DNA from: Desulfomonile tiedjei
Lineage (GTDB): Bacteria > Desulfobacterota > Desulfomonilia > Desulfomonilales > Desulfomonilaceae
Reading direction: 5' to 3'
Length of the DNA stretch: 64,000 nucleotides
Assembly (NCBI GenBank): GCA_016218715.1
Contig: JACRDG010000048.1
Location: forward strand, 62,001 to 126,000
Shown here: positions 1 to 64,000 of the stretch, piece after piece
Layout: each line of letters starts with the position of its first letter
How positions within the stretch are numbered: position 1 is the stretch's first letter
Translations under genes and position numbers: made by a program
The notes under the pieces: generated by a model
Seen by the model: only the letters and a program-made list of their open reading frames with translations
Database searches by the model: none
What the model was told of the DNA's origin: nothing

Positions 1-985
1 ATGGGGAGCCCGTCGCGTCTGGCTGTCGCACCAACCAAAGCGCGGCTCCAGCGACGAGGAGCATCAGGAACGGAACGATCGGGGCTAGAAGGCCGAATCC
101 GGCACGCTTGCCCACTCTCTGCACCGTCACCTTCCAACCCGGTACCGCCAAAGGTATTTCAGCATGAAAAGTGCTGCCCAGCCACCCTTTTTCCACGTTC
201 ATCGCAAGAGCGGGGGACCACCGGCCCATCGCGGTCCCCTTGCCCGGTAGCCCTGACTGCAGGGTTACATGTTTTTCCGTGTCAGATGGCGCGATGGCCA
301 GATCGATAGGCTTTCTGGAAAAGGACGTGCGGGAGTACCACGTCACCGCGTCCGATCCACCATGGCGCAGTGTGAGGCAAAAGCGCTGATGTCTCGGATC
401 GTCCTGAAATCCGACGGTGCCGGGTTGCCCGGCCGCAGCGGCTTCAGCCGCACTGTCGAGTTTGGGCTTGCGGCCCGCTTGCGAAAGGGACAGGTCTCCC
501 ATCATGGCCAGGGCCTGACCTTGTTCGTTGAGGACTTCCAGGCTGAGGAAATCGGGAAACAACTCATTGAGATGGTTCAGGAGTCGTTCCAATCCGCCGC
601 GCGCTCCCAGATGCTCTATGTCGAGCCCCCCCGCGGCCATGCCGACGGCGGCGGCTCGCGTCTGGAGGATCGCGTCCAGTTTGGCGGCTAGGCCCCGCGT
701 CTCTTCTGCAGTCAGTTGAGCCTCCAGAGCTTCCGTGGCTCTCATCTCCGCTACGGTTCCGACCACAACCGCGAGGACGCAGGCGGCTGCCAAAATCGCG
801 AGGAACAGCCCTCCACGCTTTTTGCTGCCGGGCGATCGTGCGAAGGACCGCGCGCACCCCGACAACCGGTTGCCGAAGGATTCGTCATGCCTCGGCTGAT
901 TTTTCGCCCGAGGCGGAGGAACCTGAAGAGTACTTCCGCCATCTCGCCCGGATTCGGTTTTCACTGTTGGTGGCCGACTGATCAT
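1..985 (-). CDS. Partial membrane sensor protein (cut by left edge)
   Basis: An open frame runs on the minus strand from an ATG at 985 to the window edge with no stop, so the C-terminus is missing. It encodes about 60 polar residues, a first membrane segment near residues 59-79 (LFLAILAAACVLAVVVGTV), an extracytoplasmic domain of about 200 residues, and a second hydrophobic segment near the edge (LLAPIVPFLMLLVAGAALWL). The extracytoplasmic part opens with a helix (EALEAQLTAEETRGLAAKLD) typical of Cache-like sensor modules. TM-sensor-TM is the layout of histidine kinases, diguanylate cyclases and chemoreceptors, but the output domain lies outside the window. The start has only a weak ribosome site, and a downstream GTG at about residue 8 is possible. 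Confidence 0.6.
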   Translation of the reverse strand, partial: MISRPPTVKTESGRDGGSTLQVPPPRAKNQPRHDESFGNRLSGCARSFARSPGSKKRGGLFLAILAAACVLAVVVGTVAEMRATEALEAQLTAEETRGLAAKLDAILQTRAAAVGMAAGGLDIEHLGARGGLERLLNHLNELFPDFLSLEVLNEQGQALAMMGDLSLSQAGRKPKLDSAAEAAAAGQPGTVGFQDDPRHQRFCLTLRHGGSDAVTWYSRTSFSRKPIDLAIAPSDTEKHVTLQSGLPGKGTAMGRWSPALAMNVEKGWLGSTFHAEIPLAVPGWKVTVQRVGKRAGFGLLAPIVPFLMLLVAGAALWLVRQPDATGSP

Positions 986-1185
986 GACTTCCCATCCGTT
1001 CTGTTGTATGTTTTCGCCTGAACCTTGACAATGTCCTCAGATGATGAATGATTACGAGATCTCCTGATACGTCCCGCACAGCGAGCACGCCGCGTTGTGG
1101 CCGGTGCGGACTGGGCCGTACAGGTTCCTATTCACGGGGATTCGTGTAGCAGAAAATGGCAGGAAAGGCAAGTATTATTCTAGTG

Positions 1186-1213
1186 TTGGATTGCAAAGCT
1201 AATGTATTATATG
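1186..1213 (+). promoter_or_regulatory. Possible sigma-70 promoter upstream of hldE
   Basis: TTGGAT, a 16-base spacer and TATATG lie in a locally AT-rich part of the 462-base gap (986-1447) between the divergent sensor gene and hldE. This would give a leader of about 230 bases. The match is moderate, and I see no other feature in the gap. Confidence 0.3.
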
Positions 1214-1447
1214 AATAATCCTGGGCCGCGAGATGCAGAAGCTGGCAGTGGAAGCACCGCGCGGCGCTTCGTGGCTTGCGATCGGCACGGGTTGTTGCCA
1301 AGATTTTCGGTGACGGTCTCTGAGAACATAAGCGGAGACACCGTGAATTCCTCTCGCTCTGCAATCGTGAGCCAGAACAGGACCTGGCGGTCACCGGGAT
1401 CCGCGGGAGCGTAGTGCAACCGGCTGTCCTTCTGGGAGGACTATACA

Positions 1448-2890
1448 TTGAATGAAGGTATTATCCGAAAAATCAAGTCGGTCCCCATCCTGGTGACCGG
1501 CGACGTCATGCTGGACGAGTACATCATTGGCGAAGTGGACCGCATATCGCCGGAATCTCCCGTTCCGGTTGTCGTCGCTCGCGACAGGCTCCGCAGGTTG
1601 GGGGGCGCGGGCAACGTCGTTCGCAATCTGATTTCCCTCGGCGGCACGGTGGCACTCCTATCCGCTGTCGGCAATGACAGTGCCGGCCGCTGGTTTAAGC
1701 AACACTGCGAGCAGATGGCAGTGGAGAGCTTCTGGTTGAAAGACGATCGGTCGAGACCAACGACCATCAAGACGCGGGTGGTGGCGAGAAACCAGCAGAT
1801 CGTTCGGATAGACGAGGAACACGTAGGATACATCAGCCCCGAGTTGGAGGCGGCCATCATCGATGACGTCCGATCCGTTGCGCCACAGGTTCAGGCCATG
1901 GTCGTATCGGATTACGGGAAAGGGCTGGTCACACCCAGCTTGCTCAAGGCGCTCCTCTCCGCCGCGCGGGCAAACGGCATTCCCACTCTGGTGGACCCGA
2001 AGGGGATGGATTTCACGCGCTACCGGGGGTGTACCTACATCACTCCCAACCTCAGAGAGGCTTCCACAGCATCGGGGGTGGAGATCCGCGATGAAGAGTC
2101 GGTCGTGCGGGCAGGGAGAATCCTTTTGGACCTGACCGCTGCCATCGCGGTGGTGATCACCCGGGGAAGACAGGGGATTACCTTGGTTACGCGCCAGAAG
2201 GCGGAGACTTTCCCGGTGAAACCAGTGGAGATCGTGGATGTGACCGGCGCGGGGGACACGGTGATCGCCACGCTCGCGTTGGCTGTGGCCAACGGGCTCT
2301 CCATCGAGAATGCGATCGAAATAGCCAATCTCGCGGCCTCCATCGTAGTCTCGCGGTTCGGCGCCGCGGCGGTGACGCTGGAAGAAATGGTCCTGGCTCT
2401 CAATGAAGACCATACCGGAAGCAAGCTCGTGGCGCTGGACGATATTGCCGCGGTGCTCCGGAACCATCGGATTCAGGGCCACGGTATCGTGTTTACGAAC
2501 GGGTGCTTCGATCTCCTCCATGCAGGTCATCTGGAGATCATCCGCCGCGCGGCGAGTTTCGGATCGGTACTGGTGGTGGGGATAAACTCGGACAAGTCCG
2601 TTGCCAGTATCAAGGGGCACGGTCGGCCGATTGTCCCGCAGGCGGAACGGATGGAACTGATTGCAGCCCTCAATCCCGTCGATTATGTGGTGGTCTTCGA
2701 TGAAGATACCCCTTTGCGACTCATCGAAGAAGTCCGGCCGGACGTGCTTGTGAAAGGGGAAGACTGGAAAGGAAAACACGTAGTCGGTCAGGACATCGTG
2801 GAAGCTCGAGGCGGACGCGTCGAATTCGTAAAACTGCTCAGAGGACTGTCCACGACGCAGTTGATACGGCGTATCCGGGGAACGGATTGA
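1448..2890 (+). CDS. hldE: Bifunctional heptose-7-phosphate kinase / heptose-1-phosphate adenylyltransferase
   Basis: HldE (RfaE) makes ADP-heptose for the lipopolysaccharide inner core. Its N-terminal domain phosphorylates heptose 7-phosphate at C1 and its C-terminal domain transfers AMP. Residues 1 to about 320 are a PfkB/ribokinase fold (GDVMLDEYI near the start; anion-hole and catalytic motif DVTGAGDTVIATLAL). Residues from about 345 are a cytidylyltransferase fold (TNGCFDLLHAGHLEIIRRA, later VKGEDW). The 480-residue length is normal for the fused enzyme. The start is TTG, chosen because GGAGGA sits just upstream at about 1436-1441. The gene indicates a Gram-negative envelope with heptose-containing LPS. 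A separate GHMP-type heptose kinase gene lies at 49314. Confidence 0.95.
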   Translation: MNEGIIRKIKSVPILVTGDVMLDEYIIGEVDRISPESPVPVVVARDRLRRLGGAGNVVRNLISLGGTVALLSAVGNDSAGRWFKQHCEQMAVESFWLKDDRSRPTTIKTRVVARNQQIVRIDEEHVGYISPELEAAIIDDVRSVAPQVQAMVVSDYGKGLVTPSLLKALLSAARANGIPTLVDPKGMDFTRYRGCTYITPNLREASTASGVEIRDEESVVRAGRILLDLTAAIAVVITRGRQGITLVTRQKAETFPVKPVEIVDVTGAGDTVIATLALAVANGLSIENAIEIANLAASIVVSRFGAAAVTLEEMVLALNEDHTGSKLVALDDIAAVLRNHRIQGHGIVFTNGCFDLLHAGHLEIIRRAASFGSVLVVGINSDKSVASIKGHGRPIVPQAERMELIAALNPVDYVVVFDEDTPLRLIEEVRPDVLVKGEDWKGKHVVGQDIVEARGGRVEFVKLLRGLSTTQLIRRIRGTD

Positions 2891-2892
2891 TC

Positions 2893-2946
2893 CCCGGCGC
2901 GGCTTGGTCAGCGGGAATGAACGCCCGCGCGGCCGGCCCCTTTTTC
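2893..2946 (+). terminator. Hairpin plus T-run after hldE
   Basis: GC-rich complementary segments (GCGGG...CCCGC inside CGGCGCGG...CCGCGCGGCC) end in CCCCTTTTTCC, in the form of a rho-independent terminator between hldE and leuD. The pairing was judged by eye. Confidence 0.5.
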
Positions 2947-2974
2947 CGATAAGACCTGGAGGAGAAGAGAGAAG

Positions 2975-3466
2975 ATGCTCAGAGGCAAAGCATGGAAGTT
3001 TGGTAACGACGTAAACACGGATGAGATAATTCCGGCCAGGTACCTCAGCCTGGTCGAACCTTTGAAGCTGGCCGAACATGTCATGGAAGACGCGGACCCG
3101 GGCTTTCCGCTGAAAGTGCAAGAGGGAGATATCATTGTTGCGGGGAAGAATTTCGGCTGCGGGTCTTCCAGAGAGCATGCGCCGGTTGCCATAAAGGCAG
3201 CCGGGGTTTCTTGCGTGATCGCGCACAGCTTTGCTCGCATCTTTTTCCGCAACTCGTTTAATATGGGACTGCTGATATTCGAGTCCCCCTCGGCCGCTGA
3301 CGACATCAGCGACGGGGACATGGTGGAAGTGGACCCCGAGGCGGGAATGATTCGGAACACAACGACCGGGCGTACTTTCACCGTCGCGCCAATTCCCCCT
3401 TTCATGGAAGAGCTCGTGCGCGACGGTGGACTGATTGAGCACATCAAGAACACCGCGAAGAGCTGA
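2975..3466 (+). CDS. leuD: 3-isopropylmalate dehydratase small subunit
   Basis: LeuD is the swivel-domain subunit of isopropylmalate isomerase (leucine biosynthesis). The 163-residue protein begins with the family pattern GKAWKFGNDVNTDEIIPARYL and carries NFGCGSSREHAP, which positions substrate against the Fe-S cluster of the large subunit. The length suits the archaeal/deltaproteobacterial short form. GGAGGAGAAGAG precedes the ATG. No leuC lies beside it, so the large subunit must be encoded elsewhere. A homoaconitase-type small subunit is an alternative, because these families differ little. Confidence 0.9.
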   Translation: MLRGKAWKFGNDVNTDEIIPARYLSLVEPLKLAEHVMEDADPGFPLKVQEGDIIVAGKNFGCGSSREHAPVAIKAAGVSCVIAHSFARIFFRNSFNMGLLIFESPSAADDISDGDMVEVDPEAGMIRNTTTGRTFTVAPIPPFMEELVRDGGLIEHIKNTAKS

Positions 3467-3542
3467 TATTTCGACAGGAGAACGGTGCCGCGAGCTTCCA
3501 AAAGCGGCACGGGAAAACGAACCGGTCCGGAGGAACGCAATC

Positions 3543-5030
3543 GTGCGCATTCTCATGGTCACTCCAGAGGCAACCCCGTTCGCACAAACCGGCGGCCTGG
3601 GCGAGGTCCTCTCTGCTCTCCCCGCTGAACTGGCAGGCCTCGGTCTGGAGGTCGACGTGCTTATGCCGAAGTACCGAGGCATAACCCCCGAACGGTTCGC
3701 TATCCGAAAGACGCAGGCACATGTCGAGGTAACGCTGAATGCGAAACAGATCCCCGCGGACATCTGGGAGTTTCGCGATCCGCGGGGCGTGCGTTACCTC
3801 TTTCTCGAGTGCGACGAATACTACGACCGGGAGCACCTCTACGGCACGCCGGAAGAAGACTATCCGGACAACTCCGAGCGATTCGTGTTTCTTGCAAGGG
3901 CAGCCATCGAGTTCGCGTTAGCCGAACGGATCCGTTACGACGTTTTCCATTCTCATGACTGGCAAACCGCTTTGACGCCCGTGTATCTGCGCACGCTCTA
4001 CGCGGGGGAACCGCTCATGGAACAGAGCGCAGCGGTTCTCACCATCCATAACCTGGGTTACCAGGGGATTTTTTGGCATCTGGACATGCCCCTCGTGGGG
4101 GTCGGCTGGCAGTTCTTCACTCCCAAGCACATGGAATTTCACGGGAAAGTGAACTTCCTCAAGAGCGGCATCGTCTTTTGCGACGCGATCAATACGGTCT
4201 CACCCGGGTATCGGAACGAAATCCTCACCCCGGAATTCGGTTTCGGTCTCGAAGGGGTCCTGGAGGAGAAAGGGGATCGCCTGAGCGGCATCCTTAACGG
4301 AGTCGATTACGGTGTTTGGGACCCTTCGACGGATGCATTGATCGCAGCGCCTTACGGCCCGGAGGATCTTTCCGGGAAAGCCCTGTGTAAGGCCGAACTT
4401 CAGCGGATCTTCGAGCTTCCGATCAGGCCGGATGTCCCGATCATAGCCATGGTAAGCCGCCTCACCGGTCAGAAGGGGATAGACCTCCTGGGAATGGCCA
4501 TGCCGTGGCTCGTGAAACGCGATGTGCAGCTCGTGCTACTCGGTGACGGTGAAGCGCGGTACCAGCGGGCGTTCCGGGATTTTGCCAGCAACTTCTCCGA
4601 CAGAACCGGGATTTTCATCGGTTACGACTACGCGCTGGCCCACAAGCTATTTGCAGGCGCGGACATGCTGCTGGTTCCGTCGAGGTACGAGCCGTGCGGG
4701 CTCAATCAGCTCTACGCGCTTAAGTACGGCACGGTCCCTATCGTGCGGGCAACAGGTGGACTCGGCGACACGGTGGACTCATTCGATTCGCAGCGAGACG
4801 CTGGCACGGGCTTCAAGTTTGTGGAACCACTGCCCGGGACCATGCAGAAAGCGATTCTCGATGCGCTCACCGCCTTTACCGAACAGCCGGACGCGTGGAA
4901 GCGGCTCATGATTCGCGGCATGCACCAAGACTTCTCCTGGAAGCGGTCGGCGATGGCGTACTCACGGCTTTATACTCAGGCGTTGAAGGACCGGGAGGGA
5001 GCGCTCCGGCCCCTTCGTGCGTTCTCCTGA
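3543..5030 (+). CDS. glgA: Glycogen synthase (ADP-glucose type, GT5)
   Basis: GlgA extends alpha-1,4-glucan chains from ADP-glucose. The protein starts VRILMVTPEATPFAQTGGLG, with the GT5 lysine-to-glutamine variant of the N-terminal K-T-G-G-L motif (here QTGGLG). It has HDWQTALTP, and near the C-terminus PSRYEPCGLNQLYALKYG and ATGGLGDTVDSFD, which bind the nucleotide sugar. I chose the GTG at 3543 because GGAGG lies at 3529-3533 and homology begins there, although the frame is open further upstream. The 495 residues match the usual 470-490. It follows leuD by 76 bases and may be co-transcribed. It points to a glycogen or similar glucan store. Confidence 0.92.
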   Translation: MRILMVTPEATPFAQTGGLGEVLSALPAELAGLGLEVDVLMPKYRGITPERFAIRKTQAHVEVTLNAKQIPADIWEFRDPRGVRYLFLECDEYYDREHLYGTPEEDYPDNSERFVFLARAAIEFALAERIRYDVFHSHDWQTALTPVYLRTLYAGEPLMEQSAAVLTIHNLGYQGIFWHLDMPLVGVGWQFFTPKHMEFHGKVNFLKSGIVFCDAINTVSPGYRNEILTPEFGFGLEGVLEEKGDRLSGILNGVDYGVWDPSTDALIAAPYGPEDLSGKALCKAELQRIFELPIRPDVPIIAMVSRLTGQKGIDLLGMAMPWLVKRDVQLVLLGDGEARYQRAFRDFASNFSDRTGIFIGYDYALAHKLFAGADMLLVPSRYEPCGLNQLYALKYGTVPIVRATGGLGDTVDSFDSQRDAGTGFKFVEPLPGTMQKAILDALTAFTEQPDAWKRLMIRGMHQDFSWKRSAMAYSRLYTQALKDREGALRPLRAFS

Positions 5031-5166
5031 CAGTCTGTTTCGAGAACAGCGTCGGCTCCCATGCTGACTTGGACACCGCCTGCTCCAGAAGGGCTGGCAG
5101 CATTCCGTCCACCCTTGCCACAGACACCGACCTACCGTGTAGCATTCGACGTTTTTTCTCGAACGG

Positions 5167-5194
5167 TTGACGTAAGCGTCTCTCTTGGTATAAT
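5167..5194 (+). promoter_or_regulatory. Strong sigma-70-like promoter with structured leader
   Basis: TTGACG, a 16-base spacer and a perfect TATAAT (5189-5194) drive rightward toward the capsid-like gene at 5520. Just downstream, GGCTAA...TTAGCC (about 5209-5225) forms a small hairpin. The remaining leader to 5519 holds no gene I can support. The whole glgA to capsid-like gap is 489 bases. Confidence 0.5.
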
Positions 5195-5519
5195 AGAAAT
5201 TAGAAGGGGCTAATAAGGTTAGCCTTTGCGGACTTGAACCTTCGCGTTTTCCTTCCGACAAGCACCGTTCACGCACTATCCCCTGATCCCAACGAATGCG
5301 GCCCTGGGACTGAAACCGCCCTCCCAGTCTACTGCTGAGAAATACCCCGCCGTCAACATCGTGGAACCATGAGTTCTCTGATGACCTTCCGGGGCCTCGT
5401 CTTCATCCTCATCCTCAACGATCGATACTTGATCTGTTCGGCCACCACGTTCTCTGGGTGTGCTCCCGCGTCTTTCGACATCCCCGCAACCGCAAACCCC
5501 AGTATAGGAGAAGAGTTCT

Positions 5520-6737
5520 ATGGATGAGCCTACGTTTGACTTCATGAAGCTCTGGACGCAAGGCGACCAAGAGTCCGAGTTCAAGATGAAGACCGTGCTT
5601 CTGGACGGACTGGATGCCGTGGTCCAAGCCGAATCCGAAGTCTTGTCCAGGATAACAGTGGATCGACCTGCAACCGCGCCGGTTGTCCGGTGGGTGGAAG
5701 AATGGGGGTATCCTTCCACAATCACCGCACAATTTACCGGAGGCACACTTGCTTTCACCGGGCATCTGTTCGGGAAACCCGTGAGCCCGGAGACGGTCCG
5801 GCAGGTAATCCGGGAAGGGACCATCCTGGAAAGTCCGAGCCGTGGATGCCAGGTGAAGGTCTCATCTGTGGGGGACCTGTCCGCTACCGTGACGGCGTAC
5901 GGAAACATCAGCCTGCAAGATGACCCGGAACCGGTGCCATGGGACATCATTGCCGAGGTCTGGTCCGACTATCGGGATGCTTCCGGACCCCGGTCGCTCG
6001 ACAGTACGTTCCGAGAGGTTGGGACCCAGATATTTGCTGAGACCTTCGAGATCCCCAAGACAAGGAAGAACACGCAATACGAGATCGTGCCGTTCGAGGT
6101 CGAACATCAGATCGTCGCTCTGCTCGGCAAGCTCCGACGGCAGCTCGCCTACTCAGTCCTCAGGTCGCGTCCCTTTCATGACGGCTGTGAGTTTGTCTGG
6201 GGGAACAAGACCGAGGAGCCGACGATGTGCGGCCTCTGCACGTGGCCTGTGATCACACAGCAGGAACTCCCCAATCCGGGTGTGTTTGTCAACAAGGCCG
6301 GTCAGGCGCTCACGAAGGCCGACCTGGACAACCTGGTGCTCCGGCTCTGGCTGGACGAGCACGCGAACTATCAGAAGGGTGACTGGCGGATCGTCTGTCA
6401 CCCGACCACCCATCGATTCATTCACCACTTCGACATTTCTTCCCGCCGCATCGAGAGGAAAGACAACGGGATTGGGTTTCATGTGGATGAATTCCATTCC
6501 AAGGTCGGCAAGACCTTTCCGATCCTGTCGGAACGCTTCATGCGGCCGGGAGTGCTCATCGTGGTCAATTTCGATACCTTCACCTACGGCTACTACGCGA
6601 ACGATTCACCGGAACGCAGGGAACTCCCCACCCAGGGCCGGTATCAACGATGGATCATCTCCTTCCAGACTTACGGCGTGGTGGCCCGAAACCCCAGGGC
6701 CAATATCGGCATGATCTACGGCCTGCCCACCGATTAG
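5520..6737 (+). CDS. Phage major capsid-like protein (HK97 fold, SU10/DUF5309 type)
   Basis: The 405-residue protein matches the layout of SU10-like major capsid proteins as I know them. It has an N-terminal VVRWVEEWG segment, a beta-rich insertion (residues about 60-145, including VKVSSVGDLSATVTAYG), an IFAETFEIP strand, a long helix (residues about 190-215), a GLCTWP loop, and LTKADLDNLVLRLWLDE followed by WRIVCHPTTHRFI. It ends with a strand-rich domain (GVLIVVNFDTF, GRYQRWIISFQTYGV, NIGMIYGL). Assignment is by pattern, not by search. GGAGAAG precedes the ATG. No portal, protease, terminase or tail genes are adjacent, so this is a phage remnant or a domesticated shell gene. An encapsulin-like role is possible but unsupported. 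Confidence 0.55.
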   Translation: MDEPTFDFMKLWTQGDQESEFKMKTVLLDGLDAVVQAESEVLSRITVDRPATAPVVRWVEEWGYPSTITAQFTGGTLAFTGHLFGKPVSPETVRQVIREGTILESPSRGCQVKVSSVGDLSATVTAYGNISLQDDPEPVPWDIIAEVWSDYRDASGPRSLDSTFREVGTQIFAETFEIPKTRKNTQYEIVPFEVEHQIVALLGKLRRQLAYSVLRSRPFHDGCEFVWGNKTEEPTMCGLCTWPVITQQELPNPGVFVNKAGQALTKADLDNLVLRLWLDEHANYQKGDWRIVCHPTTHRFIHHFDISSRRIERKDNGIGFHVDEFHSKVGKTFPILSERFMRPGVLIVVNFDTFTYGYYANDSPERRELPTQGRYQRWIISFQTYGVVARNPRANIGMIYGLPTD

Positions 6738-6860
6738 CTTTCTTCCTGCCAAGAATTCGCCCCACGAGTCTGTTGGAACCTTCTGTCCGTCATCCAGCCG
6801 GGGATCACGCATACCCCTTCCCGAACAACTTTCATCTTTATCCAAAGAAAGGAGAGTATT

Positions 6861-7510
6861 ATGATCGAAACCGAAGAGCAACGGCGCTGGTGGTTCGCTA
6901 CGCATCCGGAGTTCAGCCGGAAGCGGTCGACGCGTACGTCGACTTTGCGCTACCGTACAACGACGGACCGGTTGCCGAACTACTGAAATCTGTAAAGCGA
7001 AACTTCGGCACAGAAGGGGAATCAAAGAGGTCGGAGCGCAGGCTGGCATCATCTGATGAAGCGGGCCATCGATCGGACGGAGGGACACCGACCCAGGAGA
7101 AGCCGGAAGAAACGGAACTGACACCATGGCACGCGGTGGCAAAGGGAATCCACGACACGCTCCAGGATTGGAAGCGATGGTTGGCCTTGATAGCCCGATT
7201 ACCACCGAAGGGGACGCCGGAACGTAGAAAGATCGAAGCAGCAAGACGGCGAGGTAGAGACTTGAAGAAAGCACAAGAACTTGCAGACATCAAGGCCGGC
7301 GGTAAGGGGAGCGGCGTGTGGACCGAAAAAGAACTGGCGGGAATTCGCCAGACGCGTGAGTTCCCCCCAGATGCAGTTTGGCACCATGACCCGACCGTTG
7401 CCAACCGGCCCGATCTCGCAGCAGACCCACGAGTGGTACGGCCCCTTCGCGGTGGAACTCAAGGACATCTATGGGATGGGCACGGAGGGAATTTTCAGAA
7501 CCCAAAATAA
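6861..7510 (+). pseudogene. Frame-disrupted WHH-type nuclease toxin
   Basis: A good ribosome site (AAAGGAGAG) precedes the ATG at 6861, and that frame begins MIETEEQRRWWFATHPEFSR but stops after about 41 codons. From about 6915 the coding signal continues in the frame one base earlier (PEAVDAYVDFALPYNDGPVA and on), open to 7510. It ends with WHHDPTVANRPDLA and GTQGHLWDGHGGNFQ, which resembles the C-terminal W-H-H/G-H-x-G-G catalytic pattern of HNH/endonuclease-VII-type polymorphic toxins. The simplest reading is a toxin gene broken by a small deletion or frameshift. A GTG at 6890 could still start the downstream frame. A probable immunity gene follows by 65 bases. Confidence 0.55.
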
Positions 7511-7575
7511 TAGCAGCATCAATAAAATAAGACTATTTCCAATGTGTCCGTGAGGAATTAAAGGAGTTCAAGAAG

Positions 7576-8076
7576 ATGAAAAGAGGTCTTTTAGAAAGAG
7601 TACTGACTCGGAGGTATGGTGAGCCAACTGTGTCGACGAGGCATGGTCTCCCGGCGCGGTGCTGGAATCTGCATGATCCAGATTATTCTTCGGCTCTCTA
7701 TGTGGGCATGAAATGGACTAAGCCATGGGATTCTCGTTTTGCGTCACTCCAAGGAATTTACGGAGACATCTTTGGAGGTTTTCTGATCAAGAATACTCTC
7801 AAAGCGGCAGTCCTACTGCCCAAGAAAGTGTACGGACTCTGGAACATAGACGAACTGCGCATGCAGCCGGCGGTGCAGCACGCGATTGTGAGGGACCCCC
7901 GCGTCGACTACTTCATGGACGAAGACAACGTCCTCTTTTACGGGGTGAAGGGAGGAGAGCTTTACGTTTTCGATGCTGAGACCGATGAACTGGACTCGTT
8001 GGGTCCGATCGAACCAGCGCTGGAGACGCTCATGGATGAATGGGAATCAATCCGCACGGAGGACAGGGGCGATTAG
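7576..8076 (+). CDS. SMI1/KNR4 (SUKH)-like probable immunity protein
   Basis: The 166-residue soluble protein has the look of the SUKH superfamily, which neutralises nuclease toxins. It has a mixed alpha/beta body with GIYGDIFGGFLIKN in the middle, a late strand GELYVFDAETDELDSLGP and a C-terminal helix LETLMDEWESI. AAGGAG lies before the ATG. The position immediately after a WHH-type toxin reading frame supports the assignment. Codon usage and AT content at its 5' end differ from the flanking housekeeping genes. An intact immunity gene beside a broken toxin is the expected product of decay. Confidence 0.55.
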   Translation: MKRGLLERVLTRRYGEPTVSTRHGLPARCWNLHDPDYSSALYVGMKWTKPWDSRFASLQGIYGDIFGGFLIKNTLKAAVLLPKKVYGLWNIDELRMQPAVQHAIVRDPRVDYFMDEDNVLFYGVKGGELYVFDAETDELDSLGPIEPALETLMDEWESIRTEDRGD

Positions 8077-8223
8077 AAGGCTTCTGGAGCTTGGGGTCGA
8101 GAAGTAGCGTGCGGGACTTTTGCGGAATTGTGTTGTGGACTGTTATGGACAGTGCTGGAATCAGTGCAATGGGCTTCGTCGGCAACATATTGCTTTCATA
8201 GCTGTTTTGCCTTGTACAGGCTT

Positions 8224-8268
8224 CTGTTAATCACCAGGTTGTAGGTTCGGGTCCTACTCGAGGAGCCA
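8224..8268 (+). other. 3' half of tRNA-Asn (attachment-site scar)
   Basis: CTGTTAATC (anticodon loop with GTT), a T-arm GTAGGTTCGGGTCCTAC and an acceptor end CTCGAGGAGCCA match the 3' half of tRNA-Asn(GTT). The upstream DNA does not supply a D-arm or the complementary 5' acceptor strand, and the anticodon stem pairs poorly. This is therefore not a working tRNA. Integrases often target tRNA 3' ends and leave such a duplicate at the far side of the element. By orientation the element lay to the left, where the capsid-like, toxin and SUKH genes are. Confidence 0.7.
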
Positions 8269-8282
8269 AGAAAATAAGGTCA

Positions 8283-8320
8283 AAACCCGCTGGTCGGCGA
8301 CAAGCCCCAGCGGGTTTTTT
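8283..8320. terminator. Bidirectional rho-independent terminator
   Basis: AACCCGCTGG pairs with CCAGCGGGTT, followed by TTTT on the plus strand, with an A-run on the left giving T-richness on the minus strand. It lies between the tRNA fragment and the end of the leftward ABC gene, so it can stop transcription from both sides. Confidence 0.85.
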
Positions 8321-8354
8321 CGTATCAGCACGACAGATCCGGGAGCCGTTCCTG

Positions 8355-9140
8355 CTATTCGCCTCCGCCGCTCGCCGCCTTGACGCCGAGGCTGCCGCGC
8401 AGGCTGTCCATTTCGGGTGCGCCGGTGAGTTTAAGGAAGGCTTTTTCCAGGTTGGCGCCGGTTTTGGAAATTGTGGCCTTGAGGTTATGGGGGGTGTCGG
8501 ACGCGATGACTTTTCCCTTATGAATGATGGCGATCATCGAGCAGATCTCTTCCGCGACCGCAAGGGTATGCGTGGAGAGAAACACGGCCATGCCGTAGTC
8601 CCGAGCCATGTCGGTGAAGAGGTCTTTCACGAGGCGAACCCCGCGGGGGTCGAGACCTACCATGGGCTCGTCGATGATGAAGATCTTGGGCTGGTGCAGC
8701 AGCGCGGAACTGATAATGAGGCGCTGCTTCATGCCGTGGGAGTAGCCTTCGATGAGTTCGTCCTTCCAGTCCAGAAGCTCGAACATCTCCAGGTAGCGCA
8801 TGCCCACTTCCTGAAGGACCGATTCCTCCACGCCGTAAAGCCCCGCGGCAAATTCGAGGAATTCCCAGCCGGTCAGCTTTTCGTACAGGTACGGCCGGTC
8901 GGGGACGAATCCGGTCACGGCTTTTGCCTTCTCGGGCTCTGCCGCGAGGTCGTGGCCGTTTAGGATAATGGTCCCGGCGTCGGGTTTCATCAGACCGGCC
9001 AGCATACGGATCGTGGTGGTCTTCCCCGCGCCGTTGGGGCCCAAAAATCCCATCACTTCACCGGGCGGCACGTGGAGACTGATGTCATCGACCGCCTGCG
9101 TCTTTCCAAATCGTTTTGACAAATGCTCGACACGAATCAT
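8355..9140 (-). CDS. ABC transporter ATP-binding protein (ABC-2/NatA type)
   Basis: The 261-residue protein is a single nucleotide-binding domain. It has Walker A GPNGAGKT at residues 34-41, the signature YSHGMKQR in the form usual for drug/polysaccharide ABC-2 exporters, Walker B IFIIDEP and switch histidine STHTL. An extra 40-residue tail follows the core. No permease gene is adjacent on either side, so its membrane partner is unknown. The C-terminal glycine-rich end (ASGGGE) is low complexity. Substrate cannot be predicted. Confidence 0.85.
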   Translation of the reverse strand: MIRVEHLSKRFGKTQAVDDISLHVPPGEVMGFLGPNGAGKTTTIRMLAGLMKPDAGTIILNGHDLAAEPEKAKAVTGFVPDRPYLYEKLTGWEFLEFAAGLYGVEESVLQEVGMRYLEMFELLDWKDELIEGYSHGMKQRLIISSALLHQPKIFIIDEPMVGLDPRGVRLVKDLFTDMARDYGMAVFLSTHTLAVAEEICSMIAIIHKGKVIASDTPHNLKATISKTGANLEKAFLKLTGAPEMDSLRGSLGVKAASGGGE

Positions 9141-9224
9141 TGCTATCCACGCGGTTCGTAAGTAAATCGGAGTTGACCGTTCACCGGGCTTAGAGCCGTC
9201 TCAAGCCACAGCGAACGATTACAA

Positions 9225-10715
9225 TTAGAGTTTGGCATCGACGACCTTGAACTTCAACTGGCCGAGGAACGACAGCACGTTCAGATGCTTGTCCACATCT
9301 CCATAGAGCAGGGCCACATGCGTCGGGTCAACGGGCAGAAGGTTCATGAGCGGATCGGCGGTGAACCAGCGCTTTCCAGCCCAGTAGGTCACCCACGCAT
9401 GGTAATAGAACGACCCGTCGAAGTAAACCAGCCCGACGACTACCTGGGCGGGCAAGCCCACCGCTCGCGCCAGAGCCGCTGCGAGGACGGCGTGGTCGTT
9501 GCAATCCCCCTGTTTGTTGGTCAGGACCGTGTATGCGTCAGGCACCGACGGAGTCGGCATCTTCTTGATGTTCTTGTAAACCCATTCCGTGATCAGCCGC
9601 GCTGCCTTGACCGGGTCCTTTTCGTCACCGACGATCATGCGCGCGGTCTCGATGACCTTTACGCTACCGCTTGAGATGAAGGTCGACGCTTGCAGGTACT
9701 GCTGCATGGCCGTGTCGGTGCTGGGGAGAGAATAGGTAGACTGGGGAAGCTCCTCCCTGCGCAGCAAAATCTCGCCTTGTTCCAGCTTCTGACGGTAGTC
9801 ATCACTGGGTATGTCCAGCGCTGATTTCGATTCGACTTTCAAGCGCAGAGACTTAAGCGTTCCCCCATCTGGAATGAAGCCTTCAACCGGGACCGCCGCG
9901 GAAAACGCGAGGTCCGGCAATTCCCCTGCTCCCCGGATTTCCCTGGCCACATCGTCCTTGTCCGACCTGATCACCGTGATGCCCAGCGGCATAAGACCCT
10001 TGAGAAGCTTCCCTTCCTGGTCAACCCACATGATTACTTCTACGGTCCGAAAGGTCGCTCGTACGCGCCAAGCCTCTTTCTTTGCGCCACCGATATCCAG
10101 GTTGGCCTTTTCGAGGACCTTGATCTCCGCCTCCCAGCGGTGGCCGTCGAGAGGATCGAAGATTGGGATACGAAAATCATTGCCCACCTCCAGTCCGGTA
10201 AGGGGTAGAGGTAACCCGAGGGATCGCGACATCCGCGGCGCCTCGAAAAGCTTTATCGTCCTGGTCCCGCCACCCTGAGACTTGGGGATTTCCAGAACGA
10301 GATTTCTCCCGGCCATTCGCCCCCTTTGGTCGAAGATGCTCACCCCGGATGAGACTCTGAGCCGGAAGGATACGAGTCTGTACTGATCGTCCACCGTTGA
10401 CTCGTTCACGATGCGAACCGGCTTGACCTGTCCCTGCAGATTCAGTGCGATGTTCAAGTCGTCTCGAACCATCCAGCCATCACTAGTGGCGTACTGCCGC
10501 GAGCGACCGTAGCCGGCATAAGCGCCACGAATTCGGATCAGGAACCAATCATCCGACTCGACTTGATTGATGTGCAGCGCATCAGCGAGATCGGTTTGCG
10601 TGGGAATATAGCGGTCTTTGCACAAGATCGCGATCAAGGCCACCCACAAAACCACGACAATCAGTGTCACCAGCGGTCTGAAATAGGCTCTTGAACGGGA
10701 CGAGGACAGGATCAT
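9225..10715 (-). CDS. Membrane-anchored transglutaminase-like protease domain protein
   Basis: A 496-residue protein with one N-terminal membrane segment (about residues 14-32) and a large extracytoplasmic part. The last third is a transglutaminase-like fold with the Cys-His-Asp set visible: GDCNDHAV near residue 404, YYHAWV near 440 and TADPLMN near 454. The beta-rich middle is unassigned. Bacterial members are cysteine peptidases or peptide ligases of the cell envelope. The start codon overlaps the end of the upstream PHP gene by four bases (ATGA), which suggests translational coupling. Confidence 0.8.
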   Translation of the reverse strand: MILSSSRSRAYFRPLVTLIVVVLWVALIAILCKDRYIPTQTDLADALHINQVESDDWFLIRIRGAYAGYGRSRQYATSDGWMVRDDLNIALNLQGQVKPVRIVNESTVDDQYRLVSFRLRVSSGVSIFDQRGRMAGRNLVLEIPKSQGGGTRTIKLFEAPRMSRSLGLPLPLTGLEVGNDFRIPIFDPLDGHRWEAEIKVLEKANLDIGGAKKEAWRVRATFRTVEVIMWVDQEGKLLKGLMPLGITVIRSDKDDVAREIRGAGELPDLAFSAAVPVEGFIPDGGTLKSLRLKVESKSALDIPSDDYRQKLEQGEILLRREELPQSTYSLPSTDTAMQQYLQASTFISSGSVKVIETARMIVGDEKDPVKAARLITEWVYKNIKKMPTPSVPDAYTVLTNKQGDCNDHAVLAAALARAVGLPAQVVVGLVYFDGSFYYHAWVTYWAGKRWFTADPLMNLLPVDPTHVALLYGDVDKHLNVLSFLGQLKFKVVDAKL

Positions 10716-11389
10716 AAAGCTCTATCACCCTGCTGCAGTCGTTGGTTGAAATCAGCCAGAAGCTGCTCGTTAGTTTCAAGTACCGCGTTAGCCTGAGCCG
10801 TCGTCAGCCCTGCTCCCACGAGCACCTCGAAGGCCCGCGCACGCGTGATCAGGTTGTCCGGTGTATGGGTATCCGTGTTGATCACCAGTCGCGCTCCGGC
10901 TTCCAGGGCAATGCGCGCCACGTGGCCATTAGTAAGGGAGTGTCCGGAGCGAGCGGTTATCTCGAGGAACACTCCTTTTTCAGCGGCCAAACGGGCATCT
11001 TCGAGCGTCAGGAACCCCGGATGCGCCAGGATGTCCGCTCTTGCTTCGATCGCGGCGCGATTCGTCCCCGGAGCCACCGGCTCGACCGGAGATTCTCCAT
11101 GAACCACGATGACCAGCGCTCCTAGTTTTCTTGCTTCAAGGACCAGTTGCCCAATCTGGGCGGGAGGCGCGTGGGTGATTTCCACCCCGGGAAGCACCAC
11201 GGTATCCTGAAAGCGATTCAGGTCCGCGGAAGCCCTCAGCGCAGCGCGGATTACCGGCTCAAGGGTGGACCCGTCGACGTGATCCGCAAGGCCGATTGCC
11301 CGGTAACCGACCTTGTTCGCCCTGCGCACGAGTTCGCTCGGAACCAGCACCCCGTCGCTCAACAGGGTATGAGTGTGGAAATCGATCAC
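10712..11389 (-). CDS. PHP-domain metal-dependent phosphoesterase
   Basis: Histidinol-phosphatase-like PHP protein of 225 residues. It opens with DFHTHTLLSDG, the first metal-binding H-x-H, followed by GLADHVDGS, VVHGES, a DILAHPG motif and INTDTHTPD, which together supply the His/Asp ligands of a trinuclear metal site. The short single-domain form (YcdX-like) acts on small phosphate esters or nucleic-acid ends, and the substrate is not predictable. It is the first gene of a two-gene leftward operon with the transglutaminase-like protein. Confidence 0.85.
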   Translation of the reverse strand: MIDFHTHTLLSDGVLVPSELVRRANKVGYRAIGLADHVDGSTLEPVIRAALRASADLNRFQDTVVLPGVEITHAPPAQIGQLVLEARKLGALVIVVHGESPVEPVAPGTNRAAIEARADILAHPGFLTLEDARLAAEKGVFLEITARSGHSLTNGHVARIALEAGARLVINTDTHTPDNLITRARAFEVLVGAGLTTAQANAVLETNEQLLADFNQRLQQGDRAL

Positions 11390-11438
11390 GGATCACCTCG
11401 CTAGCCGTACCTTACATCGTTTGCCCCCAAACGCCAAG

Positions 11439-11724
11439 AGGCCTGAACCGCGAACCAGGCCTGCCCCTGTTGTTTTGTGCTCGGAGTGTTCCAAAATGCT
11501 CGCGCTCTCTGAGGCCGTGAAGGCCGCAAACGGCTTAACTGTTTGAGCGCTGAAGGCTGAGAGCCTATGGTGCGCCAAAAAACTGTTTTCATACTTCCGG
11601 ATTTATTCTATAGTGCCGCGCATTGAGAATGGCGGCACTCATCACGGGAAAGCCGTTGAGCCTTCGGGAAACTGCCGGTGGTAAGAAGCGTCGTTCCTAT
11701 CGAGGAACCGCGCTGAAGCGGCAG
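11439..11724. other. Intergenic structured DNA
   Basis: The 532-base divergent gap (11390-11921) holds two structured places. AGGCCTG...CAGGCCT lies at 11439-11462. A nested set lies at 11672-11724 (CTGCCG...CGGCAG enclosing GTTCCT...AGGAAC). A further CCTATCG can pair with CGATAGG downstream near 11734. No gene is apparent. The second element could be a leader RNA, riboswitch-like structure or degenerate repeat. I recognise no known class. Confidence 0.35.
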
Positions 11725-11921
11725 GCTTTCGGGCGATAGGATCGTGGAGAGCTTTGAGCCATGTTCGCAGGCTAATTCCCTCTGTGATCCGCTCCGAATA
11801 GATCGGTCCTGTTCAATGCACTCCACTCTCGCTGTGCGGCCGTAGGCAAACTAGACCAAGAAAGATATAATAACCCTGAAACCCACGAGCCGAATTGGTT
11901 CTCCCAAGGCAGGGCAACGCT

Positions 11922-13460
11922 ATGGAAAAACAGGAAGCTCGCATCAAGTGCAGCGGTTGCGGATCGTCGTACAAGCTTAAGGTGCCTGTTACGGACAAGC
12001 CGGTCAATTTCAAATGCAAGAAGTGCGGGAAAGTCCTCAAAATAAAGGTCAGCCTCGCGGCCAAACCGGATCAAGCGCCGGCTGCAGCCGCCCCCGAAGA
12101 GGCTGCGCTTCCGGGCTTGGAAACCACCCAACTACCGGACTCCGACTCATTTGACGACCGCGCATTGTCTGCCGGTCCGGCTCACGGACCGCAAGCAGAT
12201 TCGGCAGCCGGCTCAGTCGATATTGGCGACTTCGAGCTCCCCTCGTTCGACCACAGCTTTTCCGGTGTCGATGACGCACCGGGGACTCCAGGCGGCCAGT
12301 CGACCCAGCCCGAAGTGGAACACGGGTATGCAGCGCAACTCCAGCCTGCGGCGCCCAGCGGACATACTCCGTCCTCAGCGGAGTTCGGCGGGAGAGGCGC
12401 CAAGGGAAGGCTACCCTCCTCGCCCTCCATGGGCGATTCACCTGGCTCGCCGGAAATGGACAGGCGCTGGCTGGTCCTCGACGAGGAGCAGGTCAAAGGG
12501 CCGTTCACCGACGCGGAGGTCATCGCCATGATTTCCGACGGAGAGATAACGGCGGAGATGTCGCTCAGAATGGGACAGCGCCCGTGGATCAAAGCGGCAC
12601 AGGTGTCGGATTTCAGGGAATTCTTCACGAGCACGTCCAAACCCGCGAAGACGCGAAAACTCGTAGCCATAACGTTGGTCAAGACGACAGATGCTCCGGA
12701 GAAGGAGGTCGATGCCGGACCGCCGTTTTACACACAGTTCCCCGAGATTGCCCCTTATCCGCTGGGTGGCGGCAACTGGCAGCCAATAGCGATCTTTTTC
12801 GGGATAGCTTTTGTCGTTTCGACAGTCCTATCCCTTGAGTTTCTCATCGGGTTACCCGTATCCATTGTTGGTTGGATTGTCCTGTACGGCTACCTGTCCT
12901 CTGTCATGACACGATCGATGAGCGCCCCGAAAGACCCCCCTCCTGATTGGGATTTTTCGGACGTCAAGAGCATGCTCGTAGACGGGGCTCAGGTGTTTGT
13001 AATCTTCCTGGTACCGTGTCTGATCCCGTTGACTATTTGCCTCTTGTTCATGATAGCGTTCTTCTTGAACGGGATGGATCTCTTCGGATACATATTCACG
13101 GCCCTCACGGTTCTGGTCTACCTGGGTTCGCTGTTCGTGGTGCCTGCGGGCCTAGTGGCGTTCGGGGTATCGCACAGTCTTGGAGTTGCATTGGATCCGC
13201 GTAGGTGGCTCGCCCTGATCAAAGAGGGTGGCACGGCGTATCAGATGCTTGCAGTCACCTTTGTGGCCGCGGGTTTTGTTTGCATGGTGGATGTTCTCCT
13301 CGCGGTTTTTCTTGTGGACATTCCTCTTGCCGGCTTCGTGGTCGCGGGACTGCTGATGGCACTGATACTCTCCTATGTCAATTTTATCTGGTTCCATGTT
13401 CTGGGGAGATTTGCCGTGGAAAACCGTAAACTTACCCGTCGAGTCCTCGCTGCAGCGTGA
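11922..13460 (+). CDS. Zinc-ribbon / GYF-like / multi-TM protein (DUF4013-like)
   Basis: 512 residues with three parts. The N-terminus is a MJ0042-like zinc finger (CSGCG, then CKKCGKVLKI). A low-complexity acidic/Pro-rich linker follows. A GYF_2-like domain (RWLVLDEEQVKGPFTDAEV... PWIKAAQVSDFREFF) is next, and then four or five membrane helices from about residue 290, resembling DUF4013. I prefer the ATG at 11922 to an in-frame TTG at 11895, because the zinc finger starts directly after it. Such proteins are common in deltaproteobacteria and myxobacteria and have no assigned function. It is followed after six bases by the next gene. Confidence 0.75.
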   Translation: MEKQEARIKCSGCGSSYKLKVPVTDKPVNFKCKKCGKVLKIKVSLAAKPDQAPAAAAPEEAALPGLETTQLPDSDSFDDRALSAGPAHGPQADSAAGSVDIGDFELPSFDHSFSGVDDAPGTPGGQSTQPEVEHGYAAQLQPAAPSGHTPSSAEFGGRGAKGRLPSSPSMGDSPGSPEMDRRWLVLDEEQVKGPFTDAEVIAMISDGEITAEMSLRMGQRPWIKAAQVSDFREFFTSTSKPAKTRKLVAITLVKTTDAPEKEVDAGPPFYTQFPEIAPYPLGGGNWQPIAIFFGIAFVVSTVLSLEFLIGLPVSIVGWIVLYGYLSSVMTRSMSAPKDPPPDWDFSDVKSMLVDGAQVFVIFLVPCLIPLTICLLFMIAFFLNGMDLFGYIFTALTVLVYLGSLFVVPAGLVAFGVSHSLGVALDPRRWLALIKEGGTAYQMLAVTFVAAGFVCMVDVLLAVFLVDIPLAGFVVAGLLMALILSYVNFIWFHVLGRFAVENRKLTRRVLAAA

Positions 13461-13466
13461 CGTCCG

Positions 13467-14447
13467 ATGAGGTGGAGTTCGAATTTGAAGATGGACTCGA
13501 AAATCGAAGACGCTCCACCTCTGAGGCTCACGGTGATCGTGGCGCTTTTCGCATCGATGATCGTGCTGCTTCCGCACCCGGGAAGTGCCTTCGAAACCGT
13601 GGACGTAATCTCGGGAATCATCGAATCACCTACCTTCAAAGGAAAGGATCCGATCGCCAAGCTCAGGCTTTCTGCCGATCTGCTCAAGGCCAAGAGAATC
13701 AAGCCTTCAGACCTGTCCTTCGTCGTGCTCGACTGGGCCGATCAATACTTGCGGGAACCGAGAAATCCTCTGGAGAGGCTCAAGAGATGGGCGGAATTGT
13801 GCAATGACGAGGAACTCGGCCATCTCAGAATGCCCAGAGAGTTTCTCAATCGCATCCTTCTGGCCGAATACCTCGTGGCTGACAGCTCTTACTTGAAGGC
13901 CCCCCCGTATACCAAACTGGAAATAGTCGGCAAGCTGACCGACAAGAACCTGGTAGATTGGGCGGTGGCCCTGGCGTATGCGCGGATCTATGCGGGCTGC
14001 ATCATAGCCGGAGCGAAGACATATGAGAATCTCACTCCGTCAGCAGCCCTTGAGGTGCTGAAGAATCTCAAGGAGACCGGGCTGGTCGGCTGGCACTACA
14101 AAGTCCCCACTGAAGGAGTCCTCGTTGCCGAGGCATTGGCAATGGATCCCGAATACCAGAAGGGCTCACCGTACGATCGGCTCATGAAATTGAGGGACCT
14201 GGAGAGCCGCGGTCTCATCAGCAGCCTGACGAGGAAAGAACTGGAGAAACTGCCCGCATGGCGGTTGCTGGTTCACGATCCGGCGTTCCTGAAGTCAGAC
14301 CCGGCCGGCAAACGGGCTCGGCTGCTCAAGCTCAAGCAAGACGCGCTCATCTCGGCTTCGACCTATACCGATCTGGCAGGTATATTCCGGCAGGCTCCCA
14401 TGGCGTCTCCGGAGGAATCAACTCCCGCCCCGCTGCCGAAGAAATAA
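13467..14447 (+). CDS. Secreted protein with imperfect helical repeats
   Basis: A 326-residue protein with a hydrophobic signal-like segment (LTVIVALFASMIVLLPHPGSA). The mature part shows at least four variants of one pattern, an aromatic residue plus K, then P, then a K/R-L-rich helix: TFKGKDPIAKLRLS, YLKAPPYTKLEIVGKL, YQKGSPYDRLMKLRDL, FLKSDPAGKRARLLKL. These suggest a repeated helix-turn unit. The start may be ATG 13467 or ATG 13491. It sits six bases after the zinc-ribbon membrane gene and is probably in the same operon. I do not recognise a family. Confidence 0.65.
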   Translation: MRWSSNLKMDSKIEDAPPLRLTVIVALFASMIVLLPHPGSAFETVDVISGIIESPTFKGKDPIAKLRLSADLLKAKRIKPSDLSFVVLDWADQYLREPRNPLERLKRWAELCNDEELGHLRMPREFLNRILLAEYLVADSSYLKAPPYTKLEIVGKLTDKNLVDWAVALAYARIYAGCIIAGAKTYENLTPSAALEVLKNLKETGLVGWHYKVPTEGVLVAEALAMDPEYQKGSPYDRLMKLRDLESRGLISSLTRKELEKLPAWRLLVHDPAFLKSDPAGKRARLLKLKQDALISASTYTDLAGIFRQAPMASPEESTPAPLPKK

Positions 14448-14567
14448 TGCGCTGCTGAACTAGCCGCGACGAGACGGGCTTACTGCCGAACCTTCCGGAC
14501 CGACAGAGATACTCGGGCCGAGCGGCGATATCGCGTTGCGATTACCGGTGCTTCACCACGCGGTGCC

Positions 14568-14596
14568 TTGACATACGCCGGACCATCTCACACAAT
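14568..14596 (+). promoter_or_regulatory. Sigma-70-like promoter for the TIGR03067 gene
   Basis: A perfect TTGACA, 17-base spacer and CACAAT lie 91 bases before the ATG at 14687. The 239-base gap contains nothing else that I can support. Confidence 0.55.
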
Positions 14597-14686
14597 TATT
14601 GCAGGCATAGAGCAAACCTGTATTGAAGGCTTGACCAACACACTTGAAGACCTTGAACTCAATGATAAAGAAGGGGGTAAAGAACA

Positions 14687-15163
14687 ATGCGTCGGACGAT
14701 CACGTTGGTTGGCGGAATGCTCGTGCTCCTGTCGGCAGCCGGCCTCGCATTCACCGCCGAGGTCGGAGGCCAGGACGCTGACAAAGAGCTGCAGAAGTTC
14801 CAAGGAACGTGGGTAATGGTATCCGGAGAACGGGATGGAGCCAAGCTAGCGGATGAGGCCGTGAGTCGGAGCAAGATTACGTACGAAGGGAACAAGATCT
14901 CCCTTATTACTCCTCACCAGAGTTCTGAAACGATCGTCGCGGAGATCGTGAAGATGGACCCGACCAAGAGCCTCAAAGAAATGCACTTTGTCCGCAAAAA
15001 AGGCCCCAACGCCGGCAAGACGGTCGTCGGAATCTACGAGTTTGAAGGGAACGACCAGTACAAGTTCGCATTCGACCCGAGCGGCGCCACGATCCTCAAG
15101 GAGTTCGTTACCAAGGCGGGGACCGGTCATATGCGGCACACGTGGAAACGGGTCAAGCCGTAG
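14687..15163 (+). CDS. Secreted TIGR03067-domain protein
   Basis: 158 residues: a signal peptide (MRRTITLVGGMLVLLSAAGL) and a single domain beginning ELQKFQGTWVMVSGERDGAK. This is the L-x-G-T-W-x-V-x-S pattern that opens the TIGR03067 (lipocalin-like) domain. It ends GTGHMRHTWKRVKP. The family is, to my knowledge, massively expanded in Planctomycetes and rare in proteobacteria, so transfer is plausible. Function is unknown. GGGGG precedes the ATG and a promoter lies upstream, so it is probably monocistronic. Confidence 0.75.
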   Translation: MRRTITLVGGMLVLLSAAGLAFTAEVGGQDADKELQKFQGTWVMVSGERDGAKLADEAVSRSKITYEGNKISLITPHQSSETIVAEIVKMDPTKSLKEMHFVRKKGPNAGKTVVGIYEFEGNDQYKFAFDPSGATILKEFVTKAGTGHMRHTWKRVKP

Positions 15164-15318
15164 GCCACCGCTGGGCCGTATTAAGTCCTCTGATGCTGGA
15201 GTTCGGTATGGAGTGTCGCGCGGCCTTAATTGTGCGTGGAATTATTGAGCGAGGCAATTCTTCCACAAGTTTGGTTTGCGTCGGACCTGCGACCTCGCTA
15301 GGTCGCCATTGGACAGGT

Positions 15319-15395
15319 TGGTGCGCCCGATACGATTCGAACGTACGGCCTCAACATCCGGAGTGTTGCGCTCTATCCAACTGAGCTACGGGCGC
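15319..15395 (-). tRNA. tRNA-Arg (CCG)
   Basis: The reverse complement folds as a cloverleaf. It has acceptor GCGCCCG/CGGGCGC, D-arm GCTCAGTTGGATAGAGC, anticodon stem CAACA/TGTTG with loop CTCCGGA (anticodon CCG), and T-arm with GTTCGAATC. The 3' ACCA is encoded at 15322-15319. Confidence 0.95.
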
Positions 15396-15476
15396 ATCTG
15401 ATCAATCTACTCCAAGCGTAATGCGGTGTCAATCGGTTTTCGGCTGGGCCGGCGCTGCGGAGGCTTACGGCAACTT

Positions 15477-17012
15477 TCAATCCAGGTTGTACCCCGGAGG
15501 AGGACCTTCCGTGGCTGCCTCACCCACCGGCAGGCGGAGCGTAAAGGTCGTGCCTTCGCCAGGTTTGCTCGTAACCTGGATATCGCCATTGTGGCCCCTC
15601 ACGATGCCGTAACTGACGGCTAGCCCGAGACCCATTCCCATGCCTTCGGTTGAATCCTTTGTGGTAAAGAACGGATCGAAGATCTTGTCGAGGATCTCTT
15701 CCGGCATCCCGTGCCCCGAGTCCTGGAAGCTGACCTCGGCCCATTGGTCACGCAGCCTCGTGGTCACGCGGAGGGTTCCCGTTCCGTCCATGGCGTCCAG
15801 GGCATTGAGAATAATGTTCATGAACACCTGTTCCATGAGGTTCGAATCTACCACAATTTCAGGGATGCTCGGATCGTAGTCCTTCTCCAGGGCGATTCCG
15901 AAGAACCGCTGCTGATGGACGATTATTTCCAAGGTCTGGTCCAACACCTTCTCGATCCGGTACGGTTTCTTCTGCATGCGTGTTTCACGGGCAAAATCGA
16001 GAATCCCCTGAACGATCCCTCGGATGCGGGTCGTCTCTCTGACGATGGTTTCCAGGTCCTTGCGGGTCCGTTCATCCCCTTTGTACTTGCGGAGGAGCAG
16101 GTGGGCAAAGGTCAGGACGCCGGTGAGCGGCTGGTTGATTTCGTGAGCAATTCCCGCGGAGAGTTTTCCCAGTGACGACAGCTTTTCGGATCGGAGGAGC
16201 TGTTTTTCCAGCTTCAACTTTTCCCGGATGTCCGTGAAGACCCCCACAGATCCCGATTCCTGGCCCGAGTCATAGAGGATGGCTGCGGAAATACTGACGG
16301 GGATCTCCTTCCCCCATTTGTCGATCAAGGTCGCTTCGCGCTTTTGGAGGATTCCCGGCCCGCCTAGGTCATTGGACCTCATCAGCTTCATAATCTGTTT
16401 TGCGACGCCCTGCGGGTAAATACTGACGATGTTCATTTTGCCGATTACTTCGTGCTTCTTGTAACCGAGGAGCCTTTCCGCGGCGGAGTTGAAGATGATG
16501 ATCTCGCCGCCCTTCCGAATGCACACCAGCGCGTCCGGGCAATTCTCGATGATGTTCTCTCTGAACTGGTACGCTTTCTCCAGTTCGACGTTGGCCTCAC
16601 GCACGAGGGTTTCGAGATTGCGCGTGTACTGCTTGAGCTTGTTCCTCAGCGCAATCTTCTCCAGCGATCGTTTGATCGATAGACCGAGCAGTTCTTCGCT
16701 CACAGGCTTGGCAAGAAAGTTCGACGCCTCCTTCCGAAGGGCCTCGACTGCCATATCCATGTCTCCGTGGCCGGTGATGATCACCACTTCTGCGTCGGCA
16801 TCAATGGCCTTGATACGGCTGAGAACCTCGATCCCGTCTATGCCCGGCAACCTTACGTCGAGGAGTACCACGTCCGGGGAGGTCTCCCTGAAGATCTTCA
16901 GTGCGGTTGGGCCATTTTCCGCCACCAACACCTGGTAGCCGTCAAGTTCTAGCGTCATGCGCATCATGTTGCGGATGCTTGCTTCGTCATCGACCAACAG
17001 GATCTTGGTCAT
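15477..17012 (-). CDS. Hybrid REC-PAS-histidine kinase
   Basis: 511 residues, soluble. Residues 1-120 are a receiver domain ([13 protein letters not shown]; phospho-acceptor in [18 protein letters not shown]). A coiled linker and a PAS domain follow (about 150-265, [16 protein letters not shown]). The HisKA H-box is [20 protein letters not shown], and the HATPase has N-box NALDAMDG and G-boxes DSGHGMPEE and [14 protein letters not shown]. The ATG at 17012 overlaps the TGA of the upstream kinase gene (TGATG), so the pair is translationally coupled. A receiver at the N-terminus of a kinase suggests it takes phosphate from the upstream sensor or a relay. Confidence 0.9.
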
Positions 17013-18766
17013 CACTTCTCCCTATCGAGAGCCCGGAACGTCAATCTAAATTGGGCCCCAGGCTGGTCGGTCGCCTCAACCTCAATCGTTCCCTGGTGCT
17101 CTTTCACAATCCCGTAGCTTATCGATAAACCGAGGCCGGTCCCCGAGCCGAGTTCCTTGGTGGTAAAAAACGGTTGGAAAACCTTGGAGCGGAGGGGCGC
17201 GGGAATGCCCGGCCCAGTGTCCGACACGGTTACAATAATTCTTCCGTCTTCCAGGAACGACTTGATCGTCACTGCCATGGAATTTGATTCGTCCTGGTCG
17301 CGCCGCCTCGCGCGGGAGAACTCCGCTTCAGCAAAGGATATCCCGGTTTCGGGTTTTGCGCCCGCCGCACCTGCTTCATCATGGGGGTGTTCCTCGGAGA
17401 GGAGAGCGTCCCGGGCGTTCAAGACCAGGTTGATGAAGACCTGTTCCAGCCGATTGGTGTCTCCGAGGATTTTGGGCAGGTCCTCGTCCAGATCCAGATC
17501 CCACCGGATGCCTCTCGCCATGAGCTGCGTCCCCAGGAGCGTAAAGACATTGCGGATGGGCACATTGATGTCAACAGGGGTCATGGTCTCTTCAGGCTTT
17601 CGTCCGAACTCGCGCAGGTGGTTGATGATGCGCGAGGCTCGCTCGACGCTGGAAACCAGCTCGGTCCGCAGGCGGTTGATCTCGTCCGGGGTCATCGGCG
17701 TGCCGGTTCTGATCCGCTTTACCAGGTAGTCGACTCCAAGTCGCATCACGTTCAACGGCTGATTCAGTTCGTGCGCAATTCCCGTAGCCATCTCCCCCAG
17801 CATGGCCATCTTTCCCGCCTGAATCAGCATGGCGTGCTTTTCCAGTTTCTCAGTGACATCCCAAACGGCCGCGACAATGGCGGGCCTGTTGCAGTACGTG
17901 CTCATCCTGGCGTGAAAGTTTGCCATGAAGAGCGAACCGTCCATGCGGCAATGCCGTAAGACAGGCAAAGGGGTCGTTTCGGTCGAGTAGACTTGTTTGA
18001 GCAGGGTGCTGATCTGTTGGCGATCCCGATCCAGGCCGAGATCGGCAAAGTGCATCTCGAGAAATTCCTCCCTGGTGTACTGATATTCTTCCACTGCCCG
18101 CGCGTTTACATCGAGGATTCCCTTCGTTTCGACGTCGATAACGAAGATCGGGGTCGGCGCGTTGTCAAAGAGGAAACGATACTTCTCCTCCGATTCACGC
18201 AGACATGCTTCGGAAGCCCTCAAGTGAACGAGCATGCGGTTGAAGGACGAGGTGAGTTGGAAGATTTCGTCTCCGATGAACGCTTCCTCCTCGTCAGCCT
18301 CATCCAGGGCGAGTTCGCCCATTTCCTCCGGGCAGCCGGTCGGCCGGGATACGGTGGAGCCAGCCTCGCGACTTATTTGATCCGCCCGCTTGGTAAGCTC
18401 CTGGAGCGGAAGGGTAATCTTCTTTGAGATGAATCCGATGAATAGCCAGCTCGCCGCGATGATTGCCAAGCTGACCAGGCAATGGATGACCTTGATATCC
18501 ATTACCGCACGGGCATCACCGGCTAGCTTCGGGAAGACCGTCGCCTCGAGGATGACCCCGATGGCAATCACCACGCCGCACAAGAGGAAGAGCGAGCTGA
18601 ACAGAATGCGATTCTTGAACGAGAAGAAGAAGCCGTCCCTGGGTTTCAGGAAATCCGGCACCATTTGCTCGGCTTTGACCAGTATCCGTTCAGTCCAATC
18701 GGGTTGACGCGCGACGATCTGACGCGTGTGGTCCAACGTCGCCCGCTGGGTATCCTGCCCATCCAT
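17012..18766 (-). CDS. Membrane PAS sensor histidine kinase
   Basis: 584 residues. Two membrane segments (RILFSSLFLLCGVVIAIGVI and HCLVSLAIIAASWLFIGFI) frame a very short outer loop. A HAMP-like linker, a PAS domain (about 195-310, DNAPTPIFVIDVETKGILDV), HisKA (MATGIAHELNQPLNVMRLG) and HATPase (NARDAL; DTGPGIP; GSGTGLGLSIS) follow. About 25 residues rich in E and A are inserted inside the ATPase domain after NARDALLSEE. GGAGGTGA precedes the ATG. With little outside the membrane, it probably senses through the cytoplasmic PAS domain (redox or ligand). It heads a two-kinase operon. Confidence 0.9.
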   Translation of the reverse strand: MDGQDTQRATLDHTRQIVARQPDWTERILVKAEQMVPDFLKPRDGFFFSFKNRILFSSLFLLCGVVIAIGVILEATVFPKLAGDARAVMDIKVIHCLVSLAIIAASWLFIGFISKKITLPLQELTKRADQISREAGSTVSRPTGCPEEMGELALDEADEEEAFIGDEIFQLTSSFNRMLVHLRASEACLRESEEKYRFLFDNAPTPIFVIDVETKGILDVNARAVEEYQYTREEFLEMHFADLGLDRDRQQISTLLKQVYSTETTPLPVLRHCRMDGSLFMANFHARMSTYCNRPAIVAAVWDVTEKLEKHAMLIQAGKMAMLGEMATGIAHELNQPLNVMRLGVDYLVKRIRTGTPMTPDEINRLRTELVSSVERASRIINHLREFGRKPEETMTPVDINVPIRNVFTLLGTQLMARGIRWDLDLDEDLPKILGDTNRLEQVFINLVLNARDALLSEEHPHDEAGAAGAKPETGISFAEAEFSRARRRDQDESNSMAVTIKSFLEDGRIIVTVSDTGPGIPAPLRSKVFQPFFTTKELGSGTGLGLSISYGIVKEHQGTIEVEATDQPGAQFRLTFRALDREK

Positions 18767-18874
18767 TGGTCACCTCCCAACCGTTACGGGAGCCTGCGCC
18801 CGAGGCCGGCAGATTTGACCTTCCTGACGGAAAACAGCCCTAAGCCACTGTCGTAGCTGGATTAGAAGATGATA

Positions 18875-19822
18875 TCAGAGCCAGCCCCGTCTGTCCATGA
18901 ACTCCCAGAGATCGTCCCTCATCGTTTCATATTCGTCCTTGACGTCCTCATACGAACGGGCGTTCTCGATGGCAAGCGCCACCTGTTCTCCAAAGCCGTT
19001 CAGGAACCGTATTTCGTCATCGCTGAATTCCCTGGGTTCGGACGTGTAAACGCGGAGTGTGCCAATGACCTTGTTGCGGACCAGCAAGGGGACGCTCAAG
19101 ATGGACGCGATCCCTTCGCGCATCGCTTCCCGGGGATACTGAACGCGCGGATCGACGGTGGCGTCTGACACCCATACGTGCTTACCGCTCATGACCGACT
19201 CTCCGATACTCTTGGAGGTGTCGAGCGGTCCTTTTTCCACATAGTTCTGGCTCAGTCCGTGATGAGCGAAGATGCGCATCTTCTCGCGATTCTTGTCCAG
19301 CAGGCTCAGACTGCTCCCTTTGACCTTCATGACCTTGACGACTCCCTGGACGATCAGGTCGAGGACCTCTTTCAGATTCAGTGTCGAGGAGATGGCCCTT
19401 TTTACTTCGTCGAAGGTGTCTTCCCGGTACCGCCGCTCGAAACGGAACTTACGATCCTCCATGACCTTATTGACCAACTCGACGAGCTGATCGGGGGTGA
19501 ATGGCTTGCGGATGTAGTCTACCGCTCCGAGTTTCATCGCCTTCACTGCAGAATCGACGGTCGAGTAGGCGGTCGCCATGATCATGGACAGATCGGGATC
19601 GACGTCGGCGAGTGCCTCCATGGCTTGCAGCCCATCCATGCCCGGCATTTTCAGGTCGGTTATGAGGATGTCGAAGCCCCCTTCTTTGAGCACGTTGACA
19701 GCTTCGCCACCAGCGTGACAGGTCTTGACCTCAAAATTCTCCTCCTCGAGAATTCGACTGACACTGTCGAGAACGATCTGTTCGTCATCCAGGACCAACA
19801 CCTTACCTTGTTTTTTCTCCAT
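18875..19822 (-). CDS. REC-GAF response regulator (paralogue 1)
   Basis: 315 residues: a receiver domain (VLVLDDEQIVLDSVSRILEE; acceptor Asp in ILITDLKMPGMDG; IRKPFTPDQLVELV), a helical linker, then a GAF domain (about 150-300, SLLDKNREKMRIFAHHGLS ... ILSVPLLVRNKVIGTLRVY). There is no DNA-binding or catalytic output domain, so the output must be through protein contact. It is closely related in order and motifs to the gene upstream (20036-20998). GGAGGAG lies before the ATG. Confidence 0.88.
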   Translation of the reverse strand: MEKKQGKVLVLDDEQIVLDSVSRILEEENFEVKTCHAGGEAVNVLKEGGFDILITDLKMPGMDGLQAMEALADVDPDLSMIMATAYSTVDSAVKAMKLGAVDYIRKPFTPDQLVELVNKVMEDRKFRFERRYREDTFDEVKRAISSTLNLKEVLDLIVQGVVKVMKVKGSSLSLLDKNREKMRIFAHHGLSQNYVEKGPLDTSKSIGESVMSGKHVWVSDATVDPRVQYPREAMREGIASILSVPLLVRNKVIGTLRVYTSEPREFSDDEIRFLNGFGEQVALAIENARSYEDVKDEYETMRDDLWEFMDRRGWL

Positions 19823-20035
19823 CGTGCACTGCTCCTCCGGAAGAATGCTCGTCTGACGGGTTCACAGATTTGACGGGCAATCCCATACGGCAGCTTGTGG
19901 AAACCGGCGGTTGCAGGATGTTCGCACTCCCGATCACACCCACAAAGGAAAGCCGTTCAGGCGTACCCTCACACGTCAACCGGCAGAAAGGTCGCGTGAA
20001 GTCTCCGCAGTCCGTCCAACTAAAGGAAAACGAAA

Positions 20036-20998
20036 TTAACCTTGTTCCGCCATCTTACGGGCAACCGGCTCGGGGATGCTTTTCTTCATCCCTTCGATAT
20101 CCGCACGGACCTTCGCGTAGCTCATGGCATTTTCCAGAGCTCGAGCGCCCTGTTCGGCGAATTTGAGGACCAGATCCATCTCTTCTTTGTCGAAGGTGCG
20201 TTTGTCGGAACAGTAGATTCTCAGGAAACCGATGATCGCGTCTTTGACCTTGAGTGGAACGGACAAGATCGACGTTATCCCTTCTTTCCGGGCCTCCTGC
20301 GGATATTGCAGGCTCGCCTCGAAGGCAGCTTCGTCCAGCACCACGGGCTGGCTAGAGTCCAGGGCCGACGAAATGCTCTTCGTAGCGTTCAGAAGGCCTT
20401 TCTGGAGGTATTCGTCGCTCAAGCCATTATAGGAAGCCACTTCCAGGGTCTGATCTTTCATGTGAACCATCAAGACGGCGCTCCCCTTCACCTTGAACAG
20501 CTTCACTACGCTGGTGCAGATGAGGTTCAGCACTTCTTTGAGATCCAGGCTCGATTTGATGGCCTTCTCGGCATCCGTGTACGTGGCCTCTATTTCCCGG
20601 TCGCGCTTGGCTTTCCGCGTCTTCTCGAGAGCGTTCCCGATCACCTCCACGAGTTCGTCCGGAGTGAACGGCTTGGGCAGGTAATCGAAAGCCCCCAGTT
20701 TCATGGACTGAACCGCGGAGTCCACCGTAGCATAACCCGTGAACATAACCACACCGGTGTCCGGGTGATCCCGAGCGACAGCCTCCACCGCGTCCATTCC
20801 GCTCCGATCGGGCATCATCAAATCAGTGAGGACCAGGTCGTAGCCTCCTTTGGAAAGCTTCTCCAGGGCCTGATCCACACGATAGGCCGCGTCCACGACG
20901 TACCCCTCGTCTTCGAGGATTCTCGAGACGCTTTCGTGGACGATTTGCTCGTCATCGATAACCAGTATGGTTGCTTTCGGTTTATCCCGGGGGTCCAT
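20036..20998 (-). CDS. REC-GAF response regulator (paralogue 2)
   Basis: 320 residues with the same layout as its neighbour: receiver (ILVIDDEQIVHESVSRILED; acceptor in LVLTDLMMPDRSG; LPKPFTPDELVEVI) and GAF (VLMVHMKDQTLEVASYNGLS ... ILSVPLKVKDAIIGFLRIY). Conserved blocks such as ILSVPL and KPFTPD in both indicate tandem duplication. GAGGAGG precedes the ATG. The 213-base gap to paralogue 1 holds no gene. Position between the two kinases and the NuoG-like/NuoF-GltD-like genes suggests a regulatory link to redox metabolism, which is inference. Confidence 0.88.
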   Translation of the reverse strand: MDPRDKPKATILVIDDEQIVHESVSRILEDEGYVVDAAYRVDQALEKLSKGGYDLVLTDLMMPDRSGMDAVEAVARDHPDTGVVMFTGYATVDSAVQSMKLGAFDYLPKPFTPDELVEVIGNALEKTRKAKRDREIEATYTDAEKAIKSSLDLKEVLNLICTSVVKLFKVKGSAVLMVHMKDQTLEVASYNGLSDEYLQKGLLNATKSISSALDSSQPVVLDEAAFEASLQYPQEARKEGITSILSVPLKVKDAIIGFLRIYCSDKRTFDKEEMDLVLKFAEQGARALENAMSYAKVRADIEGMKKSIPEPVARKMAEQG

Positions 20999-21154
20999 GC
21001 AAACCTCCTCTCAATCGATTGGTCTTATCGTCGCTCCATGGCGCGGCCGGCGCCTCCTTGGCGGCCCCGGCGAACCCAATGTGGCGCTGGGATTCGTCGC
21101 TGTCGCCGACACACCCGGCCGTTCCGGTCAGTTGCGCGCGCCGGCCCCGAGAGC

Positions 21155-23770
21155 CTATCCTTTACGGTTCACGCGCACTCTGCACACGTTCGTGTTTTCT
21201 TCAAACAGGCGGTAAACCCCTACCGAGGGGAAATTCGTCGGAACGAAAACCATGCCGCGACCTATGTTCTGCGAGATCTTCGCGGGAACGATCAAAGATC
21301 CGTTCCGCGAGGTCACCTCCACCGTGTCCCCGTCTTTGATATTCAACTGGGCCCCGTCCTCGATACTGATCTCGAGAAAAGCCTCCGGCGTCAGTTCCGA
21401 AAGATTCCTCGAATGGGTGGTGGTAGAACCGAAGTGAAACAGCGAACGTCCCGCGATCATCTCCAGAGGATACTGTGCGGCGTCCTGAGGCTCCGGCCCT
21501 TCGACGGCGCGAACCGGCGCGAAGGAATACGGCTTGGCCCTCCGCGGCCCTTTGGTTGCGTGTTCGATAGGATTGAGAATCGCTCCGTCACCCTGCAGGT
21601 TTTGAAATTTCATACCCGTGAGAAACGGTATCGTCAGTGTCATATCCCGGAAGACGTCAGCAGCCCCGAAGTATCCCATAGGGCGGCCCAGGGACTTGGC
21701 GACTTCCTCGAAAATCGTCCAGTCGGGCATCGACTGTCCCATAGGTGGTATCACCTTGTTCAGCCTCTGAATCCGGTGCTCGATATTGGTGATGCTGCCG
21801 TCCTTTTCCGCGAAGGAGGCGGCAGGGAAAACACAGTGCGCCATTCTGGCGGTCGGACTCAGGAAAAGGTCCTGAACCACCAGCAGTTCCGCCTTGGCAA
21901 AAGCCGATACGAAGCGGCCGGCAGACGGATAGTCCGTCAGGGGATCTGCTCCGGCAATGTACAAAGCCTTCACGTCACCGGTTTCCAACCCCATGGCGAT
22001 CTCGGTAACCGTTCGACCCTTGGTGTAAGGGAGATCGCGCCTCCAGACCCGCTCGAACTTGTCTCGCGCAACCGCTGTGTCCTGATATCCGGGAAGGTAT
22101 TCCGGAAGCACTCCCATATCACAGAGGCCGAACATGTTCCCCTTCTCGAATATGGGGTAAATGCCGGCATTGGCTCGTCCCACGTTGCCGGTGAGTAGCG
22201 CCAGGTTGGCCAGGTTCATCACACACTGAAGGCCGTGTTCCTGGAGGATCACATCGCCGCCGAAGATAATCGAGGCATTGGGAGCCTCGGCAAGAATGCG
22301 CGCGGCCGATTCCAGATCTTCCTGGGGCACCCCCGTCCTTCTCAGGATGCCTTTTAGGGAAATCTTGTCAAGCAAGTTCTTCATGGGGAGGAAATTAGCG
22401 GTCTGATCCCGCACGAATTTTCGGTCCCAGAGGTCAAGGTCGAGGATGACTTTCATGATCCCCAGCACCAGATCCCCCTCCATGTACGGCCGTACTCGGA
22501 GTCTGAGCCTAGCGAACTTGTCCAGACTGATGCCCCGCGAGTTCGCCACGATCACATTGCTGTCGTATCTGCGGGCCGCGGCCTTGATCTTCCAGCCGAG
22601 GGCCGGTGTTTCCTCCAGAGGATCTACACCGATGACAAAGATCGCGCCGGTATCGAGCAGCTCTTCCAGCCTGCCCGTAGCGCCGGTCACTCCCAGGGTC
22701 AGGTCGAGGGCGCGCTGCACCCTGAGCATGCTGAATCGGGCTTCGCTATCGATGTTGTTGCTCCCGATCACCGAGCGGAACAGTTTCTGGAAGGCGTAGC
22801 AGTCCTCGTTGCTCAGACGCGGGGAGGCCAACCCAGCCACGCTCTCGGGGCCGGACTGTTTGATGATTTCCTTCAGTTTTGCGGACACGAAGCCAAGGGC
22901 CTCGTCCCAGGAAACCTCCGTCAGGACACCGTTCTTGCGGAGCAGTGGTGCGAGCAGCCGCTCTTGACTCTGCACTAGATCGTACGCGAACCGACCTCCT
23001 ACGCAGAGCGTCCCCTTGTTGTGGCTATCGAGTTCGCCGGTGATGCGGAAGATCTTGCTGTCCTTGACGTTGACCTCCATCCGACAGCCCGCACTGCACA
23101 ACGGGCACACGGTCGGCGTCTTTCTCAATTCCCAGGAGCGCGCCCAGGTCTTGAAGACTTTGTAGGACATCGCACCTGAAGGGCACGCTTCCACACATTC
23201 CCCGCAGAAATCGCATCTCAGCGGCTCGCCGGTAACGGTGTCGATCGTGGCTTTGTATCCAGCCTCCTTGAGGGCCAATGCACCGGCACCGATCACTTCG
23301 TGGCAGACCTTTACGCATCGAAGGCACGTGATGCAAAGATTCGGATTGTATTCGATGAGGGGCCATGTCCTCGTAGGAGGAAGGTCTCTCTTTTCAACGG
23401 GCAGATCCGTGCCGTACACTCCCAGGCGGCACGTGAGATTCTGGATCTCGCACTCGCCTGCAGCGGGGCAGGTCGGGCAATCCAACGGATGATCCATGAG
23501 GACCAGCCGCATGACCTCGTCGCGGATGCTTCGCAGCCGTGGGGTATCGGTGCGTACGTGCATTCCTTCCGCAACAATGGTGTTACAGGAGGTCATGGGG
23601 CGGCTGATCCCTTCGATCTCCACTACGCACATGCGACATGAATCCGAGGGGCTGATCTTGGGGTAGTAACACAAAGTGGGTATCCAGATTCCCGCCTTTT
23701 TGGCGGCTTCGAGGATAGTTGCGCCCTCCGGAGCTGTCACTTCGACTTCGTCGATAATTAGCACTGGCAT
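21155..23770 (-). CDS. NuoG-like molybdopterin-fold Fe-S oxidoreductase
   Basis: 871 residues. The N-terminal [2Fe-2S] domain (LCYYPKISPSDSCRMC) is followed by the NuoG His-Cys3 cluster (HPLDCPTCPAAGECEIQ), two [4Fe-4S] sites (CITCLRCVKVCHE and CDFCGECVEACP), and another cluster (CPLCSAGC) with a molybdopterin-oxidoreductase fold. At the position where formate dehydrogenases carry Cys or Sec, the sequence is NNIDSEARFSML, with no Cys/Sec. It is therefore NuoG-like and probably does not act directly on formate. It ends in the usual molybdopterin-binding C-terminal domain. It lies 64 bases after the NuoF/GltD-like gene, so the two probably form a soluble NAD(P)H-linked complex. Family formate dehydrogenase alpha is the alternative. 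Confidence 0.85.
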   Translation of the reverse strand: MPVLIIDEVEVTAPEGATILEAAKKAGIWIPTLCYYPKISPSDSCRMCVVEIEGISRPMTSCNTIVAEGMHVRTDTPRLRSIRDEVMRLVLMDHPLDCPTCPAAGECEIQNLTCRLGVYGTDLPVEKRDLPPTRTWPLIEYNPNLCITCLRCVKVCHEVIGAGALALKEAGYKATIDTVTGEPLRCDFCGECVEACPSGAMSYKVFKTWARSWELRKTPTVCPLCSAGCRMEVNVKDSKIFRITGELDSHNKGTLCVGGRFAYDLVQSQERLLAPLLRKNGVLTEVSWDEALGFVSAKLKEIIKQSGPESVAGLASPRLSNEDCYAFQKLFRSVIGSNNIDSEARFSMLRVQRALDLTLGVTGATGRLEELLDTGAIFVIGVDPLEETPALGWKIKAAARRYDSNVIVANSRGISLDKFARLRLRVRPYMEGDLVLGIMKVILDLDLWDRKFVRDQTANFLPMKNLLDKISLKGILRRTGVPQEDLESAARILAEAPNASIIFGGDVILQEHGLQCVMNLANLALLTGNVGRANAGIYPIFEKGNMFGLCDMGVLPEYLPGYQDTAVARDKFERVWRRDLPYTKGRTVTEIAMGLETGDVKALYIAGADPLTDYPSAGRFVSAFAKAELLVVQDLFLSPTARMAHCVFPAASFAEKDGSITNIEHRIQRLNKVIPPMGQSMPDWTIFEEVAKSLGRPMGYFGAADVFRDMTLTIPFLTGMKFQNLQGDGAILNPIEHATKGPRRAKPYSFAPVRAVEGPEPQDAAQYPLEMIAGRSLFHFGSTTTHSRNLSELTPEAFLEISIEDGAQLNIKDGDTVEVTSRNGSLIVPAKISQNIGRGMVFVPTNFPSVGVYRLFEENTNVCRVRVNRKG

Positions 23771-23834
23771 TTCGCGATCCTCTGGTGTCTAAAGCGACGG
23801 AAAACGAGACCTGCTCGGTCCCGGTGAGAGGTAT

Positions 23835-25811
23835 CTATGCTGCGGGTCGAGCGACCGCCACCAAGATCAGGTGAAAGCATCGCAGGCAACGGCTGGCCTC
23901 GATGAACGAGCTTCGCTGCGTAAATCCGGAGTCCACTTCCACGAAACTGGTTATCCGTTCCTGTGCGTCAAGTTTCCTCACTGGGCGCTCGCCTCCGGCG
24001 CGGCCGGGCGTTCGGGCGGTTACCAGCACTCCATAATCCTTCTCTATCCCGCCAATCAGGTCTTCCACCCACTGCTCGTCGGTGGGCCGGCATGTCCCGG
24101 TCGTGACGTACTGATGGATCATGCGTGCCGCGCGTTTGCCGCCCGCCAGACCGTGGACCACGGTTAGGGGGCCGGAAACTGCATCACCGGCCGCAAAGAC
24201 CCCTGGCCTGGTCGTCATCATGGTTACGGGATCCGCCTTGATCGTCTCCCGGCGGGTGATCTCAATGCCGTCCGCAGGCGAGACGAAATCGAGGACCGAT
24301 TTTTGACCGATCGCCGGAATGATGGTGTCCGCTGCCATTTCGAATTCCGAGCCTTCAATGGGAACGGGGCGCCGTCGTCCTGATGCGTCAGGTTCTCCCA
24401 GCTCCATCCTCAGGCACTTCAGGGCGACGAGTTTGCCGTCCTTGGCGATGATTTCCACCGGCTGCGTAAGGAAATGGATGTTTACCCCTTCTTCTCGACA
24501 GTCTTCCACTTCTTCCAGGTCCGCGGGCATTTCGGCCTCGGTGCGCCGGTACACGATGGAAACCTGTGAGGCTCCCATCCTCAGGCAGGTTCTGGCGCAG
24601 TCGATGGCCGTGTTGCCGCCGCCGACGATGATAACGTTGTCTCCGATCGTGACCGGAAGGTCGAGGTTGATGTCTCTCAAGAAATCGATACCGCCGCGAA
24701 AAACCCCTTCTATCCCTTGATCTTCACCAGGAATTCCCATAGGCAATGACTTGTGCGATCCAATGCCGAGAAAGACAGCCTTGAATCCCTGGTCGAAAAG
24801 CTCTTGAATGGTGAAGTCTTTGCCCAACCGGCTGTTCTCTTTCAGCGTGACTCCCAGGTCGCAGATGATCTCGATCTCGCGGTTCAGCACGCCTCTCGGC
24901 TGCCGGTACGGAGGGATGCCGACCGCAACCATTCCGCCGGACAGCGAAAGCGCTTCAAACATGGTAACGGGATGACCCAGCCGGTTCAGGTAGTAGGCTG
25001 CGGCCAGACCCGCGGGGCCGGCTCCGATCACCGCCACGGGAGCTCCGTTCAATTCGACCTTCTCCAGCGGGGGCGCCAGTTTGTGCGTTACCTCGTAATC
25101 CGCTGCCACTCGCTTGAGCACTCTGATCGGAATGGCAACATCCCCGAGATTGGCAACACTGCACGCTTTTTCGCATGGCGCTGGGCAAACCCTTCCTGTG
25201 ATGCCGGGTAGCGGCATCTCCTCGCGTATGATCTTGAGCGCCTCCTCGTACCGCACCTCCTGAAGCATCTCAACATAGCCTGGTATGTTGATGTGGCACG
25301 GGCACGTGTTCATACACGGAGCGGAGATATTTCCGACATAGCTGACCGAGCGATCGTTGACGCCCGAGCGGATCGCCTCTACGAAATCGTCCCGGAAGTA
25401 ATTGAGCCCGTCCGCCAGGAGTTCCCCTGCGCTCTGGCACACGGAACACTTCGCCGCCTCGTTCAGGATGTCCGCCATCCGGGCCAGCAGGTCCAGATCG
25501 GATTCCTGGCCCTCACCCCGCATGATCTTGTCCAAGGTGAGAAGAAGCAGCTTTGATCCCTTGATTCCGGTAATGCATTTGCCGCAACAGTATTCCTCCT
25601 GAATGCGGTTCACGTACTCCCGTATCATCGGGACAAAATTAAAGTTGTCTTGCAGGACGAGGAAGCCCTTGCCGCTCATGAGGCCGACAACAGTGTCGGG
25701 AAAGCCTGCGGCAGGGGGAAACGTTGTCGAACCTGGTCTCTCGACCACTTTGGCTCCTCCCCGGCTGTCGCGGAAAGAAGTGCCCCAACGGCCCACAATA
25801 ATTTCCTTCAT
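23835..25811 (-). CDS. NuoF C-terminal domain fused to GltD-like NAD(P)H oxidoreductase
   Basis: 658 residues from the ATG at 25811, chosen for GGGAGGA just upstream. Residues about 80-140 match the NuoF Fe-S region (CCGKCITGIKGSK ... CSVCQSAG). Then comes the glutamate-synthase-small-subunit/DPD-type Fe-S region (CMNTCPCHINIPGY; CPAPCEKACS), an FAD Rossmann motif (VIGAGPAGLAAAYYLNRLG), an NAD(P)H motif (IIVGGGNTAIDCARTC) and FAAGDAVSGP. The FMN domain of NuoF is absent. It likely passes electrons between NAD(P)H and the Fe-S chain of the adjacent NuoG-like protein. Related fusions occur beside Hdr and formate dehydrogenase modules in anaerobes. Confidence 0.85.
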   Translation of the reverse strand: MKEIIVGRWGTSFRDSRGGAKVVERPGSTTFPPAAGFPDTVVGLMSGKGFLVLQDNFNFVPMIREYVNRIQEEYCCGKCITGIKGSKLLLLTLDKIMRGEGQESDLDLLARMADILNEAAKCSVCQSAGELLADGLNYFRDDFVEAIRSGVNDRSVSYVGNISAPCMNTCPCHINIPGYVEMLQEVRYEEALKIIREEMPLPGITGRVCPAPCEKACSVANLGDVAIPIRVLKRVAADYEVTHKLAPPLEKVELNGAPVAVIGAGPAGLAAAYYLNRLGHPVTMFEALSLSGGMVAVGIPPYRQPRGVLNREIEIICDLGVTLKENSRLGKDFTIQELFDQGFKAVFLGIGSHKSLPMGIPGEDQGIEGVFRGGIDFLRDINLDLPVTIGDNVIIVGGGNTAIDCARTCLRMGASQVSIVYRRTEAEMPADLEEVEDCREEGVNIHFLTQPVEIIAKDGKLVALKCLRMELGEPDASGRRRPVPIEGSEFEMAADTIIPAIGQKSVLDFVSPADGIEITRRETIKADPVTMMTTRPGVFAAGDAVSGPLTVVHGLAGGKRAARMIHQYVTTGTCRPTDEQWVEDLIGGIEKDYGVLVTARTPGRAGGERPVRKLDAQERITSFVEVDSGFTQRSSFIEASRCLRCFHLILVAVARPAA

Positions 25812-26035
25812 CTGGTCCTCCCGTATGGCCAACGCCCCAGGATAGAACTATAATCCAACATTCTTGATATGGGAAGTGCCAAGAAAAGCCGCCGAAGACT
25901 TTCTTATCCTAGGAACGCGATAGGAATAACCACTGGCAATCTTCCCGCACAGCGGCTCCTCGAAAAACGGCTGCTTGTTACAATTTCCAGGCAGTCGCAG
26001 CTCTGGAGCTCGCCTGCCTGGCAGCGCGCCCTCAC

Positions 26036-26064
26036 TTGACAAGGCCAGCCGGCATTGTTAGAGT
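26036..26064 (+). promoter_or_regulatory. Sigma-70-like promoter
   Basis: A perfect TTGACA, 17-base spacer and TAGAGT lie 70 bases before the ATG at 26134. It serves the small gene and tatD. The rest of the divergent gap (25812-26133) shows nothing else. Confidence 0.6.
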
Positions 26065-26133
26065 AGCGTTGGTTGACCGAAATCCTCTCGCTCACCCGAC
26101 CGTCAGATCTGTCTCTCGTAGGTGGAGGAAGGG

Positions 26134-26490
26134 ATGGACCCATTCCAGCTTTTCCAATCGTCAGGCATCTACAAATTCGCCATTCTCTACTTTTCCCGCT
26201 CCCGGGGACTGGCGATCGTCGGACGCACGACGAAGGGACAACAAGTCGAGGTCATTCAGATTTCCGGAGAAGTGGACCCGCATACCGGGAACTTTGTTGC
26301 CTTGGATTACGTCGAGTCCCAGGACGAGGAGCGATTCCCCGTCATCAGCAGGAAGGACTTTGAGAATCTCGTCTCGTACATCCAGAGCAAGATCGACGAC
26401 CAGACACGGATGAGCGTCATCGAACCCGAGGTGATACAGTCTTACTCAGCTCAAGGGGTCCTGCAAGATCACGGAAAATACGTCCATTGA
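26134..26490 (+). CDS. Small soluble protein of unknown function
   Basis: 118 residues, no signal or membrane segment. It begins MDPFQLFQSSGIYKFAILYF and contains a beta-rich centre (GLAIVGRTTKGQQVEVIQIS) and a C-terminal helix. GGAGGAAGGG precedes the ATG. An in-frame GTG four codons upstream is possible but poorly placed. Its last codons overlap the start of tatD (ATTGA), so the two are probably co-translated. I do not recognise the family. Confidence 0.6.
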   Translation: MDPFQLFQSSGIYKFAILYFSRSRGLAIVGRTTKGQQVEVIQISGEVDPHTGNFVALDYVESQDEERFPVISRKDFENLVSYIQSKIDDQTRMSVIEPEVIQSYSAQGVLQDHGKYVH

Positions 26491-27317
26491 CCACTTCTGT
26501 CAAACCCGATCGAGATCATCTCCCATTCCATGAGCCCACGAACCCAGCGCTGGTGGACTCGCACGCTCACCTCGAACTGGAACCTCTGTGCGATAATCCC
26601 GGTTCCGTAGTGGCCCGTGCGGCCGCAGTGGGGGTCGTGGCCGTCGTGACGGTGGGGATCGATCTGGAAGACGCTCAGAGAGCCCTCGGCATAGCCGACC
26701 GATTCGAAAGCGTCTTTGCGTGTGTCGGATTCCATCCTCACAACGCGAAGGATTGCGACAGCGGAACTCTCGAGGCAATGCAGCGCTTGGCCGGGCATCC
26801 GAAGGTCAAAGGATACGGCGAGATCGGGCTTGATTTCTTTCGCAACCGTTCCCCGCGCGATCGGCAGCTGGCAGCTTTCGTAGATCAGCTTTCCCTCGCG
26901 CAAGCGCTCGGCAAGCCGGTGGTGATCCACCTGAGGGACGCGTACGACGAGGGGCTGCGCATGCTCGAGCGAGCGGCTCCATTCCCCGCGGGCGGCGTCA
27001 TTCACTGTTTCTCCGGGGACCGCGATGATGCGCAACGTGCTTTGGACCTCGGCTTCCATATCTCGATTCCAGGCACGGTCACGTACAAGAAGAACGACCT
27101 GCTGCGGGGCATCGTGAGAACACTGCCCGACGACAGAATTCTCCTGGAGACCGACGCCCCGTTTCTCCCTCCCGAACCTTTCCGAGGAAAGGACAACGAA
27201 CCCGCGTACATCGTTCACACTGCCCGAAAGGTCGCCGAGGTTCGACAGGTCTCTCTGGAACGGATCGCACAGATCACCACCACCAATGCCAAGAAGCTGT
27301 TCGGCCTGCCGATTTAG
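26487..27317 (+). CDS. tatD: TatD-family metal-dependent DNase
   Basis: TatD proteins are TIM-barrel metal nucleases active on DNA ends and D-aminoacyl substrates. Metal-binding motifs are present in order: VDSHAHLE, GEIGLDFFR, VIHLRDA, HCFSGD and LETDAPFLPP. The 276 residues include about 22 extra N-terminal residues if the TTG at 26487, overlapping the previous stop, is used. The GTG at 26553 directly before DSHAH is the alternative. The C-terminus (TTNAKKLFGL) is typical. Confidence 0.92.
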   Translation: MTTSVKPDRDHLPFHEPTNPALVDSHAHLELEPLCDNPGSVVARAAAVGVVAVVTVGIDLEDAQRALGIADRFESVFACVGFHPHNAKDCDSGTLEAMQRLAGHPKVKGYGEIGLDFFRNRSPRDRQLAAFVDQLSLAQALGKPVVIHLRDAYDEGLRMLERAAPFPAGGVIHCFSGDRDDAQRALDLGFHISIPGTVTYKKNDLLRGIVRTLPDDRILLETDAPFLPPEPFRGKDNEPAYIVHTARKVAEVRQVSLERIAQITTTNAKKLFGLPI

Positions 27318-27375
27318 GCCGATTCGCAATCCAGAGAGTAATTCTGGGGGGAACGTCTTTGAAAGCGAATTGGTA

Positions 27376-28026
27376 CTATTCCTTGCGATGCTTGCCTCGA
27401 AGCTGCCTCGCCCGCTCCTGTAGATCCACCACCCGATCTGTTTCGTCCACGATCTGACGGCCGAGAACCGTCTCGGTCAAATCCTCCAGCGCGACCAGCC
27501 CAGCGACGACGCCGTATTCGTCCACCACTACCGCTATGTGCCGGCGTTGCTTCAGGAAACTGGTGAGCAGCGCCAGCTAGTCGCGGGTCTCGGGGACGAA
27601 TGAGATGGGCTTACCCAGGTCCCTGATGGGGGTTTCGGGATTACTGAGCGTCTTTACGGAGAATAGGTCGTGGATGATGATGTACCCGACGATGTTCTCT
27701 CGATCCCCCTCGTAGATCGGAATGCGGGTGAAGCCTTTCTCGTCCACCGCCTTGATGGCTTCACTCACGGTCAGGTTTGCGTCCAGCGAAAAAACGACCA
27801 CCCGCGGGGTCATGATTTCCCGAACCAGACGGTTTTCCAGGTTTATGATGTTGTGCACCAACAGGCTCTCGTCATGACTGATTTCCCCCACCATGGCGCC
27901 GATGCGTACGCTCGCGAGGATCTCCTCTTCGGTGATGAGAGTCGCCTTGTGGCGCCGAGCGGCAATGCTCGCTTGACAGGAGGGAGGGACTATAGCAATA
28001 TTGGCGCATCCCAGCGAGCAAACCAA
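27376..28026 (-). pseudogene. Truncated CBS-pair/HlyC-like protein with internal TAG
   Basis: The reading frame encodes the cytoplasmic part of a CNNM/HlyC-CorC protein: TEEEILASVRIGAMVGEIS, CBS1 with VREIMTPRVVVFSLDAN and GFTRIPIYEGDRENIVG, then SFVPETRD followed by TAG at 27574-27576. The same frame resumes with [20 protein letters not shown] and [13 protein letters not shown], completing CBS2, and ends at 27376. The DUF21 membrane domain is missing upstream and the CorC domain is missing downstream. A stop in a non-conserved position plus loss of both ends indicates decay. Nothing suggests pyrrolysine. Confidence 0.8.
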
Positions 28027-28234
28027 GGTTTATAGCCACAGACGCTTTGGGATACCCTGGGGACGGCCTGGAGGGGAGGTCTCGGCCCTGTACTTCTCGG
28101 TCGATGAGAGGTCCCCTCGATCGTATCAAGCACGCCAACTGCCTCTGAAAAGGCTCTGAGCCTTCGGTCGGTTTCGATGTTTGCCGGTCGGCCCGACAAA
28201 GCGAAAGACCGCCCGAACGATCGATGAGAGCCAC

Positions 28235-30199
28235 GTGAAAAAAAAGACCACTGCTATCGGAATAGGCTTTTCCGTCCTCTGGTGCATCATCGCCGCGGTG
28301 ATCGTCTATAAAGTTCCCAATCTTTGCGAGACCCTCAATTTCAGGATCTACGACTGGAAGCTCCGCGTTGCCGGCCATGCTGAACCGAATCCTCTCATCG
28401 TTCATGTGGACGTCGATGACAAGGCGATCCACAAGTACCAGAAGGAATACGGGCAATGGCCGTGGGATCGATCCCTGAGCGCCAAGGTCGTCGAACGCCT
28501 TTCAGCCTTGGGCGCCAAGACTATCGTCTTCGACGTGCTGTACTCGACTCCGGGAAGGAGCGAGCAGGGAGATCAGGCCTTGTTCCAGGCCATAAAGGCT
28601 GCGGGCAACGTGGTCTCCCCGACTGCGGTCAAAACCACCTACGACGTCACCCGAATGCTTCCACCTTACAAGGAAGACAATCGCGGACACATACTGTACG
28701 ACAGGGCATGGGAGCTGCGAGTTCCGGATAGATTCCATCTTCCCCGCGTGGTCGAGTTGCAGAACCGCCTCCTGCCTCTCCCGGGGATCATCCGCGACTC
28801 GAGAAGCCTGGGGCACATCAAGGGAACTCCAGACTGGGACGGGGTATACCGGCGACTGCCGCTGTTGGTTCGCATTGAAGATCGTTGCGTCCCGTGCCTC
28901 AGTCTCGCAGCCCTGCAAGTGTATTGGAATCTGGAACCTTCGCAAATCACGCTCACCAACAAGGACTCGGTAGAGATCCAACACGACGGTAAGACCGTGA
29001 GGATCCCCGTGGACTCCCACGGGGCCATGCTGGTCCGATGGGGACCTATATGGGAGAGCTTCGAGAATTATTCCGTACTGGATATTTTGAGCGAGACACC
29101 CGATGAGGCACGCCAATCGCGGTACAAGAACAAGATTGTCGTGATCGGATTCACGGCAACGGGAAGTACGGATCTCGGGGTTACCCCGATAGAGGCGTCG
29201 AGTCCCTTGAGCAGGATCCATTCCCACACGCTGAATACGATCTTGAGGCAGAGCTTCATCACGGACGTTCCGTCGTTTCCCATACCACTTATTCTGTCTG
29301 TTATCGTGACCATCGCCTTCAGCGTTGTCGCGATGCGATTCCGTCTGCAAATCGGCGCTGTGACTTTCCTCGCGATACTCGTCCTCGGGTTCGCCGCGGT
29401 ATTTCTCGCTTTTAGCCAGGGGGCTTACGAAGTGGGAACCGGTGAATGGCTGATCGTCTTCCTTCCCCCGGCCGTGGTGTGCCTTGCCATCCGCGGCGGG
29501 TCTATCGAATTGCGTGCTGCTCGCGTTTCCCGCACCATGGAGCGGTACATCGACCGTGACGTCCTCGACAAGATCCTCCTGAGTGGCGCGAAACTGGATA
29601 TTACAGCCAAGAGGACCGAACTGACCGTGGTCTTCGTCGATATACAAGGCTTCTCGAAGGTTTCGGAGACGATGTCCGTCGAATACGTTCACCGTTTCTT
29701 GAACGACTTTTTCCAACGCATGACCCGAATCGTCTTCGACCACCACGGCACGGTCGACAAGTTCCTCGGAGACGGCCTGCTGGCGTTCTTTGGGGACCCG
29801 ATCCCGCTGGAGAATCACGCGGAGTCCGCAGTGAGGGCTGCCCTCGATATGCAGCGGGAGATGGCGGAACTCAATGCAGAGTGGTCCGTGGCAGGTATCA
29901 GCGAAACGAAGGGCGGTCTCCTCGTTCGCATTGGCATCAAGACCGGCGTGGTGATCGTAGGCAATCTGGGGTCTGCGCGACGGGTCGAATATACGGTGGT
30001 GGGCTCGACCGTGAATATCGCCAGCCGGCTCCAGTCCATAGCGCCTCCGGGCGGCATCATCCTGTGCGCGCGTACCCGGGCAATGATACGAGGAAATATC
30101 GACTGTGACGGACCGGATCTGGTTCGGGTAAAGGGAATTGACCGCGATATTGAGGTATACCGCATCTATTCCGAGGCGATCCAGGCAACGAAAATCTAG
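28235..30199 (+). CDS. CHASE2-domain class III adenylate cyclase
   Basis: 654 residues from GTG 28235, with a longer open frame upstream. An N-terminal membrane helix is followed by an extracytoplasmic CHASE2 domain (VDVDDKAIHKYQKEYGQWPWDR; IVFDVLYSTPG), then three membrane helices (about 365-435) and a cyclase domain. The metal-binding aspartates lie in VVFVDIQGFSK and DKFLGDGLLAFFG. DKFLGD carries the adenine-selecting Lys, and VEYTVVGSTVNIASRL has the matching Thr and the transition-state Asn, so the product is probably cAMP. CHASE2 ligands are unknown. A cyclic-nucleotide-binding fusion protein is encoded at 52548. Confidence 0.9.
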   Translation: MKKKTTAIGIGFSVLWCIIAAVIVYKVPNLCETLNFRIYDWKLRVAGHAEPNPLIVHVDVDDKAIHKYQKEYGQWPWDRSLSAKVVERLSALGAKTIVFDVLYSTPGRSEQGDQALFQAIKAAGNVVSPTAVKTTYDVTRMLPPYKEDNRGHILYDRAWELRVPDRFHLPRVVELQNRLLPLPGIIRDSRSLGHIKGTPDWDGVYRRLPLLVRIEDRCVPCLSLAALQVYWNLEPSQITLTNKDSVEIQHDGKTVRIPVDSHGAMLVRWGPIWESFENYSVLDILSETPDEARQSRYKNKIVVIGFTATGSTDLGVTPIEASSPLSRIHSHTLNTILRQSFITDVPSFPIPLILSVIVTIAFSVVAMRFRLQIGAVTFLAILVLGFAAVFLAFSQGAYEVGTGEWLIVFLPPAVVCLAIRGGSIELRAARVSRTMERYIDRDVLDKILLSGAKLDITAKRTELTVVFVDIQGFSKVSETMSVEYVHRFLNDFFQRMTRIVFDHHGTVDKFLGDGLLAFFGDPIPLENHAESAVRAALDMQREMAELNAEWSVAGISETKGGLLVRIGIKTGVVIVGNLGSARRVEYTVVGSTVNIASRLQSIAPPGGIILCARTRAMIRGNIDCDGPDLVRVKGIDRDIEVYRIYSEAIQATKI

Positions 30200-30438
30200 A
30201 TGCGCACGGGCCGGGTTCTCGGGTTGCAGGTCGTTAACCAGTCGCCGGTCCAGACGATCGAAACGCGCGGTATAGGACCAGTTCGAATGGGTCCTGCAGT
30301 AACCCCATGATGTCGAATGGCACCTTGACTTCACGGCGAAGCTCTTGTACGCTTACCGACTATGTACCATCAGGAAAGCACCCGATACGGCCGCCAGCGC
30401 AAGAGTCGGGTCGGTATAATTTTTCACCGGAGTGGCGG

Positions 30439-31569
30439 ATGGTCGATATTATTAACGGCAAGAAGATCAGGGCCCTGGTGGTAGACGATTCTGTCTTAAT
30501 GGGCATTCAGATTACCAAAATCCTCAGTTCCGACGAGCGTATTGAAGTGGTGGGGCGAGCCAAGGACGGCTTCGAGGCGGTCGAAATGGTCGAAAGACTC
30601 GACCCGGATGTCGTCACGTTGGACGTGGAAATGCCGCGAATGGACGGCATGACGGCACTGAAGCACATAATGGTCCGTCATCCCGTGCCGGTCATCATGG
30701 TCAGTTCGCTTACCAGAGAAGGGAGTCGCGCCACGTTCGACGCACTGCGGTTCGGTGCACTCGACGTGGTGGCCAAACCGTCCCGCCGAGAGACGGAAAG
30801 CCTCGAAGCCCAAGCCGAAGACATCATCATCAGGGTGAGGCAAGCAGCCGCGATCGGAACGAATCGGGCGCGATACAGAAGAAAACCCGTGCGGACCATT
30901 GCCTGGAAGGGGAACAAGGCAGGTCCTCCCGACGGAGCCACCCGTTTTGTCGGAATTGCAGTAGGTGGTGGCGGGTATTCGTCTCTCCTGCAGCTCATAC
31001 CCAGCTTACGGGCCGATTTCCCTCATGTCCTGGTGGCAATGCTCCAGGTTTCCGACCGGTTTATCGACCCGTTGGTGTCCTACCTGGAAGGATGCAGCGC
31101 GGTTCCCGTGAGGAGCGTCCGGAACGTCGGGCACGTCGAACGGGGCCACTGCTATGTCTGCTGCGCCCATGACGCCACGACGTTGGCTCGTGACGCGTCC
31201 GGTAATGTCAAGTTCGAGAAGGCCCCCGCATCCGGGGACGAATTCCGGGATGGAGCCATCGACGCCATGTTCACCTCGTTAGCCCATACCGCGGGAAGGC
31301 GCGCGGTGGGGATCGTGATGTCCGGATCGGGTCGGGCAGGTGCCGAAGGGATGGCCGCAATCAGACGCGCGGGAGGTGTTGCACTGGTGCAGTCCCTCGC
31401 GACGTGCATGAACCCTTCCATGCCCCGATCGATACTCCTCAAGGGAGCGGTGGATAAAGTGGTCGCCGACTACCTGCTCGCAGATTACCTCATGGGCCTC
31501 AACCACGCTCGTGCCGCCTCCGGAGAGAACACGAACCCGATCGGAAAAACAGCGACCGGCAAAGGCTGA
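30439..31569 (+). CDS. CheB-like receiver/methylesterase with missing catalytic triad
   Basis: 376 residues. Residues about 8-125 are a receiver domain (ALVVDDSVLM; phospho-acceptor in VVTLDVEMPRMDGM; VAKPSRR) and the rest a CheB methylesterase fold. In active CheB the triad is Ser in G-A-S-T-G-G, His in Q-H-M, and Asp in G-M-G-x-D-G. Here the places read GIAVGGGG, MLQVSDRF and SGSGRAGAEG, so all three catalytic residues are replaced. It is therefore predicted not to be a methylesterase and may be a phosphorylation-controlled binding protein. The ATG at 30439 follows GGAGTGG. No other che genes are nearby. Confidence 0.8.
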   Translation: MVDIINGKKIRALVVDDSVLMGIQITKILSSDERIEVVGRAKDGFEAVEMVERLDPDVVTLDVEMPRMDGMTALKHIMVRHPVPVIMVSSLTREGSRATFDALRFGALDVVAKPSRRETESLEAQAEDIIIRVRQAAAIGTNRARYRRKPVRTIAWKGNKAGPPDGATRFVGIAVGGGGYSSLLQLIPSLRADFPHVLVAMLQVSDRFIDPLVSYLEGCSAVPVRSVRNVGHVERGHCYVCCAHDATTLARDASGNVKFEKAPASGDEFRDGAIDAMFTSLAHTAGRRAVGIVMSGSGRAGAEGMAAIRRAGGVALVQSLATCMNPSMPRSILLKGAVDKVVADYLLADYLMGLNHARAASGENTNPIGKTATGKG

Positions 31570-31809
31570 TCCGAGAATTCATCGGGTGCCGAAGGATCGG
31601 TACTCCAATTCATTCGTTCGACACGCTCTTTGTACCGCCTGTTCCAGACACCGGACAGCATCAACAATGTTCGATGGGATGGTGCCCGGCCTGAAGATTT
31701 CGGAACTATTGTCGTAATTTCCAAAACTGATATCCTATAAGGGGCACGGCTTGGGGGGAGGAGCGGGGACCGGACACGTCATTCCCGGTTTCGGAGGAGG
31801 TTTCCGGAC

Positions 31810-32277
31810 ATGTTACCGAAGAACATCCTCTTCTGCACGGACTTCTCGGAGAACTCTCAGTTGGCTCAACAGTACGCCATGGACTTCTCCGCAGCCCTTA
31901 CCAGCCAATTGACGATTATCCACGTGATCGACTCCTCTCTCCTCGGGTACTCGTCCCTCGGTGAGAGGATCCCCGCCGAAGTGCGCAATCTATTGGAAGA
32001 GATTCATGAGTCGGTTGGCAAAGCACTGGACATTATAGCCGCGGACTGTGCGCAGCATGCCCCCGAGGTATTCGTCAGCTCACGCATGGGCAAACCCGGC
32101 CCGGAGATTCTCAGGGCCTCCAAAGAACTTTCCTCGGACCTGATCGTCATGGGTACCCACGGGCGGACCGGACTGCAGCACCTGCTCCTGGGGAGTACCG
32201 CAGCAAGGGTGCTGCGAGAGGCCGACTGCCCGGTGCTCATCGTGAGATCCTCACCCCAGCCCGCGGCCGGCGAATAG
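31810..32277 (+). CDS. Universal stress protein (UspA family)
   Basis: A single-domain 155-residue UspA protein. It starts MLPKNILFCTDFSENSQLA and carries the nucleotide-binding pattern GTHGRTGLQHLLLGSTAARVL followed by CPVLIVRSS, which indicates an ATP-binding member. GGAGGAGG precedes the ATG. The 240-base gap upstream may carry a weak promoter (TTGTCG, 16 bases, TATCCT at 31709-31736). These proteins accumulate under energy or redox stress. Confidence 0.92.
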   Translation: MLPKNILFCTDFSENSQLAQQYAMDFSAALTSQLTIIHVIDSSLLGYSSLGERIPAEVRNLLEEIHESVGKALDIIAADCAQHAPEVFVSSRMGKPGPEILRASKELSSDLIVMGTHGRTGLQHLLLGSTAARVLREADCPVLIVRSSPQPAAGE

Positions 32278-32362
32278 GGAGTTGCAGCCCCGCTTATAGG
32301 CGTACGCCAGAAGTCCATTCTTTTTCGACATGCCCTTCGCTATCAGGGATCATGGTTTCGGA

Positions 32363-32385
32363 GGGACCGGCATCTTGCCGGTCAT
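32363..32385. repeat. Dispersed short repeat with internal inverted repeat
   Basis: GACCGG-catcttg-CCGGTC (32365-32383) is a hairpin. The surrounding GGGACnGGCATCTTGC...GTCATT occurs again at 59023-59045, where a further inverted copy follows. The 352-base gap 32278-32629 contains this repeat and no gene that I can support. Confidence 0.5.
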
Positions 32386-32629
32386 TCATGAACAGACAGG
32401 AAGTTCGTCCCACCAATTAGTGGTCGGGTTTGCCACGTCTCCTGGACACGAGGATCAGCCTTGGTAGGGTGTGCTGAGCGAAGCGAAGCGAACCGCACCG
32501 TTCGGGGTTTTCCGTACGGGCAGGGCAATCCCTGCTCCTCCATCTGATCCGCGGACCATGGGAAGCAGTTTCACGTCTCTCGATACGACACCGAATTTGT
32601 ACGAGGATGCAATCAAGTGAAGGGAGTTG

Positions 32630-33169
32630 TTACTTCACCACTTTCAGCATCTGCTTGAACTTGTCCCCTTCCGCCGCGCCGAGCATCTCGAAGAGGGCCA
32701 TTTCCACACTGGTAATGCCCGCGCCCAGTTGCCGGCACTTTTCGAGCCCCAGATTCCGATTCGCCGGCGTTCGTGAAGAGACGCAGTCAGCCAGAACCTG
32801 GACCTCGAAGCCGCGGCCCAGGAGATCCGCCACGGTCTGGTACACGCAGACGTGACTCTCGATGCCTCCGATGATGACTTGCTTGCGCCCGAGCTTTTCC
32901 ACCGCGTCCATGAACTGCGGCTCTCCGCAGCAACTGAAGCTCAATTTGGTTACCGGCTCTCCTTCGGTGAGCACTTCCCGAACCTCCGGGACGGTCGGCC
33001 CGAGACCCTGAGGATTCTGCTCGGTCCACAGGATGGGGACCCCGAGGATTTTGGCTCCCTTGGCGACTCGGACAGTGCTGTCGATGAGGGCTTCTTTCTC
33101 GTGCATCGCGGCCGAGAGTTTTTCCTGCACATCAACGAGGATGAGAACCGCGTTTTCAGGCTTCAGCAT
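32630..33169 (-). CDS. Isochorismatase-like cysteine hydrolase
   Basis: 179 residues, the typical length of a stand-alone YcaC/nicotinamidase-like hydrolase. The catalytic set is visible: Asp in VLILVDVQEKL, Lys in EPVTKLSFSC and Cys in GIESHVCVYQTVADLL. The ATG at 33169 is preferred to a longer open frame upstream, because homology starts at MLKPENAVLILVD and AGGAG precedes it. The closest functional relatives are hydrolases of unknown substrate. It lies 62 bases downstream of the small zinc-ribbon gene, in the same direction. Confidence 0.88.
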   Translation of the reverse strand: MLKPENAVLILVDVQEKLSAAMHEKEALIDSTVRVAKGAKILGVPILWTEQNPQGLGPTVPEVREVLTEGEPVTKLSFSCCGEPQFMDAVEKLGRKQVIIGGIESHVCVYQTVADLLGRGFEVQVLADCVSSRTPANRNLGLEKCRQLGAGITSVEMALFEMLGAAEGDKFKQMLKVVK

Positions 33170-33231
33170 GGGAATCGCTCCTGGAAGGTGGTGGGGTCTC
33201 GACGCCCCACGGGTGAGGATTGGCCGGAAGG

Positions 33232-33510
33232 TTACGGGTGATCGCCACGGACGAGCCTGTCCATGACGATTCTCTTCCCTTTGGAACCCAGTTTCAGCAC
33301 GGCCAGGCCTCCGCACTTCGGGCATTGCTTGGCGCGAGGGGTCCCTTCGAGGTGGAGCAATTTCTGGATGCGTTGATAGTCGGTCCTGATGAGCGTCGTG
33401 CCGCAAAAAGGGCACTCGATGAGAATACGATCTTCGTAGAAGGCCATTTCTGCGCGTTTGACCTTCTTCGCGTCCGCCTGGATCTCTTGCGGGGCTCCAT
33501 TGTCCGGCAT
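33232..33510 (-). CDS. Small zinc-ribbon protein
   Basis: 92 residues with two zinc knuckles, CPFCG and CPKCGG, separated by 28 residues (YQRIQKLLHLEGTPRAKQ between them). This is a classic four-cysteine zinc ribbon with basic flanks. It lies just after the terminator of the hdr operon and before the isochorismatase-like gene. No family is recognised, and nucleic-acid or protein binding are both possible. Confidence 0.6.
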   Translation of the reverse strand: MPDNGAPQEIQADAKKVKRAEMAFYEDRILIECPFCGTTLIRTDYQRIQKLLHLEGTPRAKQCPKCGGLAVLKLGSKGKRIVMDRLVRGDHP

Positions 33511-33540
33511 GACACAAGCCCTCTAACGAGAGGTTCTTGG

Positions 33541-33593
33541 AGAGTAATCTGGGGAGAAACCTTCTTTCATAAAGGTTCTCCCCAGATTACTCT
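33541..33593. terminator. Long inverted repeat ending the hdr operon
   Basis: AGAGTAATCTGGGGAGAA pairs perfectly with TTCTCCCCAGATTACTCT, with further pairing of ACCTT and AAGGT after a one-base bulge around a short CTTTCAT loop. Placed directly after the last gene of the leftward Hdr/FlpD operon, it would strongly stop or stabilise the transcript. Confidence 0.75.
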
Positions 33594-33610
33594 TTGCAAG
33601 CACCTCGGAA

Positions 33611-34435
33611 TTAATCGTTGGCAGACGTGTGGCCGGGGTCGGGGCCAAGGAAGTTCAACGGCGACTTCCCCTCGCCCGGTTCGCCGGTCACGTAGCCGAA
33701 TTCTTCCTTGATGATTTCAGCTACTTTCTTGTACAGAGTCCTGAGTGGTATGTCGGCCGGGCAGACTTCGGTGCACAGGTTGCAATCGATGCACCTGCCT
33801 GCCATGTGAGCAGCCCGCGTCAGGTGAAAAATCGGGTTCTCAGGGGGAAGATCGCCGGTGCGGATGAGTGCATCCTCTTCCAGGCTGCACACATTGCAAA
33901 AGCAGACCGGGCAGACGTCTCTGCACCCGTAACACTTGATGCAGCGGTCGAATTCCCGCTTCCAGTAGTCCAATCTCCCGGAGAGGTCCATGGCCGCGAT
34001 CGCGTCCACGCTCTCGTTGGCAACCGGCTCAGCCTTTTCGCCCGCGACGAAGTCGTCGGTGAAAGGCTTGCGGCACTCATGCTTGCGGGCAAGTTCCGCA
34101 GGGCAGGCAATCCCGACTCTGACGATGCGATCGGTCCACAGGGCCTGATTCCATCGTATCAGCTCGTTGAGGGCTCTCTCGTCGCAGCCGCGCAGCAGCA
34201 CCCCGAAGGTCGCATCCGGGTACGCGCTCACCGCGGTCTGGGCGATTCTGGCCAGCGGATACCGTGCGTCCCCTGGTTCCTGGTGGTCGCCGATGCAGAA
34301 CCCGTTGTCGAGATCGCCGGCAGTTTCGTACAGGTATGGGAAGATGCTCCCGCCAACGTCCTTCAATCCGACGAATGCGGCGATCTTCCCCTCTTCGAAA
34401 AGTTTCTTCACATGTTCTCTTACTTGTTCGATCAT
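33611..34435 (-). CDS. 4Fe-4S ferredoxin with F420-hydrogenase-beta-like N-terminus
   Basis: 274 residues. The N-terminal part (KIAAFVGLKDVGG ... GVLLRGCDERALNELI ... IVRVGIACP) resembles the N-terminal region of FrhB/FdhB-type electron-input subunits. The C-terminal part has two clusters, CIKCYGCRDVCPVCFC and CIDCNLCTEVCP. The gene ends the Hdr/FlpD operon, 75 bases after mvhD. It could bring in electrons from an external donor (formate dehydrogenase, hydrogenase or ferredoxin), since no hydrogenase or formate dehydrogenase catalytic subunit is encoded in the window. Confidence 0.75.
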   Translation of the reverse strand: MIEQVREHVKKLFEEGKIAAFVGLKDVGGSIFPYLYETAGDLDNGFCIGDHQEPGDARYPLARIAQTAVSAYPDATFGVLLRGCDERALNELIRWNQALWTDRIVRVGIACPAELARKHECRKPFTDDFVAGEKAEPVANESVDAIAAMDLSGRLDYWKREFDRCIKCYGCRDVCPVCFCNVCSLEEDALIRTGDLPPENPIFHLTRAAHMAGRCIDCNLCTEVCPADIPLRTLYKKVAEIIKEEFGYVTGEPGEGKSPLNFLGPDPGHTSAND

Positions 34436-34510
34436 TTCAAAATCCGCTCGTCCGGGTATCCCGATCTACGCTGAGATTCTGCGTCCGATTCAGCGCGTGG
34501 ACCGAGGTCG

Positions 34511-34957
34511 TCATGATTCCTGAGTCTGGACGGACCCACTGGTTTTGCGCAGGGGTGAAGGCCCCAAGGCACGAATCTTGTCCACAAATTCCGTCACCAC
34601 GTGCGCGAAGCGAGGCCCTTCCGCCGCGGAAACCCACTTGAGCGCAAGGCGCTCGGGATCGATCCCCGAGAACTCCAGAAGTTTCTTCAGGAACGCCATC
34701 CTCTTGACCGTCATGTAATTACCGTACAGGTAATGGCAGTCGCCGATGTGTCACCCACCCACAAAGACGCCGTCAGCCCCTTTCTGAAAGGCCTTCAGAA
34801 TCTGATGGGGACCGACGGTCGCGGAGCAGAGGGTCCGGACCGCACGCAAATTGGGCGGATATTGCAGACGACTGACACCGGCCAGGTCCGCACCCGCGTA
34901 CGCACACCAGTTGCAGAGGAATCCGACCACGGTCGGTTCAAACTGTTCGCTGGACAT
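34511..34957 (-). CDS. mvhD: MvhD/FlpD electron-transfer subunit, selenoprotein (UGA at codon 69)
   Basis: The frame from ATG 34957 (GGGGAG upstream) reads [20 protein letters not shown] ... KGADGVFVGG, then TGA at 34753-34751, then HIGDCHYLYGNYMTVKRM, and ends at 34511. The MvhD/FlpD family has G-C-H-x-G-D-C-H-Y here, so UGA stands exactly at the first cysteine. A stem-loop follows at 34734-34718. Reading UGA as selenocysteine gives a normal 148-residue protein with all other cysteines intact. FlpD passes electrons from a hydrogenase or formate dehydrogenase to HdrA through a [2Fe-2S] cluster. Sec-containing MvhD is known in methanogens and deltaproteobacteria. Confidence 0.9.
34718..34734 (-). 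promoter_or_regulatory. Predicted bacterial SECIS in mvhD (copy 1)
   Basis: Starting 17 nt after the UGA, ATTACC pairs with GGTAAT around the loop TGTAC. The position of the loop (about 23-27 nt after UGA) suits SelB-dependent bacterial SECIS elements. Confidence 0.7.
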
Positions 34958-35029
34958 TATTACTCCCCGTAAGACAGGTAAATCATCACCAACCCGGACG
35001 TTGAAGGTCACACGCTATTGCCGCAGGGT

Positions 35030-36706
35030 TCATCCTGCCAGGGCCTTCTCGATCTGGGCATAAATCTGGTCACTGGAAAAGCCGTCCAATCGGGCACTTC
35101 CCGAAGGACACGTAGCGGCACACCCGCCGCACCCTTTGCAGAGGACCTTGTTCACCTGGCACACGCCACGGTCCTCGAAGAAATTGATCGCGCCGTACGG
35201 GCACACTTGCACGCACCCCAGGCAACCGCAGCACGTCTCGGGGCTGATGTCCGCCACGATGCCGCTCGTGTGGAGCGCATCCTTGGAAAGCACCCCCGCG
35301 GCTCTCGAGGCCGCGCCAAGACCCTGCGTTATCGCCTCCCTTATGGTGGACGGGAACCGAGCGTTGCCGCACAGATAGATGCCGTCGGTGGCAAAATCGA
35401 GCGGCTTCAGCTTCACATGGCCTTCCAGGAAGAAGCCGTTCTCGTTCAACGGCACCTTGAGCATGGTGGAAATCTCGCCCACGTCTTCCTGTGCGATGAG
35501 CGGCGTGGAAAGTACTACCAGGTCGGCAGGCATGGAAATCTGTTTTCCCATGCGGAGATGGTACACGTCCACCTTGCCGTCTTCGACAATCGGAGGTTTC
35601 TCCGGGTCGAACGTGACGTACCGGACGCCGAGTTCCTTGGACCTCCGGAACATGTCCTCGTTTTCCACTCCGTACATCTGCATGTCGCGATACAGGATCG
35701 TGACCGAAGTTGTCGGATCGTTCTCCTTCAAGAGGATCGCGTTCTTGACCGCGGTCATGCAACAGATCCGGGAACAGTACGTTCGTTCCTCACACCGGGA
35801 GCCGACGCACTGCACCATCACCACGCTTTTCGGCGTGGCGGCTCCCTGTTTGAGCATAGCCTCCAGCTCGAGGTGGGTCACGACTCTGTCGCCGTTGTAT
35901 CCCATCAGCCCAGCGGGTTTCAGGACTCGAGCACCCACCGCCACCACGATGACACCGGTCTTGATCTTGTTTTCGTTCCCGTCCGTGGCCGCGGTCACCA
36001 CGTAGTTGCCGATGTACCCCTCCACCTTCTTGACCGTGGAGTTCGTGCGGATCGCGACCTTCGGATTGTTCTCCAGCCTGCCGATCAGATCGTCGAGCAG
36101 TACCGAGGGAGGCTCATGCGTCGGGAGGATCAGGTTGAGGTCGTTGAGCAGGCCGCCCAGTCGATCCTGTTTTTCGATCAGGTCGACCTCGTATCCCATG
36201 TTGCCCAGAGCCATCGCGGCCGCCATGCCCGCCACGCCGCCACCGATCACGACGGCCTTGTGAGTCAAGCTCAGCTCGATCCTGTTGAGCGGCCTGAGTC
36301 TCGCGGCCTTGGCCACAGCCATAGCGATCTGACCTTTCGCGCGCTCGGTCCCCTTTTCCCCTTCCCGCATGTGAACCCACGAGCACTGATCCCTGATATT
36401 GGCCATCTCGAAGAGGTACGGGTTGAGGCCCGCTTCTTCGCAGGCGCTCTGGAACAGTGGCTCATGGGTACGCGGGGTGCATGAGGCCACCACCACCCGG
36501 TTGAGGTTCTCGCGAGGGATCGCCTCTTTTATCTCGTTAATTCCGCCCTCGGAACAGGTGTAGAGGTTTTCCTGGACAAAGACCACGTTGTCGAGCGTCT
36601 TCGCGTAGTCAACCAGGGTCGGCATCTTGAGGTACCCTGCGATGTTGGAACCGCAGTCGCAAATGAAAACCCCTATACGAACATCCGATGATTTCTGGTC
36701 TTTCAA
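35030..36706 (-). CDS. hdrA: HdrA C-terminal half (second, split HdrA)
   Basis: 558 residues corresponding to residues about 462-1010 of the fused HdrA encoded at 40115-43147. It starts RIGVFICDCGSNIAGYL and has SCTPRTHEPLFQ, NIRDQCSWVHMREGEK, FAD motif AVVIGGGVAGMAAAMALGN and a C-terminal pair of [4Fe-4S] sites (CCGCLGCVQVCP and CKGCGGCAATCP). I chose TTG 36706, which has GGAGAGG upstream and begins just before homology. The N-terminal half with selenocysteine is the gene upstream, and 235 bases with an inverted repeat separate them. The two halves are expected to assemble into one flavin-bifurcating HdrA. Confidence 0.85.
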   Translation of the reverse strand: MKDQKSSDVRIGVFICDCGSNIAGYLKMPTLVDYAKTLDNVVFVQENLYTCSEGGINEIKEAIPRENLNRVVVASCTPRTHEPLFQSACEEAGLNPYLFEMANIRDQCSWVHMREGEKGTERAKGQIAMAVAKAARLRPLNRIELSLTHKAVVIGGGVAGMAAAMALGNMGYEVDLIEKQDRLGGLLNDLNLILPTHEPPSVLLDDLIGRLENNPKVAIRTNSTVKKVEGYIGNYVVTAATDGNENKIKTGVIVVAVGARVLKPAGLMGYNGDRVVTHLELEAMLKQGAATPKSVVMVQCVGSRCEERTYCSRICCMTAVKNAILLKENDPTTSVTILYRDMQMYGVENEDMFRRSKELGVRYVTFDPEKPPIVEDGKVDVYHLRMGKQISMPADLVVLSTPLIAQEDVGEISTMLKVPLNENGFFLEGHVKLKPLDFATDGIYLCGNARFPSTIREAITQGLGAASRAAGVLSKDALHTSGIVADISPETCCGCLGCVQVCPYGAINFFEDRGVCQVNKVLCKGCGGCAATCPSGSARLDGFSSDQIYAQIEKALAG

Positions 36707-36884
36707 TTTAGCCTCTCCGTCTCGTTGGGCACCGGCTCCGCTCCTTGGAGGGTAAGCCCGAATCCCTCGGGATACCGTATCCGCTGGGAAGCGCCTACTA
36801 GGCAACCCAGCCTCAGTATTCACGCCGCTACAGGAAAATGCCACCGCCGAAGGCGGTAAAACCGGTTTTTGGGGGGAGGGGTCC

Positions 36885-36916
36885 GGGGAGGCCTTTCTTG
36901 CAGAAAGGGCCTCCCC
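36885..36916. repeat. GC-rich inverted repeat between split hdrA halves
   Basis: GGGGAGGCCTTTCT pairs with AGAAAGGGCCTCCCC (one unpaired base) around a three-base loop in the gap between the two hdrA genes. No T-run follows on the minus strand. It may be a partial terminator, a processing site or a REP-like repeat. A smaller repeat (CCGCCGAAGGCGG) lies beside it at about 36844-36856. Confidence 0.6.
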
Positions 36917-36941
36917 GACAATTCTCCGCCAAACTCTTCTC

Positions 36942-38375
36942 TTACACCGCCAGTGCCTGACCTCCGGTCATGACGGTTTCCGCGGCCCTTGCCGCTGCGC
37001 TGCTGGCCTGCGCCACCGACTCGGGAATGTCCAGCGGCCCTTGCGCGCACCCGCACGTGAAGATCCCCGGCACATTGGTATCCAACGGTCTGTTGGGATG
37101 CGTCCTGACGAAATTGTTGTCGTCCAGATCGAGTCCGAGCAAGTCCGCCACCTTGACGATGCCGCGAGACGCCGAGCACGCGTTGGCGAGGATCACCATG
37201 TCCAGCGTCATGGTGGTCACTTTCCGCTGCTCGGTGTCCTCGTACCGGACCACCGGATTCAAGTCTTCGTCCTGCGCGATCTCCGCGATACGGCCGCGCA
37301 CGTACTGAAGCCCCGAAACCTTGGCCCCACGGACCTTGTATTCCTCGAACCCCTTCCCCACCGTGCGCAGATCCATGTAGAAGACAAACGATTCGGTAGC
37401 CGGCTCGTGTTCCTTCGCGATGATGGCTTCCTTGATGGAGTGCATGCAGCAGTAACTGGAACAATACTTGTGGAACCGGAAATCACGTGAGCCCACGCAC
37501 TGGATGAAGCCAAGCTTCTTCGCGGTGTGGTACTTGTGAACCTGGTGTTCCACCCGTTTCTGTTCTGCCTGCAATGCTTCCAATTCAGTGGGGTCTTCGG
37601 ACTTTTCAGCCTTCTTGATGAGCTTGGCCAGGTCTTTGAGACGCACTTCGCCTCGCACGGTGGAAGGGCGGCTCAAATGGCCTTTGGTCGGGCCGCCTGC
37701 ACTGAGGAGCCGCTCCATTTCCAACGAAGAAATCACGTTGGGGAGCTTTCCGTATCCGTATTCGGGGATCTGCGTGGCATCGAACAGCTCGTATCCGGTG
37801 GACACGATCACTGCCGCGACATTCAGGTCCACGAATGATTCTTTCTGATCGTAATCCACGGCCTTGGCCTGACATACCTTGGCGCAGACGCCGCATTTCT
37901 GGCCCTTCAGCACGCGGCAGTTCTCCGGATCGATGGTGTACACGGACGGGATTCCCTGAGCGTAATCCTTGTAGATCGCCTTCCGATCGTCCAGGCCGAA
38001 GTTGAATTCGTTGGGCACCTTGGTCGGGCATTTCTCCGCGCACGCACCACAGGCAGTACACCGGGACTGGTCCACGTACCGCGGCCGTTTGCGCACCTTC
38101 ACCTTGAAGTCACCCACCTGTCCGGAGAATTCCGTCACTTCGCTGTAAGCCAGCACATTAATTTTTGGATGTCGACCGACATCCAGAAGCTTTGGCGACA
38201 GAATTCATATCGTACAGTCGTTGGTAGGAAAAGTCTTGTCCAGCTGGGCCATCTTGCCGCCAATGCTGGGGTTCTTCTCGACCAGGTGCACCTGAATGCC
38301 CATCTCGCCCAGATCGAGCGCGGCCTGCATTCCAGCTATCCCACCGCCGATGATCAAAACGTCCTTTGACGCCAT
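36942..38375 (-). CDS. hdrA: HdrA N-terminal half, selenoprotein (UGA at codon 57)
   Basis: From ATG 38375 (GGTGGAAG upstream): FAD motif [38 protein letters not shown], then TGA (38207-38205), then [20 protein letters not shown], on to [33 protein letters not shown] and the end at 36942. The fused paralogue in the same operon reads NDCSACIFSPKL, so the UGA falls on its second cysteine, a ligand of the HdrA N-terminal cluster. A perfect stem-loop follows at 38184-38167. Read through, the protein has 477 residues with one Sec. HdrA binds the bifurcating FAD. Sec-HdrA is known from methanogens. Confidence 0.9.
38167..38184 (-). promoter_or_regulatory. Predicted bacterial SECIS in hdrA
   Basis: Starting 21 nt after the UGA, GGATGTC pairs perfectly with GACATCC around the loop GGTC (about 28-31 nt after UGA). 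G and U in the apical loop agree with SelB-binding SECIS elements. Confidence 0.75.
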
Positions 38376-38493
38376 ACTTCCACCGTCCTTGTTTTGTCCA
38401 TTCCAGATTCTCTTGGTGCTCTCCCGAGGCGAGTGTCCCTCCTGCCTTCGTCGGGGCCGCCTGAAGGTCACCAAACGGTTCGAGGGAACCGGT

Positions 38494-39624
38494 TCATACC
38501 TTTAAGTGTTGAGCCAGGAGTTCGTTCATGTCACGGATCTTCAGGTCGATCTCCATATCTCGCAGGGCGCAGTTCAGATGGAGCCGACACTTGGGACATG
38601 CGGTCACCAGTGTCTCGGCGCCGACAGCCAAGGCCTCGGTGAGGCGCTCCTTCTGAATGGCTTTGGAGCAGCTCGAACAGTTCATCCACGCGCTGGTGCC
38701 GCAGCAAAGGGCGCTTTCCCGGTTGTGTTCCATCTCGCGTAACGCGATGCCGGGCAACCCCTGGAGGAGAGCCCTCGGAGCGTCTATGATCCCGGCCTGA
38801 CGCGCCAGGCGGCACGGATCGTGATAGGTGAGTACTCCCTCGAAGGGCTCGAAACTCAGCGCTCCCGCTTGCAGTTTGTCCTGGAGCAGCTCGTAGAAGT
38901 GGACGATCTCGAGATTCATGTCGCTGACTACCTCGGGATAGTACTTCTTGAACGTCAGGTACCCTTCGGGGCACTGGAACACCACCCGACGAGCGCCGAG
39001 CTTCTTGATCAACGCGACGTTGCGTGCTGCCAGCTTGGCAAAATTTTCCCGGTCGCCGTTCCAGAGAAGGTCATGGCCGCAACAGCGTTCGTCGTCGTGG
39101 ACAACCGGTTCGATCCCGACGGCGTTGAGCAGTTTCAGGACACCCTTTGGGCCATCCATGGCGTCTACGCCCCAGTCGTCGTGGAACTCCACATCGAAAA
39201 ACGGAGCACACCCCACGAAGTAGTACGTGTCGCCCGTTTCTGCTACCCGCCCTACTTCCCTGGCCCACGCGGTCTTGCTCTGCTTCACGTCGAGGGTTTG
39301 AAGCCTCATGATGGTCTGGAAGAGCCCGCGATGCGCCGGAACTCCGCCTTTACCCTGTCGCACGGCCTCTTCACGCACCATGCGGACGAACTCCGGGTAG
39401 TCGATCTTGGACGGGCAGCGGCTGCTGCACTGACCACACGAGAGACAGGACCAGATATTGACGTCCTCGAGAGGATTTTCTTCCTGCTCCATCAGGGTTT
39501 TCTCCACCATCAACCGTGGGGAAAAATCCGGTGTGACGCGGGAAACAGGGCAGCTCCCCGTGCAGATTCCGCAGTCGAGGCAATAGTACGCCTGTGTATG
39601 TTGAACGATTTCCGGTAAATTCAT
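38494..39624 (-). CDS. HdrC-HdrB fusion (HdrD-like) Fe-S protein
   Basis: 376 residues from ATG 39624, which overlaps the stop of mvhD copy 2 (ATGA). The N-terminal HdrC-like part has two [4Fe-4S] motifs ([12 protein letters not shown] and [12 protein letters not shown]). The C-terminal part has two CCG domains ([25 protein letters not shown] preceded by [11 protein letters not shown]), as in HdrB/HdrD/GlpC. The HdrB part would hold the noncubane clusters that reduce a disulfide or similar substrate. It provides a fused partner for the split HdrA module, whereas the fused HdrA module has a separate hdrB at 43210. Confidence 0.88.
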
Positions 39625-40049
39625 GCCGCGGTCTCCCTTTTCATAAGGGGGTTCCTTCCCAGCTTGCGAATTTCTTCGGTGAACTCCCGGATCACCTCGG
39701 CAAACCGCGTCCCTTCGGACGCGGAGACCCACTCCCTTCTCAGGCGGGTCTCCTCCAGGCCGAGGAGCTTCAGGATCTTCCGGGTCTTGTCGATGACCTT
39801 CTGAGCTTTTTCATTACCTTCCAGGTAATGACATTCTCCGAGGTGTCAACCGGTGACCAGGACGGCGTCGGCGCCTTTCTCAAAGGCCTTCAAGATGTAC
39901 GAAGGCGCCAGCATGCCCGAACACATCAGCCGGATGAGACGGATACTGGGCGGGTACTGGAGACGACTGACACCTGCCAGGTCTGCTCCGGCGTACGAAC
40001 ACCAGTTGCACGCGAACGCAATGATTTTGGGGTCGAATTGTTCAGTCAT
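39621..40049 (-). CDS. mvhD: MvhD/FlpD electron-transfer subunit, selenoprotein (UGA at codon 68)
   Basis: A second mvhD. From ATG 40049 (GTGGAG upstream) it reads [20 protein letters not shown] ... [13 protein letters not shown] at 39848-39846, then [20 protein letters not shown] and on to a stop overlapping the next start. UGA again sits at the first cysteine of G-C-H-x-G-x-C-H-Y. A nine-base-pair perfect stem-loop follows. The 142-residue product with Sec aligns along its whole length with copy 1 ([20 protein letters not shown] shared), which confirms that the frame is genuine. It probably serves the full-length HdrA upstream. Confidence 0.9.
39811..39831 (-). promoter_or_regulatory. Predicted bacterial SECIS in mvhD (copy 2)
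   Basis: Starting 15 nt after the UGA, TCATTACCT pairs over nine bases with AGGTAATGA around the loop GGA. It has the longest perfect stem of the three SECIS candidates. Confidence 0.75.
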
Positions 40050-40114
40050 AATCACTCCACAAGAAGGAGGTTATCGGGTCGAGTGAAATCGAGTTCCGCA
40101 TTCTCACCGCGGAT

Positions 40115-43100
40115 TCATGCCATGGCAGCGTCTATCATTTCTCCGATCTGATCGTCCTTGAAATGACGGACCGCTGCCGCGCCGGTCGGGCAGGCCACCC
40201 CGCACGCGCCGCAACCCTTGCAAAGGGCCGGGTTGACGGTCGACTTGAACACGCCGGGCGCGATCTCTTTCAGCTCAGGCGCATGGAACGGGCAGACGTC
40301 CACGCATCGGCCGCAGCCTCTGCACAGGTCCTCATCCACGACCGAAACCATCCCCGGCGCTTCCACGTAGCCGCGAGCGAGCACCGCTGCCGCATGAGAT
40401 CCGGCTGCCTCGGCCTGGGCTATGGTTTCATCCAGGGGCTTCGGATAGTGAGCGAGCCCAGCCAGAAATACACCGTCTGTGGCAAAATCCACCGGTCTGA
40501 GCTTCATGTGTGCTTCGAGGAAGTAGCCGTCTTCGTTGGTGGAGATCTTGTACATCCTGGCCAGTTCCTTGTTGTATTCGTCGGGCACGATGGCCGCGGC
40601 CAGCACGAGGCTGTCGGCCTGGATCGTCAGGGTCTCGGCCAGAGTAAGATCCTTCACGGTGACGACGATCTTTTGGCTCACGTCCACCGCGGGAGGAGCC
40701 TCCGGTTCGTAGCGGACAAAGAGCACGCCGAGGCGCCGCGCCTTTTCGTAATACGGCTCGTTGAGGCCGAAGGTGCGAATATCTCTATAGAGGACGTACA
40801 CCTGGGCCGCGGGATCGGCTTCCTTAAGCGCTATTGCATCCTGGACCGCGTGGTTGCAGCAGACTTTGCTGCACCAGGGCCGCTCCTGACACCTGGACCC
40901 CACGCACTGAATGAACACGGTGGTGCCCGCCTTCAGCACGTCAGGATTTCCTGCGGCCATGGCTTCATTCATTTCGAGCTGTGTCCTGATGCGCGGGTCT
41001 GTCCCATAGCCGTACAGGTCGGGCTTCCATTCGCTCGCGCCGGTGGCGACCACGACCACGCCATGCTCGACCTCCAGCGGGGTGCTGCCGTTCTCGCTGA
41101 TGGTGGTCTTGAAGTTCCCGATGAAGCCTTGAACGTCCTCGATTTTCGCCTTGAAGTGGACCTGGATCTTGGCATGGGACGTAACTTTCCCGATCAACTG
41201 CTTCAGGAATGCATGAATCTCCTCACCCTTGATCGTGCGGTGTAATCGCCAGGCGTTGCCTCCCAATCTTTCGGTGGCCTCGATCAGATGCACGGGAAAT
41301 CCCTGGTCCGCGAGGTTCAAGGCGGAACCCATCCCCGCAACGCCGCCTCCGATGACGAGCGCCGCCTCAACCATCGGCAACTGCTGATCCTGCACCGATT
41401 CCAGAATGCGGGAACGTGCCAACGCCATTCTGATCAGGTCTACCGCCTTGTCGGTGGCCTTTTCCTTTTCCTGCATATGCACCCAGGAGCAGTGCTCGCG
41501 AATATTGGCCATCTCGACGAGGTACTTGTTCAGCCCTGCTTCACGGGCGGTTTCCTGGAACAACGGCAAGTGGGTGCGCGGGGTGCACGACGCGACGATG
41601 ATGCGATTGAGACTGTAATCCTCGATAAGTTTCTTTATCGCGGTCTGTGCATCCTGCGAACAGGTAAAGAGATTCTCGCCCGCGTAGGCCACGCCGGGTA
41701 GGTCTTTGACCCGTTCCACCACCTCGGGAACGTTGACGGTCGAGGCAATGTTGATCCCGCACCGGCAGACGAAGACACCGATTCGCGGGTCCTGTGCTGT
41801 GAAGTCCTTTTCCGCGGGGAGCTCCTTCTTCACCGTGAGCGTGTTCCGCTGGTCCGCCAACATGCGAACCGCAACGCCCGCGGCGGCAGAAGCCTCCATA
41901 ACGGTTTGCGGGATGTCTTTCGGGGCCTGAAATGCGCCGGCCACATAGATTCCCGGCCTGGAAGTCTGCACCGGATCGAATGTTCCGGTCTCGCAGAAGT
42001 GGTTCGCGTCCAGGTCGACCTTCAGCATTTTGGCCACATCCAGAGTGGAATCGGTGGGCTTGATCCCCGCGGCCAAGACCACCAGGTCGAAGGTCTCCGT
42101 CAAGAGACGGTTGTCCTGGTCGAGGAACGTGATGTCGAGATTGCGGGTCAACGGGTCTTCCACCACTCGGCTTACCATGGACCGAATGAACCTCACCCCG
42201 GACTGTGACTTGGCCCGTTCGTAGTATTTGTCGAAATCCTTTCCGTACGCCCGTATGTCCATGAAAAAGATGGTCGGTTCGATGTGGGAGTCGTGTTCCC
42301 GTGCGATGATCGCTTCCTTGATGGATGCCATACAGCATACGGAACTGCAATGCGGCATTCCCTTCCTGGGGTCACGGGAGCCGACGCACTGAATCCAGGC
42401 GATCTTTCGCGGATGCTGTCCGTCTGACGGCCGTTTTACCTCACCCTCGAAGGGTCCCGACGCGCTGAGGATCCGCTCCATCTCGAGGTTGGTCACCACG
42501 TTCGGCATCCGGCCGTACCCGTACTCGGAGATCCTGGCCACCGGGAAGGGTTCGTATCCCGGCGTCAGGATCACTGCGCCGACCTCGATCTCGACGATCT
42601 TGTCTTCTTGCTTGTAGTCGACTGCGCCGGCGGGGCATACCTTCTGGCATACGCCGCATTTCTTTCCCTGGAATACCCGGCAATGCTCGGTGTCGATGGT
42701 GAAGACCGATGGGATGCCCTGCGCGTAATCCTTGTAAATCGCCTTCCGCACATCGTGGCCGAAGTTGTATTCGTTTGGCACCTTGGTCGGGCACTTCTGA
42801 GCGCAGGTACCGCAGGAAGTGCATTTCGCCGGGTCCACGAAACGGGCCTTCTGGCGCACCGTCACCCGAAAGTTCCCGGGTTCGCCTTCAATCCCCTCCA
42901 GTTTGCTGTACGCGAGAATCTCGATGTTGGGGTTTTGCGCGAGGGTCTGCAGTTTCGGCGAAAAGATGCAGGCAGAACAGTCATTGGTGGGGAAGGTCTT
43001 GTCCAGTTGCGCCATGACTCCCCCGATGCACGGCTTTTCCTCCACCAGATAGACCCGGAATCCCGCGTCGGCGAGGTCAAGGGACGCTTGAACGCCACCG

Positions 43101-43147
43101 ATGCCTCCTCCGAGGGTCAATACTGCTCCGATCTTGTTGTCAATCAT
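40115..43147 (-). CDS. hdrA: Full-length (fused) HdrA
   Basis: 1010 residues. The N-half has an FAD region (LTLGGGIGGVQASLDLADAG), [20 protein letters not shown] with the ordinary Cys, and Fe-S sites CTSCGTCAQKCP and CGVCQKVCP. The C-half begins near RIGVFVCRCGINIAST, has a second dinucleotide motif (ALVIGGGVAGMGSALNLADQ) and ends in two ferredoxin sites (CRGCGRCVDVCP and CKGCGACGVACP). Canonical HdrA is about 650 residues, and this fused large form occurs in sulfate reducers. The first FAD motif reads TLGGGIGG, where most have IGGGIAG. It lies 62 bases after hdrB and 65 before mvhD copy 2, giving an HdrB-HdrA-FlpD module. Confidence 0.9.
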   Translation of the reverse strand: MIDNKIGAVLTLGGGIGGVQASLDLADAGFRVYLVEEKPCIGGVMAQLDKTFPTNDCSACIFSPKLQTLAQNPNIEILAYSKLEGIEGEPGNFRVTVRQKARFVDPAKCTSCGTCAQKCPTKVPNEYNFGHDVRKAIYKDYAQGIPSVFTIDTEHCRVFQGKKCGVCQKVCPAGAVDYKQEDKIVEIEVGAVILTPGYEPFPVARISEYGYGRMPNVVTNLEMERILSASGPFEGEVKRPSDGQHPRKIAWIQCVGSRDPRKGMPHCSSVCCMASIKEAIIAREHDSHIEPTIFFMDIRAYGKDFDKYYERAKSQSGVRFIRSMVSRVVEDPLTRNLDITFLDQDNRLLTETFDLVVLAAGIKPTDSTLDVAKMLKVDLDANHFCETGTFDPVQTSRPGIYVAGAFQAPKDIPQTVMEASAAAGVAVRMLADQRNTLTVKKELPAEKDFTAQDPRIGVFVCRCGINIASTVNVPEVVERVKDLPGVAYAGENLFTCSQDAQTAIKKLIEDYSLNRIIVASCTPRTHLPLFQETAREAGLNKYLVEMANIREHCSWVHMQEKEKATDKAVDLIRMALARSRILESVQDQQLPMVEAALVIGGGVAGMGSALNLADQGFPVHLIEATERLGGNAWRLHRTIKGEEIHAFLKQLIGKVTSHAKIQVHFKAKIEDVQGFIGNFKTTISENGSTPLEVEHGVVVVATGASEWKPDLYGYGTDPRIRTQLEMNEAMAAGNPDVLKAGTTVFIQCVGSRCQERPWCSKVCCNHAVQDAIALKEADPAAQVYVLYRDIRTFGLNEPYYEKARRLGVLFVRYEPEAPPAVDVSQKIVVTVKDLTLAETLTIQADSLVLAAAIVPDEYNKELARMYKISTNEDGYFLEAHMKLRPVDFATDGVFLAGLAHYPKPLDETIAQAEAAGSHAAAVLARGYVEAPGMVSVVDEDLCRGCGRCVDVCPFHAPELKEIAPGVFKSTVNPALCKGCGACGVACPTGAAAVRHFKDDQIGEMIDAAMA

Positions 43148-43209
43148 CGTCCAACTCCTGCGTCTGTTCGGTCAAAAAGAATTCGCCACGCTTCCTGTGA
43201 AATTATCGC

Positions 43210-44061
43210 TTATATCAAGTGCTTGACGGCCAGGACTCCGTCGGGCGAGACCATGTGCTTCCTGAACCACGCCCGGGTCCCTGGGGTCTGGAGTGCAACC
43301 CCCATGAGTTCCGTGAGGAACAAGACGGGAATGCCATACAGTTTGCCGGACTCGTGTGAGACATCGCCTTGCCTCGTGTCGAGGTTGGCCTGGCACATGG
43401 GGCAGAAGGTGACAATAGCGTCCGCTTCTACCAGTAGCGCCATATCCAGCAGCCTCCGCGTGAGCTTGATCACCAGGTCCTTGCGGGTCAAGGCAAGGGA
43501 GCCTCCGCAGCAATCGGTCTTGCACGGCCACGAAACGACCTGCGCGCCCATGTCTTCAAGGACGTTATCCATCTGAACGGGATTTTCCGCGTCCGCGGGT
43601 TCGACTACGTCTGGAGGACGCACCGCGTAGCATCCATAATAGGGTACGACTCTGAGGCCTGCAAGGGGTTTAACGACTTGTTGTCTCAAGCGCCTGCGCA
43701 GTTCCTGGAGACCGAACATGTCCATACCGGACATGACCTTGATACGCCCTGTAAACGGAAAGCGGGCTTGCAGCTCCTTTTCTTTCACAAGCCGCATGGC
43801 CGCGGACTTCATCCGCACGTGGCACCCGGCACAAGGGGCCACCACGTCTCTGCCGAGACGTTCCGCGATAACGAGGTCTTTAGCCGGAAGGGCGGTTTCC
43901 AGGTATCCGTCCACCATGTGGGCTGACGACGCGCCGCAGCACGTCCAGTCGGGAATTTCGTGGAGGGAAACCTCAAGCTTCTCCGAGACGGTCCTGAAAG
44001 ATTCGTCCAGCTCCCGGGCCGAGCCCTTCAGGGTGCATCCGGGGTAGTAGCTGAATTCCAT
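43210..44061 (-). CDS. hdrB: Heterodisulfide reductase subunit B
   Basis: 283 residues from ATG 44061 (MEFSYYPGCTLKGSARELDE). Two CCG domains carry the cysteine-rich motifs CCGASS with APCAGCHVR, and PYYGCYAVRP ... CKTDCCGGSLALT ... TFCPMCQANLDTR. These bind the noncubane [4Fe-4S] clusters at the disulfide-reducing site. It is the first gene of the operon. The frame is open further upstream, but homology and the Y-Y-P-G-C motif fix the start. The physiological disulfide in non-methanogens is unknown. No separate hdrC is next to it. Confidence 0.92.
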   Translation of the reverse strand: MEFSYYPGCTLKGSARELDESFRTVSEKLEVSLHEIPDWTCCGASSAHMVDGYLETALPAKDLVIAERLGRDVVAPCAGCHVRMKSAAMRLVKEKELQARFPFTGRIKVMSGMDMFGLQELRRRLRQQVVKPLAGLRVVPYYGCYAVRPPDVVEPADAENPVQMDNVLEDMGAQVVSWPCKTDCCGGSLALTRKDLVIKLTRRLLDMALLVEADAIVTFCPMCQANLDTRQGDVSHESGKLYGIPVLFLTELMGVALQTPGTRAWFRKHMVSPDGVLAVKHLI

Positions 44062-44314
44062 AGGGAACCTCTCGCCAGCATCCAACCGCTCACCTCCCCA
44101 AGGCGAGCACCGGGCCGGCAAAAGCAATAAAACCAGTATACTACCAGCGGCCGCGGCACCGCAGACCACTTTCTCCGCTCTGGGCTTGCGGCCACATTCA
44201 TGTATGACCTTCCGCGAGCGGTGAAATGCTACCGCTCCTCGTCGGAGAAACGGACTTCCACGACGCCAGATTCTCACGGGTAGTCGTGCGCGATGGGTGG
44301 TCTTTTGCGCGGTC

Positions 44315-44364
44315 GGAAGTGACAACTTCCGTTTGATATTAGCCGTCCGGGCGCGCCATGTCAA
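44315..44364 (-). promoter_or_regulatory. Promoter and candidate operator of the hdr operon
   Basis: On the minus strand, TTGACA (44364-44359), a 17-base spacer and TAATAT (44341-44336) form a near-consensus sigma-70 promoter. GGAAGT-TGTC-ACTTCC (44330-44315) is a perfect short palindrome at the predicted transcription start, well placed for a repressor. The leader to hdrB is about 265 bases and shows no gene. Confidence 0.65.
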
Positions 44365-44520
44365 GGGGCGAGTAGGAGATCATGGGCACCGATGATAGCG
44401 GTGTCCTCAGCAAGTTCCTGCTCATCGCGTAACTACATGCTGAACGGGCTCGTATTCATTCACCGGCCCAGGGCTGCTTGAGCGGTCAACCCAGACCATC
44501 AAAAGGAGGGTTCGTTCTCC

Positions 44521-44602
44521 GTCATTCCGACGGAGGCCGGAATCCAGGTCTTTCCATCCCGCGAGACGCCGGAATGGATCCCGGCCTCCGCCAGGGTGAC
44601 GA
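44521..44602. repeat. REP-like inverted repeat element
   Basis: GTCATTCCGACGGAGGCCGG followed by AATCCAG pairs imperfectly with a downstream GGATCCCGGCCTCCGCC and AGGGTGAC, with an inner GTCATTCC/GGAATG-like unit. This is the typical gap-located palindrome family with CATTCC...GGAATCC. It lies in the gap between the hdr promoter and the 44847 ORF. The rest of 44365-44846 shows nothing I can name. Confidence 0.6.
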
Positions 44603-44846
44603 CGCGGGGCCGGAGAATTGTCTTTGGTTCACGGTATTGCGGTGATGCCCTCGGACAACTCCGGGCTTACAGGCGCTCTCAGAAATTCCTTGACAGAGAG
44701 GGATGCACCGATTTAGATGCCATGACACCGGAAGTTTTGTGCGTCGGACAATGTGGGAACCGGTTTGGTGCAACAGTTTCGTCCACGCACGCTCTCCCAC
44801 GCACCGCTTATGCGGTCGGGAGCCGCTTTCAATGGGCAGGTGATTC

Positions 44847-45131
44847 ATGGCTTCCATAGCTGGCCTCTGTTGGACCGCCGCAGAAGACCTCTTCCGAGAC
44901 CTGGACCTGGACGAACTGTACATGAGGCAAATAGCGGCGCTGGACTTGCGTGACAATCGCGACTATCCCTATGCCGTCGTGATATTCACCGGGAAAATTA
45001 CCCTCAGAATCAGTCTGGGTACCACCCTCGCCCGTGACCAGAGGACCGGGGCGCTGTCCGGACATTCCCGGCGCTCTCTCGACGGGAAGAAGCTCCTTTC
45101 GGGACGTCCTGCGAAGGAGTCTTCGGAGTGA
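44847..45131 (+). CDS. Possible small protein, unknown
   Basis: 94 codons from ATG 44847 (AGGTGA just upstream). The first half is protein-like (AEDLFRDLDLDELYMRQIAALD; YPYAVVIFTGKITLRISLG), while the second half is basic and low in order, so a late frameshift is possible. Its TGA overlaps the GTG of the cupin gene (GTGA), which favours a real coupled pair. No family is recognised. Confidence 0.4.
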   Translation: MASIAGLCWTAAEDLFRDLDLDELYMRQIAALDLRDNRDYPYAVVIFTGKITLRISLGTTLARDQRTGALSGHSRRSLDGKKLLSGRPAKESSE

Positions 45132-45499
45132 GGTCCTTCGATCTGGCGGGCCTGGCGCGCAGTCAGGGCGGAGAGTACGTACTGGGCAAGAAAGATCTCC
45201 ATTCCGACGCCTGCTATATGGTGTATGGACGTCTCGATCCGGATGGATCCGCACGGCCGGTCAAGCCTGGGATAGGGTATGAAGAGATCCTCTGCGCTAT
45301 TGACGGACCGTTGATCATGCACACGGATCGGGGCGAGACCGTGCTGGAACGCGGTCACGCGGTGCACGTTCGTGAGGACGAAAGCTTTGCCATAGCCAAC
45401 CGTTCCGATCGGCCGGTTGTGTACGTTCTGGCCGGTGCCGCGGCAGCGCGCGATGAAACGGTGACCGTTCACGGGAACAAGCGCATTCCTCTGAAATGA
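45128..45499 (+). CDS. Cupin-domain protein
   Basis: 123 residues from GTG 45128. The strand-rich core has the cupin pattern around EEILCAIDGPLIMHTDRGET and LERGHAVHVREDESFAIANR, ending VVYVLAGA. Cupin metal ligands are incomplete: one His in IMHTD and one in AVHVRED, without the usual H-x-H pair. It may therefore bind a ligand without catalysis. Sugar- or small-molecule-binding regulators of this size are common. It is coupled to the small ORF upstream. Confidence 0.65.
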   Translation: MRSFDLAGLARSQGGEYVLGKKDLHSDACYMVYGRLDPDGSARPVKPGIGYEEILCAIDGPLIMHTDRGETVLERGHAVHVREDESFAIANRSDRPVVYVLAGAAAARDETVTVHGNKRIPLK

Positions 45500-45749
45500 C
45501 GATGGGTGGCTCAGGTGAAAAGATCGCTGGATAGAGCGATAACCGAGAATCAGATCTGATTGGATAGCCAGAGATCCCGGAACGTACTTTCATGCGTCCA
45601 CATCGAAGGTGACATCTGATTCGGGACTGGAAACTGGTCTTCCGACCTGATATCCTGCAGTCAAGGGCTTTCGTGGGGCCTGCCACTACTGTGGCTCGAG
45701 AAGCCACGATCGCCTCTCGAATGGATTCATACCCGACACACCCCTCTGT

Positions 45750-45836
45750 GCCTGAGTGGTGGAATTGGTAGACACAAGGGACTTAAAATCCCTTGGGGTT
45801 CGCCCCGTGACGGTTCGAGTCCGTCCTCAGGCACCA
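45750..45836 (+). tRNA. tRNA-Leu (TAA)
   Basis: Class II tRNA of 87 nt with encoded CCA. It has acceptor GCCTGAG/CTCAGGC, anticodon stem AGGGA/TCCCT with loop CTTAAAA (anticodon TAA at 45784-45786), a long variable arm (TGGGGTTCGCCCCGT) and T-arm CGGTTCGAGTCCG. A small hairpin GTGGCT...AGCCAC (about 45691-45707) lies upstream. I see no gene in 45500-45749. Confidence 0.96.
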
Positions 45837-46301
45837 CCTTCCTGCGTGGCTCAAACGTCGATTGTTGATCGTTGGATTTCGTTCTGCGGGGATTGAGGCG
45901 GCTCTGCGCCTGCTGGGCAACTGAGCCTCCATGCCACCCCCATCGTAATGTAAGGCAGTTGCCTGCCCCGGTGAACGACTACAATAGCCGTTTGTACTGT
46001 GTTCCGACTCTCTCGTGGGATCATAGAAGCGTTGCCCCTGCGATCGGCATCCGTGGGCAAAGCTTTTCTCATCCCGAAAAGGGAACGGGGTACGCGCGGT
46101 AGTGTCCTTGTACATAGATTCAATGTGTAATCCATGTGAGGACGAACAAAAAAGGAGCCAATAAGACAAAATGTTTTTGCATTCAACGGCGCAGCATGTT
46201 ATTCAAGTGTTCGAGATCCCATGAGCACATAGTATCCCCGTTCTTACATTCGACTATCGCCGGAGAGCGAAATCGTAGCCCACGTTCAGAAGGAGACCGG
46301 A
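45837..46301. other. Intergenic region with possible dispersed repeat
   Basis: No gene is supported in these 465 bases after the tRNA. A segment near 45895-45955 (TTGAGGCGGCTCTGCGCCTG ... CCCATCGTAAT) resembles one at about 52388-52462 (TTGAGGTGGCTCTGCGCCAG ... CCCATCGTGAT). This may be a decayed repeat family. Confidence 0.4.
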
Positions 46302-46898
46302 ATGAAGAAGGAAGCTCGTATTCAGGCCGAGAAATTGTATCTCAAACAGGGAGGCAAAGTCACCAATCGGGAGATAGCGAAAGCGGTCAAGGTCAATGCG
46401 CTGACAGTTGGCCGCTGGAAACGCGACGACGACTGGGAGACCAAGCTGAAAGACATGGAACAAAAACCAGTCAAAGAAGTGGTTGCAGTGACCGTGCGCA
46501 AAAAGGCCGCTCGGGACAAGGCCCTGAAACAGTACCTGGATGCCGGCGGTAATATCACGAACAAAGACCTGGCCAGAAAAGTAGGGGTAAGTCCGGCCAC
46601 GATCAGCAAGTGGAAAGAGCAGGACGGCTGGCTCACCCAGATCGTCGCGCCCGTGGAAGCGCCGGAGCCGGAGCCGGAAGTCAAGGAAAGGGAGACTCCC
46701 GACCTGGATATCGGCGAGCTGGCTTCGCCTGAACAGATTCTTGAGATCAACCGCAGGATAGACGAACTCCTCAAGAGAGATTATCTTACCTCAGGCGAAC
46801 TCGCGGATGTTGCTGAAGCCAAGAGCGATCTATTGGAGGCGGTACAAACGTATCTGGCTATCGTTCGAGAAGTGGGGGAAATGAGCAGCGGAAGTTGA
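46302..46898 (+). CDS. Tandem-HTH terminase-small-subunit-like protein
   Basis: 198 residues with two copies of one helix-turn-helix unit: AEKLYLKQGGKVTNREIAKA continuing VKVNALTVGRWKRDDDW (about 8-44), and ALKQYLDAGGNITNKDLARK continuing VGVSPATISKWKEQDGW (about 74-110). The pattern matches the N-terminal HTH of Gram-positive-type phage terminase small subunits (phBC6A51-like). A Pro/Glu linker and a helical C-terminus (ILEINRRIDELLKRDYLT) follow. GAAGGAG precedes the ATG. No large terminase is nearby, so it may be a domesticated regulator or phage remnant next to tRNA-Leu. Confidence 0.7.
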   Translation: MKKEARIQAEKLYLKQGGKVTNREIAKAVKVNALTVGRWKRDDDWETKLKDMEQKPVKEVVAVTVRKKAARDKALKQYLDAGGNITNKDLARKVGVSPATISKWKEQDGWLTQIVAPVEAPEPEPEVKERETPDLDIGELASPEQILEINRRIDELLKRDYLTSGELADVAEAKSDLLEAVQTYLAIVREVGEMSSGS

Positions 46899-46938
46899 GC
46901 AAGCCACGGTTTGCACGCTCTCTGCATGGGATTTCGTG

Positions 46939-47757
46939 ATGATCCCCCCTGGTACGAATCTCCATATCTACGAAATAAGAGGGGACATCGGGACGCCGCT
47001 TCCGCCCCCTCCAGCCTCATTCATCGGAATCTGGAACGAGGAAGAACTGTGGTATCTCTTCTTCACCAGGCCCGAGAATGATTACGTGGCCGCGCTGAGT
47101 TCTCAATTCGGATCGGAACTCGGTTCGCATCACGAGATGAAGTACGAGGACTGGCAGACGGGCCTCCCTCCCGAAGGGATCTCCGTTGGAGGCGTACGCT
47201 TCGTCGCGCCCAATGGCCGGGCAGGGCCGGAACGGACTATTATTCTTGACCCTACGGTTGTTTTCGGAGACGGCAATCACCCGACGACCCTGTGCTGCTT
47301 GAGGTTCCTGGAGCAGATCCTGCGATCGCGCGTGGTTGGTTCCATGCTCGACCTGGGAACCGGCACAGGGATCCTTGCCCTTGCGGCTGCGGCCATGGGG
47401 GTGAAGCATGTGTTGGCTGCGGATCGAAATTACTTGGCGGTCGATACGACCCGGCGGAATGTGGAAGTAAATTCCTTGTCCTCGGTGATCCGCGTCGAAC
47501 TCGGTGAAGCGAGGCTCTTTGTGGACAAACCCTTCGACCTGGTGGCCGCGAACTTGCCCTTCCAAGTCTTGCGTGATGTGCTCGCGAGAGACGGGGCGTC
47601 GCGCCACAAGTGGTGGATCGTTTCCGGGATACATCAGGAACAGGCAGAGGTCCTCAAGGAGCTTTTCCGCGAGCAAGGCCACGAAATTCAGGCCGAACGC
47701 TCTCATCGACCCTGGGTCACGTTCATCACGGAAAATATTCGTCGCCGGCCCTCGTGA
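46939..47757 (+). CDS. prmA: Ribosomal protein L11 methyltransferase-like (PrmA family)
   Basis: 272 residues from ATG 46939, with GTG 46936 in the same frame. PrmA trimethylates ribosomal protein L11. The SAM fold shows PrmA-specific DPTVVFGDGNHPTT, motif I MLDLGTGTGILALAAAAMG, the acidic AADRN and a catalytic-site relative FDLVAANLPFQVL (usual N-I/L). The N-terminal region is shorter and divergent compared with classic PrmA, so a related methyltransferase is possible. It is followed by icd after 30 bases. Confidence 0.8.
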   Translation: MIPPGTNLHIYEIRGDIGTPLPPPPASFIGIWNEEELWYLFFTRPENDYVAALSSQFGSELGSHHEMKYEDWQTGLPPEGISVGGVRFVAPNGRAGPERTIILDPTVVFGDGNHPTTLCCLRFLEQILRSRVVGSMLDLGTGTGILALAAAAMGVKHVLAADRNYLAVDTTRRNVEVNSLSSVIRVELGEARLFVDKPFDLVAANLPFQVLRDVLARDGASRHKWWIVSGIHQEQAEVLKELFREQGHEIQAERSHRPWVTFITENIRRRPS

Positions 47758-47787
47758 AGCACCGTACCAACTGAAGGAGTATGCTTG

Positions 47788-49044
47788 ATGAGCAATGTTT
47801 TCGGTGGGCCGCCGGCCGAGGGAGCCTGGATCACGTTAACGGAGACCGGTGCCCTGAATGTCCCCGTCCACCCGATAATCGGATTTATTGAGGGGGATGG
47901 AGTAGGACCCGATCTCTGGGCCGCGTGCCGTCCCGTATTCGACTCGGCCGTACAGAAGGCGTTTGGCGGATCCCGGACCATTTCCTGGTGGGAGCTTGCT
48001 GCGGGAGAGAAATCGCTTGCAGCGTGTGGAGAACACCTACCCCAGCAAACCTTCGAGGCCATCAAACAGGCGGTGGTCGTGATCAAGGGACCGTTGACCA
48101 CACCGGTGGGGGGCGGCTTTCGCAGCCTCAACGTGACCTTGCGACAGCAATTGGACCTCTACGCGTGCGTTCGCCCGGTGCGATACATTCCGGGAACACC
48201 GTCACCGATGAAACGCCCTGGCGACGTGGACATGGTTATTTTTCGCGAGAACACCGAGGACGTTTATGCCGGCATTGAATGGAAATCAGGAACTCCCGAC
48301 GCCCACCGACTCATCGACTTCCTCGAGACTAATATGGGCGTGCGCGTGGACCCAACTTCGGGCATCGGCATAAAGCCGATAAGCCCCCATGCTACCAAGA
48401 GACTCGTGCGCCGTGCGCTCCGCTATGCGTTGGAGCATGGACGAAGACGCGTCACTATCGTCCACAAAGGGAATATTATGAAGTTCACCGAAGGAGCCTT
48501 CCGGGACTGGGGCTACCAAGTGGCCGCTGAAGAGTATTCGGACCGGATTGTCACCGAAAAGGCTCTGTCCGAGGATTTCCACGGAAAGTTGCCCAACGGT
48601 AAAGTGCTCCTGAACGACCGTATTGCGGATTCGATGTTTCAGCAGGCCCTCTTGCGTCCAAAGGATTACGAGGTGCTCGCGTTGCCGAACCTGAACGGGG
48701 ATTATCTCTCCGACGCCCTTGCGGCTCAGGTGGGGGGGATCGGGATGGCTCCCGGCGCGAACATAGGGGATGCTTGCGCGATATTCGAGGCAACCCACGG
48801 CAGCGCTCCCAAGTATGCCGGCCAGGACAAGGTGAACCCCGGGTCTTTGCTCCTTTCCGGAGCGATGATGCTGGAACACCTCGGATGGGGCGAGGCCGCC
48901 GCGCTGATCGTCCAGGGGATCGAGGCTGCCATCCAGGCAGGAATCGTGACGTACGACCTGGCACGCTTGATGTCCGGGGCACAAGAGGTCTCGTGCTCCG
49001 GGTTCGCCAGAGCCGTCGTCGAGCGCATGCCGATTGCGACTTGA
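47788..49044 (+). CDS. icd: NADP-dependent isocitrate dehydrogenase
   Basis: 418 residues. Icd converts isocitrate to 2-oxoglutarate in the TCA cycle or for glutamate synthesis. Visible are [35 protein letters not shown] (substrate Ser/Asn), [51 protein letters not shown] and [20 protein letters not shown] chose the ATG at 47788 after AAGGAG, and a TTG one codon earlier is possible. Length and motifs fit the bacterial NADP dimer type. Confidence 0.95.
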
Positions 49045-49313
49045 TTGGGCGGCCATGAGTGAAGATCTTCGCGAGTTTCCATAGGTTAGGGCCTTATGGG
49101 TGCGGCGACGGGGGAGGAACTGCGAAAAAAGCTTGACTCGGACGTTTCGTTGTGAATAAGCTCCAGGCTCCGCCGCGCCGGATTTCATTCTTTGCTTGGA
49201 GTGCATGGAGGGTTAAGGGCGCCCCGTTCCTGGGCCTTATTTCCGGTTTGCGGTGTTCCCAGGTTCGGGGCCATACACCTGCCAATCAAGCGTCCCACCC
49301 AGAGGGGTAGCCC

Positions 49314-50309
49314 GTGATCATAACGCGTACGCCCCTGCGCATCAGCTTCTGCGGGGGCGGCACCGATCTGCCTTCTTATTACTCGAAACAGCAAGGTGCC
49401 GTGGTGAGCACCACGGCGAACAAGTACATTTACATCACCATCAACAGACTGACCCCCTACTTTCAACACCGAATTCTGCTCAAGTATTCCCAGACCGAGC
49501 TTGTCGATTCTGTCGAGGAGATTCATCACCCGATCATCCGTGAGGCCATGAAGATGACCGGGGTGCTGGGTCGCGTGGAAATCACCTCTATGGCCGACAT
49601 ACCCGCGGGGACCGGGCTGGGTTCGTCCAGCTCCTATGCAGTAGCGCTGCTGCACGCGCTGCACACCTTCAAAGGGGAGTACGTGTCGGCAGGGCAGCTC
49701 GCGCGCGAGGCCTGCGAAATTGAAATCGACAGACTGGGCGACCCCATCGGAAAACAGGACCAGTATATCGCCGCGTATGGCGGAGTTTGCCACATACGTT
49801 TCAATCCCGACGAATCCGTGTTCGTAGATCCCGTCATCTGCTCGTATGAGACCAAAAGGGCGCTGGAGGAGAATCTCCTGATGTTCTACACGGGTATGAC
49901 CCGGAGGGCGGGAGATATTCTGGAGGTTCAGCGGGCAACTACCGAGCAGAAGATGGAGGCCCTCACGCAAATGAGGACCCTCTGTTCGGAAGTGTTGGAA
50001 GTCCTAAGGCAAGGAAAGTCCCTCAACAGCTTCGGAGAGATCCTCCACGAAGGATGGCGCCTCAAACGGAGCCTGGTGGATACCATTAGCAACAATTCGA
50101 TCGATGACCATTACGAGGCCGCGCGCAAAGCCGGCGCGATTGGCGGTAAGCTTCTCGGGGCAGGTGGAGGAGGATTTCTCCTGTTCTACGTGGAGAAACA
50201 GAATCACGGCCGGGTGCGACAAGCGTTGGAAGATCTTCAGGAACTCCCCTTCCTGTTCGAACCGCAAGGGAGCAAGGTCATCTACATTTCGGACGAAGTA
50301 TACGGGTGA
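49314..50309 (+). CDS. GHMP kinase of the D,D-heptose-7-phosphate kinase type
   Basis: 331 residues from GTG 49314. It begins MIITRTPLRISFCGGGTDLP, the hallmark of HddA/LmbP-type heptose kinases, with ATP motif PAGTGLGSSSSYAVALLHAL, IDRLGDPIGKQDQYIAAYGG and the C-terminal GHMP motif KLLGAGGGGFLLFYV. HddA phosphorylates heptose 7-phosphate at C1 (alpha anomer) on the way to GDP-heptose for surface glycans. No GmhA, GmhB or HddC is adjacent. With hldE at 1448, the genome has both beta- and alpha-type heptose kinases. The 269-base gap upstream shows nothing else. Confidence 0.85.
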   Translation: MIITRTPLRISFCGGGTDLPSYYSKQQGAVVSTTANKYIYITINRLTPYFQHRILLKYSQTELVDSVEEIHHPIIREAMKMTGVLGRVEITSMADIPAGTGLGSSSSYAVALLHALHTFKGEYVSAGQLAREACEIEIDRLGDPIGKQDQYIAAYGGVCHIRFNPDESVFVDPVICSYETKRALEENLLMFYTGMTRRAGDILEVQRATTEQKMEALTQMRTLCSEVLEVLRQGKSLNSFGEILHEGWRLKRSLVDTISNNSIDDHYEAARKAGAIGGKLLGAGGGGFLLFYVEKQNHGRVRQALEDLQELPFLFEPQGSKVIYISDEVYG

Positions 50310-50735
50310 CGGCGCTGCCGGCCTTGGACTCGGGCCGTGACCGTCAACCACGTCGCCGTTGCGCAGGTGCAATTCTGTGAATTGCTCCGAGCCTCTCCAT
50401 CGCACTCCACACGAAGCTCTCGCCCTGGTCGAGGACCCTTTCCAGCGAGGAACCGGCGCGCCACTCGGGCACAAGGAAGTTCCCCACCACAAGCGTCAGA
50501 TGCCCCGGCCTTCGGCGCTTCCCTGAGTCGTCGTACCTGCCGGATAGGGGGGGGTCTGTTTCGAACGAGGCCCCGACGATTCGATCATTCGCTTTTCAAT
50601 AGGTAACGTTCGCGAGCGTGCCAAGGGCTTTTCCTGGGAGGTCCCCTCCGCTACGAACGGCACGGCCTGACTGCGCTTCGGAGACCTCCCAGGAGCGCCC
50701 ATCGGCGGTACCACTTCTTGAATCGCGAATTGGTA
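50310..50735. other. Intergenic region with inverted repeat
   Basis: No gene is supported in these 426 bases. TCCTGGGAGGTC (50632-50643) pairs with GACCTCCCAGGA (50683-50694) over 12 bases around a 39-base loop. This could terminate the leftward monooxygenase gene or be a repeat. Confidence 0.5.
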
Positions 50736-51053
50736 TCAGGCCATATCCACCCATTCCGGCGTTCGTTCCCCTACGAAGAAGACCTCCACGTGTTCCGGCG
50801 CTGCCAGAAGTTCGTCCATGCGAGCGTGGAATTTTTTCCTATTGCTGTCGTTCAGCCATTCTTCCCAGCGCTTCCGGCTGTTCCACGTGCTGATCACCAC
50901 GACCTTGTTCGGCTCGTCCGCCGAGACGAGAGTCTGGCCCGATACGTACCCTTTGCAGAGTGTGGCCTCGGCCCGGAGTTTCATGAGGAACGCGTTAGCT
51001 GCCTCGATTTTATCGGGCTTGAATCTCCTGGTGATAAGAACCTTCACGGCCAT
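50736..51053 (-). CDS. Antibiotic-biosynthesis-monooxygenase (ABM)-fold protein
   Basis: 105 residues from ATG 51053. The ferredoxin-like ABM fold is suggested by VKVLITRRFKPDKIEAANAF, then GYVSGQTLVSADEPNKVVVISTW, and RWEEWLNDSNRKKF. These small dimeric proteins act as cofactor-free monooxygenases or haem/quinol-binding proteins, and often have no known substrate. The frame is open upstream, but homology begins at MAVKVLI. Confidence 0.75.
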   Translation of the reverse strand: MAVKVLITRRFKPDKIEAANAFLMKLRAEATLCKGYVSGQTLVSADEPNKVVVISTWNSRKRWEEWLNDSNRKKFHARMDELLAAPEHVEVFFVGERTPEWVDMA

Positions 51054-51179
51054 CGCAATGCCCCCTTTCTCGCGTGACAGTTGCCGTTCCACGAACACTT
51101 TGCCTACCGGGTATAATAATACATTTCCGTCCTCGTGTGACAGAACAAAACGGCAGGAACTCGCTGAAAGGAGATTACA

Positions 51180-51275
51180 TGGGGGTTGGAAACGAATGCG
51201 GGAAAACGGGGTTAAAGCTTGCCCGAAGAATTCATGATTCTCTGGTAGAGCTTTTCCACAATTTCATCGACTAAC
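51180..51275 (+). CDS. Possible 31-residue peptide
   Basis: ATG 51180 is preceded by GAAAGGAG at ideal spacing and a TATAAT (51112-51117). The frame encodes MGVGNECGKTGLKLARRIHD and 11 more residues, amphipathic at the end. It overlaps antisense the last codons of the primase-like gene (51212). The ribosome site is stronger than chance would suggest, but no -35 box or homologue is known to me. Confidence 0.25.
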
Positions 51276-52273
51276 TTGTCCATGAGTTCTGCGGAGAGTC
51301 TCGCGACGACCTTGCCCACAACTTCGTCGGCAAACGTCTCGCTCGATTCCTCGGCCATGACTTCGACGGTTTCCGCAGTGGACTCCTCTTTCACATCTGC
51401 GGAGGCGGCGGTGGTGACTTCGATGGTCAGCTCGCGAGGCGGCTGCGCGATAGCCGGGGAGGCGGCAGCCTGAGCACGCGCGACCGTGCTTTCGGCCACT
51501 TTGGTCTCAAGGTATGAGGCCACCTCTTCGTGATCGTATCCCGCGGCCTCCTCGAATTGAGATGCCGAGAGCTCGTCTTCCGGGACTGTTTCCTCGGCCT
51601 CCGCCACAGCCGCCCCCACACTACGTGCAGCGGACCGGGGAAACATGCTCACCAATTTCAGGTCCTCGAACTCCTCGAGATCATAACGAAACTCTGAATT
51701 GAGATACTTGATTCCGCACTTCACCACACTGGAAGAAAACTTGCAATTGTATGTTTCCGGCAGTCTGAGCATGGAATCCATGCCGATCGGCTTCTCGCAC
51801 AGAAAGTACGTGTTGATGGTGGTGAGCACCCGTTCAACACGGTTCGGATCACCGATTTCCCGCACTTTCTTGAGCAACCAGTAGAGATGCACCCCCCAGC
51901 CTGATTCGACGACAATCGATGGCGGCAGAGGAAAGCTTCTGACTGCCTTGGCAGCATAACTCATGTCGGAGAAATAGGAACTCTTGCCCGAAAAGCCGTC
52001 GGAATTTAGGTCGAGCCCGGCCCAGAGTGCGACCATATAGCGGATGTTCCATTTCTCGGGCTTCATGTTTTCATGAGGGCAAACGCCAAAGAACACGTGT
52101 TGATTATCCTGATAGACTTCTTTGGCAAGTGTTTCGAGCTTGGGAAAGTATCGGGTGCTGACTTTCCGGTCATGGGGCCGCAGGGTCATAACGCGAATGA
52201 AGCCGTCGCGAATGGAGAGATACTCCCCGAACAGCGCTTCCAAGAAATCTTTCCGAGAGGACTTGTTGTTCAT
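51212..52273 (-). CDS. RepB/AEP primase-like protein with altered active site and acidic tail
   Basis: 353 residues. Residues 1-190 match the archaeo-eukaryotic primase (RepB_primase) pattern: HVFFGVCPHE, MVALWAGLDLNSDG, LPLPPSIVVESGWGVHLYWLL, MDSMLRLPETYNCKF. Active members have D-x-D in the second motif (W-A-D-L-D). Here it reads GLD, losing the first metal-binding Asp, while the G-x-H-x-Y-W histidine is kept. The C-terminal 150 residues are acidic, Ala/Glu-rich and helical, ending LMDKLVDEIVEKLYQRIM, with no helicase or HTH. It may be a non-catalytic nucleic-acid-binding derivative. A promoter lies upstream. Confidence 0.65.
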   Translation of the reverse strand: MNNKSSRKDFLEALFGEYLSIRDGFIRVMTLRPHDRKVSTRYFPKLETLAKEVYQDNQHVFFGVCPHENMKPEKWNIRYMVALWAGLDLNSDGFSGKSSYFSDMSYAAKAVRSFPLPPSIVVESGWGVHLYWLLKKVREIGDPNRVERVLTTINTYFLCEKPIGMDSMLRLPETYNCKFSSSVVKCGIKYLNSEFRYDLEEFEDLKLVSMFPRSAARSVGAAVAEAEETVPEDELSASQFEEAAGYDHEEVASYLETKVAESTVARAQAAASPAIAQPPRELTIEVTTAASADVKEESTAETVEVMAEESSETFADEVVGKVVARLSAELMDKLVDEIVEKLYQRIMNSSGKL

Positions 52274-52315
52274 GAGTGAGCCACAATGGCATCTAAGGAC
52301 ATTAGTGCGAAATTT

Positions 52316-52344
52316 ATTCTATTTTCTCCCAACAAGAAAGTCAA
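52316..52344 (-). promoter_or_regulatory. Sigma-70-like promoter of the primase-like gene
   Basis: On the minus strand, TTGACT, a 17-base spacer and TAGAAT lie about 43 bases before the ATG at 52273, in an AT-rich stretch. The remainder of the gap to 52547 holds the possible repeat noted at 45837. Confidence 0.65.
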
Positions 52345-52547
52345 CAAAATAACCTTTACAGCCGATCGGCGGAATCGTTCGCCTGCCTTGAGGTGGCTCT
52401 GCGCCAGTTGAGGATGGATTGGCAGCCCGTCTCCTCATCCAAATCTCTCCCATCGTGATTTCGAGGGACTGCGTTTGTCTCGGGGAACTGCCGGGATCGA
52501 CGCTCCCGATTGGTCTCTGGAGGGAAGATCCTGCGGCGGTCGTTGCG

Positions 52548-55190
52548 TCACGCGAAAAAGTCTGCCAGCACCCTGAACAACAGTACGGCAAAACCAAGTG
52601 CCACTATTCCGTGCGGAACATATTCACGCAGAGACTCTGCCAGAGAAATCTGGCTGCCGCGGCTGAGTTTCCATGATACTACCAGGGTGCCCAGGACGCC
52701 TATCACTATGAGTAGTCGCTGCAGGAAGAGCGTCCAGGCAGGAGGAATGGTGATCACGAGTTGCTGGAACAACTCGAAGTGGAATGTCTGCCACAGCAGG
52801 ATGGGAAAGTACACTCCCAGATGAATGAAATAATAGAGATGAAAAGCCATATAACCGGACAGCACCAGCGGAAGCAGCGCCAGACCGTAGCGGGCCAAAT
52901 TTTCACGGGCCGTTTCGCCGGAAGAGCGGGATGAAATGACCGAAGCGACTATTACGAGTCCGTTGGCCCCCACCACCACCAGCAGAAAGAACAGGCTGAA
53001 CCGCACGATCTCGGGGAGCATCCCCGCGTAAGCGAACCACGCATCGTACGTCCGTGAGTGACGGAGGAGGTCGCTCAGGAGTCCGCCCAACATACTGACC
53101 ACCAACACCGCTGTGATCGCCCCGGTCTGCTTCATCTCCCACAGTTCGCTTCCCGGTACTCTCACGTTGAGGTTTATTGCTGCGTACGGACAATTCTTTA
53201 TGCAGTTCGCGCACATTTTGCAGAACCGGTTGCTGCGGATCGAAGGGGCCACTTGACCGAACGGGCAGCCTTCCCGCTCCGCGGTTCCGGTGAAGCACTC
53301 GTTGGACGTGCATTGCGTCGAGCACAGGTTTCGGTCGGCTCGTAATTCGAATGGGGAGACCTTGGCAAACACCCCCATCATTCCGCCCAGAGGACACAAG
53401 TACCGACACCACGACTGACGCTCGAAAATCACCGATACCACCGCGGCCAGCAGAAGAATCGTCAGCAGCAATAGGCCTGTGTTGAAAGGTGAGCTTCTCA
53501 TGTTGGTAGCCGTCTCAAGCCAGATGATGAAAAGAGCGGAACCCGCGATAATGAGATCGCTGTGATGCTTGAGAGACGGAGGAAAAGGAATTTCCAACGC
53601 CAGGATCTTCTTGGCTAAGTGGCTCAAGGTCCCCATAGGGCATATGGAACACCAGAACCGGGCCCAGAGGAAGGAGCCGAAGACCATGGTGGGCCACCCA
53701 ATCGCCCAACTGAACAGGCCGCCGGGGTTCTGCATGGGATCCGCCGGCCCCAAGAAGAGCAAGACTACCAGAATGAAGAAGAACGGAGCCGCGGCGCTCT
53801 GAAAGATGGCAGGAAACAGCGGGCTCTTGAGCGCTCGCCTCAGAGCCGGAACCTGCATCAGGTTTATCTTCCCCTCCGGCTCTACGCTTCTCAGGTCGAA
53901 GTAGACGTGATTAGGCCGTATGTAGCCGTCATCGGAGAGGAGGACCGCTCGTTTGAGGGTCGTGGCAAGTTCCCGATCATTCCCCGGCCACGAATAGCTC
54001 ACGAGAACCTTGACCGTCTCTTTGGGGAGTCGCCGTGCATCCTTGTGAAGCTCTTGACAGTAATGGTTCACATAGTGCTCGGCCAGCAAAGGAATCTCTT
54101 TCTTGCGCTTGCGCAAGGGAGGGATGACAAGGGAATTCGTCAGCAGCCAGGAAAGGAGCGGATGCTTTTCTGCGGAGATTTCCGAAGCATCCAGGTTCGT
54201 CGTCCCGATCAGCCGAAAATCGATGTTCTGCAGACTGCTGCCGCCCACACGACGGAAGACTCCCGTCTTGAGCGCGTCGAGGAGCCGCGTCTGCATTACC
54301 GGCGTCAACTGTTCCACTCCCTTGACAAGCAGCGTTCCTTCCTCGGTCAACTCGAGGTAGCCCGGGGTCTCGATGATGGACTTCCCGTCTTCGCTGCGCG
54401 TCTCTGAGCCGAAGAATAGGTGCATCTGTCGTTCGGTCGCATCCGCGGCCGGTTCGGGGAGTTCGCAGTAATCGCCGACCGCGACTGTCTCACCGACCGG
54501 CCCCACGAGGTCCAGGTACAGGAAAACCCTCTTGTGAAACGGGCTCATGCCGTACAGGGCGTGAGCGAGAAACTCCTTACCCACGCCGGTCTCACCACCG
54601 ACGAGCACGTGCACGTCCGACTGCGCAAGTTGGTCCAGCGTTGTCTTGACCCGGCGTCGCACCGTTTCGCTGACGAAGTAATCAGGGAAGAGGTGTTCCT
54701 GACGGCTGATGAGGTTCTGGAGGGCTCGCTTCTTCTTGAGCTTCTTGTACACGCTCCAGTCGAGCCGTATTACCTTGCGTGCCAGGTTCTTTAGGACGCT
54801 GATCGCGCAGTCCGGCGACTCCCGAAGCAACTCCCCGAATTTTTCCCCGGGGATTTCAAGAACCCCACAGGCTTCAGCCGCCCGGACCGCGAAATTCTCC
54901 GGTGCAGGGCGCCCGGTGAAATAGCTCACCTCACCGATGAGGTCGCCGGAAGTGATGGTTTCTACCGGGATCTCCTGGCCGTCACGTTCCAGGAAGACCA
55001 CCGAAGCCCTTCCGGTGATCAGCAGACGGATCGTGTCTCCGCTGTCACCGGGCCGGACGATGAAATGGCCTGCAGCGTACTCGGTGAGCGAGCCTTTGTT
55101 CCAGAGTGCGTTTCGGACAGGCTCGGGGAGTTCTGCCAACGCGGTCGGTTCAGGCTCGCTGAAGGAAGTTTCGGATGTGGAGTCAGTCAT
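52548..55190 (-). CDS. cNMP-binding / degenerate sigma-54 AAA+ / membrane polyferredoxin fusion
   Basis: 880 residues. Residues about 20-140 are a Crp-like cyclic-nucleotide-binding domain (VRPGDSGDTIRLLITGRASV; SGDLIGEVSYFTGRPAPENF). Residues about 175-430 match NtrC-type AAA+ domains: Walker A GGETGVGKEFLAHALY is intact, but Walker B reads GTLLVKGVEQ (usually G-T-L-F-L-D-E) and the sigma-54-contacting GAFTGA loop is absent. Sensor II WPGNDREL remains. From about 465 come membrane helices with NapH/NosR-type cysteines (CSICPMG; CRYLCPLGG; CTSNECFTG; CKMCANCIKNCP). No DNA-binding HTH exists. It is probably a membrane redox protein gated by cyclic nucleotide and ATP binding. Confidence 0.85.
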   Translation of the reverse strand: MTDSTSETSFSEPEPTALAELPEPVRNALWNKGSLTEYAAGHFIVRPGDSGDTIRLLITGRASVVFLERDGQEIPVETITSGDLIGEVSYFTGRPAPENFAVRAAEACGVLEIPGEKFGELLRESPDCAISVLKNLARKVIRLDWSVYKKLKKKRALQNLISRQEHLFPDYFVSETVRRRVKTTLDQLAQSDVHVLVGGETGVGKEFLAHALYGMSPFHKRVFLYLDLVGPVGETVAVGDYCELPEPAADATERQMHLFFGSETRSEDGKSIIETPGYLELTEEGTLLVKGVEQLTPVMQTRLLDALKTGVFRRVGGSSLQNIDFRLIGTTNLDASEISAEKHPLLSWLLTNSLVIPPLRKRKKEIPLLAEHYVNHYCQELHKDARRLPKETVKVLVSYSWPGNDRELATTLKRAVLLSDDGYIRPNHVYFDLRSVEPEGKINLMQVPALRRALKSPLFPAIFQSAAAPFFFILVVLLFLGPADPMQNPGGLFSWAIGWPTMVFGSFLWARFWCSICPMGTLSHLAKKILALEIPFPPSLKHHSDLIIAGSALFIIWLETATNMRSSPFNTGLLLLTILLLAAVVSVIFERQSWCRYLCPLGGMMGVFAKVSPFELRADRNLCSTQCTSNECFTGTAEREGCPFGQVAPSIRSNRFCKMCANCIKNCPYAAINLNVRVPGSELWEMKQTGAITAVLVVSMLGGLLSDLLRHSRTYDAWFAYAGMLPEIVRFSLFFLLVVVGANGLVIVASVISSRSSGETARENLARYGLALLPLVLSGYMAFHLYYFIHLGVYFPILLWQTFHFELFQQLVITIPPAWTLFLQRLLIVIGVLGTLVVSWKLSRGSQISLAESLREYVPHGIVALGFAVLLFRVLADFFA

Positions 55191-55446
55191 GTTTCGAGGG
55201 TTCTGGCTCGGCCGCCGACTTTCTGCACAGGTATCCGGGCCGGCGTATGGATAACAGTCTAGCGCTCCCCACAAGGTTCTGTCAATGTTCCGGGATCTTG
55301 GGTCACTCAGGTGAGGTCTGATGCCGCTTCGCGTTCTCCAAGGGCTCGGCGCAGACAGCGGCCGGCCCTACTGAACATCCAGGAGCAGGGACCCCAAGGG
55401 AGACACCGTACTTGCGAAAAGGTGTACTGAGTCTCTGCCACAGAGG

Positions 55447-56088
55447 TCAGATGAAGCGAATAGTTCCGTCTTTGATCTCGCAGATCTTGTCTGCCGTCTT
55501 CTGCACGAAATCTTTGTCGTGGGAGATTAGGATGTAGGAGAGATTCGACTCCCGGAGGATTTCAACGAGTCGCTGGGTCGTTTCTTCGTCCAGACCGGTG
55601 GTGGGCTCGTCCAGGACCAGCAATTCCGGCTCCATGGCCAGCACGGTGGCCAAAGATACCAGGCGCTTCTCGCCGCCGGAGAGTTGATAGGTGAGTCGCT
55701 CTTCAAATCCCTCGAGCTGCAGCGACTCGAGCGTGCGGGCGACGATCTGTTTAGCCTCGTCGGGGCTTTTGCCGAGATTCAAGGGGCCGAACGCCACATC
55801 CTCCAGGACCGTCGGGCAGAAGAGCTGATCGTCGGCATCCTGGAACAGGAATCCGATCCGGCCGCGGATTTCTGCAAAATCCCCTTCAACCTTCCGTTGC
55901 TTGCCGAAGATCTCCACCTCACCCGATTCCGGTTTCAGCAGCCCCATGATGATATGGCAGAGCGTGGTCTTACCCGCCCCGTTGGGGCCGACGAGACCGA
56001 TTCGATCCCCCGGTTCCACGTGAAAGGTCAATCCATCCAAGAGATAGGTCGAATTGTACTTGAACCGAATCGCCCGGAGCCGAATCAT
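55447..56088 (-). CDS. nikO: Nickel/cobalt ECF transporter ATPase
   Basis: 213 residues from ATG 56088, overlapping the end of the permease gene (ATGA). ECF-type ATPase with Walker A GLVGPNGAGKTTLC, Q-loop FLFQDADDQLFC (the D-D-Q-L-F form of CbiO/NikO), signature QLSGGEKRLVSLA, Walker B LLVLDEPTTGLD and switch ISHDKDF. The short length lacks the C-terminal extension of EcfA. It couples ATP hydrolysis to metal uptake with the next three genes. Confidence 0.9.
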   Translation of the reverse strand: MIRLRAIRFKYNSTYLLDGLTFHVEPGDRIGLVGPNGAGKTTLCHIIMGLLKPESGEVEIFGKQRKVEGDFAEIRGRIGFLFQDADDQLFCPTVLEDVAFGPLNLGKSPDEAKQIVARTLESLQLEGFEERLTYQLSGGEKRLVSLATVLAMEPELLVLDEPTTGLDEETTQRLVEILRESNLSYILISHDKDFVQKTADKICEIKDGTIRFI

Positions 56089-56828
56089 CTCACCACCAGA
56101 AGCCCCGCTGCCGCCACGAAGCTGCAGGCAGCCAGAACATAGTCGGATCGCCTCATATCGTAATGGTGAAGGATGTAGAACCTGTCCTTGAACCCGCGAC
56201 ATTTCATCGCGGCCACGATTCTCTTGGAACGATCGAAGCTCCGGACGAGAAGCATCCCGACCAGGTACGCGTACGAACGGTACGTGTGCAGGTCAGTGCG
56301 CGGGATGAAGCCACGAACCTTCATGGCCTTTACCAGCTTTCCGTACTCCTCGTGGATGACGTGCAGATAGCGGTAACAGAAGAATAAGAGGTGTACCAGC
56401 TTGTCCGGGACCCCCATGTGACTCAGCGCGTGCACGAGCACGAATATCCGCGATGTCCCGAGAAGGGCGATGACCGTCAGCACAATCGCATTCGATTTGA
56501 GGGTTATCTGAAGAGCCTGATCGACGCCTTCACCGTACACGGCCAGGGGGCCGACCGTGCCGATCGCCTCGCCGCGAGCGGTAAAAGGTAACAAGAACCA
56601 AAGGAAGACCGTAAATACGTTGACCACCGCGAGGCGACGCAGCACGCTGCCGAAACCGATTCGCGCTGCCAGGACAAGCACCAACGCCAACGCCAGGGCA
56701 GCCAGCTCTCCGTTTACCGAACTATGCAACGCAACCACGATGGAAAAGACCACGGTCGCGGTGATCTTCACCCTGGGATCCATTCGATGGATAAAGGATT
56801 CTCCCGGAGCAAATTCTTCTATCTGCAT
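56085..56828 (-). CDS. nikQ: Nickel/cobalt ECF transporter transmembrane subunit Q
   Basis: 247-residue membrane protein (about five to six helices) with the two EcfT coupling motifs, AMKVRGF and AMKCRGFKDRF (A-R-G type), that contact the ATPase. It begins MQIEEFAPGESFIHRMDPRVK, the usual CbiQ/NikQ N-terminus. It overlaps nikO by four bases and follows the M subunit by 59 bases. Confidence 0.9.
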   Translation of the reverse strand: MQIEEFAPGESFIHRMDPRVKITATVVFSIVVALHSSVNGELAALALALVLVLAARIGFGSVLRRLAVVNVFTVFLWFLLPFTARGEAIGTVGPLAVYGEGVDQALQITLKSNAIVLTVIALLGTSRIFVLVHALSHMGVPDKLVHLLFFCYRYLHVIHEEYGKLVKAMKVRGFIPRTDLHTYRSYAYLVGMLLVRSFDRSKRIVAAMKCRGFKDRFYILHHYDMRRSDYVLAACSFVAAAGLLVVR

Positions 56829-56887
56829 ACCTTCGCCTCAATTTGCGGTAAAAGCCTTCTCTTTGCCGTACCGACCGGCCAGCACCT

Positions 56888-57493
56888 TTACGCGTACCCT
56901 TGCAGCATTTCCGGGCGGACCCGACGGACAAATTCTACAATGAAGACCGTCACGATCCCTTCGACCACCATCACCGGCACATGCGCGGCCACGACGAGCC
57001 ATGCCGCGGTCTGGAACGACTCACCGGTAACCACCAGGGAGCAGGCAACGAGAATTCCCGAGAGTAATACCGCACCTGCACCCGCGGAGAATTCCGCCAC
57101 GGTCCTGACAGCCGGATTCGCGCTGTTGAGCCCAAAGCTGCACACATACCCCACCAACACGGCGGGTGCGCCCATATTGAACGCGTTCAGGCCGAGAGTC
57201 GTCAGTCCTCCGAAGTTGAACAGGATCGCTTGAAGCGTCAACCCTACGAGAATCGCAGGAAACGCGAGCCATCCTAATAACAGACCGCACAGACCGTTCA
57301 GCACCAGGTGAGCCGCAACCGGCCCTACCGGCACATGGATCAGTGCGGCCACAAAGAACACGGCCGACAGAACCGCCACCCCTGGAAGTTGTTCGTAATC
57401 CATCCTCTTGAGGCCGAAAACGGTCGCGCCCGCGGTCAGAGCCGCTCCCGTCGCGAGCACCGGGGCACTCAGCACACCTTCCGCTATGTGCAT
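56888..57493 (-). CDS. nikM: Nickel/cobalt ECF transporter substrate-binding subunit M
   Basis: 201 residues. The N-terminal MHIAEGVLSAPVLA gives the M-H-I metal site (amino terminus plus His2) of CbiM/NikM, with HVPVGPVAAHLV containing further conserved histidines and seven hydrophobic segments. It starts 10 bases after nikK. Absence of cbiN and presence of the periplasmic K protein point to nickel and not cobalt, which is inference. Confidence 0.9.
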   Translation of the reverse strand: MHIAEGVLSAPVLATGAALTAGATVFGLKRMDYEQLPGVAVLSAVFFVAALIHVPVGPVAAHLVLNGLCGLLLGWLAFPAILVGLTLQAILFNFGGLTTLGLNAFNMGAPAVLVGYVCSFGLNSANPAVRTVAEFSAGAGAVLLSGILVACSLVVTGESFQTAAWLVVAAHVPVMVVEGIVTVFIVEFVRRVRPEMLQGYA

Positions 57494-57503
57494 CGTTCAC
57501 CAC

Positions 57504-58289
57504 CTATTCCATGGGGTACGCGTGTACCCACAGGACCGCTCCCATTTCGACCTTCTTATCCTGCCCCTCATGCTTGATCGGTTCCGGACCTTCCAGAAGA
57601 GCTGAAAATCCCCACCATCCCGCCTTGGGCATTCCGTACGAGAAGACGCCGTTCCCGTCAGTCTTGACCACCTGAGCTACGTGGGTGCTGGTAGGGGCCT
57701 TTGTTTTTCCCTTACCCCACCATTCGACCTCGACCTCAGCGTCGGCGACGGGCTTGCCGTCCTTGAGCACCTGGCCCGTGAATACGTTCCCCGCGTACAG
57801 GCTGTACGGCCGCGAGCGCGGAACGATTTCGACCGGGATCCCTCCCGGGCTCGCGATGGGTTTGTCCCATCCTTCCTTCGCGGCCAGCGCGTCAACAATC
57901 ACTTTGGTGAAATGAACGATGAACTTCTCCTCAGCCGGTTCCCAGTAGGGCGCGGGTTCCACGAAGAAGATGTAATCCGCGGGCTTCCGGATTTTGTACG
58001 TCGTCTCCCACGTGGACTTGCCATCGACCTTCTTTTCCTGGAGGGTTCCCAGGAGATCGGTGACCACGCCATCGGAGATCACTCCGAATTTCTTGGGCTT
58101 GTCCATCTGCATCTGCGGCCCACCCTCGAACGGGTGCGTGAACTGCACCAACAGCTTGATTTCCTTCGGGTCATCCTTGTCCACGGCGTCCTTCGACGGT
58201 ATGATCATGGCGAAATGAGCTGCGGCGGGTGCGCAGAAGAGGACCGCGGCCACGAATGCGAGGATTGATGCAGGAAAGCGTCTCTTCAC
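57504..58289 (-). CDS. nikK: Periplasmic DUF4198 protein of the nickel transporter (NikK-like)
   Basis: 261 residues: a signal peptide (LAFVAAVLFCAPAAAHFAMI, with the mature His near the N-terminus) and the DUF4198 beta-sandwich (AHFAMIIPSKDAVDKD; LLVQFTHPFEGGPQMQM; MGAVLWVHAYPME). In nikKMQO operons this protein replaces CbiN/NikLN and assists nickel capture through its N-terminal A-H-x motif after cleavage. Its place as the first gene of the operon is usual. Confidence 0.88.
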   Translation of the reverse strand: MKRRFPASILAFVAAVLFCAPAAAHFAMIIPSKDAVDKDDPKEIKLLVQFTHPFEGGPQMQMDKPKKFGVISDGVVTDLLGTLQEKKVDGKSTWETTYKIRKPADYIFFVEPAPYWEPAEEKFIVHFTKVIVDALAAKEGWDKPIASPGGIPVEIVPRSRPYSLYAGNVFTGQVLKDGKPVADAEVEVEWWGKGKTKAPTSTHVAQVVKTDGNGVFSYGMPKAGWWGFSALLEGPEPIKHEGQDKKVEMGAVLWVHAYPME

Positions 58290-58331
58290 CCTTCGGTCTC
58301 CTCCGAATCAGGCAGAAGTACGGGAAGCTGA

Positions 58332-58347
58332 TCGTATTACATTACGA
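58332..58347. promoter_or_regulatory. Possible operator before nikK
   Basis: TCGTA-TTACAT-TACGA is an interrupted palindrome about 45 bases upstream of nikK. Nearby TTGTGG, 17 bases, TAATAC could be a weak promoter on the minus strand. A metal-responsive repressor site (NikR or similar) is a guess from position only. Confidence 0.3.
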
Positions 58348-58473
58348 AATCTCGTGCCACAAGGCAAGCTTTTTTTCGCAACCGGTGATACGAGGAAACG
58401 CTTGATGAGACGTCGAGGATGGGGCATAGATACCCCGGTCGAGACACTGACATTCGCGCACAAGGGGTGCCCG

Positions 58474-58710
58474 ATGCACGTCCAAAGATCTCGCACGAGG
58501 AGCCGCGCCGTCGCTGTGGCCGGGACAATCTGTCTGGCCCTTATTACAGCCTCGTGTTCATCGACCGGCATCTTTCCCTGGTCAACCGACGTGGATCGCG
58601 GAACCGTTATGGAGAATCAGCCCGGGAGCAGGATTCCGCTCCCTCCCAGCGTTCACGATTTCGACCGGAATCAGCAGGACGATGTGCCACAGTCTCCAGA
58701 GCGGAGGTGA
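58474..58710 (+). CDS. Small predicted lipoprotein
   Basis: 78 residues from ATG 58474, divergent from nikK. A basic N-terminus (MHVQRSRTRSRAVAVAG) is followed by a hydrophobic stretch and lipobox LITASC, after which the mature chain is short, polar and Pro/Asp-rich (VHDFDRNQQDDVPQS). The frame is open further upstream. No family is recognised. AAGGGG lies a few bases before the ATG. Confidence 0.5.
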   Translation: MHVQRSRTRSRAVAVAGTICLALITASCSSTGIFPWSTDVDRGTVMENQPGSRIPLPPSVHDFDRNQQDDVPQSPERR

Positions 58711-58851
58711 TCGAGGCAAACGTCGAGGCTCGGGGTCTGTCCACAAATAAGTGTTGATCGACAACCTTTGCCACTTGCTGGCTTGTCCAGGAGTGCTCCT
58801 GTTCTGAAATACGCTGTCATACCGTACTTTACTCCATCCTCCGTTCCGTAG

Positions 58852-58903
58852 GGCCCGGCGTCCCTGCCGGGCCGTCGTGAACGACCGGCACGGAGGCCGG
58901 TCG
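58852..58903. repeat. Paired REP-like hairpins
   Basis: GGCCCGGC...GCCGGGCC (58852-58873) and CGACCGGC...GCCGGTCG (58882-58903) are adjacent GC-rich hairpins of REP/BIME style. A copy of the 32363 repeat lies at 59023-59045, followed by its inverted form. The 575-base gap 58711-59285 otherwise holds no gene. Confidence 0.6.
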
Positions 58904-59231
58904 CTACCATCGAAGACGGCTGTTGCCCTGACAGGAGGAACGAGAATCCGTGATCGTATTTAGGAAACGGAGACTAACTACTCGTTTTCGCTAGTTCAGT
59001 CGCGCATTTCGGGGGCCTTGGTGGGACAGGCATCTTGCGTGTCATTTCTGAATGGACCGGCAAGATGACGGCCCCACTGGACAGCCACGAGCTTGCCCAT
59101 AAGCGACGCCGTAATTGCGAAATCCTGTACTAAGCCGTGTGTGCCCATACACTGCCAAGCGGATGTTCGTGACCCCGACCTCACCCCGGACGCTTCCAGC
59201 GCCGGCAATAACAGAGAGTTGTTGAAAGGGG

Positions 59232-59268
59232 TGCCGGGGGGACTTCTTGCGAGGAGTTGCCCCCGGCA
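59232..59268 (-). terminator. Hairpin after the alpha-2-macroglobulin gene
   Basis: TGCCGGGGG pairs with CCCCCGGCA around a 19-base loop directly downstream of the leftward gene. A clear T-run is missing, so termination is likely but not certain. Confidence 0.5.
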
Positions 59269-59285
59269 ATCAGGAACAGCCTCCT

Positions 59286-62200
59286 CTATTTTGCTGCGGG
59301 CAGAACTTTTATCCTGCGGCCGAGGGTTTTGCCGAAACGGTCCGGATCGTACATGAGCGACACCCGCGAGCCCCGCATCCAGTAATCTCCTTCCGAGGTG
59401 GCTCGTGCCAGATACGAGTATCGATAATTCGCGTACCACGAGTGATCCTTGAAGATCCTGACGCCATCGTCGCGGAACTCCGAGTGGCTTGGCTTCAACA
59501 GGTAGGAACCCTCGGACCAGCCCTCGAAATCCGATTTCGACTTCGGTTCCTCTTGAGCGCCCTCGGTCTTGAGGTCCGGATTCACTGGCACCAGCCCTGC
59601 GGGAACAGGGTCTTCCAGCACAAGGTACTCGAGTCTCTCGCCGAACCCGGTCTCACCCGGTCTCGGGATCCCGATTTCGAGTGTTACCCTCACCACATCG
59701 CCCACCCGGATTTCGTCCTTACCATTGAGGTTCTCCGTCTTTTTGGTCAATGAGAATCCCTTTTCGAGCTGTGATGGGTCGGTAGCCATATCCGGGTACG
59801 TAATGGAGAGGGTATAGTTGACAAGGGTGTCCTTGTCGGCCTTGAGGCCGATCTTCCCGTCTTCCAGGAGTCTGTCGATCGGAACTGCCACATTGGCCGT
59901 GGCCTGGGAAACCTCTACCTGGACGGGCTTGTCTCCACCCAGATCCACGCTGACCAGGACCTTCCCGATTTGCCCTGCCGCTTTCCCCTCATAGTACTTG
60001 CTCAGCGCAAGGAGCGCCCAGCCCGTGTCCGCGGTGGAGTTCCATTTACCATCCGACTTGAGGCTGTTCATGAGAAGACCGGCCCATGAATCCGCCTGGC
60101 TCTTGAGACCGCCTATCTCGGTTGCGGCCATGAGACATACGGCCATCTTGCGAACCGACGAGTTGTAGTAGTCGTATTTCTTGGGATCAATCCCCGGTTT
60201 GAGCTTGGTCAGCATGGGCCGGAGTTTTTCCGGCGGGAGGTAGCCGATCTTCTTGGCCACGAGCAGGAGCAACGCCTTCCCCTGGTCGCCCAGCGAGTCG
60301 TACATATGGAAGAACCGCTCGAATTCCGCTCGATCGAGCACGCCGCCATTGGCGAGATCGAGCAGCACATACTCCCGGACCCATTGCGATCCGTGGTACC
60401 GGTCTTCAGACTCACCGTCAAAGAGGCCTTGCCGGAGGAACTTCAGGGCCATCTCCATCCGCTTGGTCGGCACCTTATAACCAGCCTGGCTGGCAGCAGT
60501 GAGTGCGAAGGTCGCGTACATCGTCCCCCACCACGACGTTTCCAGTGACCCGGGCCAGTACGAGAACCCGCCATCCGCCAACTGCATGGAAAGCAGACGG
60601 TCCACACCGCCTTCCATGAAGCGGTCCACGTCCTTGACCGAGATCCCTGGAAATGCGCCCGCTTCACACAGCCCGCGGATTCCTGCCAGCGGAATGATCC
60701 CGGAACTGGTCTGTTCCACGCAGCCGTACGGGTAGTGCAGTAGGTATTTCAGGCCCGGAGCGATCTTGCTCCAGTTGGTGAGACTCAGGCTCAGGTGCGC
60801 CTGCAGATCCTGCGGGGAAATGTCGTCCGGTTTTAAGGTCTTCAAGATGTCGGGGAGCTTGAAGGCTACTTCTCCGCGCTTGGAGAAACTCCCGAGGATC
60901 GCGCGGTGGACTGGCATGTACCGGGAATGAATCGGGAATTCCTGTTGTATGGCATCATCGTACGTTGCCGACGCGGTGGCGAGCTTGCCCACGAATCGGA
61001 TGAGGGCCTGATCCGCACCCCCCACGGCCTGGACCGTGGCGGGGAGCGTCGAGGATCCGTAGGGGGCCAACTCCTCGGAAGAACGACTCAAATCTATCTT
61101 CAGGTCCTTGGAAGCGTCCGCCGCGAGCGAGGCCTTCCCTTTCTCCTTGGTCTTGTTCTGGAGCGTCACCGGGAAGGTGAGCTTGTCTCCGGGCACCATG
61201 AACCTGGGTGGAGACGGATCGACGAAGAATTCCTTCGTCACGACCATCTTCCGATCCGCTGACGCGAAGCCCGCGTCACGGTCGCAGGCCACCGCGTAGA
61301 TCCGGTACGTGGTGGTCGAATCGGGCAGGTCGAACTCCACGGTTGCACGACCCGACTTGTCGGTCAGCAGCGCGGGGTTGAAGTATGCCACCGGTCGGAA
61401 GTCCTTGCGGAACTTCAGGCTCGCGGCCATCAGGCCCAAGCCCATGCCGCCGCCGGTCAGTGGCCGAGTCGTGAACATCCGGAAGAGGTCCTGGCTCACC
61501 AGCGCGAGCCTCAGATCTCCGGAGAATACCGCCAGAGGCAGGTTGAAATTGTTCAAAGAGGAGAGTTCCGGGGTCTTGTACCGGGTCAAGGCCAGCACCG
61601 CTTCATCGACCACGCATACGGCAAGTTCCGCCATCGCTCCTTGCTTGCCTTCGTCGGACACGCGAAACGTCAGGCTCTTTTTCTCTCCAGGGCGACCTTT
61701 GAGTTCTGCAACGTCAGGGGCGATCTCCACTTTGAACTTCTTGGTGTCGCTCCTGATGCTGACGTTCGCGTATCCGTGGTACACGGTGGGGATATCGGTG
61801 TCCACCTGCGACGGGTAGACCGGGTAGTCTTCCCGGCCGGCCGCGGCAATGAACGAAACATAGACGTTGGGCCGGAAGCCCTCAGTCGCGGTAAACTGCG
61901 CGGAGCCGTCCGTGCCGTTCACCTGGATGACCCGGTATTCGAGGATTTCGTCTTTCTCCACGGCTACCAAGCAGTTCTTGACCGGCCTGCTGGTATGGAA
62001 ACCCATACGGATCGGTTCTCCGACACGGTATTCCTTCTTAGTCATGGAAACCATGACCTCATTGCTGGTGGGGACTTCCTTCTCGGTTCGCTCTCGCATC
62101 CAGTCGTCGTACTGCTGCCACCCGACCTTGAAGAGGGTTTGACTGGAGTACTGTCCAGCCTTTTCCTGATAGGTGAACGAGATCAAGTAATCGCCGTAGT

Positions 62201-64000
62201 CGTTCAGCTCGAGGTTGAATTGGGCCTCTCCCTTCGCGATCTCCACGGTCGAGGTCAGGGCCTTAATCCAACCCTGTTCCCAGCGGTAATTCACGTTCCC
62301 CGCTTCGTCCCTCTTTTGCGTGTAGAAGTAATCTTTCTTCATGATGCGGGCTTCGATCTTCCCGCGCTGCACGCTCTTCCCGTCCTGATCCACCACCACG
62401 ATCTTGAGCGGTGTCGCGTACCCGTTCTGCACCTGTTGCGGATGATCGGAAATGCCTACGAGAAAATCCGGCCGAGGATTGAAAGTGTCAACATCCGTGG
62501 CCGGTTCTCCGTCGATGTCCAGCACCGTGGCAGAAACTTGCACGCCGTAGATGCCGGTAAGGAGACGGGCATCCAACGGTATGGTGAGGGCAAGCTTGCC
62601 GGTGTCGTCCAGCAGGGCTTCCCCGGATTCCAGGAACTGGGTCTTGTCATCACGATTTCCGAAGAAGTATGCGTCGAGTCCTTTGGCCGTATTGGTGACG
62701 GGTACCAGCGTAGCTTTCCATCTGACCCGGGCGTGCTTGACCGGCCCTCCTGTGTAGTAGTCTGCCGCGATGTTCGCGGTGAGAAAGCTCTCCTCCCGCT
62801 TGACGCCGACGTAGTCTTTGGCGGGCCGGCGGCCCTGGGTGAACGACAGCTTCACCAAATGCCTGGGCCGCTTGTACTCCTGAACCTGAAACGTCGTTGA
62901 GAACTGCTCCGTTGAGTTGTCCGGTTTGGTGAGGGTCGCTCTGATCGTGTACGTGCCGGTCGGAAAGAACGTCTCGGTGGCAAACGTGTCGTAACAGGTG
63001 CCGAATTCCCCGAGGGTCAGCTCTTTGCTGTAAACCACGTCGTCTTTCGGCCCGACGATTTCGATCTTGGCCTTCTCGCCGGATGCCGCGACGATCTGAT
63101 GGTCCTGGTACGCGCGGGCATAGAACTTGAAATGGACCGACTCGCCCGGACGATACACTCCGCGTTCGGTGAAGAGGTATCCTGTGCGGGGTTCGGGCTT
63201 CTCTTTCAATTCTTTCACCTGCGTGACCGCGAACGGCTTAAATCGCAGCTCGGTCAATTCGACCCCGCACGCGTCCGCACCGGTGGCCGCCACGGCCCAC
63301 GTCAGGGCGGCCAAGTCGACAGCTTGCTGGGACAGACCCTGAGCTTCTTTGCCCCGAGCCGTTGCGGGGAATTTCTGCCCTTGCTTCACCTGCAACACGC
63401 CGTTCTGATCCGCTTTCCCCGCGAAGTACCGATTGCCGTTCTTATCGCAGAGCAGCAGATCGGCCGCGGCCACCGGCTGTCCCGTATGGAGCGACGTAAC
63501 CCAGATGAGCAGGCCCTTGGTCGAGATCTTGTAGCTGATGGAAAGATCCGTGACCTGAACCAGCTTCGCGGTCGTTCCCGCGAAATTCCCATCCGGATCG
63601 GAAAGCGCAGCCAGCCAGCATCCCCCGCGGTCGGGGTTACGGCGAAACGCAAGCGGGAGAGAATACCCGAACGAGCGTCCCTCCGCAGCGGAAGCGAAGA
63701 ATACTTCCGAGTCTTCCGTGAAATCGCCCAGAAACGCGGGGACCGCGCCGGGAGCCTTTGCGAGGGCTTTGACCGCGCCGATCTGATCTTCGCTCAGGAC
63801 TATTGCTGGGGCCGAAGAGTCCGCAGTATCGTCCGCTGCCCCCCGCCTGGCTCTCCTCTGAGGAAGGGGCTTATGAGCTTCTTTCTGGGATGGTGCGAGG
63901 TCCGCCAGGAGGTACGGAGGGATTCTCGTCAGCTTGCATCGGACTTTGTCCACCGCGGCTAGGGTCAGGGGGTAGAGCTGACGCCCGCGCAGTTCGATCA
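59286..64000 (-). CDS. Alpha-2-macroglobulin family protein (cut by right edge)
   Basis: The frame is open to the window edge (IELRGRQLYPLTLAAVDKVR upstream of the first internal GTG at 63953), so the N-terminus and signal peptide are missing. At least 1,570 residues are encoded. Bacterial A2Ms are periplasmic traps that bind attacking proteases covalently. Successive MG domains (YLFTERGVYRPGESVHFKFY and later repeats) lead to the thioester motif CVEQ in YPYGCVEQTSSG (codons at 60722-60711), then the alpha-helical thioester domain and a C-terminal receptor-like domain. The intact C-x-E-Q supports a working thioester. No pbpC is in the window, so it is not the YfhM-PbpC pair as far as can be seen. 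Confidence 0.92.
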   Translation of the reverse strand, partial: IELRGRQLYPLTLAAVDKVRCKLTRIPPYLLADLAPSQKEAHKPLPQRRARRGAADDTADSSAPAIVLSEDQIGAVKALAKAPGAVPAFLGDFTEDSEVFFASAAEGRSFGYSLPLAFRRNPDRGGCWLAALSDPDGNFAGTTAKLVQVTDLSISYKISTKGLLIWVTSLHTGQPVAAADLLLCDKNGNRYFAGKADQNGVLQVKQGQKFPATARGKEAQGLSQQAVDLAALTWAVAATGADACGVELTELRFKPFAVTQVKELKEKPEPRTGYLFTERGVYRPGESVHFKFYARAYQDHQIVAASGEKAKIEIVGPKDDVVYSKELTLGEFGTCYDTFATETFFPTGTYTIRATLTKPDNSTEQFSTTFQVQEYKRPRHLVKLSFTQGRRPAKDYVGVKREESFLTANIAADYYTGGPVKHARVRWKATLVPVTNTAKGLDAYFFGNRDDKTQFLESGEALLDDTGKLALTIPLDARLLTGIYGVQVSATVLDIDGEPATDVDTFNPRPDFLVGISDHPQQVQNGYATPLKIVVVDQDGKSVQRGKIEARIMKKDYFYTQKRDEAGNVNYRWEQGWIKALTSTVEIAKGEAQFNLELNDYGDYLISFTYQEKAGQYSSQTLFKVGWQQYDDWMRERTEKEVPTSNEVMVSMTKKEYRVGEPIRMGFHTSRPVKNCLVAVEKDEILEYRVIQVNGTDGSAQFTATEGFRPNVYVSFIAAAGREDYPVYPSQVDTDIPTVYHGYANVSIRSDTKKFKVEIAPDVAELKGRPGEKKSLTFRVSDEGKQGAMAELAVCVVDEAVLALTRYKTPELSSLNNFNLPLAVFSGDLRLALVSQDLFRMFTTRPLTGGGMGLGLMAASLKFRKDFRPVAYFNPALLTDKSGRATVEFDLPDSTTTYRIYAVACDRDAGFASADRKMVVTKEFFVDPSPPRFMVPGDKLTFPVTLQNKTKEKGKASLAADASKDLKIDLSRSSEELAPYGSSTLPATVQAVGGADQALIRFVGKLATASATYDDAIQQEFPIHSRYMPVHRAILGSFSKRGEVAFKLPDILKTLKPDDISPQDLQAHLSLSLTNWSKIAPGLKYLLHYPYGCVEQTSSGIIPLAGIRGLCEAGAFPGISVKDVDRFMEGGVDRLLSMQLADGGFSYWPGSLETSWWGTMYATFALTAASQAGYKVPTKRMEMALKFLRQGLFDGESEDRYHGSQWVREYVLLDLANGGVLDRAEFERFFHMYDSLGDQGKALLLLVAKKIGYLPPEKLRPMLTKLKPGIDPKKYDYYNSSVRKMAVCLMAATEIGGLKSQADSWAGLLMNSLKSDGKWNSTADTGWALLALSKYYEGKAAGQIGKVLVSVDLGGDKPVQVEVSQATANVAVPIDRLLEDGKIGLKADKDTLVNYTLSITYPDMATDPSQLEKGFSLTKKTENLNGKDEIRVGDVVRVTLEIGIPRPGETGFGERLEYLVLEDPVPAGLVPVNPDLKTEGAQEEPKSKSDFEGWSEGSYLLKPSHSEFRDDGVRIFKDHSWYANYRYSYLARATSEGDYWMRGSRVSLMYDPDRFGKTLGRRIKVLPAAK

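Follow-up and report, generated by a model that had tools for sequence, protein, structure and literature searches.

The gene and its predicted protein

The window, by which we mean the whole 64,000-nucleotide stretch of a Desulfomonile tiedjei contig that was analyzed, carries on its forward strand (30439..31569) a gene for a 376-residue REC-CheB protein, referred to here as a pseudo-CheB and as an orphan paralogue of a lineage termed A. The open frame begins with an ATG at 30439 and its stop codon ends at 31569. A second in-frame ATG lies further upstream, at 30307; since the receiver of the relatives begins about 8-12 residues after the N-terminus, the start at 30439 is favored. The base composition is coding-like, with 70% GC at third positions. 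The receiver (REC) domain spans residues 13-118 (30475..30792, forward strand; Pfam PF00072, Response_reg, 4.8e-21) and the CheB-fold domain residues 171-345 (30949..31473, forward strand; PF01339, CheB_methylest, 3.7e-33), the order seen in CheB methylesterases. These two were the only Pfam domains recovered at E-values up to 1, with no match to DUF4388. The best sequence matches in the PDB are likewise CheBs (phmmer; 1a2o, 6e-50, and 6ymz, 5e-49). An AlphaFold2 model (mean pLDDT 84) finds its closest structural match in 6ymz_A (Z 39.4, rmsd 3.0, 340 aligned residues), and 1a2o_A also aligns well with it (Z 37.9), so that the protein is predicted to possess a full-length CheB fold. It nevertheless scores below the curated cut-offs of the NCBIfam CheB subfamily models (257.6 versus 293 bits for NF001965 and 229.1 versus 342 for NF009206).

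Thus, in its REC-linker-CheB architecture, full-length fold, and receiver residues, the window protein resembles the methylesterases of 1a2o and 6ymz; it departs from them at the active site, where the triad Ser, His, and Asp are missing and the flanking residues are replaced too. The initial annotation had reported Ala, Leu, and Ala at the three catalytic places. When 22 intact CheB relatives on named contigs, each with all three residues, are aligned to the protein, these residues face Gly176 (30964..30966), Gln203 (31045..31047), and Ala300 (31336..31338, all on the forward strand). The same pairs emerge from phmmer alignments to 1a2o and 6ymz, with a one-residue gap at Leu202; the triad of 6ymz is S165-H191-D287 according to a figure legend (PMC7698151). 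The reported Ser-to-Ala change (residue 174) was therefore misplaced by two positions and the His-to-Leu change (residue 202) by one, whereas the Asp-to-Ala change was correctly read, and the broader statement that no triad residue survives at its aligned place stands with the corrected residues. The surrounding pocket is altered at further positions (T177->G, Q202->L, M204->V, P205->S, M297->S), and the glycines that shape the loops are retained (G178, G179, G296, G298, G301). A shifted but intact triad was considered as well; none is seen in the alignments to CheB relatives and solved CheBs, and on these alignments we reject it. The receiver is complete, with the acidic pair D16 and D17, S89, K113, and, as the initial annotation had noted, the phospho-acceptor D62 (codon 30622..30624, forward strand). 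On balance, these residues incline us to regard the protein as a pseudoenzyme that would have lost the known receptor-demethylation chemistry and whose receiver could still be phosphorylated. The loss of the triad may also leave room for another chemistry in the CheB pocket.

No chemotaxis genes had been noticed next to the gene, and this is borne out by Pfam: CheA, CheW, CheR, and MCP domains are absent from 13 scanned window proteins, a part of the window's frames that includes both direct neighbors. Also in contrast to the CheB methylesterases, then, neither a CheR nor an MCP gene was found beside it. The two CheR matches of the genome sit on other contigs (C9 and C115), and the window copy lies outside any CheA-bearing chemosensory cluster, the cluster copy of the same genome being on contig C9. 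Around the gene, promoter-like sites number 1 against 0.6 in shuffled sequences, and terminators 0 against 1.4, neither count being informative.

Several other features of the window were recorded in passing. Directly upstream lies a CHASE2 adenylate/guanylate cyclase (28181-30199). Strong relatives of this cyclase (E 1e-147 or better) occur in six other genomes of the family and a partial one (2e-41) in a seventh, G005. In the four of the six that also have lineage A (G001, G006, G008, and G012), cyclase and A copy are on different contigs, and in G005 they are more than 500 kb apart. Cyclase relative and A copy thus lie apart wherever a family genome has both, and a conserved pairing with the cyclase was rejected. 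A frame some 22 kb from the cyclase (52551-55274) is unusual in its make-up: it combines a cyclic-nucleotide-binding domain, two 4Fe-4S (Fer4_5) stretches, and sigma-54 activator stretches. Two further frames appear to be phage remnants, one (5520-6734) homologous to the SU10 major capsid protein and the other (46302-46895) to the small subunit of a phage terminase.

Degenerate CheB paralogues in the genome and its family

The genome that contains the window has six CheB-domain matches, and four of the copies are degenerate. On C9, one CheB has an intact triad, a CheR on the same stretch, and a neighbor that resembles CheA. The match on C115 is a CheB-CheR fusion with Glu at the place of the triad Asp, as in six other such fusions sampled in the family. 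A chemosensory cluster on C9 includes both the cluster copy of lineage A (C9:86353-87426) and a representative of a further lineage, B, with the architecture REC-DUF4388-REC-CheB. Finally, C48 encodes a REC-CheB protein beside a hybrid kinase, with a weak DUF4388 match (21.4 bits, under the Pfam cut-off of 25).

Of the 18 genomes of the family (f1), 8 have lineage A in a chemosensory gene cluster. All eight cluster copies have Gly for the catalytic Ser and retain the Asp, and the His is replaced by Leu in seven and by Gln in one. The window protein, these eight copies, and two other orphans form one group of 11 rows in each of two trees (support 100/99 in one and 100 in the other). By these sequence comparisons, the window protein falls in lineage A, apart from the intact CheBs. 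As it groups with A and all eight cluster copies are without both Ser and His, the loss of these two residues is common to the whole group. The triad Asp, kept in the family's cluster copies, has given way to Ala in the window copy and to Glu in the G008 orphan. Among seven family B copies sampled, a set that excludes the B copy on contig C92 of G010, the Ser is kept in six and the Asp lost in all, with Asp or Asn at the His place and a His one place earlier. The clusters L117, L125, and L127-L132 of f1 thereby display a complementary decay, A losing the Ser and keeping the Asp and B mostly doing the reverse, with the His gone from A and either displaced or missing in B. The two other orphans (L118:6068-7510 and L121:6034-7506) are REC-CheB proteins encoded beside hybrid histidine kinases; both have a C-terminal DUF4388 match (below the Pfam cut-off in L118), and the acidic pair is altered in both receivers.

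In the regions read, the clusters run DUF4388, B, CheW, MCP, CheY, a HAMP membrane protein, CheA, ParA, and A, an order established by Pfam for L117 and L129 and by resemblance for L127, L128, L130, and L131. In the cluster of the window genome, CheW went uncalled because the gene caller chose the opposite frame, and no ParA was noticed in the interval from CheA to A. The A and B copies of G001, like those of G010, sit on separate contigs. None of the located CheR matches falls in the A/B cluster regions, and CheR is found elsewhere in 17 of the 18 genomes. The system that hosts these proteins is probably a methylation-independent chemosensory system for surface motility or polarity.

The distribution of sequence constraint is as expected if phosphorylation still mattered and catalysis did not. 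Between intact CheBs of the family, the receiver (60.3%) and the CheB domain (59.9%) are conserved alike, the receiver scoring higher in 18 of 36 pairs. The corresponding values are 73.1 versus 50.4 for family A (receiver higher in 28 of 28 pairs), 83.8 versus 53.5 for family B (21 of 21), and 64.6 versus 42.2 for the A copies of the triple clusters described below (45 of 45). Taken together, the receiver is the more conserved domain in 94 of 94 pseudo-CheB pairs drawn from three groups. The weight of constraint has shifted away from the enzyme and onto the receiver, although the CheB domain itself is kept.

Pseudo-CheBs across the phylum and their link to MglA

When 395 genomes of the phylum were searched with a profile, loci with two or three neighboring CheB-domain genes came to light. 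Seven regions (L195-L200 and L210) have three in tandem, in the order C - A - B, taken from reading frames in the GC-rich L196 and from called genes in the other six. CheY and CheA follow the tandem in L195 and L197-L200; in L210, CheA follows and no CheY is called. MglA lies near the tandem in L195-L200 and is listed on another contig for the genome of L210. In L198, Pfam confirms HDOD, Roadblock (MglB-like), Ras/Arf-like GTPase (MglA-like), and T2SSE (PilB-like) domains beside the three CheB-domain genes. HDOD-like, MglB/MglA-like, and TPR-T2SSE (PilB-like) genes stand beside C, A, B, CheY, and CheA throughout L195 and L197-L200, with Pfam confirmation in L198 only.

A quick tree of 83 rows, whose deep order is unsure on account of long branches, separates the intact CheBs (13 rows, support 99) from B (22 rows, 95), A (33 rows, 90, not starred), and two groups of C (7 and 8 rows, 97 and 100); the C copies of L197 and L199 are outside it, their domain match being too short. 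Of the 70 rows of A, B, and C, 65 are missing one or more of the triad residues at the aligned places. All 65 are without the His there, a reading that depends on the alignment for nine of them (seven family B, one other B, and one C), which have a His one place earlier. As many as 23 of the 70 lack all three residues, so that complete loss of the triad is frequent in these lineages. The acceptor Asp is kept in all 70 rows, and the acidic pair, Ser, and Lys in nearly all; among the exceptions are both of the other orphans and a small number of possibly misaligned rows. The window protein is thus no single oddity and belongs, by these sequence comparisons, to a conserved set of pseudo-CheBs. 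Among the matches listed from the openly licensed literature, a body that leaves most subscription journals outside, no title or abstract opening describes a CheB without the triad.

Several observations link these proteins to surface motility. Flagellin was found in none of the 18 family genomes, the control search being positive in 4 of 14 named genomes. MglA is present in exactly the eight family genomes that have A (p 2e-5 by genome and 0.003 by genus); of the ten without A, G004, G007, and G011 are 94-99% complete and the other seven only 81-85%. PilT occurs in the same eight genomes and in two more, and in G001 one MglA is near A. Across the phylum, a full-length match to the B profile (DUF4388-REC-CheB) was obtained in 33 of the 395 genomes, with triad status checked for some of them. 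Three of the 33 (G054, G091, and G154) hold copies that the tree places in A, and G046 and G213, which match only part of the profile, are not counted. MglA is present in all 33 as against 215 of the 395 overall (the lists being compared by eye), a co-occurrence with p values of 6e-10 by genome and 6e-6 by genus (24 genera) when related genomes are counted as independent. At least 14 of these 33 genomes have MglA no more than 5 kb from the B-profile match, and in another two the distance is about 12 kb. A corresponding figure for A is precluded, as its profile at 1e-60 also matches intact CheBs (240 of 395 genomes) and hence is no measure of the presence of that lineage across the phylum.

Separately, an MglA homologue was observed about 2 kb from an intact CheB in four family genomes (G005:C1:49824-53735, G008:C11:68746-72643, G010:C144:610-4500, and G012:C642:1953-5712). 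The MglA link is therefore not peculiar to the pseudo-CheBs, and the second chemosensory system of the family may feed the polarity switch too.

A proposed phospho-switched output and its parallels

The initial annotation had proposed that the CheB fold serves as the binding module of a phospho-switch. This is still the best reading, given the complete receiver and an acceptor Asp kept in 70 of 70 rows, with the binding itself predicted; the interpretation is thus partly supported, as the observation beneath it is partly confirmed. We find it somewhat probable, from the sequence evidence, that the window protein is a phospho-switched binding module in an output branch to the surface-motility machinery, for which both a partner and a kinase can be predicted. 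The likeliest kinase is the CheA of the C9 cluster in the same genome, since the window receiver shares 67% identity with the receiver of the cluster copy, as against 47% with that of the genome's own intact CheB. Phosphorylation by this CheA would shift the receiver off the CheB-fold domain and bare a protein-binding surface, much as the active site is bared in a real CheB. The surface so exposed could bind the surface-motility machinery, namely the MglA/MglB polarity switch and the type IV pilus ATPases, and the lineage would then form an output branch instead of working in adaptation as an enzyme. It is the gene neighborhoods and co-occurrence of the relatives that point to such a target, the window copy itself being an orphan. 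More tentatively, the dead CheB lineages A, B, and C, up to three in tandem, might throughout this phylum have become output proteins that together carry a methylation-independent CheA signal to MglA/MglB and the type IV pilus motors, with the window protein as a spare output that lost its last catalytic residue outside the cluster.

Other explanations account for parts of the same evidence. A receiver that is complete and close to that of the cluster copy, joined to a CheB domain less conserved than itself, would also suit a phosphate sink, in which phosphoryl groups are drawn off CheA by the receiver, and the CheB-fold domain, having no partner, is only a passive leftover. We consider this unlikely, as that domain is still 36-47% identical to the eight cluster copies over about 180 residues, is predicted to fold, and has been retained in several parallel lineages, all of which is more than a pure sink needs. 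The orphan position of the gene, together with the loss of an Asp that all eight family cluster copies keep, might instead indicate a non-functional paralogue on its way to becoming a pseudogene, the Asp having gone by simple decay. This appears quite unlikely in view of the full-length open frame, the five receiver residues kept, and the coding-like composition with its GC-rich third positions; moreover, the end branch of the window copy (0.68 and 0.53 in two trees) is within the range of the cluster copies (0.18-0.78). It is also conceivable that the pocket, remodeled at several flanking positions, has adopted another reaction with new residues. However, the triad places and their neighbors in the window protein are occupied by Gly, Gly, Leu, Gln, Val, Ser, Ser, and Ala, and the triad positions vary among the pseudo-CheBs, so that no new conserved active site is suggested and a different enzyme seems very improbable.

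The reading as a phospho-switched binding module has parallels in other regulators of surface motility. The DUF4388 domain, which we take to be the PATAN (PatA N-terminal) domain, is matched in lineage B and in the two orphan relatives, a feature shared with the PATAN regulators; the window protein, in contrast, has no such match. To our knowledge, the cyanobacterial PATAN regulators lack a CheB domain. One of them, the response regulator PixG, binds PilC and PilB1 in Synechocystis, as stated in a passage on these regulators (PMC12288463), and PATAN genes are noted near some MglA genes in another (PMC4316618). RomR links Frz to MglA and tracks MglA in its distribution, by the account of a passage devoted to it (PMC3441718). 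It resembles the proteins considered here in the proposed place in the pathway, where a response regulator stands between the MglA polarity switch and a CheA system, and in that the distribution follows MglA; it differs in having a linker and a helical C-terminal region, with no CheB fold. These passages on RomR, on PATAN regulators, and on PATAN and MglA (PMC3441718, PMC12288463, and PMC4316618) make no mention of a CheB without the triad. ChpB of the Pil-Chp system is similar in that it, too, is a CheB homologue; it belongs to a chemosensory system of type IV pili and has a polar location in the cell. In contrast to the window protein, it is described as the methylesterase, and passages of the same source have ChpB and PilK needed for the methylation of PilJ in vivo (PMC12632253).

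In chemosensory systems, CheB is taken to be the adaptation enzyme, and family profiles score every CheB domain alike. If the reading as an output branch is true, counts of CheB overstate methylation-based adaptation, and bacteria without flagella may tie chemosensing to polarity via a repurposed enzyme. The graded loss of the triad among lineages, with five of the seven A copies sampled from families f37 and f43 still keeping it whole, could allow the steps from enzyme to scaffold to be traced directly. These five are the only ones of the 70 A, B, and C rows to do so, and are possibly active relatives or intermediates. They are found at L170:1252-2529, L173:541-1671, L201:11008-12399, L202:16089-17162, and L204:1181-2269, and the motifs around their triads are altered.

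Follow-up and report, generated by a model that had tools for sequence, protein, structure and literature searches.

Domain organization of the fusion protein

The DNA analyzed in this study, hereafter the window, is a stretch of 64,000 nucleotides from a Desulfomonile tiedjei contig. A single unbroken frame on the minus strand (52548-55190) opens with an ATG codon and encodes a protein of 880 amino acids, the start methionine of which is common to its orthologues. The features of the gene are listed below, with the residue numbers of the window protein.

52548-55190, minus strand: whole gene, 880 residues; CNB domain, pseudo-AAA+ domain with lid, polyferredoxin, and C-terminal transmembrane domain
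54819-55085, minus strand: Crp-like cyclic nucleotide-binding (CNB) domain, residues 36-124 (Pfam cNMP_binding, 4e-16; CRP chains in the PDB, 4e-09)
54156-54698, minus strand: sigma-54-type AAA+ core, residues 165-345 (Pfam Sigma54_activat, 3e-20)
54573-54596, minus strand: Walker A, GETGVGKE, residues 199-206, kept
54378-54398, minus strand: position of the GAFTGA loop, residues 265-271, here RSEDGKS, lost
54318-54323, minus strand: position of the Walker B acids, residues 290-291, here K-G, lost
53874-54113, minus strand: AAA+ lid, residues 360-439 (Pfam AAA_lid_14, 2e-18), with the sensor II residue Arg406 kept
53121-53864, minus strand: membrane polyferredoxin, residues 443-690 (Pfam Fer4_5, 5e-12)
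52551-53120, minus strand: C-terminal hydrophobic domain, residues 691-880 (hydropathy and alignment)

The original prediction, made from the sequence of this stretch, placed a Crp-like domain, an AAA+ domain of the sigma-54 type, and a ferredoxin of the NapH/NosR type in one protein, and the intact 880-residue frame and its Pfam matches bear this out. The Sigma54_activat match scores 73 bits against a curated cut-off of 20.2, and NtrC-family AAA+ chains are found in a sequence comparison with the PDB (best, 1e-26). AlphaFold models from an alignment of three sequences have a pLDDT of 39 for the full protein and 49 for residues 1 to 440, and the AAA+ fold and the interfaces are not visible in them; the CNB domain, modelled as a β-roll with pLDDT mostly of 60 to 90, is their only usable part.

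The first transmembrane helix (residues 462-480, by hydropathy) lies shortly past the AAA+ lid, and the polyferredoxin contains two Cys-Pro motifs, CxxCP at 514-518 and CxxxCP at 595-600, followed by two 4Fe-4S motifs (Cys623, Cys627, Cys632, and Cys642; Cys657, Cys660, Cys663, and Cys667). More transmembrane helices are indicated by hydropathy between the ferredoxin motifs and the C terminus, and alignment shows that the C-terminal hydrophobic domain is common to the stand-alone polyferredoxin relatives. Two histidine residues in these helices, His784 and His860, were considered as heme ligands and rejected, as they vary among the relatives. No FMN-binding domain was found in the Pfam search.

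Downstream of the gene, a protein of 353 residues (51212-52273, minus strand) has no significant Pfam or NCBIfam match; its N-terminal part, with the motif ESGWGVHLYW, resembles by eye an archaeal-type primase.

Motifs of the AAA+ domain

Motifs were assigned by alignment with three bEBP structures (3dzd, 1ojl, and 1ny5) and with five bEBPs encoded in the window genome. Counts for relatives refer to 45 homologues with the same domain order, a few of which have lost the N terminus at a contig end. As predicted, Walker A is intact, and its lysine is present in 42 of the 45. The predicted loss of the Walker B acidic pair and of the GAFTGA loop also stands: LFLDE of the activators is LLVKG in the window protein, and neither the acidic pair (0/45) nor GAFTGA (0/45) occurs in any fused relative. 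To these losses we add the arginine-finger motif, FREDLYYRL with its two arginine fingers, which reads KHPLLSWLL in the window protein; the second arginine finger is missing from all 45 relatives. The residues that ordinary ATP hydrolysis and sigma-54 contact require are thus lost throughout the fused family, arginine fingers included. Sensor II is a more qualified case: it is indeed kept in the window protein (WPGNDREL; activator pattern, WPGNxREL), but the arginine is found in only 12 of the 45 relatives, all within the clade of the window protein. Because most relatives lack sensor II, nucleotide binding by the AAA+ domain is not assured.

The prediction that there is no DNA-binding domain is likewise upheld, since Pfam finds no HTH in the protein and the AAA+ lid leads into the first transmembrane helix. 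The protein therefore cannot be a normal sigma-54 activator, in line with the original proposal: the Walker B acids, the GAFTGA loop, the second arginine finger, and the HTH domain are all missing.

The dead AAA+ domain is maintained by purifying selection. Six close pairs give dN/dS values of 0.05 to 0.13 for the AAA+ core, 0.01 to 0.07 for the lid, and 0.02 to 0.05 for the polyferredoxin. This selection, together with the absence of the same residues in all 11 families, rules out a recently decayed activator.

The same genome also encodes a 494-residue degenerate sigma-54 AAA+ protein (L006:2851-4332, minus strand, on contig C7 of the window genome, G000), in which Walker A and Walker B are both altered and GAFTGA is absent; no membrane domain is fused to it.

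Distribution and phylogeny

The 45 homologues come from the host family, Desulfomonilaceae, and from ten other families of Desulfobacterota. Within Desulfomonilaceae, 17 of 18 genomes have a match (one of them via a fragment alone), often with two to four paralogues, and none of the 24 genomes of the other family of the class has one; 15 additional fused sequences, from the ten other families, were found in a phylum-level search. The window genome itself has three copies, namely the window gene, a paralogue on contig C48, and a third that is apparently split across the ends of contigs C19 and C38. A frameshift or chimera joining two genes is ruled out by the identical domain order of 45 homologues in independent genomes. 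The phylum searches, run with either the whole protein or its membrane half as the query, likewise yielded no intact sigma-54 motor, either in the 45 fused proteins or in seven further long proteins. The comparison shows that the order of CNB domain, pseudo-AAA+ domain, and polyferredoxin is old in Desulfobacterota.

In the AAA+ tree, the 45 fused proteins group together, separate from the window genome's five activators (support, 100/98); when the LpxC fusions described below are included, the deep branching order is not settled. The 12 cysteine residues of the polyferredoxin are invariant in all 55 sequences compared, 10 stand-alone forms among them. The membrane-half search retrieved many stand-alone polyferredoxins of about 460 residues and also more distant relatives (L147-L153) with N-terminal YHS, cytochrome c, or cupredoxin domains, that is, periplasmic redox domains. 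Because these domains take the place of the CNB-AAA+ part in the distant relatives, the polyferredoxin can be regarded as a self-standing electron-transfer unit. Several of L147-L153 have the motif HLxHNxxHL in their C-terminal helices, and these proteins are possibly metal- or heme-linked electron carriers.

The sensory N terminus

In the window clade, the phosphate-binding cassette of the CNB domain still has its Gly-Glu. In CRP-type domains, the arginine of the PR[ST] motif holds the cyclic phosphate. In the window protein, this motif is replaced by APENF, and the arginine is also missing from the Desulfomonilaceae relatives in the alignment. L062 and the distant relative L112 have the canonical PRSA, and similar motifs are present in L066, L071, and L072. 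The N terminus of L114 combines an FHA domain with the CNB domain, and a Ser/Thr kinase gene lies 40 bp downstream, while L117 and L118 carry CNB and GAF domains. Across the aligned family, the N-terminal sensory part is thus variable, and the pseudo-AAA+ domain and the polyferredoxin are constant. The FHA and GAF domains fused at this end in several families suggest that a signal enters at the N terminus.

A receiver-AAA+-LpxC fusion in the same genomes

When other weak sigma-54 matches of the window genome were checked, a second fusion was found (L004:4842-6962, minus strand, corresponding to G000:C101:124841-126964). This protein of about 708 residues consists of a receiver, a sigma-54 AAA+ domain, and LpxC. 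Of 18 Desulfomonilaceae genomes, 17 encode it (homologues L130-L146), and no other LpxC was found in them. Walker A GK is present in 17 of 17 sequences, whereas the Walker B pair (0/17) and GAFTGA (0/17) are absent. At E <= 1e-120, the fusion is found in 2 of the 247 phylum genomes sampled, both of them Desulfomonilaceae. No paper describing it was found in the literature search. The arrangement points to lipid A synthesis being under two-component control via a pseudo-AAA+ relay, and its occurrence in the same genomes supports the idea of pseudo-AAA+ relays with nontranscriptional outputs.

Proposed function and alternative readings

As originally proposed, the fusion protein is best read as a signaling input that acts on an electron-transfer module; among relatives the N-terminal sensors vary, and the polyferredoxin keeps its 12 cysteine residues. 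The recurrence of the design in at least 11 families looks like real, conserved wiring from signal to electron flow and not an accident. We propose, with about even confidence, that this membrane protein carries electrons under the control of a cytoplasmic module of its own, in which a noncatalytic AAA+ domain relays the input to the polyferredoxin. A signal would arrive at the CNB domain (in relatives, at FHA or GAF domains as well). The AAA+ domain, with its Walker A kept, would still bind nucleotide and would serve, without hydrolysis, as an oligomerizing or conformational relay, possibly gated by the level of ATP or ADP. The changed assembly would then open or block electron flow through the polyferredoxin, which presumably links the quinone pool to an Fe-S or flavin partner in the cytoplasm. 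Quinol is taken to be the electron donor of the NapH membrane domain (PMC5928378).

The window gene lies 256 bp behind the genes of an apparent ECF-type metal transport set with a CbiO-like ATPase; these were rejected as operon partners, as the orthologues do not share them. No conserved redox partner gene was found next to the fusion gene, the neighbors of which differ from genome to genome, and this weighs against the proposed control module. Upstream of four window-clade orthologues (L089-L092), one of them from a 6.5-Mb genome in two contigs, the same strand encodes a histidine kinase and a sigma-54 response regulator that is intact, with GAFTGA and Walker B (L089:4080-6970; regulator, L089:5543-6970). 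This pair would fit the main rival explanation, with information flowing in the reverse direction, in which the polyferredoxin would sense redox state and act through the dead AAA+ domain, holding or poisoning a real sigma-54 activator at the membrane through mixed rings in one redox state of the quinone pool or of the Fe-S clusters. A regulator with 77% identity is also present in the window genome, but on another contig, and the linkage to the kinase and regulator is absent from this genome and from the other paralogue groups. Moreover, contacts between subunits and with sigma-54 use the L1 loop and the second arginine finger, both of which are lost, and the FHA and GAF domains of several families are of the input type. 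We consider this reversed flow of information unlikely.

The CNB and AAA+ domains could instead play no part in signaling and just multimerize the carrier or dock a cytoplasmic enzyme. The absence of the catalytic residues in 45 of 45 relatives would suit such a scaffold, as would a window clade without the phosphate-binding arginine and the loss of sensor II from most relatives. Retention of the Walker A lysine in nearly all members and the sensors added in several lineages (FHA beside a kinase, and GAF) are difficult to reconcile with it, and we judge a purely structural role improbable.

The original prediction further suggested that an adenylate cyclase encoded in the window could supply the ligand. 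The gene is real (29615-30163), but the link to the fusion gene is weak: the genome encodes 12 cyclases, and this one is more than 20 kb away. Divergent HAMP-type adenylate/guanylate cyclase genes adjoin the C48 paralogue (L001:7986-9791) and the PRSA-bearing distant relative L112 (L112:5837-7603), two family members that belong to different bacterial families. With cyclases beside these two members, cyclic nucleotides may serve the wider family, but by a rough count two such neighbors in some 35 loci are only weakly above chance (expected, about 0.2). Control of electron transfer by cAMP made by the window cyclase and bound to a CNB domain with APENF in place of the arginine motif is very improbable.

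Comparison with known systems

The AAA+ core and lid, Walker A, and sensor II of the window protein are like those of bEBPs such as NtrC, PspF, and ZraR; it differs from them in lacking the Walker B acids, GAFTGA, the arginine-finger motif, and the HTH domain and in being anchored in the membrane. Some bEBPs are also without GAFTGA (NtrC of Caulobacter and Rhodobacter and a bEBP of Vibrio cholerae), and these are DNA-binding proteins that regulate sigma-70 promoters (PMC10274813). The window protein shares with them the loss of the sigma-54 contact loop, but has a redox membrane domain and no DNA-binding domain. The CNB domain matches that of CRP/FNR proteins by sequence; here again the HTH domain is missing and, in the window clade, so is the cyclic-phosphate arginine.

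The membrane half has the same arrangement as NapH, NosR, and CcoG, in which transmembrane helices with two CxxCP or CxxxCP motifs are followed by two 4Fe-4S motifs. It scores 47 bits against the NapH model TIGR02163 of NCBIfam, far below the curated cut-off of 213, and is classed from its sequence as a NapH/NosR-type polyferredoxin in the broad sense. The window protein adds an N-terminal cytoplasmic sensor, an AAA+ domain, and C-terminal helices to this unit, and it lacks the periplasmic FMN domain of NosR and RdhC.

We found no paper on the order of CNB domain, pseudo-AAA+ domain, and polyferredoxin in a search that lay mostly outside the subscription literature. The parts are known and the combination appears to be new, and there is a real chance that the relay principle itself is new. 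The sigma-54 AAA+ domain is familiar as a motor of transcription, and here the fold is conserved, the motor is lost, and the domain is joined to a respiratory-type carrier. A broader generalization, to which we give somewhat less than even confidence, is that the sigma-54-type AAA+ domain, once deprived of hydrolysis and of its sigma-54 contact, became a general nontranscriptional relay in Desulfobacterota, connecting CNB, FHA, GAF, or receiver domains to electron transfer or lipid A synthesis; the LpxC fusion would test the same idea on an enzyme for which an assay exists. If the proposed control module is real, electron flow in these bacteria would be controlled posttranslationally by second messengers, phosphorylation, or nucleotide level, and a sigma-54 interaction domain alone would be insufficient to name a protein a transcriptional regulator.
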